From Dehalococcoidia bacterium (GTDB lineage: Bacteria > Chloroflexota > Dehalococcoidia > Dehalococcoidales > JAUXAP01), in contig JAUXAP010000008.1 of the NCBI GenBank assembly GCA_030619865.1, positions 1 through 45,058 of the forward strand: a DNA stretch of 45,058 nt. Direction: 5' to 3'. Positions within the stretch are counted from its first letter, which is position 1. Every line of letters begins with the position of its first letter. Of the stretch, positions 1 through 45,058 are shown piece by piece. The notes under the pieces were generated by a model. It was not told the origin of the DNA. It searched no databases and was given only the letters and a program-made list of their open reading frames with translations. The translations under genes were made by a program, and so were the position numbers.

Positions 1-229
1 TCTTTTCCTCAGGGTACTGAGATGTTTCACTTCCCCTGCTTACCTCCTCCCAGCCTATGTGTTCAGCTGGGGGTGCTCAGGGTTTACCTGAGCGGGTTAC
101 CCCATTCGGGTATCCCCGGCTAAGCTTGCTCGACAGCTCACCGGAGCTTTTCGCAGTCTTGCCACGCCCTTCTTCGGCCCTTGATACCAAGGCATCCACC
201 ATGCGCCTTTACCGCTTGACCTGCTTCAG
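1..229 (-). rRNA. 23S ribosomal RNA, 5' portion (runs off the window's left edge)
   Basis: Reverse complement reads ...GGTCAAGCGGTAAAGGCGCATGGTGGATGCCTTGGTATCAAGGGCCGAAGAAGGGCGTGGCAAGACTGCGAAAAGC..., the conserved 23S 5' domain. The exact 5' end is approximate. Confidence 0.95.
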
Positions 230-373
230 ATTTGATATTAACCCTTCCTATTCAATTGTTAAGGTGCTATACAAATAACAAAACGGCTCGGTGAGTTATC
301 ACCAAGCCGCCTGCCTGGCTATCAATCACCAATTACTTACTTTATGTATCAGCCCTCTTCATTTTTCATTTAT

Positions 374-402
374 ATTACAACACATCTTAATATGCTTGTC
401 AA
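374..402 (-). promoter_or_regulatory. Sigma70-type promoter for the 23S rRNA gene
   Basis: Minus strand TTGACA (402-397), 17 nt spacer, TGTAAT (379-374), upstream of the 23S 5' end. Confidence 0.7.
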
Positions 403-507
403 GTCTTTTTGGTTTAATAAACTAATAATTTTTTGCCAACGTGAATATAGCCAGTTATAAAATGCTGAGCTTACCAGGTAAACCGATAGAGGTTAATAAA
501 AAATGGC

Positions 508-536
508 TTGACAGTCTATCCTGCTATGCGTATACT
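508..536 (+). promoter_or_regulatory. Sigma70-type promoter for tRNA-fMet
   Basis: TTGACA (508-513), 17 nt spacer, TATACT (531-536), about 11 nt before the tRNA 5' end. Confidence 0.8.
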
Positions 537-547
537 AAAATACGCAA

Positions 548-622
<75 letters not shown>

Positions 623-918
623 AACCCCTTAACATAGTACCCCGCCCAAATTCCAAGCTTGCCCTGAGGATAGCCGAAGGGTATAAACTGACAAATACCC
701 AACAATCTTCAATTCTCAAAATCATAGCCGGTAGCTCCTGGTAAGAGGATTGGGTAACCATATTATTTCATTGAATATTAATACAAAGTACTATTCGGAT
801 TGGTACTAAAAACCTACTGCAAAAAAGAGATTTTGATGTGATAATTAAATTGTCATTTATAATACAGCAAATTGTATTGTAGTAACATATTGCAAAAAGA
901 ACGTCACATGAGGAGAAA

Positions 919-1374
919 GTGATGAATATATTGCTGAAAAGGAAAATTTTCGTTATACCACTGATTGTAGTGATGGCAGTTGCGGTAGTTGGCGGTGTTA
1001 TTTATGCTGCTACCGCAATTACGGTACCCGGTCAAGTTAATATAGTGGTAGCAACTAATGATATAGAAGTCTACTCGAATTCTAGATATACTGTTGAACT
1101 TACGGAAATAATCTGGAATGACTTACCTGTTGGAGGAGAGAAGTATAGGATTGTTTATATTAGAAACATCGGGAATACCGATGCTCAAGTGGTAGCGACT
1201 TTACAAGGCGCTCCTGCCGGAGTGACACTTAGAGAAGGTGCAGATACAATAGTAATAAGCAGAAGATCGCAAGCTGAATTTACTTTATATCTAGAAGCTG
1301 CCACAACAGCTAATATTGGGTCTTCTTCGTTTACAGTAACTTTCACTAGTACCCCGATATATGTAAATCCATAA
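919..1374 (+). CDS. Secreted or membrane-anchored protein, probable beta-sandwich, unknown function
   Basis: ORF of 151 aa with GGAG RBS, N-terminal hydrophobic signal/anchor (KRKIFVIPLIVVMAVAVVGGVIYA) and a beta-rich remainder. Confidence 0.7.
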   Translation: MMNILLKRKIFVIPLIVVMAVAVVGGVIYAATAITVPGQVNIVVATNDIEVYSNSRYTVELTEIIWNDLPVGGEKYRIVYIRNIGNTDAQVVATLQGAPAGVTLREGADTIVISRRSQAEFTLYLEAATTANIGSSSFTVTFTSTPIYVNP

Positions 1375-1441
1375 TTGTAAAAATAGTTTGCATATACATT
1401 AGTTAATGCAAAATTGATAAATCAATAACATAAATCTCGCT

Positions 1442-1489
1442 AGGCTCAAAACTCAAAGGTCGTTGGTTCAAATCCAACCCCCGCTACCA
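1442..1489 (+). repeat. Partial tRNA-fMet 3' copy (anticodon arm onward; 32 nt identical to the intact tRNA)
   Basis: ggtcgttggttcaaatccaacccccgctacca (1458-1489) is identical to 591-622, preceded by a decayed anticodon arm ggctcaaaactcaaa. Confidence 0.92.
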
Positions 1490-1521
1490 AGGTTATTGAG
1501 GCTGGTATGTAATTAACCAGC

Positions 1522-1752
1522 CTATTTCTTTCTAGCCCTAACTGAAATTCCTTCCTCTGTATTGGTTAATTCATACGGCCAAATTGAATTAGTGTCAACA
1601 AGTCTTACTCTTATGCTAGTTGTAGGAATCCAAGTCTGGATTGTTGGTATACCTCCAGGTGTTACACTCCATCGAGACCCGTCGTCTAATTCTAATGAAT
1701 CATCTAACACTTCGAGGAGCATGTGCTCTTCTATCTGATTTGGATTATCCAT
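1522..1752 (-). CDS. Small hypothetical protein (76 aa) downstream of the PIN gene
   Basis: ORF 25 bp downstream of the PIN-domain ORF on the same strand; LDDGSRWSVTPGG segment suggests a small beta-domain. Confidence 0.6.
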   Translation of the reverse strand: MDNPNQIEEHMLLEVLDDSLELDDGSRWSVTPGGIPTIQTWIPTTSIRVRLVDTNSIWPYELTNTEEGISVRARKK

Positions 1753-1777
1753 GTTATCCTTCTAGCACTTCAAATTT

Positions 1778-2437
1778 TTACAGTGGCATTTTGCTTGTTA
1801 ATGAAATAAATACTCTGCTTCGTTCATCTTCAGGTATCGTTGGATTATATGCATTCGGTAATTCCTGGATCTTCTTTGATCCGTTACGGAGATTCCTATC
1901 AAGCGTCACAATATGTAGGTATTTCTTAGGAATATCAAAAAAATCAACGACATACTTTGCAGTTGCGAGGACAATTAGATCTGGAAGAGAGACCTCAAGT
2001 CCTTCTTTTAAGAATACCTCATAGAAGCGGTCTACAGAGATTATTATGTCCCGTGATGTTGAGATATCATGATACTTAATTCGTCTACTACGTGATTTTA
2101 AAGTTCGATCCGTTGTGGTAATGTCTTTTATGAGACGTTGCCGAGCATTACGATATTCACTCGGATTCTTAAACCAATTATCAACATAGTATTTCCGTGC
2201 CAATGCCTTGAATGTTTCAGCAATGCAGATATCAGGAATATAAACACGGGCTTTGTTAGACTTAAGTTGCTGCTCAATTTCATCCCACCAACTCAGACAT
2301 TTATCAACTCGTGTTTTATCTTTTGGTTTTTGAACTCGATTGAGCGGAATGTATTTATTAACAAGAAAATTTGCATCAATAACGTAATAGTTCTTATTTC
2401 GTGCTGGATTACGGTATATTTTTCGGATTCTAGCCAT
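1778..2437 (-). CDS. PIN-domain-like protein
   Basis: NYYVIDANFLVNKYIP N-terminus with internal D/E residues (DICIAETFKAL; LPDLIVLATAKYV; IVTLDRNLR) matches the PIN nuclease pattern. Confidence 0.7.
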   Translation of the reverse strand: MARIRKIYRNPARNKNYYVIDANFLVNKYIPLNRVQKPKDKTRVDKCLSWWDEIEQQLKSNKARVYIPDICIAETFKALARKYYVDNWFKNPSEYRNARQRLIKDITTTDRTLKSRSRRIKYHDISTSRDIIISVDRFYEVFLKEGLEVSLPDLIVLATAKYVVDFFDIPKKYLHIVTLDRNLRNGSKKIQELPNAYNPTIPEDERSRVFISLTSKMPL

Positions 2438-2706
2438 ACAAGCATCCTAATTATTGCATATCTTGCATACTAACTTATGTCAATAATACAATATGCACCC
2501 TGTTAATATTATACCATCCGTCCCCGAATCTATACTATAGATATGATTGAGGAGCCTATCCTAGTCTCACCCATCCCTACTACTCCACATCTGCCCTAAC
2601 CTCCCCCCGCCCCCGCGTACGAACCCGCAGCTTCGCGCCACAATACAGGCGGGAGGTGAGCGTAATGAACAAAGAGACCATGCTGCTAGAATGTTCGGCC
2701 GAAAAA

Positions 2707-2728
2707 TTGACAGAAGCACATCTGTCAA
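2707..2728. promoter_or_regulatory. Perfect 8-bp inverted repeat TTGACAGA-N6-TCTGTCAA
   Basis: Read directly, about 80 bp upstream of the aldo/keto reductase start. Function (operator or hairpin) not established. Confidence 0.4.
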
Positions 2729-2805
2729 CTTAGTATGTCAGCGAGTAAGTTGTTCGGGTAGGGCTGAAGTTACCCATTACAATTGGCTGATTAGCCAAAA
2801 AGAAT

Positions 2806-3792
2806 ATGGTTATGCAGTATAAAAAATTGGGAAGAACAGGGCTTAAGGTTTCCGCAATCTGTCTGGGTACTGCGACCTATGGGCATCAAGTGAATGAAAT
2901 AGAAGCTATAAACATAATAAAGAGGGCGTTGGCGGCTGGTATCAACTTCTTTGATACCGCTGATATGTATGCTGAAGGTAAGTGTGAAGAAATTATTGGT
3001 AAGGCGTTTAAAGAGGAGCGCCACTCTGTGGTGCTGGCAACAAAGGTGGGAAATAGGATGGGGCCGGGTGTCAACGATGTCGGGTCATCACGCAAGCATA
3101 TTATGAAGGGTATAGAAGACAGCCTGCGTCGGCTACAAACAGACTACATTGACCTCTATTATATTCACACTCCAGACTACACCACTCCTATGGAGGAGAC
3201 GCTGCGCGCTCTGGATGACTTAGTTCAGCAAGGTAAGGTGCGCTACATAGGCTTGTCTAATTTCCATGCCTGGCAGCTTTGTAAAGCGTTATGGCTGAGT
3301 GACCGTTATAATTTAGCACGGTTTGATTGTATTGAGTCGCCGTATAACTTGCTTACCCGGGACGTTGAGTATGAGCTACTGCCCCTTTGTAGCAGTGAAG
3401 GAGTAGGAATATGTGTATGGGCCCCTCTGGCTGGTGGTCTGCTGACTGGCAAGTATGATCCGAATAAGCCGCCACCCGAAGGCACCAAGTTTACTACTGT
3501 AGGCAATAGGCGATCATACCATGATATCTACTGGTCAGCTGCCAACTTTGAGGCTGTAGCCCGTCTCAAACAGATTGCTGAGGGGCATGGGTGTAGTTTA
3601 GCTCAGTTTGCCCTGGCCTGGATACTGAGTAATCCCACAATTACATCAGCTATCTGTGGCACCACTTCAGTGAAGCAATTAGAGGAGAACCTGGGAGCTA
3701 GTGAGGTGAAATTATCACAGGAAGAACTTGCTGCCTGTGACGAGGTATGGCAGAAGCTCAGTCCTCGGCCTAAATTATTCTACGGAAGGTAA
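2806..3792 (+). CDS. Aldo/keto reductase
   Basis: KLGRTGLKVSAICLGT, FFDTADMYAEG, LATKVGN, DYIDLYYIHTPD and RYIGLSNFHAWQ motifs of the AKR family. Confidence 0.92.
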   Translation: MVMQYKKLGRTGLKVSAICLGTATYGHQVNEIEAINIIKRALAAGINFFDTADMYAEGKCEEIIGKAFKEERHSVVLATKVGNRMGPGVNDVGSSRKHIMKGIEDSLRRLQTDYIDLYYIHTPDYTTPMEETLRALDDLVQQGKVRYIGLSNFHAWQLCKALWLSDRYNLARFDCIESPYNLLTRDVEYELLPLCSSEGVGICVWAPLAGGLLTGKYDPNKPPPEGTKFTTVGNRRSYHDIYWSAANFEAVARLKQIAEGHGCSLAQFALAWILSNPTITSAICGTTSVKQLEENLGASEVKLSQEELAACDEVWQKLSPRPKLFYGR

Positions 3793-3996
3793 GCACCTAT
3801 ATAGCAAACGCTCGGAGCATTTTTATATCTACGCGAGTTCGGAAAAACAAGATTATTGTTATTTTAATTATGGCTGGTTCTTTATTGCCTCATTATTCTA
3901 GAAGAGATGAAAAGAACACCCATAGTTACACTGCAAGTAACAAACCGCTATTTTGTGCAATCGGCTGAAAAGACGGCGAAAGTGCTAGAGAGAAGA

Positions 3997-4452
3997 TTAC
4001 CTCTGCTCCCACAACTGCCGGGTAAGCTGAATATGCCCCAGGTGTACGGCATAATGACTAATATGGTGCAGGATACACCACCTGACAGTGACAGAGCCCA
4101 AGTTGGGTCGGATGACGGTCCTTGTCTCCCCTAGTTGCGAAGAGCTTAGCTTGCTAAGAATCCTCTTACTTGCCCTGAATACTTCCTCCCAGTGCTTTAC
4201 AATCTCTGAAAGGTGTCCTGAAGCGCGGAACTCAGCATCCCGGTCCCGATCTATAGTTTCTCCACCGATGATGTGTCTAACCCAGTAGTTGTCAATACCC
4301 GCCAAATGGCACAGGATGACATATATAGAGTTAGTATCTTTGGGAAGAGGGCGCCAATTGGCCGCTTCATAATTAAGACCTTTAACGGCATCCAGGATTT
4401 GCTCTCTTAAGATAGCAAACTCGGTAAGGTAACCCTGAACTTCAGCTTCCAT
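3997..4452 (-). CDS. DinB-like (DUF664/DinB fold) protein
   Basis: LREQILDAVKGL...NWRP...ICHLAGIDNYWVRHIIGG...HHISHYAVHLGHIQLTRQL pattern. Start chosen at MEAEVQ, which has a GGAGGC RBS. Confidence 0.7.
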   Translation of the reverse strand: MEAEVQGYLTEFAILREQILDAVKGLNYEAANWRPLPKDTNSIYVILCHLAGIDNYWVRHIIGGETIDRDRDAEFRASGHLSEIVKHWEEVFRASKRILSKLSSSQLGETRTVIRPNLGSVTVRWCILHHISHYAVHLGHIQLTRQLWEQR

Positions 4453-4552
4453 AATTCGCCTCCAATAATTTTTTATAATCATATATATCAGGGAGACCTC
4501 CGTCAACAGAAATTAAAAACTAGCAGTCAGGTTACTAAGGGTTCAAGCAATA

Positions 4553-4581
4553 TTGACCAGGGCATACTTTTATGGTATAAG
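4553..4581 (+). promoter_or_regulatory. Putative promoter immediately before the tRNA-like fragment and the VOC array
   Basis: TTGACC (4553-4558), 17 nt spacer, TATAAG (4576-4581). Same geometry and distance as the intact tRNA-fMet promoter. Confidence 0.6.
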
Positions 4582-4584
4582 TTA

Positions 4585-4648
4585 ACGCTGGAGAGGGTTG
4601 GGTCCAGCAACCCGAAGGTCGTTGGTTCAAATCCAATCCCCGCTACCA
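4585..4648 (+). repeat. Rearranged partial tRNA-fMet copy (D-arm lost; T-arm and CCA retained)
   Basis: cgctggagagggttgggtccagcaacccgaaggtcgttggttcaaatccaatccccgctacca. The 3' 35 nt differ from the tRNA mainly by one C-to-T. Confidence 0.88.
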
Positions 4649-4679
4649 ATCTTTATTCTATACAATAATGGAGGTGCAT

Positions 4680-5084
4680 ATGGCTCTGGGAAAGATTGAC
4701 CACATAGATTTCACCGTTGATGACTTAGAAAAGGCAGAGAAACACTTTACTGAAAAGCTGGGATTTAAACTCCTGAGACGTACTGACCATGCCGGAAAAT
4801 CAATCGAACTAACCTCACCAGCCGGTGATTTTTTCCTTGACATTCACCAAATGACAGACGAAATAAGGGATGAATATAAGACTGAGCAGGAAGCATCCAG
4901 ATGGCCTATTTACTTTAATCATATTGCTTTCAAGGTAGATGATATAAATAAGGAATTTGAAGATATGAAGAGTAAAGGAGTGCAATTCAGGCTGGATGCC
5001 CCTGATTTTAACCCAGCAACCGGCAGAACACTCGCTGATACCCCTGACGGCGATGGACGTTTCTGGATTCAATTAACCGACTAA
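4680..5084 (+). CDS. VOC-family protein (paralog 1)
   Basis: MALGKIDHIDFTVDDLEKAEKHFTEKLGF...FNHIAFKV...WIQLTD; RBS GGAGGTGCAT-ATG. Confidence 0.92.
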   Translation: MALGKIDHIDFTVDDLEKAEKHFTEKLGFKLLRRTDHAGKSIELTSPAGDFFLDIHQMTDEIRDEYKTEQEASRWPIYFNHIAFKVDDINKEFEDMKSKGVQFRLDAPDFNPATGRTLADTPDGDGRFWIQLTD

Positions 5085-5100
5085 AAGATTGCCTAGATAA

Positions 5101-5132
5101 GGTCAGGGGGCTGAATCCAAGCCCCACTATCA
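5101..5132 (+). repeat. Degenerate tRNA-fMet 3'-tail copy
   Basis: ggtcagggggctgaatccaagccccactatca aligned to ggtcgttggttcaaatccaacccccgctacca. Confidence 0.6.
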
Positions 5133-5163
5133 AGGATTATTATATTTAATATGGAGGTGTAAC

Positions 5164-5574
5164 ATGGCTTTTGGAAAGATCAATCACTTAGAGTTCCTTG
5201 TCGATGACTTAGAAGAGGCGGTGAAGTACTTTACTGAAAAGCTGGGATTCAAACTGGTGAGACGCTTTGATGTTGGCTGGGGATTTGGTAAAGCAGTCGA
5301 GGTAAAGGCACCCAATGGCACTGAAATCTTCGAACTTCACCAGGTAACCGACGAATTTAAGGAGCAGATTAAGAAGGCACCTGGATGGGTATATTTCAAT
5401 CATATTGCCTTTGAGGTAGAGGATATAGATAAGGAGTATGAAGAACTGACGAGCAAAGGGGTGAAATTTGCCGGTCCTCCACATTTTAATCCAGAAAGTG
5501 GTAGAAACCTCGCTCAGACCCGTGAACCCGACGGACGTGAATGGATTCAATTACAAGAAGCGAAGCCTAAGTAA
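5164..5574 (+). CDS. VOC-family protein (paralog 2)
   Basis: MAFGKINHLEFLVDDLEEAVKYFTEKLGF...FNHIAFEV...WIQLQE. Confidence 0.92.
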   Translation: MAFGKINHLEFLVDDLEEAVKYFTEKLGFKLVRRFDVGWGFGKAVEVKAPNGTEIFELHQVTDEFKEQIKKAPGWVYFNHIAFEVEDIDKEYEELTSKGVKFAGPPHFNPESGRNLAQTREPDGREWIQLQEAKPK

Positions 5575-5590
5575 ATGCATTGAGGCATAA

Positions 5591-5657
5591 CTCCACAGTA
5601 GAAGGTTAAAAGTAAGAGAAACTCCCCCCAAAGTGTAATAAGCACTACCCTGATTCT
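5591..5657 (+). repeat. Intergenic repeat of the VOC array (copy 1)
   Basis: ctccacagtagaaggttaaaagtaagagaaact...aagtgtaataagcactaccctgattctt closely matches 6128-6193. Confidence 0.8.
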
Positions 5658-5680
5658 TATACATGATATGGAGGTGTAAT

Positions 5681-6079
5681 ATGGCTCTGGGAAAGATCAC
5701 CCACTTAGATTTCCTTGCCTACGAGTTAGAGGAAACAGTTAAGTACTTTACTGAAAAGCTAGGATTCAAAGTGGTAAGGCGCACCACGCATGGGGGAGAA
5801 GCAGTCGAGTTAATCTCACCCGACGGTGATGAGATCTTCGAATTTCACCCACCAACCAAGGAGATAATTAAAGCCACCAATGAGCGCCGTGGAAGTCTAT
5901 TTCTCAGGCATATCGCCTTTGAGGTGGATGATGTAGATGAGGCGTATAAAGAACTGAAAAGCAAAGGGGTGGAATTTTCCGATGCCCCTCTTTTTACTCC
6001 AAAAACCAACCGGAAACTGGCTATGGCTTATGATGCCCATGGGCGTAGATTCATCCAATTAGAAGAAAAGAAAAAGTAG
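5681..6079 (+). CDS. VOC-family protein (paralog 3)
   Basis: MALGKITHLDFLAYELEETVKYFTEKLGF...LRHIAFEV...FIQLEE; RBS GGAGGTGTAAT-ATG. Confidence 0.92.
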   Translation: MALGKITHLDFLAYELEETVKYFTEKLGFKVVRRTTHGGEAVELISPDGDEIFEFHPPTKEIIKATNERRGSLFLRHIAFEVDDVDEAYKELKSKGVEFSDAPLFTPKTNRKLAMAYDAHGRRFIQLEEKKK

Positions 6080-6127
6080 CCGACATAGAGGCATTAAGGT
6101 ATAAAATTTACTCAGGAAAGCTAATAG

Positions 6128-6193
6128 CTCCATAGTAGAAGATTAAAAGTAAGAGAAACTGCCCCAAAGTGCAATAAGCACTACCCTGATTAT
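6128..6193 (+). repeat. Intergenic repeat of the VOC array (copy 2)
   Basis: ctccatagtagaagattaaaagtaagagaaactgccccaaagtgcaataagcactaccctgatta; see 5591-5657. Confidence 0.8.
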
Positions 6194-6218
6194 TATAATA
6201 TGATAATGGAGGTATGAT

Positions 6219-6620
6219 ATGGCTCTAGGAAGAATCAATCACGTAGATTTGCTTGTCGACGACTTAAAAAAGACAGAGGAGTACTTTACCAAAAAGCTGG
6301 GATTTAAAGTGGTGAGACGTACTCAGCATACGTCATACGGAGGTGAGCATATTGAGGTAGTCTCACCCGATGGGGGTGAAATCCTTGACATTCACCAAAT
6401 ACAGGAGACATATCTAAAAGAGGATGCACCTACAAGGCCACATGTTCATCATATCGCCTTTGAGGTGGATGATTTAGACAAAACTTATGAAGAGCTGAAA
6501 AGTAAAGGGGTAGAATTTAAAGATGCGCCAAGGTTTGTTCCGCAAACTGGCAGGAAACTCGCCTTCATGAAAGATGCCGATGGGCGCCCGTGGATTCAAT
6601 TGCAAGAAAAGGAGAAATAA
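6219..6620 (+). CDS. VOC-family protein (paralog 4)
   Basis: MALGRINHVDLLVDDLKKTEEYFTKKLGF...VHHIAFEV...WIQLQE. Confidence 0.92.
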   Translation: MALGRINHVDLLVDDLKKTEEYFTKKLGFKVVRRTQHTSYGGEHIEVVSPDGGEILDIHQIQETYLKEDAPTRPHVHHIAFEVDDLDKTYEELKSKGVEFKDAPRFVPQTGRKLAFMKDADGRPWIQLQEKEK

Positions 6621-6667
6621 CCAGCATAGACGCGTTAAATAAACTATGAAAATAATGGAGGTGTAAT

Positions 6668-7066
6668 ATGGCCCTGGGAAAGATTGACCACATAGATTTA
6701 TTTGTTGACGACTTAGAAAAGGCAGAAAAGCACTTCACCGAAAAACTGGGCTTCAAGCTCCTGAGACACACCGAGCATGTGGGAAAATCAATCGAACTAG
6801 CCTCACCGGCCGGTGATTTTTTCCTTGACCTCCACCAAGGAAGCGAGGAGCTATATAAGACCGAGAGGGAGAAATCACCCGGGTGGCCCTATTATTTTAA
6901 TCATATCGCCTTTAAGGTGGAAAATATAAACAAGGAATTTGAAGATATGAAGAGTAAAGGGGTGTCATTCAGGCTGGATGCTCCTAATTTTAACCCAACA
7001 ACTGGCAGAACACTCGCTAACGCCCCTGATGCCGATGGACGTTTTTGGATTCAACTGACCGACTAA
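6668..7066 (+). CDS. VOC-family protein (paralog 5; closest to paralog 1)
   Basis: MALGKIDHIDLFVDDLEKAEKHFTEKLGFKLL...FNHIAFKVENINKEFEDMKSKGV...RFWIQLTD. Confidence 0.92.
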   Translation: MALGKIDHIDLFVDDLEKAEKHFTEKLGFKLLRHTEHVGKSIELASPAGDFFLDLHQGSEELYKTEREKSPGWPYYFNHIAFKVENINKEFEDMKSKGVSFRLDAPNFNPTTGRTLANAPDADGRFWIQLTD

Positions 7067-7090
7067 AAAGTAGCCGATATAGGTCAGAAG

Positions 7091-7158
7091 GGAGGTGCGC
7101 TATGGCTTCGGGGGCTCATAACCCGAAGCGCGAGGAACAAACCTAACCCCTGCTACTA
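7091..7158 (+). repeat. Chimeric scar: VOC-type RBS/start fused to a tRNA-fMet fragment (anticodon arm to 3' end)
   Basis: ggaggtgcgctATGGCT is followed by tcgggggctcataacccgaagcgcgaggaacaaacctaacccctgctacta, with the intact anticodon loop CTCATAA. Confidence 0.8.
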
Positions 7159-7185
7159 AGATTACTTATAATACGGAGGTATAAT

Positions 7186-7590
7186 ATGGCTCTGAAAAGA
7201 ATTCATCACATAGATATTTTTGTTGACAACATAGAAAAGGTATCTGACCACTTTATAGACAAGCTGGGATTTAAACCGGTTAAAAAATCGGTGCATGTGG
7301 GAAAATCAATAGAACTAGCTATACCCGCTGGTGAGGAAGTGCGCTTTGAATTTCACGAAATGACCGAAGAATACAGGAAGACACACCAGAAGGAGATGGC
7401 TTACGGGAAGCCAGATATTGACCACATCGGTTTTGAGGTGGACGATATAAATAAGGAATTTGAAGAGCTGAAAAGTAAAGGGGTTGAATTTAAAAGCACG
7501 CCACAGGTGAATCCCCTTGGCCGGAAACTGTGTCGTACTGTTGATGCCGATGGGCGTGGCTGGCTTCAATTGTACGAAGAGGGAAAATAA
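7186..7590 (+). CDS. VOC-family protein (paralog 6)
   Basis: MALKRIHHIDIFVDNIEKVSDHFIDKLGF...IDHIGFEV...WLQLYE. Confidence 0.92.
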   Translation: MALKRIHHIDIFVDNIEKVSDHFIDKLGFKPVKKSVHVGKSIELAIPAGEEVRFEFHEMTEEYRKTHQKEMAYGKPDIDHIGFEVDDINKEFEELKSKGVEFKSTPQVNPLGRKLCRTVDADGRGWLQLYEEGK

Positions 7591-7669
7591 CCTGTATAGA
7601 TGCAGTAAGCGGTGAAAACCACAATGTATAAGCACTACCAAGATTATTATAAATATATGGAGGTGTAAT

Positions 7670-8074
7670 ATGGCTCTAGGAAAAATCAATCACATAGAAT
7701 TCTTTGTCGACGACTTAGAAAAGGCAGAAGAATATTTCACCAAAAAGCTGGGCTTTAAAGTAGTGAGACGCACTGAGCACGCAGGCAAAGCAATCGAGCT
7801 AGTGGCACCCGCCGGTGAGGGGATAATCTTTGAACTTCACCCGAGGAAAGTAGGAGCGCAACGGAAGGACAAGGACCCACTGGGATGGCCAGCCTTTAAT
7901 CATGTCGCCTTTGAGGTGGACGATATAAATAAAGAGTTTGAAGAGCTGAAAAGTAAAGGGGTTAAATTCATGCAAGATGCACCAAGTTTTAATCCACTTA
8001 CTGGCAGGACACTGGCTGATACTTATGATGCCGATGGGCGTATGTGGATCCAATTGCAAGACAAAGAAAAGTAG
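7670..8074 (+). CDS. VOC-family protein (paralog 7)
   Basis: MALGKINHIEFFVDDLEKAEEYFTKKLGF...FNHVAFEV...WIQLQD. Confidence 0.92.
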   Translation: MALGKINHIEFFVDDLEKAEEYFTKKLGFKVVRRTEHAGKAIELVAPAGEGIIFELHPRKVGAQRKDKDPLGWPAFNHVAFEVDDINKEFEELKSKGVKFMQDAPSFNPLTGRTLADTYDADGRMWIQLQDKEK

Positions 8075-8075
8075 C

Positions 8076-8105
8076 TTGACAAAGCTGATAACCCTGTAGT
8101 ATAAG
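8076..8105 (+). promoter_or_regulatory. Putative internal promoter before VOC paralog 8
   Basis: TTGACA (8076-8081), 18 nt spacer, TATAAG (8100-8105). Confidence 0.5.
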
Positions 8106-8154
8106 GTAAAAACTCAGAACAAAACTATTTATTTTTATAATAAGGAGGTATGTT

Positions 8155-8571
8155 ATGGCTCTGGGAAAGATTAACCACTTTCATTTCTATGTTGAGGACT
8201 TAGAAGAGACGTACAAATACTTCACTGAGAAGTTGGGGTTCGAGTTTGTACGGCGAGGGCACGGGGGAAAGTCAATCGACTTAGTCTCATCCGAGGGTGG
8301 TCCAACCTTTGAATTTAACCAGATAACTGAGGAATACAAGACTGCCAAACCCGAGGATAATCCTGACGTTGCTCACATCGCAGCCAAGAGAAGGCCGTAT
8401 CTTGACCATATTGCCTTTGAGGTTGATAACGTAGAAGAAAAGGTCAAAGAATTGAAAAGTAAGAGCGTAGAGTTTCTATCAGGGCCTGTTCTGAACCCGC
8501 AAAATAATCGCATGCTGGCTGACCTCTATGACCTTGAGGGGCATGCGTGGATTCAATTGCAAGAAAAGTAA
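8155..8571 (+). CDS. VOC-family protein (paralog 8, most divergent)
   Basis: MALGKINHFHFYVEDLEETYKYFTEKLGF...LDHIAFEV...WIQLQEK. Confidence 0.9.
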   Translation: MALGKINHFHFYVEDLEETYKYFTEKLGFEFVRRGHGGKSIDLVSSEGGPTFEFNQITEEYKTAKPEDNPDVAHIAAKRRPYLDHIAFEVDNVEEKVKELKSKSVEFLSGPVLNPQNNRMLADLYDLEGHAWIQLQEK

Positions 8572-8589
8572 CCAAGAGGAATCCTGACA

Positions 8590-8621
8590 GGTCGTCCCTT
8601 CGAATCCAACCCCCGCTACCA
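8590..8621 (+). repeat. tRNA-fMet 3'-tail copy closing the VOC array
   Basis: ggtcgtcccttcgaatccaacccccgctacca; the last 18 nt equal the tRNA 3' end. Confidence 0.9.
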
Positions 8622-8633
8622 ATGAGCATAATG

Positions 8634-8665
8634 AGGACTAGGTAATTATAAACCTAGTCCTTTTT
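8634..8665 (+). terminator. Rho-independent terminator after the VOC array
   Basis: AGGACTAGGT-N8-ACCTAGTCCT followed by TTTTT; perfect 10-bp stem. Confidence 0.85.
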
Positions 8666-8710
8666 AATTTGGGCAAGCCAACCAAGAGATAATTGTGCTA
8701 TAATTACACT

Positions 8711-8893
8711 ATGAAGCGAGAACTAATGGATATACTAGCCTGTCCAGTGTGCAAGGGAGAACTGGAGCTTAGCATGGAGGAGGAGAACGAGACGGAAGTA
8801 GTTACTGGCTCCCTATACTGTCCTAAGTGCGACGAGCACTACCCTATTGTAGATACCATCCCTAATCTGTTGCCGCCCGACCAGCGTGATTAG
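8711..8893 (+). CDS. Trm112/UPF0434-family small zinc-binding protein
   Basis: MKRELMDILACPVCKGEL...LYCPKCDEHYPIVDTIPNLLP. Confidence 0.85.
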   Translation: MKRELMDILACPVCKGELELSMEEENETEVVTGSLYCPKCDEHYPIVDTIPNLLPPDQRD

Positions 8894-9267
8894 TCAGGGC
8901 TATAGGCTACCCCACTCTGCGGGGACTCCCACACCTCCACTGAGGAGATAGACACGGGGGCTTCAGCCAGCTTTGGCTTGAGTTCATTATAGATGGTGGA
9001 AGCAATATTCTCTGAAGACGGGTTTATCTTATCAAACGGCGGCATATCATTGAGACAGGTATGGTCAAACCTTGCCAGAATATCACTCAAGCATTGCTTT
9101 AGCTTTGTAAAATCATAGGCTATACCTATATCATTAACCACAGAAGATTTCACCTTGGCTACCACTCGAAAACGGTGTCCATGCAATGCCTCACACTTAC
9201 CCTGATAGCCCCTTAAGAAATGAGCGGCATCAAAATGCTGCTCTACAGATACCTGATACATTCTCAC
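8890..9267 (-). CDS. queD: 6-carboxytetrahydropterin synthase/6-pyruvoyl-tetrahydropterin synthase family
   Basis: FDAAHFLRGYQGKCEALHGHRFRV; FDHTCLND; VWESPQSGVAY. Confidence 0.9.
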   Translation of the reverse strand: MRMYQVSVEQHFDAAHFLRGYQGKCEALHGHRFRVVAKVKSSVVNDIGIAYDFTKLKQCLSDILARFDHTCLNDMPPFDKINPSSENIASTIYNELKPKLAEAPVSISSVEVWESPQSGVAYSPD

Positions 9268-9270
9268 TCC

Positions 9271-9768
9271 TCAACTACTTTCCCATTTAAAGACACCCTG
9301 TTTCCCGCTTATCCCTTTTAATAATTCTTTAATAGTCTTGCCACTTACTGGATGCACCAGGTCAGGGGCAATCTCATTTAAGGGAATAAGAACAAAGGCT
9401 CTCTCCACTAACCTGGGGTGAGGAATAATCAGCTCCGGGGTTTTAATCACTTTGTCGCCATAAAAAAGGATATCTATATCCATAGGGCGAGGAGCATCAG
9501 GTTTGCCGGGTTTCCTACCTAACTTGCTCTCAATACCCTTAGCTACAGCCAACAGCTCCTTGGGGGCTAGTCTGGTATAAGCCTGACACACCAGATTGAG
9601 AAAACGAGGCTGTTCAATATCACCCACCGGTGCGGTATCATATACCGACGAAACCTTGGCTACCTGCAACTTCTGGGATAGAAAATCTACTGCCTTATCC
9701 AGATTCTCCTGGCGCTCTCCTATATTTGAGCCGAGGCTAAGATATACTGTTACTGATTCGTCTTTCAC
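9271..9768 (-). CDS. folK: 2-amino-4-hydroxy-6-hydroxymethyldihydropteridine pyrophosphokinase
   Basis: YLSLGSNIGERQENL; RPMDIDILFYGD; IPHPRLVERAFVLIPLNEIAP. Confidence 0.95.
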   Translation of the reverse strand: MKDESVTVYLSLGSNIGERQENLDKAVDFLSQKLQVAKVSSVYDTAPVGDIEQPRFLNLVCQAYTRLAPKELLAVAKGIESKLGRKPGKPDAPRPMDIDILFYGDKVIKTPELIIPHPRLVERAFVLIPLNEIAPDLVHPVSGKTIKELLKGISGKQGVFKWESS

Positions 9769-9937
9769 TCTGTATCCTCCTTATAATAGCGCCATCCCTA
9801 TTTTAGCACTCTTTCACCACTTATCAAGTATTACCACAGAGGATTATTCATCACCTCGTAAGATAAACTTGCCTATTATATAGGCAAAATGATATGATTT
9901 TGCACGGTTGGCATTCAAATTACACTTAGAGGGTACG

Positions 9938-10870
9938 TTGCTAAGCAAAATAAGCATTATTGGGGCTGGGAATGTTGGTGCCTCCTGCGCTCAGCGTTTA
10001 GTTGAGCGAGGCTATGCTGACATAGTCCTGGTGGATATTATTGATGGTCTGCCTCAAGGTAAAGCTCTGGATATTCTCGAGTCAGCACCTATCCTCAATT
10101 TTAACTCTCACCTTATTGGAACTAATAGCTACCAAGAAACAGCTAACTCAGATGTGGTAATTATCACCTCAGGCCTGGGTAGAAAACCAGGTATGAGCCG
10201 GGATGAGCTGTTATCAACCAATATGAGTATTGTCACCGAGGTTACTCATCAAGTAGTAAACTACTCGCCTGACTGCATCATCATTATGGTTACCAACCCG
10301 GTAGATGCTATGACCCACTTAGCTATCCATCTCAGCCACTTTTCCCGAAATAAGGTATTTGGCTTATCCGGCGTCTTGGATAGCGCCCGCTTTAGCAGCT
10401 TCATCGCCGCTGAGCTTGATGTATCGGTAGAAGATGTGTCTGTTTGCATTCTGGGGCAGCATGGCGGAAACATGATCGTTATCCCCAGGCTATCTACTGT
10501 TAATGGCACACCAATAACCAAAATTCTGCCTCAAGAGATTATTAATAGACTGGTCGAGCGTACTATAAACGGTGGAGCCGAGATTGTAGGGTTACTCAAG
10601 ACTGGCGGCGCCTTTTATGCCCCCTCAGCCGCCATTGCCCAGATGGTAGATGCTGTAATCCTGGATAAGAAGAAAATCCTGCCCTGCGCTACCTACCTAC
10701 AGGGAGAATACGGGATTAAGGATACCGTCATCAGTGTGCCGGTAAAGCTGGGCAAGAACGGCATTGAGCAGATAATAGAACTGGAGCTAACCCCAGAGGA
10801 AAAGCAAGCTCTAGCCAGCTCAGCCAAGGCAGTACAAGAACTGGTGAAGGTTATGAAACTAGGCAGATAA
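9938..10870 (+). CDS. mdh: Malate dehydrogenase
   Basis: KISIIGAGNVGASCAQRL; VTNPVDAMT; GLSGVLDSARF. Start uncertain (TTG at 9908 or 9938). Confidence 0.9.
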   Translation: MLSKISIIGAGNVGASCAQRLVERGYADIVLVDIIDGLPQGKALDILESAPILNFNSHLIGTNSYQETANSDVVIITSGLGRKPGMSRDELLSTNMSIVTEVTHQVVNYSPDCIIIMVTNPVDAMTHLAIHLSHFSRNKVFGLSGVLDSARFSSFIAAELDVSVEDVSVCILGQHGGNMIVIPRLSTVNGTPITKILPQEIINRLVERTINGGAEIVGLLKTGGAFYAPSAAIAQMVDAVILDKKKILPCATYLQGEYGIKDTVISVPVKLGKNGIEQIIELELTPEEKQALASSAKAVQELVKVMKLGR

Positions 10871-10877
10871 ACCCCGA

Positions 10878-11723
10878 ATGAGAGAAATTAAAGCAAGCTC
10901 CATTTTTCAAGCGGTAGCCCAGCTTTGTCAGCAGGCAAACTTTGAGCTGGGTGAGGATGTAATTGCTGCCCTCAAGCGAGCCCAGCAGGCTGAGGAATCA
11001 CCGCTGGGCAGAGAAGTGCTAAGTCAACTCTTTAAAAATGCCCGAATTGCTAAACAGGAGCGTCTCCCGCTATGCCAGGACTGTGGCACAGCAGTGGTCT
11101 TCCTCGAAATAGGTCAGGACGTTCACATTACTGGCGGTGACCTATATGACGCAGTAGCCGAAGGAGTGCGCCAGGGCTATACTGAAGGCTATCTACGCAA
11201 CTCCATAGTCAGTCAGCCATTCTCAGCCCGAGTAAATACCAATGATAACACCCCACCGGTTATTCATACTGAAATAGTTCCCGGTGACCAACTCAAGATT
11301 ACAGTTATGCCCAAGGGAGGTGGTGCTGAGAATATGACTCGCCTGGCTATACTCAAGCCGGGTGAAGGACAAAAGGGTATTATTGACCTGGTCATAACAA
11401 CCGTTGATGAGGCAGGGGGTAAACCTTGTCCACCACTAATTGTCGGCTTAGGCATAGGCGGCACCGCCGAAGCGGCAATGTTACTAGCCAAGAAGGCACT
11501 ACTGCGCCCGGTAGCTAAACCAAACCCTGACCCTGAAACTGCTGAGCTTGAGGCAGAGATTCTAGCTCGAATCAATAATTTAGGAATTGGACCACTGGGC
11601 TTTGGCGGCAGAACTACCGCTCTGGCAGTGCATGCTGAGGTTATGCCAACTCACATTGCCAGTTTACCGGTGGCAATTAACCTACAGTGCCACAGTGCTC
11701 GGTATAAAGAGGCAATACTATAG
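10878..11723 (+). CDS. Fumarate hydratase, class I, alpha subunit
   Basis: LPLCQDCGTAVVFLEIG; MPKGGGAENMTRL; GLGIGGTAEAAMLLAKKAL; followed by the beta subunit. Confidence 0.93.
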   Translation: MREIKASSIFQAVAQLCQQANFELGEDVIAALKRAQQAEESPLGREVLSQLFKNARIAKQERLPLCQDCGTAVVFLEIGQDVHITGGDLYDAVAEGVRQGYTEGYLRNSIVSQPFSARVNTNDNTPPVIHTEIVPGDQLKITVMPKGGGAENMTRLAILKPGEGQKGIIDLVITTVDEAGGKPCPPLIVGLGIGGTAEAAMLLAKKALLRPVAKPNPDPETAELEAEILARINNLGIGPLGFGGRTTALAVHAEVMPTHIASLPVAINLQCHSARYKEAIL

Positions 11724-12281
11724 ATGAAAATTATGCACATCACATCACCGATTGAGTCCGAAACAATAGAGGAGCTGACCGCAGGAGCACAGGTTCTGAT
11801 TTCGGGGATTATCTATGTTGCCCGTGATGCTGCCCACCAAAGGCTCATCCAAGCCCTGGATAAAGAGGAAAAGTTACCTTTTGACCCTAATGGTCAAACC
11901 ATATATTATATGGGACCGTCTCCAGCCAAGCCAGGCCAGGCTATCGGCTCAGCCGGTCCCACTACCAGTAGCCGTATGGATATATATACTCCACGCCTTA
12001 TCGCTGCCGGGATTAAGGCCATGATCGGCAAAGGTAATCGCTCACCAGCGGTAAAGGAGGCTATTAAAAAATATAAAGCTATTTATTTTGCCGCTATAGG
12101 TGGGGCTGGCGCTTTACTGGCTAAATCCATTAAACAGGCAGAGGTTATAGCTTACGAAGATTTAGGGACAGAGGCTATCCTGCGACTTAAAGTAGACAAT
12201 TTCCCGGCTATTGTCGCCAATGATATTTACGGCGGAGACCTGTTTGAGCAGGGTAAAGCCAAATACCAAAGGAGTGGATAA
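11724..12281 (+). CDS. Fumarate hydratase, class I, beta subunit
   Basis: GIIYVARDAAHQRL; YMGPSPAKPGQAIGSAGPTTSSRMD; GGAGALLAKSI. Confidence 0.93.
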   Translation: MKIMHITSPIESETIEELTAGAQVLISGIIYVARDAAHQRLIQALDKEEKLPFDPNGQTIYYMGPSPAKPGQAIGSAGPTTSSRMDIYTPRLIAAGIKAMIGKGNRSPAVKEAIKKYKAIYFAAIGGAGALLAKSIKQAEVIAYEDLGTEAILRLKVDNFPAIVANDIYGGDLFEQGKAKYQRSG

Positions 12282-12282
12282 G

Positions 12283-12624
12283 ATGGAGTGCATTTTCTGC
12301 CAAATTGTAGCTGGCAAGGTGCCTAGCGAAATCCTCTATCAAGATGAAAAGGTTATTGCCTTCCGTGACATTAATCCTCAGGCACCTGTACACCTGATTA
12401 TCATTCCCAAAAACCACATTCCTTCCCTCACCCACCTTTCTGAAGCGCAGCTACCCATTATCGGACGTATGGTGAATGCCGCCAACGAACTAGCTAAAAA
12501 GGAAGGTATTTCTGAAAGCGGATACCGCCTGGCGATAAACTGTGGCAAGGAAGGCGGGCAGTTGGTGCCTCATCTCCATATGCATCTTCTCGGCGGTAAA
12601 AAACTCTCAGATGAGCTGGGCTAA
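12283..12624 (+). CDS. HIT family protein
   Basis: MECIFCQIVAGKVPSEILYQDE; HLHMHLLGG. Confidence 0.95.
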   Translation: MECIFCQIVAGKVPSEILYQDEKVIAFRDINPQAPVHLIIIPKNHIPSLTHLSEAQLPIIGRMVNAANELAKKEGISESGYRLAINCGKEGGQLVPHLHMHLLGGKKLSDELG

Positions 12625-12662
12625 AACCATTTGTTGAAATCATTAAAACTGGGGGGTGTACC

Positions 12663-13106
12663 ATGAACCAAGAAACGGAAAAAGCCCTTAAACAATTCTT
12701 TTCTGCCCAGAAAAAGCTAAATCAGCTTGGTATTATTCACTCGAGGGAATATCTGGGAGATATTGGCAGGTATCTTTGCCAGGTTATGTATAATTTGGAG
12801 CTTCCAAAATCGAGACGGCAAGCTGGCTATGACGGTATGATAGGTACATCTAAAATTCAAGTTAAGATTAATAACTGCCCCATCGGAACCCCGGTAAGAT
12901 TAAGTGAACCCTTTGAATACGATGAACTTATTGTAGTATTAGGACCTAACTGTTTGTTGAGACCGGAGAATATTCAGGATGATTTTATCTTCTATAGATT
13001 CACCAGAGAGGAGACTCTCAAAAAATTCAAAACCCCAAGTGGTAAGTATATCGGTGGGAGAAGCGTATTCGCTCAGGGATACGATAAAGTCTTAAGCCTG
13101 ACCTAA
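12663..13106 (+). CDS. Hypothetical protein
   Basis: 147-aa ORF with GGGGGG RBS-like sequence; no family confidently recognised. Confidence 0.65.
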   Translation: MNQETEKALKQFFSAQKKLNQLGIIHSREYLGDIGRYLCQVMYNLELPKSRRQAGYDGMIGTSKIQVKINNCPIGTPVRLSEPFEYDELIVVLGPNCLLRPENIQDDFIFYRFTREETLKKFKTPSGKYIGGRSVFAQGYDKVLSLT

Positions 13107-13121
13107 GAGACTGCCTCTACT

Positions 13122-13673
13122 TCACCGTCCTTTACGGGACTCTAAAAAGATTAGTAAGCCAGCGATGCTCTTGGCGTCACAAATGGAACCAGAGGTAATA
13201 AGACTGGAAATCTGGCTAATCGGCACCCGGCTTAACCTGATACTCCCCGTATCTTCGGCATGGAGTGGACTAGGAACAAGGTCGGTTGCCAGATAAAGAT
13301 AAAGGTATTCAGTACAGTAACCGGGTGTAGAGTAGAAACCACCCAGCCTCTCCACTTTTCTAGGCAGGTAGCCTGTTTCCTCCTGCAACTCACGACGAAC
13401 AGCCGCCACCGGGTCTTCTTCAGGGTCAATACCACCGGCCGGTATTTCTAATAGCTCCTTTTCTACCGACTTGCGGAATTGCTTAACCAGCAGCACATTG
13501 TCATTAGCATCAATAGCTATAATAGCCACGCAATTAGCGTGTTCTACAATTTCTCTTGTCGTTTCTCTGCCGTTAGGCATTTGTACGGTATCAACCCGTA
13601 ATTTTACCGCTCGCCCATCATAAACCAGTTGGCTAGATAGCGTCTTCTCCTCAGCCAAATTAGACTCCCACAT
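13122..13673 (-). CDS. NUDIX hydrolase (ADP-ribose pyrophosphatase-like)
   Basis: LLEIPAGGIDPEEDPVAAVRRELQEETGY Nudix box. Confidence 0.93.
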   Translation of the reverse strand: MWESNLAEEKTLSSQLVYDGRAVKLRVDTVQMPNGRETTREIVEHANCVAIIAIDANDNVLLVKQFRKSVEKELLEIPAGGIDPEEDPVAAVRRELQEETGYLPRKVERLGGFYSTPGYCTEYLYLYLATDLVPSPLHAEDTGSIRLSRVPISQISSLITSGSICDAKSIAGLLIFLESRKGR

Positions 13674-14127
13674 CTAAATGGTAAATAAGAGCCACTTCAT
13701 CACAATCAGGGAATTTGGGGCAGCGGTAGCACTCGCCCCAGACCTTGTGCGGCAACTCCGTTTTCTCTACCAGAGAAAAGCCACACTTCTCAAAAAAGGC
13801 CGGTTGATAGGTCAGGCAAAAAACAGTAGAAATACCAAGCTCTTTTGCCTCCTCAAGACAGGCTTTTATTAACTGTTCACCTACTCCCTGTCGCTGGCTA
13901 TCCTCAGCCACAGCCACCGACTTTATCTCAGCCAAGTCTGACCAGCAAACATGCAATGCTGCGCAAGCAATCATTCGACCATCTTGCCTAATAACAAAAT
14001 AATCCCTGATATTTTCATATATCTCGCTTAGCGGACGAGCCAGCATCTCATCCTTATCAGCAAAGTAGTTAATTAACTTATGCATCTGGGATACGTCACT
14101 GATTCTGGCTTTTTCAACTGGATTCAA
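13660..14127 (-). CDS. GNAT N-acetyltransferase (ArgA-like)
   Basis: LAEIKSVAVAEDSQRQGVGEQLIKACLEEAKELG; FFEKCGFSLVEKTELPHKVW. Confidence 0.88.
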   Translation of the reverse strand: MNPVEKARISDVSQMHKLINYFADKDEMLARPLSEIYENIRDYFVIRQDGRMIACAALHVCWSDLAEIKSVAVAEDSQRQGVGEQLIKACLEEAKELGISTVFCLTYQPAFFEKCGFSLVEKTELPHKVWGECYRCPKFPDCDEVALIYHLDVGV

Positions 14128-14128
14128 G

Positions 14129-14968
14129 TTACTGCTTTCCTTTCAACCTTTGCTCCAGAGAGCCGTAAAAAGAGGTCTCTGGATGAACTCTTAAAAATCG
14201 AGCCGTATTGGAGCTATGCTTCACCGTAATACTGGCACCACTTGACAACGGTAAATTTATATGACCGTCAATGCTCAGTGTTGCCTCATGAGCGGTAACA
14301 ACACGCAGTTTAACTACTGATTTAGCCGGTAACACCATGGTATAAACTGAACTAAGGTGAGGCAGTATTGGTAACAGCAGAAATTCATTAGCCTGCGGAT
14401 GGAGAATAGGACCACCGGCTGCCAGCGAATAACCAGTGCTGCCAGTGGCAGTAGCCACAATCACCCCATCAGCCTTATAGGTAGTCAACGGCTCACCATC
14501 AATGCTGGCTTCCACATAGACTACCCGAGCTATTGCCCCCCGTGCCACCACCACATCATTCAAGGCATAAAACATACGAGGCGTCTCGTTCTCCCCATGT
14601 TGAGGGGAAAGCTCTGCTTCAAGTAGAGCCCGCTCATCAATCCAACCTTCCCCCGCTAACAGGGCCGGTAGCTTTTCCATAGCCTCATCAACACTGAGTT
14701 CCGTCATGAATCCCAGCTTGCCCAAGTTTATCCCAGTAATAGGGGTTAACCCGGGAAGTACTGCCTGAGCTGCCCGTAGAATCGTGCCATCGCCACCGAT
14801 GCTAAGAATTAAATCGGTATCTTTTACCTGAGCCCTGGCCTTCTCCCTTTCCCAGGCAGAACATAGCCAAACCGAAATACCTCTAGAGCCTAAAAAATTC
14901 TGTAATTCCTTAGCCACGGTATGGGCAGCTTCAATCTTCGGATGGTAAAGAATGCCAATTTGCTTCAT
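14129..14968 (-). CDS. nadK: NAD(+) kinase
   Basis: SIGGDGTILRAA; GINLGKLGFMTE; ATGSTGYSLAAGGPILHP. Confidence 0.95.
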   Translation of the reverse strand: MKQIGILYHPKIEAAHTVAKELQNFLGSRGISVWLCSAWEREKARAQVKDTDLILSIGGDGTILRAAQAVLPGLTPITGINLGKLGFMTELSVDEAMEKLPALLAGEGWIDERALLEAELSPQHGENETPRMFYALNDVVVARGAIARVVYVEASIDGEPLTTYKADGVIVATATGSTGYSLAAGGPILHPQANEFLLLPILPHLSSVYTMVLPAKSVVKLRVVTAHEATLSIDGHINLPLSSGASITVKHSSNTARFLRVHPETSFYGSLEQRLKGKQ

Positions 14969-15012
14969 AACCTTAACCTACTCCCAACAAAGAAAGCGTA
15001 ACACCGCCACTT

Positions 15013-15801
15013 TTAAGCGAGCAATTCTCGCATGCCCTCTGCCTGCTGTTTACACCATCCGTATATAATCCTTAAGTCCCAACCAACACAGAAGTGGCGG
15101 ATTCCCATCTCAAGATATGGTTTTGCCTCTTCAAAGCTACCTAGTTCCACTCTGGGGTGTACACCCTTCTTCAGAGCTAATCCTATCATGTCTCGCCGTG
15201 CCTTTAGCACCTCAGGGTCTTTCCCCTGACCTGGCTTGCCAATGCTTATTGAGTAGTCAGCAGGACCGAATTGAACCATATCTACACCTTTGACCGACAG
15301 TATCTCTTCCAAGTTCTCCATGGCGCCTTTTTTCTCAATCATAATGGCAATGACGACTTCGTTCATCGCCTTAGCCCACCCCGCTGAGCCAGGCTCCAGC
15401 ACATAGCCAACATTTCGCCGCATGCTACAGCCATGGATACCACCAGCCTCAGGTGTCTCCGACCTGACGAGGCGAATACATTTCCTGACCTCTTCCGCAG
15501 AACGGCAGTCAGTAAAGAGCAAATTTTGGATACCAGCACCTAGTGCTCTGGTAGCAATAAATCCTCTCGCCTGCTCTTCCACCTTCATCATTGAGGACAT
15601 GCTGGGAAAGAGCTCAATAGCCCGGCCGAAGTTATCTAAGCCGGCAAGACTCCAAGATGCATATTCTCCGCACAGCTCGATATAATCAAAAGCACCGGAA
15701 TGCCCGATTACCTCTACAATCTGTGGCGAAGTGGTTATCATGTGCGTGCCTAAGGTTGGTTTACCTTCACTAAGGAGTTCCCTGAGTCTGTTCTTTTTCA
15801 A
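15013..15801 (-). CDS. HpcH/HpaI aldolase family protein
   Basis: LSEGKPTLGTHMITTSPQIVEVIGHSGAFDYIELCGEY; VDMVQFGPADYSISIG. Confidence 0.9.
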   Translation of the reverse strand: MKKNRLRELLSEGKPTLGTHMITTSPQIVEVIGHSGAFDYIELCGEYASWSLAGLDNFGRAIELFPSMSSMMKVEEQARGFIATRALGAGIQNLLFTDCRSAEEVRKCIRLVRSETPEAGGIHGCSMRRNVGYVLEPGSAGWAKAMNEVVIAIMIEKKGAMENLEEILSVKGVDMVQFGPADYSISIGKPGQGKDPEVLKARRDMIGLALKKGVHPRVELGSFEEAKPYLEMGIRHFCVGWDLRIIYGWCKQQAEGMRELLA

Positions 15802-16499
15802 CCTTTTCCTCCCTTTCTAGATCCAGGAAAAATGGTTTTTAGTGCTTCAACATCAAAATCCGGCGACTTGCAGAAGTTAATGACCTTTCGTTCTCGGTCT
15901 TCTACCTTCTGGCAGGCTTCCGGCACTTCTCGGGCAATCTCACGAGGAATAACGACTACGCCGTGCTTATCGGCATGAATAAGGTCGCCGTTATTAACTG
16001 TCAGGCCACCCACCCTTACCGGCTTTCCCGCATCTACCAGATGGTTATAGGCGTGTGATGGAATTACATCAGCAGCAAAAAAGTGAAAACCCAGTGGATG
16101 AACCTCATCCAAATCCCTAACACCACCATCAGTAACCACACCAACACAGCCCAAAGCACGGTGAATATTGGCGTTAACCTCACCCCATAAGGAACCAATA
16201 CATTGAGGCTGGTCAAAATCGTGGATAACGGCTACTCTTGGTGTCGCAGTCTTAACTATATTATCCCAGTGAGCGTGTATTACACGGGCACGTTCCTCCT
16301 CAGTTACTGACAGGTCAGCGGTCATAGTCGCCGTGCAGGCGTAGCCCACCATCGGCTCCAGGTCAGGAAAGATACACTTTATTCCCAGCATAAAACCCTG
16401 ATTTCTGGGTCTTACATTAAAAGTCTCAATGGCATTAGAAATTGCCGGTGTCGGCCAGGCTCTAAGAGCCTCTAATTCTGCTTCAGTCAGTGGTTCCAC
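15798..16499 (-). CDS. RraA family protein (HMG/CHA aldolase-like)
   Basis: GCVGVVTDGGVRDLDEV; NGDLIHADKHGVVVIPREIA. Confidence 0.9.
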   Translation of the reverse strand: MEPLTEAELEALRAWPTPAISNAIETFNVRPRNQGFMLGIKCIFPDLEPMVGYACTATMTADLSVTEEERARVIHAHWDNIVKTATPRVAVIHDFDQPQCIGSLWGEVNANIHRALGCVGVVTDGGVRDLDEVHPLGFHFFAADVIPSHAYNHLVDAGKPVRVGGLTVNNGDLIHADKHGVVVIPREIAREVPEACQKVEDRERKVINFCKSPDFDVEALKTIFPGSRKGGKG

Positions 16500-17515
16500 T
16501 TCGGTTCCCCCTTTACTAAATTAACTTTAGGTTTAACTGTTTTATTTACCCAGTTCTTGGGCCAGTATCCACAGATAACTCTAGCTGCCTCCTGCCCCAC
16601 ACTTGTCCTTTGCCGCTTAAAAGAGGCTTCAGAATAAGAAGCAGAGTGAGGAGTGACTACGACGTTATCCATCTTAAGCAGGGGATTATCCAGAGTAACC
16701 GGCTCTTTTTCAAAGACATCCAAACCAGCACCAGCAATCCACTTTTCCTGTAGAGCCTTGATAAGAGCTGCCTCATCGGTTACTGGACCTCGAGCGGTGC
16801 TGATATAATAGGCGCTTGGTTTCATCTGTTTGAATTCCTTTTCCCCGATTAGATGCCGGGTTTCCTCGTTTAGGGGAGTGTGAACAGAGATAAAATCCGA
16901 CTCCCTGAGTAGCTCAGGCAGACTCACCAGGGTTATCCCACACTCCTTGGCCAGGGATTTATCCAGATAAGGGTCGTAGCCTAATATCCTTAAATTAAGG
17001 CACTGTGCCTTTTTAGCTGTCATTCGCCCAATGTTGCCACAACCTACCAGCCCCAGCGTTTGCCCATAAATTGACACCATTGGTGCCTGAGCTTTCTTGG
17101 CTTCAACCCAGTAGCCCTGCTTGACCATATCATTCATTAAGGTCAGTTTTTTAGCACAGGCAAAGAGCAGAGCTAAGGCATGGTTAGCGACTTCCTCAGT
17201 ACAGAAACCAGGGAGATTAACGACAAGAATACCATTATCGGTAGCCGCCTTGACATCAACCGTATCATAACCAATGCCGTAGCGGACGACTACCCTACAC
17301 TTTGGTGCTGCCTCCATAACCCGGCGTGTTATCTTACCAATCGCCGTTATTATGGCATCGGCATCTTTAACCGCCTCAACTATTTCATCTTCAACATCAG
17401 TATCGACTATCACTATCTTAGCATTCACTTTGGCTAGCTCTTCAGCCTCTTCCTGAACAGGGAAGCGGTCTTGCATTTTGTCCACTCTAACCACTTTAAA
17501 TTGCCTTTCCGTCAA
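16487..17515 (-). CDS. D-isomer-specific 2-hydroxyacid dehydrogenase (CtBP/PGDH-like)
   Basis: GQTLGLVGCGNIGRMTAKKAQ; STARGPVTDEAALIKAL; VTPHSASYSE. Confidence 0.93.
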   Translation of the reverse strand: MTERQFKVVRVDKMQDRFPVQEEAEELAKVNAKIVIVDTDVEDEIVEAVKDADAIITAIGKITRRVMEAAPKCRVVVRYGIGYDTVDVKAATDNGILVVNLPGFCTEEVANHALALLFACAKKLTLMNDMVKQGYWVEAKKAQAPMVSIYGQTLGLVGCGNIGRMTAKKAQCLNLRILGYDPYLDKSLAKECGITLVSLPELLRESDFISVHTPLNEETRHLIGEKEFKQMKPSAYYISTARGPVTDEAALIKALQEKWIAGAGLDVFEKEPVTLDNPLLKMDNVVVTPHSASYSEASFKRQRTSVGQEAARVICGYWPKNWVNKTVKPKVNLVKGEPKWNH

Positions 17516-17761
17516 CTTTAGCCTCCTTTTTCAATTTATCTCCGTGGCTCATTATATGGTTGTGCAAAAAAGGTTGTCAAGGTTTCATGCTTGTTGCCAA
17601 AGCAAGTCAACCTGCCAGTATAGTTTCATCTATATTGAAAACTACTAACCTTTCCGCTGACATCGGCAAATAGACAGATAGTAACGGTGCGAACATACCT
17701 ACTTTGACAACCCACAGTACAGGGGACTAAAATTAACTTAGAAAGCAAAGGAGAAGAAAAT

Positions 17762-19723
17762 ATGTGCCCTACTAAAGGAATTAACACTGCTGGCCATCTG
17801 CCTACGGATACGCGTTTATGGCCACTGAAACGGTATACTGAGATGCATCGCCGCTCACTGGATGACCCTGAGAAATTTTGGGCAGAGGAAGCACGAAAGC
17901 TGGACTGGTACCAGACCTGGGAACGAGTTCTGGACTGGGACCCCCCGTATGCAAGATGGTTCGTCGGGGGAAGGCTCAATGCTTCCTTCCAGTGTGCTGA
18001 CCGCCATGTAAAGACATGGAGGAAAAGCAAGGTGGCAATCTACTGGGAGGGAGAAGCCGGCGAGACCAGAGTGCTTAGTTATTCCACCCTTTTCCGGGCT
18101 GTCAACCGCTTTGCCTCGGTGCTCAAGAAGCTGGGGGTTAGCAAAGGAGACAAAGTTGCCCTTTACCTGCCGATGGTTCCAGAACTACCTGTCTTTATGC
18201 TCGCCTGCGCCCGAATTGGAGCAGTGCATACGGTAATCTTCTCCGGATTCAGTGCCCAGTCAATAGCCGACAGGGTCAACGATATCCAGGCGAAGGTCAT
18301 TGTCACCGCCGACGGTGGATATCGCCGCGGCAAGATAATACCGCTTAAAGAAATAACTGATGAGGCGGTAAAACTCAGCCCCTCCGTAGAGAAAGTAATC
18401 GTCGTTAAAAGAACAGGAGAGAAAGTGCCATGGACGGAGGGAAAAGATGCGTGGCTTTCCTCTCTGCTTGATGATGCTGAGTCATTGGTAACACCTGAGC
18501 CAATGGAATCTAACCATCCGCTATATATCCTTTATACTTCAGGGACAACCGGCAAGCCAAAGGGTATTGTTCACAGTACCGGTGGCTACCTTGTTTATAA
18601 TCACTCAGCATACCAGTGGGTGTTTGATATAAAAGAGGAGTCTGTCTTCTGGTGCACTGCTGACGTGGGATGGGTAACCGGTCATAGCTCCATAGTCTAT
18701 GCCCCCCTTTCCCATGGTGCCGCCATTGTTCTCTACGAAGGTGCACCTGATTACCCAACGCTTGACCGGTGGTGGGATATAATAGAAAAGTATGGAGTGA
18801 CTATCTTCTACACGTCCCCAACCGCAGTGCGGATGTTTATGCGTTCCGGGGAAAAATGGCTCCAAAAGCATGACCTATCCAGCCTTGAGCTTCTTGGCAG
18901 TGTTGGTGAACCGATAAACCCTGAGGCGTGGCAGTGGTATTACAAACATATAGGCAAGGAGAAGTGCCCCATCGTTGACACTTGGTGGCAAACTGAGACC
19001 GGAGGTATTATGATATCACCTACCCCTGGAATTGAAGCGATACCACTAAAACCGGGGTCAGCAACCTTCCCTCTTCCCGGTATTGATGCCTCGGTAGTTG
19101 ATACTAATGGCAAAGAGCTACCAACAGGTCAGACGGGCTACCTCATAATAAAGAAACCATGGCCCGGGATGCTGCTTGATATCTATGGCAATCCAGGGCG
19201 CTACCGACGAGCCTACTGGTCACGCTACCCCAACTCATATTACACAGGGGATTTCGCTATGCGCGATGAAGATGGCTACTTCTGGCTGTTAGGCAGAGCC
19301 GACGAGGTGCTCAATGTAGCCGGACACCGCATCGGAACGGCAGAGCTTGAGGATGCTGCCATATCTCACCCTGCCGTAGCCGAAACAGCGGTGGCAAGTA
19401 AGCCAGACGAGATAAAGGGTGAAGCTATCGTTTTATTCGTTACGCTCAAAGAAGGAGAGTTGCCCTCACCTACGTTAAAGAAGGAAATCAGTCAACACCT
19501 CCGTAAGGTTATTGGTCCCATCGCCACTCCAGACGAAATCTATTTTGTAGAATCTATGCCTAAAACAAGAAGTGGCAAGATTATGCGCCGTGTACTCAAA
19601 GCAGTAGCCTCAGGACAGAGCCTTGGCGACCTTACCACCTTAGAAAACGAGGCATCAGTCGAGGAAGTGAAGAGAGCATACGAAAAACTAAAAGGAACCA
19701 AGTCTACTCCAAAGGAAGCCTGA
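17762..19723 (+). CDS. Acetyl-CoA synthetase-like acyl-CoA synthetase
   Basis: YILYTSGTTGKPKGIVHSTGGY; DTWWQTETGGIM; YYTGDFAMRDEDGYFWLLGRADEVLNVAGHRIGTAE; PKTRSGKIMRR. Confidence 0.95.
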   Translation: MCPTKGINTAGHLPTDTRLWPLKRYTEMHRRSLDDPEKFWAEEARKLDWYQTWERVLDWDPPYARWFVGGRLNASFQCADRHVKTWRKSKVAIYWEGEAGETRVLSYSTLFRAVNRFASVLKKLGVSKGDKVALYLPMVPELPVFMLACARIGAVHTVIFSGFSAQSIADRVNDIQAKVIVTADGGYRRGKIIPLKEITDEAVKLSPSVEKVIVVKRTGEKVPWTEGKDAWLSSLLDDAESLVTPEPMESNHPLYILYTSGTTGKPKGIVHSTGGYLVYNHSAYQWVFDIKEESVFWCTADVGWVTGHSSIVYAPLSHGAAIVLYEGAPDYPTLDRWWDIIEKYGVTIFYTSPTAVRMFMRSGEKWLQKHDLSSLELLGSVGEPINPEAWQWYYKHIGKEKCPIVDTWWQTETGGIMISPTPGIEAIPLKPGSATFPLPGIDASVVDTNGKELPTGQTGYLIIKKPWPGMLLDIYGNPGRYRRAYWSRYPNSYYTGDFAMRDEDGYFWLLGRADEVLNVAGHRIGTAELEDAAISHPAVAETAVASKPDEIKGEAIVLFVTLKEGELPSPTLKKEISQHLRKVIGPIATPDEIYFVESMPKTRSGKIMRRVLKAVASGQSLGDLTTLENEASVEEVKRAYEKLKGTKSTPKEA

Positions 19724-19726
19724 ATT

Positions 19727-20797
19727 ATGTTGGAACGATTGGAAAGAATAGAGAAGCGCTATCAGGAGCTAGAGCAGCAAATAGCTACCCCTGAGATAGC
19801 ATCCGACCCGAAGCAACTGCAGATATTGGCTCAGGAAAGAGCCGGTATTGAAGACCTATTAATAAAATATAGAGAATATAAAAAAACGGCTAAGTCACTA
19901 GAAGAGACCAGAGCAATGCTAAGTGAAGGGCTAGATGAAGACATGGCAGCTTTAGTCAAGCAAGAGATAGAAAAGCTCGAATCACAACAAGACCAGCTAC
20001 TTCAGGAAATAAAGCTTGCCCTCTTACCCAAGGATGCTAATGATGAAAGAGACATCATTATGGAAATCCGGGCTGGGGCCGGTGGTGATGAGGCCGGGTT
20101 GTTTGCTGCTGACCTCTTTCGTATGTATAGCCGTTTTGCTCAATCTAAAGGTTGGGCAATAGACATCATTAATGCTAATGAAAGCGGCGTCGGCGGCTTC
20201 AAGGAAATTATATTTGAAGTAAAAGGTAAAGGGGCTTTTAGTAAACTGAAGTATGAAAGAGGGGTACACCGGGTGCAGCGAGTGCCTACTACTGAGTCTT
20301 CAGGTAGAATTCACACCTCAACAGCTACGGTAGCTGTTCTCCCCGAGGCAGACGAGGTAGAGGTATCCATCAACCCTGATGACCTTAAAACGGACATCTA
20401 CCACGCTCATGGTGCTGGAGGACAGCACGTAAATAAGGTAGCCACCGCAGTGCGTATCACCCATTTGCCTACAGGAATAGTAGTCACCTGCCAAGATGAA
20501 CGCTCACAACTAAGAAACAGGACGAAGGCACTGGCAGTACTGCGAGCCCGACTCCTGGATACAGAACAACGCAAACAAGAAAGGGAAATAAGTAAGCAGC
20601 GCCGCTCCCAGGTAGGCACTGGCGACCGTGCTGAAAAGATACGAACCTACAATTTCCCTCAAGACCGCGTTTCTGACCACCGCATCGGCCTAACCCTCCA
20701 TAATCTACCTCAAATTATGGAAGGGGAGCTCAACGAACTCATTGATGCCCTGACCACCAGTAACCAGGCAAAACAGCTGGAGGAGCAACTGGTGTGA
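19727..20797 (+). CDS. prfA: Peptide chain release factor 1
   Basis: [45 protein letters not shown]; followed by prmC. Confidence 0.95.
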
Positions 20798-21690
20798 CTC
20801 TAAAACAGGCACTTACCCGTGCCAGAGAAATCCTGGTCGCTAATAGTATCGAAGATGCCCCTCTGGAGTGCGAATTGCTGCTAAGGCATATCCTGAAAAT
20901 AAGCCGAGTCCAGCTATACCTAGGCCTTGACCAGGAACTAAGCCCTGAACAAGAGGAAACCTCCTGGAGGCTAATTGAGCGCCGCCTTAGCCATGAGCCC
21001 ACAGCTTATATAACAGAGCATCGCGAGTTCTACGGACTTGATTTCTATGTTGACTCTAGTGTTCTTATCCCCCGACCTGAAACTGAGCTACTGGTGGAAA
21101 AGGCTATCAACTTAGGACAAAAGCACACCGTCTTTACTATAGCTGATGTTGGCACTGGCTGTGGGGCTATCGCCATCACCCTGGCATTAAACCTGCCCAG
21201 AGCTAAAATCTATGCTACCGATATATCGGCGCTAGCTCTCAAAGCTGCCCAAATCAACTGCCAAAAACATGGGGTGACCAATAGAATTTGCCTTCTTCAG
21301 GGCGATATGCTTGGCCCTCTGCCTGAGCCTGTTGACCTCATAATAGCCAATCTCCCTTATGTTAGAGAATCAGAATTACCCCCTATATGTTCAGTAAATC
21401 TTGAACCACCGTTGGCACTAAATGGAGGCTCAGACGGACTAGAAAAGATACGCCAGCTATGCCGCCAGCTAAGTAGCAAGCTCCGCCCTAAGGGCTGTCT
21501 ACTTCTGGAGATTGGACAGGGGCAAAGAGGAACGGTGACTGCCTTTCTCTGTAGCCTCTTCCCCTCGGCTAAAATAGAAGTCACCCCAGATTTGAGCGGT
21601 ATAGAGCGGGTGGTAAGTCTAACCCTTACTGCAGTTAACGCTGGAGGGTTTGAGGCCGCTAAGCCTTTTCGGCTTGTTTTTCAGCAATAA
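20794..21690 (+). CDS. prmC: Release factor glutamine methyltransferase
   Basis: [56 protein letters not shown] start overlapping prfA by 4 nt. Confidence 0.95.
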
Positions 21691-23719
21691 TCTTCTGAGT
21701 GATGTGAGCTGGGGTCTCTTCGTAGTGGCTAAACTCTGCGCTATAGCTCCCTCTGCCCTGAGTTATTGTCTTCAGGTCTATTGTGTAGCGCAAAATCTCA
21801 GCTTGTGGTACTTGAGCTTCAATAATATTGATTCCCCCCTCAGGGGTCATCCCTTGCACCCGGGCTCGCTTGGTATTAAGGTCACCAATAATATCACCAG
21901 TAAAATCCTCAGGAACCCTCACCTTTATATTCATTATCGGTTCGAGAAGAACAGGTTGCGCCTGAGACAAGCCCTTCTTTAGCGCCCCTGCCCCAGCAAT
22001 TTTGAAGCATATTTCTGAAGAATCAACCGGATGAAAGCTACCATCATATACCGTTGTTTTTATATCAACAACCGGGTAACGAGCCAGAACTCCCTCCTGG
22101 ATTGCCTCGTTAACCCCCTTCTCCACCGCTGGTATATAATTTCTAGGTATGGCACCGCCTACTATCTTACCAGCAAACTCACGGCCGCTGCCACGAGATA
22201 AAGGTTCCAATGCCAAAAATACATGCCCGTATTGACCATGCCCTCCCGTCTGCTTCTTGTGCTTATACTCAGCCTTGGCTGGTATGGTAATAGTCTCTTT
22301 GTAGGGAACTTTGGGAGTTTCTAGCCTGACACCAACACCAAATTTACGCTGCATTTTCTCTGCTGCCACTTCAATTTGAGTTGCGCCGAGCCCTGATAGA
22401 ACTGTCTCGCCAGTATCAGCTTCTCTGCTCACCTTAAGGGTAGGGTCTTCTTCAGATAGCCGGGATAATGCCACTCCCAGCTTATCTAAGTCAGCCTTGG
22501 TCTTAGGATACACTGCTTCACCAAAAATCTGCTCTGGGAACACAATAGGAACAATCCTCACCGGCTTATCCCGACTGCACAATGTATCCCCGGTGCCCGT
22601 CACGTTCAATTTGGCTACTGCCCCTATGTCGCCAGCGCTAAGCTGAGATACCGGCTCCTGGGTCTTACCTCTTAAGACAAATAACTGACCAATGCGCTCT
22701 GCCTCGTCCTGGGTAGAGTTCCACACCTGAGAATTGCTGTCAATAACACCATTGTAAACCCGAAAGTAGGTAAGTTTACCAACATATGGGTCAGCGCTGG
22801 TCTTAAACACCAAGGCAGCTAAGGAAGCGTCTTGACTCGGCTCAACCGTCTCTTGCTTGCCAGAATCGCCAACAATAATTACATCTCGCTCTTTTGGTGA
22901 CGGCAGATAACTATGCACAGCGTCTAGCAACAACGTTGTCCCTATGTTTTTTGTCGCCGAGCCAACTAAAACTGGCACAACCTTGCCACTTATTGTTGCC
23001 TGGCGTAAGCCACCACTGAGTTCCTCCAGACTGAGTTCTTCACCGCCTAGATACTTTTCTAGTAAACTGTCATCAATTTCAGCCACCGCCTCTACCAGCT
23101 TCTCACGATAAGAATCAACCTGGGTTTGCAGTGATGAGGGTATATCGCCCTCCTTTGGAGGAGAACCGGTATAGCTCTTCATCGTCAGCAGGTCAACTAC
23201 CCCCTGAAAATCACTCTGGGCACCTATAGGTAACTGTAACGGTACGCATTTAGAACCAAACTTCGACTGAATCTGCTCCAGAGTTTGATAGAAATCAGCA
23301 TTCTCACGGTCCATCTTATTAATAAAGATAAGACGAGGGAGGTTAGCCTCTTCACTATATGCCCACACCTGTCCACTACCAACCTCGACCCCAGAGGCAG
23401 CACAGACCACAATTACCGTCCCTTCACTAACCCGTATTGCCGCCTTGACCTCGCCAACAAAGTCAGAATAACCCGGGGTATCAACGAGGTTAATCTTAGT
23501 TCCCTCCCACTCAAATGGAAGCATAGTCAGATTAAGACTAATCTGGCGCTTTACCTCATCAGGGTCATAGTCTGAGGTAGTAGTCCCATCGTCAACTTTA
23601 CCCAACCGTGTAATCACCTTAGCCGTAAACAAAATTGATTCGGCTAATGACGTCTTGCCAGCACCAGAATGAGACAATAAAACAAGATTACGAATATCTT
23701 CTAACCCATATTGCTGCAT
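21659..23719 (-). CDS. Elongation factor G-like GTPase (EF-G paralog)
   Basis: SHSGAGKTSLAESILF; LVDTPGYSDF; FINKMDREN; GGHGQYGHVFLALEP. P-loop differs from canonical AHIDAGKT. Confidence 0.92.
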   Translation of the reverse strand: MQQYGLEDIRNLVLLSHSGAGKTSLAESILFTAKVITRLGKVDDGTTTSDYDPDEVKRQISLNLTMLPFEWEGTKINLVDTPGYSDFVGEVKAAIRVSEGTVIVVCAASGVEVGSGQVWAYSEEANLPRLIFINKMDRENADFYQTLEQIQSKFGSKCVPLQLPIGAQSDFQGVVDLLTMKSYTGSPPKEGDIPSSLQTQVDSYREKLVEAVAEIDDSLLEKYLGGEELSLEELSGGLRQATISGKVVPVLVGSATKNIGTTLLLDAVHSYLPSPKERDVIIVGDSGKQETVEPSQDASLAALVFKTSADPYVGKLTYFRVYNGVIDSNSQVWNSTQDEAERIGQLFVLRGKTQEPVSQLSAGDIGAVAKLNVTGTGDTLCSRDKPVRIVPIVFPEQIFGEAVYPKTKADLDKLGVALSRLSEEDPTLKVSREADTGETVLSGLGATQIEVAAEKMQRKFGVGVRLETPKVPYKETITIPAKAEYKHKKQTGGHGQYGHVFLALEPLSRGSGREFAGKIVGGAIPRNYIPAVEKGVNEAIQEGVLARYPVVDIKTTVYDGSFHPVDSSEICFKIAGAGALKKGLSQAQPVLLEPIMNIKVRVPEDFTGDIIGDLNTKRARVQGMTPEGGINIIEAQVPQAEILRYTIDLKTITQGRGSYSAEFSHYEETPAHITQKIIAEKQAEKA

Positions 23720-23818
23720 CTAATCACCCACTCTCCTTAGCTTATTCCCGTGATATTATAATCATAGTTTACAGATACGGCAAATAATGACCCTTGAATC
23801 GATAATTTTCTTCCTTTT

Positions 23819-24631
23819 CTACCGAGTAACATTTCTTAGCCATCTTTCTACTGTCTCATAAAATTCCTCTGGTAATACCGGAGGATGCTCCATTCCCTCT
23901 ATAATTACCAGCTCTTTTGGTTCCTTTGCTTGCTGGTAAAGCATTTCTGCCTGTTCAATATCAACAAAGGAGTCTTTGGCGCCCTGAATTACAAGTAGCG
24001 GGATTGGTGAAACTTGCTCTACTACTGTTACTGGTTTGGGAAATTCTGGGGAATTATCTAATCTAACCAACGGTTGAAGCACTGTCCTTCCCAACTGGTT
24101 ACTGAGTAACCAAAATAACCATTTTGCCGTGGATTTAATTATTCCAGCATCAGCAGGAGTGCTAACGGTAATCAAAGCATCAATATCGTGAAATTTTGCG
24201 GCATAATAAATGCCCTCAATGCCGCCTAAAGAAAATCCTACCAAGACAATTTTTTTATATCCCCTATCTCTGGCATAATCTACAACCGCCTTTACATCGT
24301 AAAATTCCGTTTGACCATCATAAACACCAAGACTATCTCCATGCCCACGAAAATCAAAAGTTATTATATCCCACCACTTAGATAGTCTTTGGGAAAGTTC
24401 TTTAATATAAGGTCTTTGTTTGTTCCCCATAAAACCGTGAGCCAGTATGCAAACGTTTGATCGACCGTATAAAAAATGGCTCACGCTTATAGTTACATTA
24501 TCTTCAGTAAGTAATGTAAGTTCCTTAATACTAATTATCTCCTCAGTGATTCCAGGAGATGAAATACATCCGCCCACTACAACTAATCCAGCAAGAATCA
24601 TTCCGACGATAAGTAATTTCCCTCTTTTCAT
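23819..24631 (-). CDS. Alpha/beta hydrolase, lipoprotein-type signal
   Basis: GLVVVGGC lipobox-like N-terminus; CILAHGFMGNK; TFDFRGHGDS; LVGFSLGGIEG. Confidence 0.85.
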   Translation of the reverse strand: MKRGKLLIVGMILAGLVVVGGCISSPGITEEIISIKELTLLTEDNVTISVSHFLYGRSNVCILAHGFMGNKQRPYIKELSQRLSKWWDIITFDFRGHGDSLGVYDGQTEFYDVKAVVDYARDRGYKKIVLVGFSLGGIEGIYYAAKFHDIDALITVSTPADAGIIKSTAKWLFWLLSNQLGRTVLQPLVRLDNSPEFPKPVTVVEQVSPIPLLVIQGAKDSFVDIEQAEMLYQQAKEPKELVIIEGMEHPPVLPEEFYETVERWLRNVTR

Positions 24632-24659
24632 TATTCAATTATTAAAGCCCCCCTTAAGA

Positions 24660-25502
24660 TCACCTTTTAGTCCGCCGAGGTCGGCGTCTCCTTCTAAACA
24701 GGGACATAAACCATAACAAACCAATTATGCCAAAGAAGGGAAACGGTTGAGCTGAAGTGCCCCCGCCGGTTTGGATAGCGGCGGCGGGAAGCGCAGTAGG
24801 TACTTTTGATGAGATTATAGGCTCTGCGGATACTTCGTAGGCAGCTAGCCCAGCATCGATAAACTCTCTAGGTACCGCGCCCAGAGAGTTATTTCTACCT
24901 GTCGCCTCAGCCCAGACCCATCCCAACTCACCCCCTAGCTTAAAAAACATGGTTGCCCTTTTATAATCAGGCAGGTAGACCAACGCTGCAGTATGACCAT
25001 CGCCGATTGCTATAGCTGAGCGGTAACCAGCACCTTTATACATAACCGCTAGCAGCACAGCACTGTCTTCACAATCACCGTAACTAACTCCGTCTTGGCT
25101 AATAGCCGTAGCCAGCTCATCCGCATTCTGGGCAAACTCTTCACATCGAAACTGGTCTACATCAGTGGCGTAGCCTACCCTACTCTGGACAAAGCGAAAT
25201 ATCGCTTCTGCCCTCTGTATTCGGTCGGTGTATTTTTGTCCAATCTGTTCACCAAAACTGTAAGCCAGGTCAGCATTCTCTCCCAAACTCTCAAAGGCTA
25301 TAACCGGACGAAAAGTTGTCTCAGTTACTTGATAAAATCCGTCTTCGCCGGCGGCTCTGGTTCTGCATATTTCCCAGTCATCAAATAGCTCACCATTTAC
25401 CTCATGGAAACTGGCGGATGGAGTTGCTGACACATAATTGGTAGCGGCCAGCCCAGCCGACATTATCAACATTAAGCTAAGTAGGAGCTCAATTCTCTTC
25501 AT
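24660..25502 (-). CDS. Secreted transglutaminase-like protein with C-terminal TM and Arg-rich tail
   Basis: Signal peptide; RFVQSRVGYATD...SYGDCEDSAVLLAVMYKGAGY...GDGHTAALVYL (C, H and D pattern); PFPFFGIIGLLWFMSLFRRRRRPRRTKR C-terminus. Confidence 0.7.
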   Translation of the reverse strand: MKRIELLLSLMLIMSAGLAATNYVSATPSASFHEVNGELFDDWEICRTRAAGEDGFYQVTETTFRPVIAFESLGENADLAYSFGEQIGQKYTDRIQRAEAIFRFVQSRVGYATDVDQFRCEEFAQNADELATAISQDGVSYGDCEDSAVLLAVMYKGAGYRSAIAIGDGHTAALVYLPDYKRATMFFKLGGELGWVWAEATGRNNSLGAVPREFIDAGLAAYEVSAEPIISSKVPTALPAAAIQTGGGTSAQPFPFFGIIGLLWFMSLFRRRRRPRRTKR

Positions 25503-25984
25503 AGTGGCCCTGTCAGTGCGGCGTGGAGTATCAAGCCAAAGAAGACGAGATAGCCAAAGACATAAATGCCTATTGCCACCGGACTTTTGTTGATGCTGAC
25601 AAATGGGATTCTGGGTGTTAGTTTATCAACAATATGGAATAGAGCTATTCCAACAAGCAGGCTGACTACGAAGCTTATGGCTAAAACACCCCATGTTCTA
25701 AAATCAAAGATGTAGCCTATTATTGGGGGTACGACCGCAGTCAGCGCGGTAATAGCACCATGGATAACAAGACCAACCAAGATGAAAAAACCGGCAATAA
25801 ATAACCCGGTGGCAACAGGATTTTCTCCTATACGCTGGCGCTGGTGAATACTGGGGGTAAGAGCATCTAGTGTTCTAATCCCAAGCCAGGCAAGGAGAGT
25901 GGAGACGAAAACCAGCAATATTACTTTAGCTATCCATATCAGAACAATTATCCAGTAAGGGGCAACTAAACCTAGCTCATCCAT
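25499..25984 (-). CDS. Four-TM membrane protein, DUF350-like
   Basis: Internal duplication: GENPVATGLFIAGFFILVGLVIHGAITA and NKSPVAIGIYVFGYLVFFGLILHAALTG. Confidence 0.7.
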   Translation of the reverse strand: MDELGLVAPYWIIVLIWIAKVILLVFVSTLLAWLGIRTLDALTPSIHQRQRIGENPVATGLFIAGFFILVGLVIHGAITALTAVVPPIIGYIFDFRTWGVLAISFVVSLLVGIALFHIVDKLTPRIPFVSINKSPVAIGIYVFGYLVFFGLILHAALTGPL

Positions 25985-26021
25985 ATTAAAGTCCCTCCTC
26001 TAGGGTGGTTTTAACAGCACT

Positions 26022-26594
26022 TTATTTAGCGCCGTATTTATCATAAAAAACGATTTCAGAAAGTTCTTTTCTCGACGTTGGTCCAGGTTCCTGGTCAGGG
26101 TAACCCAATGGAGCCATCGTAACCACACAAAAACCTTGTGGTACCCCCAGAATACTGGCTACCTTTTTAGCATCAAAGGCTCCAACATACACCATGCCTA
26201 AACCCAGGGAGTGGGCAGCCAGTACCAAGTTCTGCATAGCCAGTGCTACATCAAACATACACCACCAGTCCCCCTTATCAGTAGCCGGCTCTTTTGGCTC
26301 CCGGATGTAATGGCCCGTCTTCCCCAGCTCAGCACAAGCGACAATCACCACTGGAGCGTTCCTAATAGCTTCGGTAGCACGATTAGGTCTATTTGATACA
26401 GCAAGTACTGTGTCGGCAAGTTTATTCTTCACATCACTATCCCGCCCAACAACAAATCGCCAACATTGACTGTTTGCCCACGATGGTGCCCAACGAGCCG
26501 CTTCCAAAACAAGCTCTAAAGTTTTATCATCTACCGGGGTTGTCTTATACCGGCGAATGCTTCTCCTAGTTTTAATTGCTTCCAGAACATCCAT
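26022..26594 (-). CDS. Nitroreductase family protein
   Basis: MDVLEAIKTRRSIRRYKTTPVDDKTLELVLEAARWAPSWANSQCWRFVV. Confidence 0.93.
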   Translation of the reverse strand: MDVLEAIKTRRSIRRYKTTPVDDKTLELVLEAARWAPSWANSQCWRFVVGRDSDVKNKLADTVLAVSNRPNRATEAIRNAPVVIVACAELGKTGHYIREPKEPATDKGDWWCMFDVALAMQNLVLAAHSLGLGMVYVGAFDAKKVASILGVPQGFCVVTMAPLGYPDQEPGPTSRKELSEIVFYDKYGAK

Positions 26595-26606
26595 TGCTTT
26601 CCTCCT

Positions 26607-27242
26607 TCATTCTTCCCAGGCACCTTTACCAATAAGAGGGACAAAACGGCACCCTCCCAAATTCTGAACCTTGTTTCTCTTTTTGCGTCTGGTAATTTTA
26701 CATAGCTCTTGCGTATAACGTGAACCTACCGGGACTACCAGTCGCCCCCCAATTGCCAACTGAGCGAGAAGGTCGGTTGGCACCATGGGAACACCAGCAG
26801 TAGCTATTATGGCATCGTAAGGTGCTTCATCTTTCCAACCCAGGGTCTCCTCAGCTATATGAACTGCAATATTCGTATAGCCCAGGCTATCCAACACACG
26901 CTTAGCGGTTTCAGCAAGAGTCGGCAGACGCTCTACTGTAACCACCGACTGAACTAACTCAGCGAGAATGGCCGACTGATATCCACTGCCCGTTCCTACT
27001 TCCAGCACCTTTTCACTACCAGTAAGTTCTAGCTCCTCAGTCATAAGGGCAATAATAAAAGGTTGTGAAATTGTCTGGCCTAAACCTATAGGAAGCGGAC
27101 TATCTTCATAGGCTAAGTGCTGACTCTGTGGTGGCACAAAACGTTCCCGAGGAATGCGAGCCATTACCGCTAATACCCGCTTATCTCCAATCTCACTACT
27201 AAGGTGCTCAATTAACCTGGCTCTTGCTGCTTCAAAGTCCAT
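26607..27242 (-). CDS. pcm: Protein-L-isoaspartate O-methyltransferase
   Basis: LPIGLGQTISQPFIIALMTEEL; VLEVGTGSGYQSAILAELV. Confidence 0.95.
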   Translation of the reverse strand: MDFEAARARLIEHLSSEIGDKRVLAVMARIPRERFVPPQSQHLAYEDSPLPIGLGQTISQPFIIALMTEELELTGSEKVLEVGTGSGYQSAILAELVQSVVTVERLPTLAETAKRVLDSLGYTNIAVHIAEETLGWKDEAPYDAIIATAGVPMVPTDLLAQLAIGGRLVVPVGSRYTQELCKITRRKKRNKVQNLGGCRFVPLIGKGAWEE

Positions 27243-27267
27243 AATGAAGTCTACTACCAGAATGAGG

Positions 27268-27555
27268 CTAGGATAAAACCAAAGCTAACACGACGAGAAT
27301 AACCAGAAGTATCCCGGCCAGAATACCAATTGTCCGCAACTCAATAGCTATGTAGGGATACTGAACAATGGCTGGTTTTATCACCGGGGGTGGTGTACTC
27401 ACCGAAGGTGCTGACACACTAGGACGGGAAGGGGGTTTAGGAGTTTCAGTAACCACTTGCGGTTGGGCAGCTACAGTGGGAAAACGCTGCCTCTCCCTTC
27501 TTCTCTTACTTCGAGACGAACGCTTCCCTTTACCGTGCCGTGATTTACCAGGCAT
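27268..27555 (-). CDS. Small basic/proline-rich protein with C-terminal TM helix
   Basis: K/R/S-rich N-terminus, P/S/V-rich middle, IGILAGILLVILVVLALVLS C-terminus. Confidence 0.6.
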   Translation of the reverse strand: MPGKSRHGKGKRSSRSKRRRERQRFPTVAAQPQVVTETPKPPSRPSVSAPSVSTPPPVIKPAIVQYPYIAIELRTIGILAGILLVILVVLALVLS

Positions 27556-27600
27556 ATTAAAACCTCCCTACGGAAGCTTCTCAATCAAACTTCACTCAGG

Positions 27601-28512
27601 CTACTTAGCCCTGGGATGAGATTTCTCATAAGCGCGTCGGATATGTTCTGTAGTAAGATGAGTGTAAACTTGTGTAGTTGAGATGTTGGCGTGCCCCAGT
27701 AATTCCTGGACTGACCTCAGGTCAGCCCCACCATTCAACATATGAGTAGCAAAGCTATGCCTCAGAGTATGTGGGGTAATCTCAGCTCCTAGCCCGGTTG
27801 ATTTAGCGTATCCCTTTATTATTTGCCAAAGTCCCTGCCTTGTCAGCCTCTCGCCCCGCGCATTAAGGAACAGAGCCTGCTCAGTATCAGCACGTGCCAG
27901 GCGAGGACGACCTTCTTGCAAGTATTCCTTTATGGTCAGAACGGCTCGAGGAGCAATGGGAATAATCCGTTCTTTATGCCCTTTACCAAAGCAGCGCACA
28001 TCACCACTATCTATGTTTACATCACCCAAGTTTAAAGATACCAACTCACTCACCCTCATGCCGCTGGCATATAATAACTCAAGCATTGCCCTATCCCTCT
28101 TTGCTTCTGGAGTAGACAGCTTGGCCGGTTGCTCCAGCAAAAGCATAGCCTGACTGACTGAAATAGGTTTAGGTAATGACTTTCCCATCTTAGGCGAACC
28201 TATATTCTGCATTGGGTCGTCCTTAATATTACCTTCAGCTACCATAAACTTAAAGAAGGACTTGGCAGCAGCTACCTTGCGGGCTTTCGTGGTAGCAACA
28301 TAGCCCCTCTCATTAAGATTAAGTAGATAGCTCAGCATCCCCTGTCGGCTAAAATCAGCCCACGATGGAGCAAGACTACGCTTGGCAGCCTCTTCTTCAA
28401 TAAAGCTAGCTAATTGATAAAGGTCATTACGGTAAGCAACTACTGTATTTTCAGAAAAGCCCTTTTCCACAGCCAGATAACTTAGAAAGCTATCAATATC
28501 CTCTTTCACCAT
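27601..28512 (-). CDS. XerC/XerD-like tyrosine recombinase
   Basis: YASGMRVSELVSLNLGDV; HTLRHSFATHMLNGGADLRSVQELLGHANISTTQVYTHLT. Confidence 0.94.
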   Translation of the reverse strand: MVKEDIDSFLSYLAVEKGFSENTVVAYRNDLYQLASFIEEEAAKRSLAPSWADFSRQGMLSYLLNLNERGYVATTKARKVAAAKSFFKFMVAEGNIKDDPMQNIGSPKMGKSLPKPISVSQAMLLLEQPAKLSTPEAKRDRAMLELLYASGMRVSELVSLNLGDVNIDSGDVRCFGKGHKERIIPIAPRAVLTIKEYLQEGRPRLARADTEQALFLNARGERLTRQGLWQIIKGYAKSTGLGAEITPHTLRHSFATHMLNGGADLRSVQELLGHANISTTQVYTHLTTEHIRRAYEKSHPRAK

Positions 28513-28624
28513 ACCTCCTGACTACTAAATAATATAATAACCCTGCCCCTTCATCCTTTCCCTAGTAAACAACCATTAGGGTAACTTGTTATATTTTAAC
28601 ATAACTAATAAATTAGCAAAAGGC

Positions 28625-30262
28625 TTACTCATATTTGGAAAAGGCTAGCTCCTCTCGGGTGATAATTTCAACAAGTGCTGGCTGCCCCGCATCTACCGCT
28701 TTCTTCGCTCTTTGGAGCGCTGGAATAATATCATGTGGCTGTTTCACCTTTTCGGCATAGCCTCCGAGTCCTTCAGCAACTTTGGCGTAGTCTCCAGAAA
28801 GACGATTGAGATTATAGCGTTCAGAAGCTATCGGATACCTTTCCCTATATCCCCCAAGGCAAGAGTTATTTAAAAGGATGGTCATAATAGGGATTCTCTC
28901 CCTAACCGCTGTCTCAAAATCCATGCCTACCATTCCAAAAGCAGCATCACCCATAACGTTAACCACTGTTTTATCTGACCTGGCTAGCTTGGCGCCCATG
29001 GCAAAGCCCAGTCCTGCACCCAGCGTAGTCGTTTTACCCCAACCGATATAGCCCCCCGGTATAATACATTCGTAGAAAGGAACCATCTGGTCTCGCGGGT
29101 TCCCAGAGTCATGGGTTATGATTGTTTCCTTCCTATCTAATACCTGCATAATGTCCCAGATTACCCGATAGGGGTTAATAGGAACCTCATTAGAGGTAAG
29201 CTTTGGCATCCACTCCTTCAACCATTCGACTTTGACCGCCTTAATCTCTTTGGCAACTGCAACTTTTCCTTTTCTACTTTCGGAACCGATTTGTTCTTTG
29301 ACTTCATCGATAAGTTGCCCCAGAACTAGCTTGGCATCTCCTATAATGGCGTGCTCTATAGAGTAGTCTTTGTTTATATCACGTTCATCTACAGTTGACT
29401 GCATAATGACTTTGCCAGCAGGAATAGGAGTTGTGAACATCTCCTTTGTGCAGCTGGAACCAATGGCAAATACTAGGTCAGCCTTCTTTAGAAAGTGCAT
29501 CACCATTTTGGGGCGGGTTAGTCCACCAGTTCCAAGAGATAACGGATGATTCTCAGGAAAAGCACTCTTACCTTGCATTGTCGTGAATACTGGAATCTGA
29601 AGCAACTCAGCCAATTCACGTAGCTCATCCCAGGCGCTGGCGTAAAGAACTCCATTTCCGGCACGGATGACTGGATTCTTGGCTGTTATCAGAGCCTTAG
29701 CTACTTTCTTCACATCGCTGGGGTCTCCTGCAGTCTTAACGGTTTTTACCGGCTTGTACTGAAACGTGGTATCGTCAAATTCTTCCTGTAATACATCCAG
29801 CGGAAACTCAAGCATTACCGGGCCCGGCCGCCCCATTCTAAGGTAACTAAAGGCGCGTCTCATCATCTCTGGCACCCGATCCGCAAAGTTGACCATATCC
29901 ACCCACTTGGTTATTTCCTGGTAGTTTTTCACCGCCATGAAATTTGGAGGTGTTAATTGATGCCGCCAAAATCCACCGGGTAATACTAGAATCGGTACAG
30001 AGTCAGCAAAGGCTTGGGCTACACCTGAAAAAGCATTTTCAGCTCCTGGCCCATGCTGGACTATGCAGACACCCGTGCGTTTACCATTTGAAGTTCGGGT
30101 AAAACCGTCGGCAATGTTCACCGCTACCCGCTCTGTCCTGGCTTTTATGAATCTGACGCTTTCTTCGGCTAATGCTTCTATTATAGGGTTGTGCGGGAAA
30201 CCGGTGGCAAACTCTACCCCTTCCATTTTTAGGATTTTGGCTACGGCAGTTTTACCCTTCAT
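28625..30262 (-). CDS. Thiamine pyrophosphate-requiring enzyme (acetolactate synthase-like)
   Basis: KILKMEGVEFATGFPHNPIIEAL; CIVQHGPGAENAFSGVAQAFADSVPIL; GDAAFGMVGMDFETAVRERIPIMTILLNN. Confidence 0.9.
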   Translation of the reverse strand: MKGKTAVAKILKMEGVEFATGFPHNPIIEALAEESVRFIKARTERVAVNIADGFTRTSNGKRTGVCIVQHGPGAENAFSGVAQAFADSVPILVLPGGFWRHQLTPPNFMAVKNYQEITKWVDMVNFADRVPEMMRRAFSYLRMGRPGPVMLEFPLDVLQEEFDDTTFQYKPVKTVKTAGDPSDVKKVAKALITAKNPVIRAGNGVLYASAWDELRELAELLQIPVFTTMQGKSAFPENHPLSLGTGGLTRPKMVMHFLKKADLVFAIGSSCTKEMFTTPIPAGKVIMQSTVDERDINKDYSIEHAIIGDAKLVLGQLIDEVKEQIGSESRKGKVAVAKEIKAVKVEWLKEWMPKLTSNEVPINPYRVIWDIMQVLDRKETIITHDSGNPRDQMVPFYECIIPGGYIGWGKTTTLGAGLGFAMGAKLARSDKTVVNVMGDAAFGMVGMDFETAVRERIPIMTILLNNSCLGGYRERYPIASERYNLNRLSGDYAKVAEGLGGYAEKVKQPHDIIPALQRAKKAVDAGQPALVEIITREELAFSKYE

Positions 30263-31458
30263 TTGGTTTCTGCCTTCTTTGTCAGGGTTTGGATGGCTGC
30301 TTTCACCCCTGCGCCTGGCTCCACTGGGTAGCTTTCTGCAGCCAGCACTTCCTCTAGAGCAGATAAGAAGAGTAGCACGTTCTCTCCAGTGGATGAATGT
30401 CCCATAAGCCCAATACGCCAGATGCGTCCTTTCAACGGCCCCAAACCCCCACCGATCTCAATGCCAAACTCGTTGAGAAGTTTCTGCCTCACTCGCAAGT
30501 CATCGACGCCTGATGGTATACGTACTGATGTCAGTGTGCTTAACCGATGACCTTCCTGAGCGTGCAGTGTTAATCCCATAGCTTCAATCCCGGCTTTGAG
30601 AGCTGAGCCATGCCTGAGGTGACGCTGCCAGCGGGCTTCCAGCCCCTCCTCCGCGATTAGGACGAGAGCTTCGTGTAGGGCATATATCATGCATATAGGA
30701 GCCGTATGGTGATAAAACCTTCCCTCGGACCAGTAGGAGGAGAGCAGCGAGAGGTCGAGATACCAACTCTGTACCTTACGGGTGCGTGCCTCTACCGCCT
30801 CCATGGCTTTTTGATTAGCTGTAAAGGGGGCAAGACCTGGGGGACAGCTTATACATTTCTGCGTGCCACTGTAGCAAATGTCAATGCCCCAGTCATCCAC
30901 AGCCACCTCCTCTCCACCTAGGGATGTAACGGTGTCCACTAAGAGAAGGGCTTCATATTGCTTGGCTAGCTGGGAAGCCTCGGTGAGGGGCTGGAGGATA
31001 CCCGTAGAGGTTTCGGCGTGAACCAATGCCAAGAGTTTCACCCGTTTCTGAGCTTTCAAGGCAGCTTCAATGGTTTCAGGTTCAACGATTCTGCCCCACT
31101 CTGCAGTCACTTGGATCACTTCAGCACCACATCTTAGCGCATTATCTACCATCCGTTCTCCGAAAAGACCGTTGACTCCTATGACAGCAACATCCCCTGG
31201 TTCTAAGAAGTTACAAAGGCCGGCTTCCATTCCAGCTGACCCTGTACCAGAGATGGGAAAGGTAAGCCTATTCTCCGTCTGAAAGAGAGTGCGAAGGAGT
31301 TTCACGGTATCATCCATTATATTAAAAAAGTACGGGTCTAGGTGTCCCACCATTGGTGCCAGCATAGCCTGCTGGACACGAGGGGAAATATTACTGGGTC
31401 CAGGACCCAAGAGAATCCGGTATGGCGGATTTAGGTATTGGTATGAAGGATCAGACAT
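30259..31458 (-). CDS. Class V aminotransferase (serine-glyoxylate/alanine-glyoxylate aminotransferase-like)
   Basis: LLGPGPSNISPRVQQAML; SGTGSAGMEAGLCNFLEPGD; HAETSTGILQPL; YSGTQKCISCPPGLAP. Confidence 0.92.
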   Translation of the reverse strand: MSDPSYQYLNPPYRILLGPGPSNISPRVQQAMLAPMVGHLDPYFFNIMDDTVKLLRTLFQTENRLTFPISGTGSAGMEAGLCNFLEPGDVAVIGVNGLFGERMVDNALRCGAEVIQVTAEWGRIVEPETIEAALKAQKRVKLLALVHAETSTGILQPLTEASQLAKQYEALLLVDTVTSLGGEEVAVDDWGIDICYSGTQKCISCPPGLAPFTANQKAMEAVEARTRKVQSWYLDLSLLSSYWSEGRFYHHTAPICMIYALHEALVLIAEEGLEARWQRHLRHGSALKAGIEAMGLTLHAQEGHRLSTLTSVRIPSGVDDLRVRQKLLNEFGIEIGGGLGPLKGRIWRIGLMGHSSTGENVLLFLSALEEVLAAESYPVEPGAGVKAAIQTLTKKAETK

Positions 31459-31715
31459 AAAGAACCACCCCCTTTTCTACTATTATAGGCATATAGGCAT
31501 CTTTGAAGTGATGATGATGCATATTCTAAATAGCCTGGATACCTTTGTCAATCACTTTCATTTATGTCTCTCATGCTTACATGGAAGAAATCTGCAGATA
31601 TATAGCCAAAGTGGATTGCAAACTCTGCTCAGCAGTAGTATACTGTGAGCGTAGTATAAGAGACGGTTCTTCGCAAAAATAACTCGAATATTCGGCTTTC
31701 AGGAGAGAGGTGTTA

Positions 31716-32621
31716 ATGCTACTACCTGAAGAAGGCAAGGCTCAATCAACAACCTCGGCAGATAGTATGAAAACCGAGGTTTTTTCATTATCAACAGCCA
31801 AAGCTAAATCTCTGTCTATTGAAGAAATGAAGGCGATAGCCAAGAGACTGCGCCGCTACATTATTTCTATGACAGGGAAGGCAGGTAGTGGCCACCCCGG
31901 TGGTTCCCTGTCAGCAGTAGAGATTGTTACCGCTCTTTATTTCAGGATACTGCGACATAAGCCAGCAGAACCCCAGTGGGCAGATAGGGATAGGTTTATC
32001 CTGAGCAAAGGACATGCTGCGCCTCTGCTCTATGCTGCCCTAGCCGAGTGTGGCTATTTCCCGATAGATGAATTACTCACGCTAAGACAACTAGACAGTT
32101 GTCTCCAGGGTCACACCGATTGCACAGTTACCCCAGGGGTGGAGATGTCAGCCGGCGCTCTGGGGCAGGGACTATCCTTTGCCATTGGTGTCACTCTAGC
32201 CGGTCGTCTCAACTCACAGAAGTACAGGGTATATGTGCTACTGGGGGACGGCGAGTGTGATGAGGGACAGGTATGGGAAGCGGCTATGGCCGCCGCTCAC
32301 TTTAAGGTGGACAACCTGGTGGCTATCGTGGATAACAACGGACAGCAGATTGATGGTTGGAATCGTGATGTAATGAACCTTGACCCCTTTAATAAGAAAT
32401 GGCAAGCCTTCGGCTGGCAGGTTATTGAAGTCGATGGTCATGACCTCACCCAACTTATTGATGCTTTTGAGCAGGCAAAGCAAGTTAAAGGGAAACCAAC
32501 CGTCATCATTGCCCACACCATTAAGGGCAAAGGGGTCAGCTTTATGGAAAATAACCCCGATTTTCACGGCAAAGCACCCAATGCTGAGCAAGTAGAGATA
32601 GCACTAAAGGAGCTGGAGTAG
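31716..32621 (+). CDS. Transketolase, N-terminal subunit
   Basis: GKAGSGHPGGSLSAVEIVTALYF; SKGHAAPLLYAALAECGYF; LGDGECDEGQVWEAAMAAAHF. Exact start uncertain. Confidence 0.93.
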   Translation: MLLPEEGKAQSTTSADSMKTEVFSLSTAKAKSLSIEEMKAIAKRLRRYIISMTGKAGSGHPGGSLSAVEIVTALYFRILRHKPAEPQWADRDRFILSKGHAAPLLYAALAECGYFPIDELLTLRQLDSCLQGHTDCTVTPGVEMSAGALGQGLSFAIGVTLAGRLNSQKYRVYVLLGDGECDEGQVWEAAMAAAHFKVDNLVAIVDNNGQQIDGWNRDVMNLDPFNKKWQAFGWQVIEVDGHDLTQLIDAFEQAKQVKGKPTVIIAHTIKGKGVSFMENNPDFHGKAPNAEQVEIALKELE

Positions 32622-32623
32622 AA

Positions 32624-33568
32624 ATGCCCAAGGAAGCTTCTACAAGGGAAGCTTATGGCAAGACCCTGGTTGAACTAGGTAGGGAGAATCCAGATATTGT
32701 GGTGCTGGATGCTGACCTGTCCCGGTCAACTATGACCCATTTTTTTGCCAGTGAGTTCCCTAATCGCTTCTTTGACTGTGGTATCGCTGAGCAAAATATG
32801 GTAAGTATTGCCGCTGGACTGGCAGCCTCCGGCAAAATACCATTTGCCAGCACCTTCGCCGTTTTCCTCCCCGGCCGTTGCTTTGACCAGGTTCGTATGT
32901 CTATTGCTCAACCCGGATTCAATGTTAAGCTAGTTGCCACTCACGGTGGCATCAGTATTGGTGAGGACGGTACCTCACACCAAGCTGTTGAAGACCTAGC
33001 TCTAATTGGCTCCCTGCCCGGTTTTACAGTGATTGTCCCCGCTGATGCTATTGAAACTGTCCAAGCAGTAAAGGTAGCTGCGGCTAACTATGGGCCCTTT
33101 TACATCAGGCTGTGCCGTCCCAAAATACCTTTGGTCTATAATGAGAGCTACCGCTTCAACCTGGGTAAGGCAGTAAGTATGAGGCAAGGCAAGGATGCCA
33201 CTATTATAGCTATTGGTCTCATGGTAGCAGCCGCTCTCGAAGCTGCTGACAACCTGAAGCAAGAAGGTATTGACTGCAGCGTACTGAACATGTCTACCCT
33301 AAAGCCCATTGATAAGGCAGCCATTATTAAAGCAGCAACTGACACCGGAGCCATAGTTACCGCTGAAGAACATCTGGCGCACGGCGGACTGGGCAGTGAG
33401 GTAGCCCAAGTAGTAGCTAGGCATCATTCGGTGCCTATGGAGTTTGTGGCTATTAAGGACACCTACGCTAAATCCGGTAAACCTGCTGAGCTTCTACAAA
33501 GGTATGGACTCACCGCTAAAGACATTGAGCAGGCAGTGAGGTCAGTAGTAAAGAAAAAGGTGAGTTAG
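32624..33568 (+). CDS. Transketolase, C-terminal subunit
   Basis: VVLDADLSRSTMTHFFASEFPNRFFDCGIAEQNMVSIAAGLA; ATHGGISIGEDGTSHQAVEDLALIG. Confidence 0.93.
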   Translation: MPKEASTREAYGKTLVELGRENPDIVVLDADLSRSTMTHFFASEFPNRFFDCGIAEQNMVSIAAGLAASGKIPFASTFAVFLPGRCFDQVRMSIAQPGFNVKLVATHGGISIGEDGTSHQAVEDLALIGSLPGFTVIVPADAIETVQAVKVAAANYGPFYIRLCRPKIPLVYNESYRFNLGKAVSMRQGKDATIIAIGLMVAAALEAADNLKQEGIDCSVLNMSTLKPIDKAAIIKAATDTGAIVTAEEHLAHGGLGSEVAQVVARHHSVPMEFVAIKDTYAKSGKPAELLQRYGLTAKDIEQAVRSVVKKKVS

Positions 33569-33636
33569 ATACCACAGGGGAATGAGAAACACAGCCTAAC
33601 ACACAACGAGCCGGTTAACATCCTCTGGAATAGAAT

Positions 33637-34212
33637 TCAAGGATTACTCACCTCGACACGTGCGCTACGCCTAGTCCTGAGGAAATGAGTAAAACCTACC
33701 AGGCAAGGCAGCCCCATACTGTAGGCCACAAACACTCCGGGAACTCCCAGCCACCAGCACACCAGCGGTAGCGGGATAAACAGAACGCAACTAGCTAGAG
33801 TTACATTCTTCTTGATTAAGAGAGTGGCTAACGCTGGTCCAGCCAAGATTAGCATTGGCTGAGTGATTAAGGCTAGCAGCACACCAATAGTAGTTGCCTC
33901 CCCTCGGCCACCCCTGAAACCACTAAAGATTGGCCAATTATGACCGACAACCGCAGCTACGCCGGTAAGCAGGAGAGCTGCCTGAGGCAAACTGGCTAAC
34001 TGAGCAATAAAAATCGCCAGCACCCCTTTACCAGCATCAATGAAAAATATGCTTATCCCAGCTTTAGCCCCTAGCTCATGAAAAGCATTACGGGCACCCA
34101 TATTGCCATCACCCATTTGCCGAATATCTCCGCCCTTAAGCCAACGCCCGGCAATATAAGCGGTGGGAATAGCGCCAAGAAAGTAACCCAATAATACTAT
34201 CAGCCAGGACAT
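33637..34212 (-). CDS. plsY: Glycerol-3-phosphate acyltransferase PlsY
   Basis: YFLGAIPTAYIAGRWLKGGDIRQMGDGNMGARNAF; GHNWPIFSGFRGGRGEATTIGVLL. Start set at MSWLIV; upstream ORF extension is tRNA sequence. Confidence 0.93.
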   Translation of the reverse strand: MSWLIVLLGYFLGAIPTAYIAGRWLKGGDIRQMGDGNMGARNAFHELGAKAGISIFFIDAGKGVLAIFIAQLASLPQAALLLTGVAAVVGHNWPIFSGFRGGRGEATTIGVLLALITQPMLILAGPALATLLIKKNVTLASCVLFIPLPLVCWWLGVPGVFVAYSMGLPCLVGFTHFLRTRRSARVEVSNP

Positions 34213-34226
34213 ATTTATCCTCCCCT

Positions 34227-34311
34227 TGGTGCCGGGAGTGGGACTCGAACCCACAAGGATTGCTCCGGCGGATTTTAAGTCCGCTGCGTCTGCCTATTCC
34301 GCCACCCCGGC
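34227..34311 (-). tRNA. tRNA-Leu (TAA), CCA encoded
   Basis: Reverse complement GCCGGGGTGGCGGAATAGGCAGACGCAGCGGACTTAAAATCCGC...GTGGGTTCGAGTCCCACTCCCGGCACCA with variable arm. Confidence 0.95.
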
Positions 34312-34460
34312 CTTGAAGTTATTGTAGATGTTAGCGGTATGAGCGTCAAGCTTTTTGCTAGTCTTTGTGCCTGCTAATTCAGGGGCTCTTGACAAATACA
34401 GCCTTGTCAGCTAAATTATCAACACCCGAGTTATGTCAACATTGCTAACAGGAGTTTGCC

Positions 34461-35252
34461 ATGGTTGAATATATGATAAAGTTCTTTGTTTCTGGGTTCG
34501 TTTACCCCGGTATTTTGTGGAACCAGGTACTCTTGGGGATTGGCTTAGGTGTAGTTTTCGGTGCCATCTGGTTTGCTCCCTACTGGACACCAATCCTTAA
34601 AAAACCATGGGCATGGGCAGTCCTCGCTGGCAGTGCCATTTTAGCCTGGACAGCGGCTGCCTTTATTCAAATACCACTGCAAATCTTGACTGGCCAAGCA
34701 TTAAACCACTTCTGGAGCCAGGAAGTTTTGACACGCTGGATTCTGCTTGCGGGAATACCACAAATTCTCCTCAGCGGACTGGTTCAAGAGGGGGCAAAGC
34801 TAGTCCCAATAGTTGCCTGCTGGTGGCGCAGTGGCCGGAATATCGACCCTAAACTGGGATTGGCTATTGGGGCTGTGGCCGGGTTAGGCTTTGGTGTTTT
34901 TGAGGCGGTTTGGGCGCATAATACCGTTTTTACCGCTGGCTGGAGTTGGGAAGCAGTGCAAACCAGCGGTTTAGTGGCACTGACTCCATTTTGGGAGAGG
35001 TTTTCCACTGTGGCCTTGCATATCGCGCTTAGTGCACTAGCCGGGTATGGTCTAGCCAAGGGCTGGGGTTGGCAGTCTTACCTAATAGTCTCGTTTCTCC
35101 ATGGCCTGACGAATTATGGGGCTGTTCTGCTCGCAGCTCAGGTTTTTACTATCGTTCCGCTAGAAATTTATGTCTCTGTGATTGCGGTATCAGTAACCGG
35201 TGTCGCCCTCTGGCTTCGCTGGAGAAAATCAGAGGCTGTCACTCAAGAATAG
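34461..35252 (+). CDS. Polytopic membrane protein, PrsW/YhfC-like candidate
   Basis: Many TM segments; LVQEGAKLVP, GFGVFEAVWAHN, HIALSALAGYGLAKGW and SFLHGLTNYG resemble intramembrane metalloprotease-type motifs. Confidence 0.6.
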   Translation: MVEYMIKFFVSGFVYPGILWNQVLLGIGLGVVFGAIWFAPYWTPILKKPWAWAVLAGSAILAWTAAAFIQIPLQILTGQALNHFWSQEVLTRWILLAGIPQILLSGLVQEGAKLVPIVACWWRSGRNIDPKLGLAIGAVAGLGFGVFEAVWAHNTVFTAGWSWEAVQTSGLVALTPFWERFSTVALHIALSALAGYGLAKGWGWQSYLIVSFLHGLTNYGAVLLAAQVFTIVPLEIYVSVIAVSVTGVALWLRWRKSEAVTQE

Positions 35253-35269
35253 TGTATCTTCTGGAGAAA

Positions 35270-35298
35270 TAGAAAGAAACCCCCATCTCGGTAGGGGT
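35270..35298 (-). terminator. Probable terminator downstream of tRNA-Cys
   Basis: Minus strand ACCCCTACCGAGATGGGGGT followed by TTCTTTCT. Confidence 0.5.
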
Positions 35299-35313
35299 CT
35301 CCTGAAATACAAC

Positions 35314-35389
35314 TGGAGGCGACGACCGGATTCGAACCGGTGAATAGCGGTTTTGCAGACCGCCGCCTTATCCACTTGGCTACGTCGCC
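35314..35389 (-). tRNA. tRNA-Cys (GCA), CCA encoded
   Basis: Reverse complement GGCGACGTAGCCAAGTGGATAAGGCGGCGGTCTGCAAAACCGCTATTCACCGGTTCGAATCCGGTCGTCGCCTCCA. Confidence 0.95.
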
Positions 35390-35541
35390 CCAAAAACCTG
35401 CTTTTATCCTATCCTGTGCCCTATTATAACATAGCGGTAACTGACCTGAAAAGATGAGCCACTAGCCGTAAGAGAACGCTCCCTTATTCATGTTGTTGAC
35501 AAAGTCAGGTGTACAGACTAGGATTTTTGAAGTCGTGCTAG

Positions 35542-36465
35542 ATGGAGACAAAGGTGACAGGAAAAATAGACGATAAGAAAGCAACCCCACTTCTAACTCA
35601 AACCAGAAGACGGCTGCGCCAATTTAACCTTCGGGCAAGAAAGGGACTGGGGCAGCACTTCCTTATTGATGAAGAAGTGCTCAAGCTTATTATTTCAGCA
35701 GCCGAACTTACTACTACCGATATTATTATGGAAATAGGACCCGGTCTTGGCATGCTGACCAAGGAGCTAGCCAAGCAGGCCGGCTGGGTGATTACTGTTG
35801 AGCTAGACAGTAAACTGGTTGCCATTTTAAAACAAACCCTAGCTTCTTTCAGTAATGTTGCCATCATCAATAAGGATATACTTGAAATTGACCCGGCAAC
35901 TTTACTCAGAGAGCAGAAGGCAAGATTTCCCGCGGTAATAGATAGTCCTTTTAACTACAAGGTAGTAGCTAACCTCCCCTATTATATTACCTCCCCCATC
36001 CTGCGCCATTTCCTTGAGGCTTCGGTTAAGCCTCAAATTATGGTAATAATGGTGCAAAAGGAGGTAGCTGAGGCTATTGTGGCTGAGCCTGGTCAGATGA
36101 GTGTGCTGAGTATTAGTGTGCAATTTTACGGGAAACCAATGATTATCAGCTATGTACCAGCTCAATGTTTCTATCCAGCACCAGAGGTTGACTCGGCTAT
36201 ACTACGAGTTGAGCTATATTCCCAGCCAGCAGTGGCGGTAACAGATGCAACGAGCTTTTTCGAGCTGGTGCGGGCTGGTTTTAGTGCTTCCCGCAAGCAG
36301 ATAGGTAATTCCCTAGCCCAAGGCCTGAGACTACCAAAGGGTGAGGTTTTACCCTTATTGGAAAAAGCAGGGATAGTACCGCAGCGGCGAGCTGAAGCCT
36401 TAACCCTTGACGAGTGGGCACAACTATGGCAAGTATTTACCCGGGCTGGTGAATCGACATGCTGA
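35542..36465 (+). CDS. rsmA: 16S rRNA adenine dimethyltransferase
   Basis: ARKGLGQHFLIDEEVL; MEIGPGLGMLTKELAK; VVANLPYYITSPILRHFLE. Confidence 0.95.
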   Translation: METKVTGKIDDKKATPLLTQTRRRLRQFNLRARKGLGQHFLIDEEVLKLIISAAELTTTDIIMEIGPGLGMLTKELAKQAGWVITVELDSKLVAILKQTLASFSNVAIINKDILEIDPATLLREQKARFPAVIDSPFNYKVVANLPYYITSPILRHFLEASVKPQIMVIMVQKEVAEAIVAEPGQMSVLSISVQFYGKPMIISYVPAQCFYPAPEVDSAILRVELYSQPAVAVTDATSFFELVRAGFSASRKQIGNSLAQGLRLPKGEVLPLLEKAGIVPQRRAEALTLDEWAQLWQVFTRAGESTC

Positions 36466-37325
36466 CCATTCAAGCACCAGCCAAGTTAAACTTGACCCTT
36501 GAGGTTCTGGCTAAACGCCAGGATGGCTTTCATGAAATCCGCAGTGTTATCCAGACCATAAATCTATGTGATAGCCTCCGTTTCCAGTTGAGCCAGAATA
36601 TTGAGTATAAGTGTGATGCGCTGAACTGGATTTCAGAAGAAAGCTTGGTATCCAAGGCAACTGGCTTACTTCAAGGCGTTACTGGATGCACGAAAGGGGC
36701 AGTAATAGAAGTCAGCAAGCGTATCCCTCTGGTGTCGGGATTGGGCGGAGATAGCAGCGATGCTGCCGCTACTTTACGTGGGCTTAATAAGCTCTGGGGA
36801 TTGAGTTTATCACGAAGAGAATTGCTTAAACTAGCCCCGCAGTTAGGTTCGGATGTAGCCTTCTTTCTTTATGGAGGCACAGCTCTCGTCAAGGGTAAGG
36901 GTGAAATGGTAATTCCTTTGCCCCCGTTACCTCAAATGTGGGTTGTTCTAGTAGTTCCACATACACCCAGGCTGCCAAGAAAGACAGAACAACTTTATGC
37001 CAGTCTTAAAGCCAGCCACTATACTCAGGGGCAGATTACAGAGAGGCTGGTAGAAAGGTTAAGAGAAAGTGGAGAATTTACCCCTTCTCTCCTGTTCAAC
37101 ACATTTGAGAACGTAGCCTTTGCCACATTCCCTGAGCTAAGTGTTTACCGGGAGTATATGATGAAAGCCGGTGCCACTGATGTTCACCTGGCCGGGTCGG
37201 GACCAACCTTATTTACTCCGGTAAAGGGCAAAACTCAGGCTGAGGAGCTGTATTTGCGTCTTCAACAACAAGGACTGGAAACCTATCTAACCGAGACTTT
37301 AGCCACGATAGAAAAGATAGAATGA
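36459..37325 (+). CDS. ispE: 4-diphosphocytidyl-2-C-methyl-D-erythritol kinase
   Basis: APAKLNLTLEVLAKRQDGFHEIRSVIQTI; KRIPLVSGLGGDSSDAAATLRGLN; HLAGSGPTLFT. Confidence 0.95.
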   Translation: MLTIQAPAKLNLTLEVLAKRQDGFHEIRSVIQTINLCDSLRFQLSQNIEYKCDALNWISEESLVSKATGLLQGVTGCTKGAVIEVSKRIPLVSGLGGDSSDAAATLRGLNKLWGLSLSRRELLKLAPQLGSDVAFFLYGGTALVKGKGEMVIPLPPLPQMWVVLVVPHTPRLPRKTEQLYASLKASHYTQGQITERLVERLRESGEFTPSLLFNTFENVAFATFPELSVYREYMMKAGATDVHLAGSGPTLFTPVKGKTQAEELYLRLQQQGLETYLTETLATIEKIE

Positions 37326-37369
37326 ATAATCTATAATCATAAGATAAAACTTAGTAGAGGAGGCATCAA

Positions 37370-37876
37370 ATGGAAATCAGAACAGAGAAAAATCTGCAGA
37401 CTGCCTTTGCTGGGGAAAGCCAGGCTAACCGCCGCTACCTGTTCTTTGCCGAGAAGGCAGAGAAGGAAGGTTATACCCAGGTAGCCAGACTATTTCGGGC
37501 TGTGGCTGAGGCGGAAACAGTTCATGCCCACAACCACTTTAACGCTATGGGTGGAGTTGGCTCAACCAAGGAGAACCTGCTAGCCGGTGTCGTTGGGGAG
37601 CATCGTGAATTTACCAGAATGTATCCCCCTTTTATTGGGGATGCTGAAGCTGAAAATAATAAGATCGCTCAGGTTACTTTCGAATATGCCAACGAGGTAG
37701 AGCAAATCCACCACGACCACTTTCAGGAGACACTTAAAGCTGTTGAGGCGGGTCAGCAACTCAAGGACGAGCCCTATTTTGTCTGCCAGGTCTGTGGCAA
37801 TACTGCAGCCGGGGAAGCCCCTGAGAAATGCCCGGTATGTGGCGCCCCCCGCAGTAAATTCAAGCGTGTGGAGTAG
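37370..37876 (+). CDS. Rubrerythrin
   Basis: NLQTAFAGESQANRRYLFFAEKAEKEG; C-terminal rubredoxin-like CQVCGNTAAGEAPEKCPVCGAPRSKF. Confidence 0.95.
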   Translation: MEIRTEKNLQTAFAGESQANRRYLFFAEKAEKEGYTQVARLFRAVAEAETVHAHNHFNAMGGVGSTKENLLAGVVGEHREFTRMYPPFIGDAEAENNKIAQVTFEYANEVEQIHHDHFQETLKAVEAGQQLKDEPYFVCQVCGNTAAGEAPEKCPVCGAPRSKFKRVE

Positions 37877-37979
37877 GTGGAGAAGGTGTCCAGAGCCAAG
37901 CGCTTGGGCCTTGTCGTCCGAAACTAAGGAAAATCCTATTGATAATGTATTCTACCCTAAGGGCAGGCTATTACTAGGC

Positions 37980-39230
37980 TTAATCCACCCACCCTTCAAC
38001 TAAGTCTATCTCGCCCTCTTTAGTCGTTATCCTTTCATCCAGTCTAGCGTCGTGCAGCAAATCTAGTACCTCTTTGATACGGGGACCGGGGGTTATGCCC
38101 ATCCTTTTTAAGTCGTTACCGGTAAGTGACGGTCTGATATAGCGGAGCTTATCGAGGAAAAACTGGATGTGCTGGTAAATCACGAGGGAGTTGCAGGCCA
38201 ACAAATTAGCTGTAATTGCTGATAAAGAATAGTCGTGGAGGAAACGGTAAATACTGCTCGGCCGGGGTCCAGGTTGAGCCAGCCAGTCAAGCTCAGCTTT
38301 AAGATTATGGGTATCCTTCAAAATTTGAGCAAGGGCCTTAGATAACCTGAGCTGTGAAATCAGGTGCTCACTTTCCTTTGCGTTCAAGCGGTAAGCTAAA
38401 AGGGCTAGGTAGAGTCCAACCGATGGCGAATTAGGGGAGATTAGCTCCCGAGCCTGCTCAAACTTTTCAGCCAGCCAATCATCGCCCTTTAGTGCCGGGT
38501 GCAGTTTTGGTAACACCTTTAGCTTCTTAGCGCGGAGGAGGACTTTCTCTGGAAACTCCTCTTCTAAGACAAGTTCCAGCTCATGTCGTATTCGGTCGCC
38601 ACTAATAGTATCTAGCATAGATACATTTCGTTTAAGCAACTTTAGGCTATTTTCCCCCAGTTGGAAGTTCAGCCGCTGCTCATAACGCAACCCACGCCAA
38701 ATACGAGTGGCATCATCAGCAAAGCTGTTTTCATGTAGAACACGGATAAGTTTATGCTCAAGATCATCCCTGCCCCCATACAGGTCAATCAATAGGCCGT
38801 AGCGATTGGGGTTAAGCATAACAGCCATAGCGTTGATGGTGAAATCACGGCGGAATAGGTCATCCTCAATAGAGCCGGGGCTCACGCTGGGTAGCGCCCC
38901 GGGCTCAACATAGGTTTCTGAGCGGGCAGTGGCTAGGTCAACGCTCCATTTATCCCACTGAAGCTCAGCCGTACCGAAGCGACGGTGAGTTATAATTCTC
39001 CCTTGACGAACCTGGAGTAACTGCTCTGCCAGGTTTATGGCATCACCTTCCAATACTAGGTCAAGGTCAAAGTTAGGGCGTCTGAGGAGTAGGTCACGAA
39101 CTACACCACCGACAAGATATAGGCTCTGCCCTTGATTGGCAGCTAGCTCCCCAGCCACTCGCACAAAGTTAACTAACTCAGACGGCAGTTGTCTTCCAAT
39201 TTTGCTGGCTAAACTAACAATCTCTGGCAT
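37980..39230 (-). CDS. CCA tRNA nucleotidyltransferase/poly(A) polymerase family
   Basis: LYLVGGVVRDLLLRRPNFDLDLVLEGDA; RRDFTINAMAVMLN; LRVLHENSFADDATRIWRGLRYEQRL. Confidence 0.93.
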   Translation of the reverse strand: MPEIVSLASKIGRQLPSELVNFVRVAGELAANQGQSLYLVGGVVRDLLLRRPNFDLDLVLEGDAINLAEQLLQVRQGRIITHRRFGTAELQWDKWSVDLATARSETYVEPGALPSVSPGSIEDDLFRRDFTINAMAVMLNPNRYGLLIDLYGGRDDLEHKLIRVLHENSFADDATRIWRGLRYEQRLNFQLGENSLKLLKRNVSMLDTISGDRIRHELELVLEEEFPEKVLLRAKKLKVLPKLHPALKGDDWLAEKFEQARELISPNSPSVGLYLALLAYRLNAKESEHLISQLRLSKALAQILKDTHNLKAELDWLAQPGPRPSSIYRFLHDYSLSAITANLLACNSLVIYQHIQFFLDKLRYIRPSLTGNDLKRMGITPGPRIKEVLDLLHDARLDERITTKEGEIDLVEGWVD

Positions 39231-39337
39231 TTCTCTTTTTATCTATGGCGACTTAACCTGAATTATATCACAGGTCGTTATTGAATGCATCTTACATTGA
39301 CCGTAGGTTCTGCAACTGATAGGCTTAATTAAGCAAG

Positions 39338-40741
39338 ATGAAACCCGAATTAAAAGAAACTACCGAACGTTTGGGTTCCGCTCCCTTGGGTAAACTACTC
39401 CTCAGCTTGAGCTTGCCCGGAATGGCGTCAATGATAACCATGGCTCTCTATAATATCATTGATACCTTCTGGGTAGCGCGACTGGGATATCAAGCCATCG
39501 CCGCCCTGACCATTGTTCTACCTTTTCACGTATTGGTTATCGCCATCAGCGTTGGCTCTGGTATCGGCATCAGCGCCCTTGCCTCTCGGCGTTTCGGTGA
39601 GAGAAACCTTGAGGCTATCAACCAAGTCGCCGGGCAGGTTTTCCCGCTTGCCGGGCTCTCCAGTGTTATCTTCCTGATGGCTGCTGTTTTCTTTGCAGAA
39701 CCTATTCTAACTATCTGTGGAGCAACCCCGGATATTATGGACTTTGCTACGCAGTACCTGACAGTTATTGGCTTTGGCATGCCTTTCATCTTCTTTATGA
39801 TAATGGGGGGTAGCTTGTTGCGCGGTTCAGGGGATGCTATTAGACCCATGGCATTTATGATTACTGCCACCATCATTAACATTATCCTGGACCCCTTTCT
39901 CATCTTTGGCATCGGTCCTTTCCCTGAAATGGGTGTTCGTGGGGCGGCTCTGGCTACGGTAATCGCCCAACTAATCGGCGCCGGACTCACCTTTTATTAC
40001 ATCGTGGCACGCAAGTCTGCTTATCGAATAGGGCTACACAATCTTAGGCCTAATCTACCGATAATACGTGATATTTACCGTGTTGGCTTTCCCTCAATGG
40101 TCTTAGAAATTATGGAAAGCGTGGTCTTTGCCCTATTCAACTATGTTGTTTCAGCGTTCGGGTCATTAGCCCTAGCCGCTGTTGGCATCACCATACGTAT
40201 TGTTGACCTAGCCTGGATGCCCATGTGGGGTGTCTCCCAGGGACTTTTACCCATTGTGGGCTTTAACTTTGGGGCTCGCCTCTGGGATCGTTTGTGGCGG
40301 GCGGTTAAGTTAGCTTCAGGTGGTCTTATGTTGGTCACGGGTGTGGCCTTAGTGCCATTGCAAATCTTTGCCCCCGAGCTTATTGGCATCTTTAGTGATG
40401 ACCCGGAATTGATGGTTATCGCTGTGCCCGCTATGCGTATCTTCCTGTCAACACTGATTATTGTAGGCCCGTCGATTTTGTTTATCACCACTTTTCAGGG
40501 CTTGTCCAAGGGTAAAGAAGCTTTGGTCCTCTCACTAATCCGTCAATTAATTTTCTTTGTTCCGTTATTGTTTCTCCTACCTCGAATTTTAGGGATAAAC
40601 GGTATTTGGCTGTCAGTACCGATTTCAGATATCCTCGCCTTTATTGTATCAGGGCTATGGCTCTTCAGAGAGTATAAGCTACAGCAGCGAACAGGCGCAC
40701 GGTCTACTGTTCCTGTCCCGGAGGCTAACCCCAAGAACTAA
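39338..40741 (+). CDS. MATE family efflux transporter
   Basis: SLPGMASMITMALYNIIDTFWVARLG; GFGMPFIFFMIMGGSLLRGSGDAIRPM; polytopic. Confidence 0.93.
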   Translation: MKPELKETTERLGSAPLGKLLLSLSLPGMASMITMALYNIIDTFWVARLGYQAIAALTIVLPFHVLVIAISVGSGIGISALASRRFGERNLEAINQVAGQVFPLAGLSSVIFLMAAVFFAEPILTICGATPDIMDFATQYLTVIGFGMPFIFFMIMGGSLLRGSGDAIRPMAFMITATIINIILDPFLIFGIGPFPEMGVRGAALATVIAQLIGAGLTFYYIVARKSAYRIGLHNLRPNLPIIRDIYRVGFPSMVLEIMESVVFALFNYVVSAFGSLALAAVGITIRIVDLAWMPMWGVSQGLLPIVGFNFGARLWDRLWRAVKLASGGLMLVTGVALVPLQIFAPELIGIFSDDPELMVIAVPAMRIFLSTLIIVGPSILFITTFQGLSKGKEALVLSLIRQLIFFVPLLFLLPRILGINGIWLSVPISDILAFIVSGLWLFREYKLQQRTGARSTVPVPEANPKN

Positions 40742-40831
40742 ACACCTCGGCTAAACCTCCTATTTGTTTACTTGTACTCATTGTTATTTACCAAGTATTT
40801 GCTTATAATGACGGATATAAAGGTATAAGCT

Positions 40832-41374
40832 ATGAAAGTGGTCTCAATTGTGGGAATGACTGGCGCTGGCAAATCGGAAGTGTCCAAGGTATTTGAGGAG
40901 AATGGCTTTGTTAGAATAAGATTTGGTGATGTAACCGACGAAGAGATAAAGAAGAGGGGCTTAGAGCTAAACGAGGAAAATGAGCGTTACATTAGAGAGC
41001 TACTTAGAAAAGAGCATGGGATGGAGGCTTATGCCAAGCTGAATCTACCCAGAATTGATTTAGCAGTGAAGCATTCAGATGTAATAATTGACGGGCTTTA
41101 CTCCTGGGAGGAATATACCTTTCTGAAGGCACATTATGGGGAGAACTTTTATGTCGTCGCTGTCTGGGCACCACCAGGAGCAAGGTATGTTCGACTGACC
41201 AGCAGACCAAACCGACGCCTCACCCTAGAAGAAGCTGCCAATCGTGATAGAGCAGAAATTGAGAATATTAACAAAGGTGGACCTATTGCTATGGCGGATG
41301 TTACTATCATCAATGAGTCCTCTCTGGAAAATCTAAGGAAGGAAGCGATAAGGATTATCTCAAAATTAAAATGA
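40832..41374 (+). CDS. P-loop (d)NMP/dephospho-CoA kinase-like protein
   Basis: [51 protein letters not shown]. Confidence 0.8.
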
Positions 41375-41853
41375 AAGGGTTAATCAGACCGGATATTGAT
41401 GAGTATTTCCTGAAGATCGCCTCAGTGGCTGCCGAACGCTCAACCTGCCGTCGGCACAATGTCGTGGCAGTAGCAGTAAGGGATAAACACATATTAGCTA
41501 CCGGCTATAATGGTGCCCCTTCTGGTCTCAAGGACTGCCTTGAGCTTGGTTGTCTAAGGGATGAGTTGAATATACCCTCAGGCGAAAGACACGAAATATG
41601 CCGGGGTATCCACGCCGAGCAGAATGTAATTATACAGGCCAGCCTTCATGGGATTAGCCTTGAGGGCAGCACTATTTATGCCACTCATACGCCATGTACA
41701 CTATGTGCCAAGATGCTGGTCAATGCCAAGATAAAGCGATATGTCAGCTTCGGCAAGTATAATGATAGTACGTTTAGAGACTTATTTAGAGAAGCTGGCA
41801 TAGAACTGGATATAAAGGAAAGACCTTCCGCCCAAATAAATTATCTGGATTAG
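41371..41853 (+). CDS. Deoxycytidylate deaminase family protein
   Basis: [60 protein letters not shown]. Confidence 0.93.
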
Positions 41854-41856
41854 GAA

Positions 41857-42783
41857 TTGCTTAAGACCATGCCAATACCACGTGCTAAGGTAATTGTCAA
41901 TCCGGTGGCAGGCGCCTACTCAACCCACCGGAAGTGGCCTCGCATTAGCCAGATACTGCAATATGTTGGTCTATCATTTGACTATGAATATACTGAGGGG
42001 GTGGGACACGCCATAGAGCTGGCCAGAGCCGCTGCCAATAATGGTTGCCGCTATTTGGTGGCGGTAGGCGGTGATGGAACGATAAATGAGGTAGCTAATG
42101 GCATACTTGGTTCAACCGGCGCTAGTAGTACATCTCTAGGCGTAATAAGCACTGGTACCGGGAGTGACTTTGTGCGCTCAGTAGGTATCCCCCGACACTA
42201 TATCAGTGCCTGTTCATGCTTGACTAGCCAGCGAAGGGCATTGATTGATGTTGGTGTCGTTGAATACCAGAGCAAGGGGCAGACTTTACAGCGCTTTTTT
42301 GTTAATGCGGCAGGCATAGGCTTTGATGCATCAGCGGTGGAGGCTACTGAGCGCTTTCCCAAATATTTTGGTGGCACTGTTCCTTATCTGTTTGGCTTGC
42401 TTCGGACTTTGATTGGCTACCGAAATAAATCTGTTGTTCTTCGTATTGGAGATAAGGTTGAGACTGTCCGTATCCTGAGTGTGGTGGTAGCTAACGGGAG
42501 CTACCTTGGGGGTGGGATGCATGTGGCACCAGAAGCTATTCTCAATGATAATTTACTGGACGTAGTGGTTATTGGTGATATAGGCAAGTTTGACCTGCTG
42601 AAGTCATTACCAATGATATATAAGGGAACCCACGGCCAACACCCTAAAGTCAGCATAGAGAAGGCAGCCCAAATTACCGTTGAATCATCAGAACGAATTT
42701 TAGTCCACGCTGACGGTGAACTATTGGGAGAGGGTCCGGCATCTTTCTGGCTCGTGCCAGCAGCCTTGAGTATTGTAGTTTAG
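41857..42783 (+). CDS. Diacylglycerol kinase/YegS-like lipid kinase
   Basis: VIVNPVAGAYSTHRKWPRI; VAVGGDGTINEVANGILG; GVISTGTGSDFVRSVGIP. Start may be ATG 41869. Confidence 0.92.
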   Translation: MLKTMPIPRAKVIVNPVAGAYSTHRKWPRISQILQYVGLSFDYEYTEGVGHAIELARAAANNGCRYLVAVGGDGTINEVANGILGSTGASSTSLGVISTGTGSDFVRSVGIPRHYISACSCLTSQRRALIDVGVVEYQSKGQTLQRFFVNAAGIGFDASAVEATERFPKYFGGTVPYLFGLLRTLIGYRNKSVVLRIGDKVETVRILSVVVANGSYLGGGMHVAPEAILNDNLLDVVVIGDIGKFDLLKSLPMIYKGTHGQHPKVSIEKAAQITVESSERILVHADGELLGEGPASFWLVPAALSIVV

Positions 42784-42792
42784 GTACAATAT

Positions 42793-43308
42793 TCAATCTA
42801 TGTTTTCTTTCTGATAAGCCCCATGGTAGCCTTCCGTCTCTTGGGTTAACTGTAAGAAAATAAGCTGTACAATCCTGGCATTCTTTTGCAAGCGAAACCC
42901 CTGAGAATTATAGACCACCATAAGGGACTGGGAACGACCAGAATAGCCAGCATCCCATGCTGCAGTGTTCACCGTAACGCCACAGCGAAGCAGGCTCGAC
43001 CTGGGCCTGGCCAACGCCATAACATTCTTGGGCAAATGGACAATCTCATTATAGGTAATAATGTAGGCACCAGGCACCAGGTCAATAAAGCCCAGTCCAT
43101 CAAATACCAACGGGGCTAAATCAGATACAACCCTCTGGCTGTTTTTAACGGCTATCTTGCCCGGTGACTGAAGCAGTGCCACCTCACGCAGGGTGAGGTC
43201 GATGCCGTTAGGCTGCACCTGCTCCTCAAGGTCAATATAGCCTTCTATCAGTGGTGGCTTTTGCTGTATTAACTTACCGATATCTTGCTGGGATAAAATA
43301 GCTGCCAT
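42793..43308 (-). CDS. dcd: dCTP deaminase/dUTPase family
   Basis: VQPNGIDLTLREVALL; VHLPKNVMALARPRSSLLRCGVTVNTAAWDAGYSGRSQSLMVV. Start inferred at MAAILSQQDIG. Confidence 0.88.
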   Translation of the reverse strand: MAAILSQQDIGKLIQQKPPLIEGYIDLEEQVQPNGIDLTLREVALLQSPGKIAVKNSQRVVSDLAPLVFDGLGFIDLVPGAYIITYNEIVHLPKNVMALARPRSSLLRCGVTVNTAAWDAGYSGRSQSLMVVYNSQGFRLQKNARIVQLIFLQLTQETEGYHGAYQKENID

Positions 43309-43330
43309 TTCTAAGGTCTCTATAGTAGCA

Positions 43331-43374
43331 CAGGACAGCAAAAGTTTGAAGTTCTACAAGGCACCACTGTCCTA
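43331..43374. repeat. Repeat A, copy 1 (3' side of the DUF4145-like gene)
   Basis: caggacagcaaaagtttgaagttctacaaggcaccactgtccta; compare 44241-44278. Confidence 0.7.
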
Positions 43375-44082
43375 AGAGCCTTTCTTCTTAGTCGCTTCTT
43401 TTTCTGCAGCTATTTTTTTTATTGCTTGGAGATGTGTTTCCCTCTCATACCGTGCAATATACCAGTCTCTTAAAAGAATCTCTACTAGCCCTACTAACAA
43501 ATCCGCCTCTTTAGGTTCAATATTTATTATTAGATTTACATCTTGTTCCATGTGCTTGCCAACATTGCCAACGCTGCGCACAGACTCTATAGCATCCCAG
43601 GTTTTTGGGTCAACTTTGTCTTTTATCTTCTGAATTTCATCTGATAGACGCCCTGACTTTACCTTTACTTTCCAGAAATCACGGGTAATTCCTTGTAAGC
43701 ATCTCCTCGCTAAAATAGCAGCTGCCTTGGGACTCTTTTCTAAAATAAGACAAGCTTCGTTATAATCATCTCTTATTGCTTTAGGTATGTAGCTAGGGAA
43801 AGGTATCGCTTTGGACTCAGGTATTAATGACCAACTCTTAAGTAATCTGTTTTTAGATAGTAGACCACTATGTTCATCACTCACATATGCTGAATACATC
43901 TCAACATCAAAGCTTACTTTTCTACATTCAGGATTCGGGCAGACGATAAACCTTGATTGTGCTATCCTTAGCCCATCTTTGTTTACACTGCCCAATTGGG
44001 TTTCTTCAGAAGATACATCTGTCTCAGTGTTTACCGTCACTGGTCTTTGACAAAATGGACATGTCCAACTAAATGCCGTCAC
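43372..44082 (-). CDS. DUF4145-like protein with N-terminal zinc-binding motif
   Basis: CPFCQRPVTV; CPNPECRKVSF; YNEACLILEKSPKAAAILARRCLQGITRDF; SVRSVGNVGKH. Confidence 0.85.
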   Translation of the reverse strand: MTAFSWTCPFCQRPVTVNTETDVSSEETQLGSVNKDGLRIAQSRFIVCPNPECRKVSFDVEMYSAYVSDEHSGLLSKNRLLKSWSLIPESKAIPFPSYIPKAIRDDYNEACLILEKSPKAAAILARRCLQGITRDFWKVKVKSGRLSDEIQKIKDKVDPKTWDAIESVRSVGNVGKHMEQDVNLIINIEPKEADLLVGLVEILLRDWYIARYERETHLQAIKKIAAEKEATKKKGS

Positions 44083-44111
44083 TTTAATTCTCCAGCTGCT
44101 CTATCCATTGA

Positions 44112-44140
44112 AATGTAGACTATTTGCCAGGTGGTGTCAA
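44112..44140 (-). promoter_or_regulatory. Putative promoter of the DUF4145-like gene
   Basis: Minus strand TTGACA (44140-44135), 17 nt, TACATT (44117-44112). Confidence 0.6.
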
Positions 44141-44177
44141 GTACCCCTATGAACCCCATCGGAGCGAATCACGTGAT
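44136..44177. repeat. Repeat B, copy 1 (5' side of the DUF4145-like gene)
   Basis: gtcaagtacccctatgaaccccatcggagcgaatcacgtgat; compare 44685-44729. Confidence 0.75.
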
Positions 44178-44240
44178 AGGTATGTCGGTCTATGGTTGAA
44201 ATGCAAAAAGGGCAGCAGATATACAAGGTCAGTTAGTTTT

Positions 44241-44278
44241 CAGGATAGCTTGAAGTTTTATAAGGCACCGTTGTCTTA
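44241..44278. repeat. Repeat A, copy 2 (3' side of the GYD-like gene)
   Basis: caggatagcttgaagttttataaggcaccgttgtctta; compare 43331-43374. Confidence 0.7.
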
Positions 44279-44315
44279 AAATGCATCGCTTAGTTGTAGT
44301 TGATATCATTAGGAT

Positions 44316-44618
44316 TCAGCCTTTGAACGCTTTGGTAATCTCTGAAAACTGCTCCATTGGGATTAGCGTCCAAGACTCGGTTGTTCCACTCCATTTTGTC
44401 GCGAAGGATAGAGACATAGTTGCGGCGGCTCTCTCATCAGGAGCCTCGTATAGCAACATCAGGTCGTAGGGTCCTAACGTAGCGTAAGAACCAATCGGCT
44501 TGACTCCCATTTTCCGTGCCGATAAAGTTTCTTCGGCAACAGCTCTCTGCATGTGATTAATGTGTTTTATCCCTTGAGGAGTAAATTTTACTAGCGTTAC
44601 ATATGTCTTCATCAACAC
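44316..44618 (-). CDS. GYD-domain-like protein
   Basis: MKTYVTLVKFTPQGIKHI...MGVKPIGSYATLGPYDLMLLYEAPDERAAATMSLSFA. Confidence 0.85.
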   Translation of the reverse strand: MLMKTYVTLVKFTPQGIKHINHMQRAVAEETLSARKMGVKPIGSYATLGPYDLMLLYEAPDERAAATMSLSFATKWSGTTESWTLIPMEQFSEITKAFKG

Positions 44619-44660
44619 GCCACCTTCCTTTTCTCTTTTATTTGTTATGGTTAAGGCTTT

Positions 44661-44689
44661 AGTTTAGTTAACTCTTGAGGGTTTGTCAA
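44661..44689 (-). promoter_or_regulatory. Putative promoter of the GYD-like gene
   Basis: Minus strand TTGACA (44689-44684), 17 nt, TAAACT (44666-44661). Confidence 0.6.
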
Positions 44690-44729
44690 TTACCCCCACG
44701 AACCCCATTAGGGCAGATAGAGAATGATA
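44685..44729. repeat. Repeat B, copy 2 (5' side of the GYD-like gene)
   Basis: gtcaattacccccacgaaccccattagggcagatagagaatgata; compare 44136-44177. Confidence 0.75.
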
Positions 44730-44756
44730 TAATTCAGCGTGTTTTGGAAATAAAAG

Positions 44757-44784
44757 TGGCAGCGGAGGGATTTGAACCCATGCC
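44757..44784 (-). repeat. tRNA 3'-end fragment (parent tRNA unassigned)
   Basis: Reverse complement GGCATGGGTTCAAATCCCTCCGCTGCCA: T-loop GGTTCAAATCC and 3' CCA, but no upstream cloverleaf. Confidence 0.7.
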
Positions 44785-44892
44785 CAAAGGCCTGAACGTT
44801 CTTTCCGCCCATTACAATGAAGGATATAGCTAGCACTAAGGCCAGTAAGGAGTTAACCTAATGTAGCTCTGGCTTACCTCATCGTCTAACTG

Positions 44893-45058
44893 TCAAAACA
44901 AGACAGGCAGTTCTTTACGAAGTTCCCCTAATTGCCTAATTTTCCGTGCGGTTTCTTTAGTTATCTCTTGTCGCTTTTGGAACAAATCCTTGGCATTAAC
45001 AAACACACTTTGCACTCTAGGTACTTTGGTTAACTCGGAAGCAATTAAGGTCACTGAG
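44893..45058 (-). CDS. C-terminal part of an unidentified protein (runs off the right edge)
   Basis: Minus-strand open frame ...LIASELTKVPRVQSVFVNAKDLFQKRQEITKETARKIRQLGELRKELPVLF-stop. Confidence 0.5.
   Translation of the reverse strand, partial: SVTLIASELTKVPRVQSVFVNAKDLFQKRQEITKETARKIRQLGELRKELPVLF

Follow-up and report, generated by a model that had tools for sequence, protein, structure and literature searches.

Genomic islands integrated at tRNA and tmRNA genes are collected in the Islander database (PMC4383910), and Dehalococcoides carries both island arrays anchored at ssrA and islands marked by tRNA fragments (PMC3146451, PMC2764846). The stretch of DNA analysed here (hereafter the window, 45,058 nt from a Dehalococcoidia bacterium) resembles tDNA islands (PMC4383910) in having an intact tRNA-fMet gene (548-622), same-strand 3' fragments of that gene (1443-1490, 4609-4649 and 8589-8622), variable cargo, and a conserved flank past the last fragment (terminator, trm112, queD, folK). 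It differs in that no integrase gene remains among this cargo, and in that the chimera discussed below joins a VOC gene start to tRNA sequence internally instead of marking an island end. The Dehalococcoides arrays (PMC3146451, PMC2764846) are similar in their tandem segments 3' of one RNA gene, with partial 3'-end copies as marks and, in some cases, no integration genes, whereas the window's array is anchored at tRNA-fMet and has VOC paralogs as cargo, and its relics recur at the scale of one unit (about 0.5 kb), which argues for tandem duplication of tRNA plus gene rather than serial integration alone. A third comparison is with the partial, non-canonical tRNA genes that integrated elements leave behind (PMC9897764): the window's tRNA fragment is likewise not a gene and keeps a recognisable anticodon arm, but on the 5' side it is joined to the beginning of a protein gene of its own array.

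This fusion lies at 7091-7159, between the VOC genes V5 and V6. It is a recombination scar, as the original prediction proposed, but it is neither unique nor evidently functional. We regard it, with a probability of roughly 65%, as a scar left by deletion within a tandem array of tRNA-fMet/VOC units. The source genome is a 58%-complete assembly of 27 contigs, and the genomes used for comparison belong to the same order, none of them to the same genus or family.

tRNA-fMet, its relics and the integration hotspot

The intact tRNA-fMet gene (548-622, + strand, anticodon CAT; ARAGORN tRNA-Met, Rfam tRNA) is preceded by a promoter-like TTGACA-17-TATACT found by promoter scan (508-536), and is the source of the relics downstream. 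A first 3' fragment (1443-1490, +) covers tRNA positions 29-76 at 94% and is followed by a hairpin, while a degraded copy of the whole gene stands upstream of V1 (4553-4649, +), with 4609-4649 being 98% identical to the tRNA. Further relics precede V2 (5098-5133, +) and V7 (3' end and spacer, about 7634-7652), and the last 3' fragment (8589-8622, +) is followed by a terminator-like sequence (8633-8662) and then trm112 (8711). The fragments at 1443-1490, 4609-4649 and 8589-8622 all begin in or after the anticodon arm and reach the tRNA 3' end, and their T arm is better preserved than their anticodon arm. The reverse holds for the three chimeras described below, in which the T arm has decayed more than the anticodon arm, a bias that plain decay does not predict and that, with so few copies, is inseparable from their history. 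A second promoter-like sequence, TTGACC-17-TATAAG (4553-4581, hexamers read from the sequence), lies upstream of V1 at the place of the tRNA-fMet promoter and is possibly the promoter of the VOC array.

Elsewhere in the order, PF00589 integrase genes adjoin or overlap tRNA-fMet in two genomes (G012 and G078), with direct repeats that begin at CTCATAACCCGAAGG (CTCATAA) and extend to CTACCA. Fragments of the tRNA 3' part downstream of tRNA-fMet occur in other genomes as well, and in eleven other genomes (G018, G042, G069, G049, G006, G149, G152, G141, G012, G064 and G031) tRNA-fMet and trm112 share a contig and a strand, with the tRNA about 0.5 to 29 kb upstream. The fragment and terminator of G069, with trm112 just downstream, align with the window's last fragment and terminator. 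Because of this alignment, and because other genomes show fragments or integrases at tRNA-fMet, the interval 623-8588 occupies a recurrent integration site. Examined as an island, 548-8622 has the intact tRNA gene at one end and the same-strand fragment at the far end; since no PF00589 integrase gene is found inside it, we do not file it as a complete island and place it only within an integration hotspot.

Such a setting suggests that the chimera could be a secondary attachment scar, left when a tyrosine recombinase with the tRNA-fMet anticodon arm as its att core hit a core-like VOC start. This origin would agree with the use of tRNA-fMet as an integration target in the order and with the preservation of the anticodon arm above all else in the chimeras. 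A tyrosine recombinase is expected to cross over within the overlap region, yet the breakpoints lie to the left of the anticodon loop, apparently outside that region: the tRNA part of the chimera starts a few bases left of the loop, and no island end is evident at 7108. Moreover, the sole PF00589 match on the contig (27646-28149) falls outside the segment from the tRNA to 8622, and an inverted core is not clearly present at the VOC start. We consider an integrase event of this kind improbable.

Outside the interval, contig C14 (G000, L040; 800-950 and 1572-3050) has the C-terminal remnant of a VOC gene and also a large serine recombinase (PF00239/PF07508). This contig ends in the 3' part of a 23S and the window (1-221) starts with a 23S 5' part on the same strand, so that C14 is probably the window's immediate left neighbour.

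The VOC array and the tRNA-VOC unit of a relative

Eight VOC genes follow one another on the + strand: V1 (4680-5084), V2 (5164-5574), V3 (5681-6079), V4 (6219-6620), V5 (6668-7066), V6 (7186-7590, with its own leader at 7175), V7 (7670-8074) and V8 (8155-8571). V5 and V6, which flank the scar, match PF00903 (Pfam Glyoxalase) above the cut-off, and membership of the VOC/glyoxalase superfamily in itself tells nothing about the scar. Sequence from the tRNA 3' end with an AT-rich spacer is clear upstream of V1, V2, V6 and V7, weak at V3 and V4, and absent at V5 and V8, and throughout its length the upstream region of V1 aligns to the tRNA-fMet gene, promoter region included.

A simpler arrangement is seen in G018, a member of another family of the same order. 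Its contig C105 has an intact tRNA-fMet (1018-1092) and, at a spacing of about 24 nt, a single VOC gene from 1114, followed by trm112, queD and folK, the same order that comes after the eight VOC genes of the window. Given this arrangement, the alignment upstream of V1, and the relics and spacers shared by V2, V6 and V7, the most fitting view of the eight genes is that a tRNA-VOC unit was expanded and its tRNA copies decayed, some leaving recognisable relics. The tRNA 3' sequence of several VOC units would have been inherited from a tRNA-fMet-VOC neighbourhood that is still present in G018. Divergence among the paralogs is high (dS mostly 0.7 to above 1.5), which implies that the surviving tRNA relics arose after most of the VOC splits, or that they were refreshed by recombination. 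Close VOC relatives were found in the order only in G018 and G027, contrary to an expectation of order-wide presence, and the G027 gene has no tRNA upstream.

The intergenic regions V2-V3 (5574-5680) and V3-V4 (6079-6218) contain blocks that are 89-94% identical, with gene dS around 0.7-1.1, which suggests concerted evolution or constraint between the VOC genes. The sequence CTCCACAGTAGAAGG occurs exactly 3' of a VOC gene both in the window (5591-5605) and in G018 (C105:1556-1570) and appears to be a conserved VOC 3'-flank motif; stretches resembling ATAACTCCACAGTAGAAGG after V2, V3 and V7 were considered as tRNA relics and rejected, because comparison with G018 identifies them as VOC 3' flank. 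A motif resembling AGCTGGTCCTGYCGGGGGAAACTGAGGTGCCGGGG lies near the G027 VOC gene (L044, about 1330, 1993 and 2315) and beside the VOC remnant of C14 (L040, about 956), and has no Rfam match at the gathering threshold.

The VOC-start/tRNA junction and its copies

At the scar, a VOC-type RBS, GGAGGTGCGCT (7091-7101, +), leads to the VOC start codons ATGGCT (7102-7107, +), both recognised by pattern and shuffle tests and by alignment; we read the two together as the start of a lost VOC gene. The tRNA-fMet relic of the V6 unit follows (7112-7159, +; similarity search and shuffles), its T arm and 3' end decayed, and an ORF of 14 codons, MASGAHNPKREEQT (7102-7146, +), spans the junction. Upstream, a small remnant, ATAGGTCAG (7075-7083, +), can be aligned to the beginning of the tRNA relic found in the V1-V2 interval. 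The anticodon arm GGGCTCATAACCCGAAG (7112-7128) is identical to tRNA-fMet 575-591 at 17 of 17 positions, and the homology extends to 7159 (80% over tRNA positions 28-76, E 3e-5 against the own genome), with a score above that of all 500 shuffles. The leader pattern GGAGGTNNNNTATGGCT, with at most one mismatch, has eight occurrences in the window, where 0.08 would be expected; apart from the scar, all of them (seven) are real VOC starts. When the 32 nt 5' of the anticodon loop are compared with VOC leaders they exceed 2000 of 2000 shuffles, but the same 32 nt do not match the tRNA-fMet 5' half beyond shuffles (p = 0.91). Because this contest of sources favours VOC leaders, we assign the left half to a VOC gene start and the right half to tRNA-fMet.

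The bases and coordinates first read at this site (VOC-type RBS, Met-Ala start, anticodon arm, decayed T-arm and 3' end, 14-codon ORF) are thus correct, and the physical junction of a VOC 5' end with tRNA that had been proposed is a true one, with chance excluded for both halves by shuffles and pattern counts. The caveat raised at the time, that the sequence might occur here by chance, with no homology to VOC leaders past the RBS, is answered by the 2000 shuffles that the VOC leaders outscored.

The chimera recurs at two other places in the genome, in each case upstream of a VOC gene: C18:45215-45246 (-; GGAGGTGTAATATGGCCCAAGGGTTCATAACCCGAAG) and C19:67918-67949 (+; GGAGGTGTTATATGGCTTAAGAGCTCATAACCCTAAG). 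With three sites in the genome, we reject the idea of a scar unique to 7091. The leader parts of all three loci beat 2000/2000 shuffles against VOC leaders, and the tRNA-fMet 5' half (p 0.91, 0.80 and 0.53, respectively) is ruled out as their origin. The tRNA D arm, GGAGCAGTGGTAGCTCG, is indeed loosely similar to GGAGGTGCGCTATGGCT, and one could imagine the RBS-ATG stretch as a degraded D arm that resembles a leader by chance, or the whole as a mis-joined contig. The shuffle contest speaks against the former, and the occurrence of the same chimera on separate contigs argues against mis-assembly, so that we give such explanations hardly any credence.

Both the C18 and the C19 chimera sit between the end of an enolase-superfamily (MR_MLE) gene, an assignment tested with Pfam for the C19 copy, and a VOC gene. 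The two contigs are probably neighbours, since their ends overlap inside one VOC gene. Similarity between their elements is about the same as between the ends of the adjoining enolase-family genes, and for this reason the two chimeras look like one event copied by segmental duplication with the adjacent gene. The V6 chimera may be independent of that event, because V6 does not group with the C18 and C19 VOC genes (in a tree that is for the most part weakly supported) and the T arm of its relic resembles that of the present-day tRNA-fMet. The C18 and C19 VOC genes belong to a cluster (L039 7658-9906, L021) that also contains several enolase-superfamily genes and a UxuA-type mannonate dehydratase, likely a sugar-acid pathway.

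A pattern scan did not detect the chimera in 60 relatives of the same order (own genome left out), and in the genome_contigs collection it gave one exact match, inside an unrelated alphaproteobacterial gene start, which is about the number that we estimate for chance. A widespread element is rejected on these grounds.

The three copies share a layout upstream of VOC genes and each keeps the anticodon arm well, as might be expected if an RBS-ATG with a tRNA-like hairpin served the downstream VOC gene as a leader peptide, a tRNA-like riboregulator or a processing site. Their short ORFs, however, are unrelated, with peptides of 14, 9 and 2 residues (MASGAHNPKREEQT, MAQGFITRS* and MA*), and for want of conservation we reject a leader peptide or attenuator. 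We likewise reject a structured RNA leader, as no Rfam family matches at the site and the folds predicted for the three copies are dissimilar and unremarkable (z about -2.0, -0.6 and -0.2). In addition, the C19 copy breaks a pair of the anticodon stem, the resemblance between the C18 element and the C19 element does not exceed that of the adjoining enolase-family gene ends, and of the window's eight VOC genes seven have no chimera. A functional leader is accordingly very unlikely in our view; the 14-codon ORF is probably not functional, and the chimera probably has no function of its own. The residues AHNPK in the mini-ORF are simply translated tRNA. In G012, an integrase ORF (L138 6227-7177) can be read from within tRNA-fMet (MAARRAHNPKVVGSNPTPAT...) in the same frame as this AHNPK.

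A probable deletion within the array

V1 and V5 are closest paralogs (81% amino acid identity, support 100/99), and their 3' parts and flanks align at 83%. The alignment runs on past V5, through AGGTCAG (a remnant of the tRNA variable loop), to the leader of V2, so that homology between the V1-V2 interval and the V5-scar region is a direct observation. The two loci part at the leader: after V1 it opens the intact VOC gene V2, whereas after V5 it is followed by two codons and then by the anticodon arm of the V6 relic. Two routes had been suggested for the junction, loss of a VOC body from a ninth unit or insertion of a tRNA fragment into a VOC unit. The first fits best: the V1-V2 interval, to which the DNA downstream of V5 can be aligned, has an intact VOC gene at the corresponding place. 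The second is unsupported, the tRNA 3' sequence being a normal upstream part of several VOC units.

The history that we favour would start from one VOC gene just 3' of tRNA-fMet. This unit would have been duplicated repeatedly, with the additional tRNA copies decaying and the VOC copies diverging, and a further, ninth unit would once have been present 3' of V5. Its ATGGCT would then have been joined to the anticodon arm of V6's tRNA relic, with deletion of the VOC body and the tRNA 5' half. The joint falls in a short quasi-homology between VOC starts (ATGGCTC-TGGG) and the tRNA (AGCTCGTCGGG), and recombination could have been guided across it, from GGCTC-TGGG of the VOC start to AGCTCGTCGGG of the tRNA. 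What would remain is the RBS with ATGGCT, the tRNA 3' half, and V6 with its own leader. A similar junction may have arisen in a VOC unit that now resides in the enolase-superfamily cluster of C18 and C19, where it would have been copied with the neighbouring gene. The deletion step, its place in the order of events and the recombination mechanism are inferred from sequence alone, and it counts against this history that the ninth unit is seen undeleted in none of the comparison genomes, that the anticodon arm has outlasted the T arm in the chimeras, that the VOC copies are so diverged in relation to the surviving relic, and that two deletions between V5 and V6 are required, not one.

A local tandem duplication, in which a segment of anticodon arm, spacer, leader and ATGGCT was doubled once in place, bringing ATGGCT of the first copy up against the anticodon arm of the second, and no VOC gene was ever lost, would produce the identical junction in a single step, with the same short quasi-homology being enough, and would account for the second leader found about 70 nt 3' at all three loci. 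Yet the paired leaders of a locus are not obviously more alike than the leaders of different VOC genes. Furthermore, a full tRNA 3' end with spacer is missing 5' of the first leader, where V5 is followed only by AGGTCAG, and nothing tRNA-like was recognised 5' of the first leader at C18 and C19. We find such a duplication possible though rather unlikely. Somewhat less likely still, the VOC-start/anticodon-arm junction may be a recurrent product of recombination through quasi-homology of VOC start codons with the D and anticodon arms of tRNA-fMet, possibly helped by integrases that target tRNA-fMet, which would repeatedly reshuffle VOC genes and spread tRNA-tagged VOC cassettes out of the tRNA locus to other operons such as that of C18/C19.

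Read as a deletion scar, the site leaves existing knowledge of tRNA and VOC function unchanged, and it is a warning that an RBS-ATG beside an anticodon arm is not necessarily a gene or a riboregulator. The tRNA relics are natural landmarks for the limits of the array's units, and the locus indicates that a paralog family can grow beside an RNA gene that doubles as an integration hotspot.

Follow-up and report, generated by a model that had tools for sequence, protein, structure and literature searches.

The right-hand edge of the window (the whole 45,058 nt stretch of DNA that was analysed) carries two unrelated single genes in the order repeat A, gene, repeat B, repeat A, gene, repeat B, followed by the 3' tail of a tRNA-Met gene. 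On the + strand, repeat A corresponds to the closing stretch of a gene for a tyrosine recombinase, a Xer-like integrase. On balance, we think that arrangements of this kind are integron-like cassette arrays in which the joint is the integrase gene's own tail, and we lean to a similar degree towards the window holding the last part of an array of two cassettes that lacks an integrase and lies between tRNA-Met and the dCTP deaminase gene. Copies of the integrase gene 3' end are called scars below, and the features are as follows.

42793-43341, - strand: dCTP deaminase-like gene (DCD; PF22769, E 8e-26), the chromosomal flank of the array, with its likely start at the ATG near 43310
43331-43375, + strand: repeat A1, an integrase 3'-end scar that reads QDSKSLKFYKAPLS-stop
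43372-44082, - strand: cargo gene 1, encoding a DUF4145 protein of 236 aa (PF13643, E 1e-10)
44135-44178, - strand: B1, promoter-like block of cargo gene 1 (TTGACA, 17 bp, TACATT)
44184-44279, + strand: scar made up of the last ~31 integrase codons and including repeat A2 (itself 44241-44279), ending ...RYTRSVSFQDSLKFYKAPLS-stop
44316-44618, - strand: cargo gene 2, encoding a GYD-domain protein of 100 aa (PF08734, E 4e-19)
44684-44729, - strand: B2, promoter-like block of cargo gene 2 (TTGACA, 17 bp, TAAACT)
44740-44784, - strand: displaced tRNA-Met 3' tail, exact over 44757-44779
44785-45058, - strand: end of a further unit with a frame ending ...KELPVLF-stop, read from the sequence and cut by the contig end

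The order of repeats and genes and the terminal tRNA tail, first described in the initial annotation, were borne out. Within the 45 kb, the repeats pair by BLAST (E-values of 2.6e-4 for A and 2e-3 for B, the B pair at 44135-44159 and 44684-44708 being 88 % identical over 25 nt). The two scars are 905 bp apart with one gene between them, and cargo gene 1 is convergent to the scar with its stop codon overlapping A1; only one weak match to a DUF4145 relative was found in the order. In the genome from which the window comes, a draft of 823 kb that is 58 % complete, the A core and the B core each occur exactly twice, all in this array, and a reversed-control search of the same genome gave 0 matches. 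No intact integrase of the scar family was found in this 58 % complete draft.

The identity of A was established from several comparisons. The scar at 44184-44279 matches an integrase profile (E 2.4e-6, model positions 290-319) and is also found by tblastn (E 1.6e-7), and in a relative (G022) one A copy forms the 3' end of a tyrosine-recombinase gene whose C-terminus is the same as that given by translation of the A copies in the window. Hence, A and B, which had been taken for generic fixed flanks, are an integrase-gene 3' end and a promoter-like block, respectively, and the short sequence gggcagcagata at 44208-44219, previously read as a second tRNA remnant, is integrase coding sequence within scar A2. 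A terminator or hairpin role for A was rejected, as the repeat is coding and shows no excess folding (mean z-scores of -0.12 and -0.09 on the two strands at 81 scar sites). The integrases belong to the tyrosine type (Pfam Phage_integrase) and resemble phage integrase families. Their best models are XerA/XerC-like, with scores that are likewise below the cut-offs of those models, and when three of them were tested with the IntI model TIGR02249 they scored 56.6, 23.0 and 51.2 bits against a cut-off of 265.

The tRNA tail beyond the second B was also confirmed. Positions 44757-44779 on the - strand are an exact 23-nt match to the elongator tRNA-Met gene on another contig of the same genome (G000 contig C7:1870-1942), and by eye 38/40 nt agree from GCCTTTGG to CCACTTTT. 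On contig C7 (L041, 1-1942) the intact tRNA-Met lies near the contig end and is followed by an FtsZ/tubulin-like gene that runs off the contig, and C7 may adjoin the window on its right. A likeness between the tRNA anticodon loop and the tail core (TATAAG) is suggestive for tRNA-Met, but this candidate was set aside because there is no covariation with the tRNA used. Duplicated tRNA 3' parts at an element end are from tRNA-Met in the window and from tRNA-Asn, tRNA-SeC and others in relatives. Elsewhere in the window (548-8640), an intact tRNA-fMet gene precedes a series of copies of its 3' tail, at least three of them clear and several degenerate (at ~1441, 4600, 7110 and 8590). Among these copies lie a PIN-like gene, a DinB-like gene and eight VOC/glyoxalase genes in a row. 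The parallel drawn earlier between this locus and the array holds only in part: what is repeated here is the tRNA tail, and no scar was found in a search of 548-8640.

Beyond the single array in its own genome, the A pattern gave 33 matches in 22 of the 156 genomes of the order, with 0 matches in controls. Among named genomes, 24 of the 26 exact matches of the degenerate A pattern were in Dehalococcoidia/Chloroflexi. The other two are in metagenome-assembled genomes of Planctomycetota (L097) and Methanothrix (L113), and either reflect the approximately two matches expected by chance or lie on mis-binned contigs. A viral origin was considered and dropped, as the degenerate pattern had 0 matches in viral contigs. 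Searches with the A pattern are biased toward copies with an intact core; an independent search with the last 63 integrase residues found, besides full-length genes, some 40 orphan C-terminal fragments, which extend to the stop and in most cases start 28-41 residues into the query. The left limits of the scars, counted in nt before the stop, form clusters at ~-93 (the LGRWE codons) and at -42, the latter inflated by scars that were found via the A pattern, and longer remnants are few; the spread of the left limits as a whole, from -30 to -288, was counted against our preferred explanation.

Some 65 scars lie next to single genes that are unrelated to one another, and tandem arrangements are frequent. 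Tandem scars with one gene between them are seen in the window and in five relatives, at spacings of 540 and 532 bp (G022), 767 bp (G062), 443 bp (G015), 290 bp (G014) and 646 bp (G143), and a longer array in G056 starts at tRNA-SeC. In the relatives, diverse single-gene cassettes in one orientation lie beside an integrase, whereas the window retains no integrase. The minimal unit, in G118, consists of a scar, a GYD gene and a promoter-like site flanked by the intact tRNA-SeC and a ~57-nt tRNA copy in which no mismatch was seen. Of 12 scar-bounded cassettes with a clear call, 11 have their cargo convergent to the integrase; an automatic count gave 9:4, because it truncated the DUF4145 frame at the scar, left out one G022 cassette and counted two ORFs without ribosome sites. 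Most of this material is metagenome-assembled, but scars are also present in four single-contig genomes (G062, G017, G026 and G084) and are therefore unlikely to be an assembly artefact.

Only scars are present in the window, whereas an intact integrase beside its attachment site is found in G050, G014, G022 and others. The 5' end of these intact genes abuts a tRNA half cut at the anticodon, from tRNA-Met (G014, G050), tRNA-Asn (G022), tRNA-Lys (G025) or tRNA-Gln (G062), and elsewhere intact integrases adjoin halves of tRNA-SeC, tRNA-Glu and tRNA-Arg. In three loci (L056, L250 and L247) the integrase frame stays open through the adjoining tRNA half. In G050, the same dCTP deaminase gene is followed by a tRNA-Met tail and an intact integrase; at this position the window retains only A1 and is ~950 nt shorter. 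In G049, tRNA-Met directly precedes the deaminase gene, and this is the unoccupied site. Across the order, the interval between tRNA-Met and the dCTP deaminase gene is variable (L161, L163, L167, L168, L182, L184 and L185), being empty or holding rhomboid, DegV, methyltransferase-like or flavodoxin-like genes.

These loci also suit another history, which we regard as a serious though less probable alternative, namely that small elements made up of a tRNA half, an integrase and one convergent gene inserted serially and in tandem at tRNA genes and then decayed. The integrases would have been deleted, with the 3' end surviving only by adjoining the 3' end of the cargo, and the scars would be functionless. 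Intact integrases with a tRNA half on one side and cargo on the other do occur, compared with G050 the window has lost the tail and integrase, and partly deleted integrases exist, ordinary deletion being visible in the eroding genes at L039, L152 and L227, which decay explains. The ssrA islands of Dehalococcoides likewise stack in tandem, many of them without an integration module (PMC3146451). However, remnants of intermediate length are scarce, and the behaviour of the scars in different genomes is not that of local relics. A cold-shock-protein gene with its upstream region and scar has an identical junction in genomes of four families (G066, G056, G028 and G027), with right-hand neighbours that differ in all four and left-hand neighbours that differ in the three with enough sequence, and the left edge of this unit is the end of another scar. 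Similarly, a gene for a 164-aa protein has the same scar junction in G062 and G153 but different neighbours. Flanks also reassort inside the scar: in G022, copy r9 combines the left flank of r8 with the right flank of r6, and in G015, r12 combines the left flank of r13 with the right flank of r45, both switches being located in the final ~45 nt of the integrase gene. As gene-plus-scar units recur at unrelated loci and their flanks reassort within the scar, the scar travels with the cassette. The earlier proposal that unrelated genes in one repeat frame reflect insertion or exchange of cargo thus gains support from these units and from the tandem cassettes.

One exact crossover nucleotide was sought and not found, the exchanges being spread over an interval of ~45 nt, and this too was counted against the cassette reading. 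Across genomes, left blocks that are shared end between -28 and +15, and shared right blocks start between -41 and -70. The residues that follow KAP match the cassette on the right (LTESG in r6 and LTGSR in r9 of G022), consistent with exchange at the integrase 3' end. Cassettes might instead be shuffled by ordinary homologous recombination, without a site-specific step, and the repeated integrase 3' ends would give it some material to work on, since several copies per genome at 75-95 % identity provide short homology. We nevertheless consider it improbable, because the homology extends over only ~45-95 nt, which is short for efficient homologous recombination, and because one orientation dominates among the clearly called cassettes.

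In the cassette reading, then, the mobile unit would be one gene with its own promoter-like block and a 45-95 bp copy of the integrase-gene 3' end. A Xer-like tyrosine-recombinase gene would found the island by entering at the anticodon arm of a tRNA gene, which would account for the tRNA tails, and the last ~45 bp of this gene would then be where cassettes are joined and exchanged. With a tail copy on every cassette, an insertion immediately beyond the integrase gene would keep its frame intact and the integrase complete, much as tRNA-targeting elements restore the tRNA. Reassortment may be catalysed by the integrase itself, and may involve circular intermediates. In G005 and G118 (L145:2230-2310 and L149:6109-6210), the 3' tail of one integrase lies only a few bases beyond a complete gene for another.

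Block B is best read as a putative promoter-like block shared by cargo genes, and may act as a promoter. On the - strand it reads ATGGGGTTCGTGGGGGTAC-TTGACA, located 17 bp before TAnAnT in five of eight copies, and in B1 the hexamers are preceded by the conserved ATGGGGTTC..GGGGTA. Derivation of B from a tRNA T-arm was rejected, as the stem is unpaired. B recurs in G124, G093, G111, G118 and G038, often beside scars, but promoter-like hexamers beside scars in general (24/61) are not significantly more frequent than in controls (17-19/61). In G093 (L257, ~585) an exact B block lies upstream of a gene for a 169-aa protein with no scar seen nearby, and B may be the promoter of a wider regulon. 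Despite the promoter-like hexamers of B, it is scarcely credible that A and B are no more than commonplace terminators or promoters that are dispersed and stand here in this order by coincidence, given that each core occurs only twice in its own genome and that A is coding, belongs to a known family, is found order-wide with no control matches and lacks excess folding.

As in tRNA-targeted integrative elements and genomic islands with tyrosine integrases, the tRNA gene stays intact while a second copy of its 3' part forms a tail at the opposite end, the integrase adjoins a tRNA half and the unoccupied site is found in a relative (G049). Here, however, each unit comprises a single gene within a few hundred bp and usually lacks an integrase, and the integrase-gene tail is repeated at every cassette border. 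In archaea, partitioned integrases of the SSV type have an attachment site close to the 5' part of int, where it splits the gene. Integrase fragments there mark past insertions at tRNA genes, as they do here, but the recurrent fragment in our arrays is the extreme 3' end and it travels with cargo genes. The ssrA islands of Dehalococcoides (McMurdie et al. 2011) involve the serine recombinase DsiB, ssrA and 20-bp repeats and contain many genes (PMC3146451). They occur in the same class, in tandem beside an RNA gene and include islands without an integration module (PMC3146451), but are larger, whereas the scar-system recombinase is of the Phage_integrase tyrosine type and its sites are tRNA halves. 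Our literature search for cassettes of the present kind found no match, though absence there is no proof of novelty.

Integrons, with their IntI integrase, attI and attC, are the well-known system for stockpiling single-gene cassettes, which are usually promoterless and driven by a common promoter. In the scar system, the B blocks hint at promoters belonging to the cargo genes themselves, although the hexamers are not enriched overall. Like the scar system, integrons comprise arrays of different single-gene cassettes that share one orientation beside a tyrosine recombinase, and each cassette has a short sequence resembling a recombination site. In Treponema-type integrons, intI is transcribed toward attI, and insertion is likewise on the 3' side of the integrase gene (PMC3607928). 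The differences are that the scar-system integrase is not IntI (56.6 bits against 265 for TIGR02249), that its site consists of coding sequence at the 3' end of the integrase gene and shows no excess hairpin folding of the attC kind, and that this site lies at the promoter end of the cassette gene, with cargo convergent to the integrase. What is present in these related Dehalococcoidia thus looks like a gene-collecting system that resembles the integron but has a different enzyme and junction sequence. It is possible, and we suggest this tentatively, that it is a second, independent bacterial gene-cassette system in which a Xer-like integrase uses its own gene end as the insertion site; the spare tail on every cassette would re-complete the integrase at each insertion and serve as the cassette tag with no attC hairpin. 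If so, arrays that occur across the order and rely on another integrase, with the site in that integrase gene's own tail, would mean that cassette collecting has evolved more than once, orphan integrase tails would provide a signature with which to search for such systems elsewhere, and the small accessory genes (GYD, ABM, SnoaL, cold-shock, DUF4145) beside tRNA genes in uncultured Dehalococcoidia would be explained.
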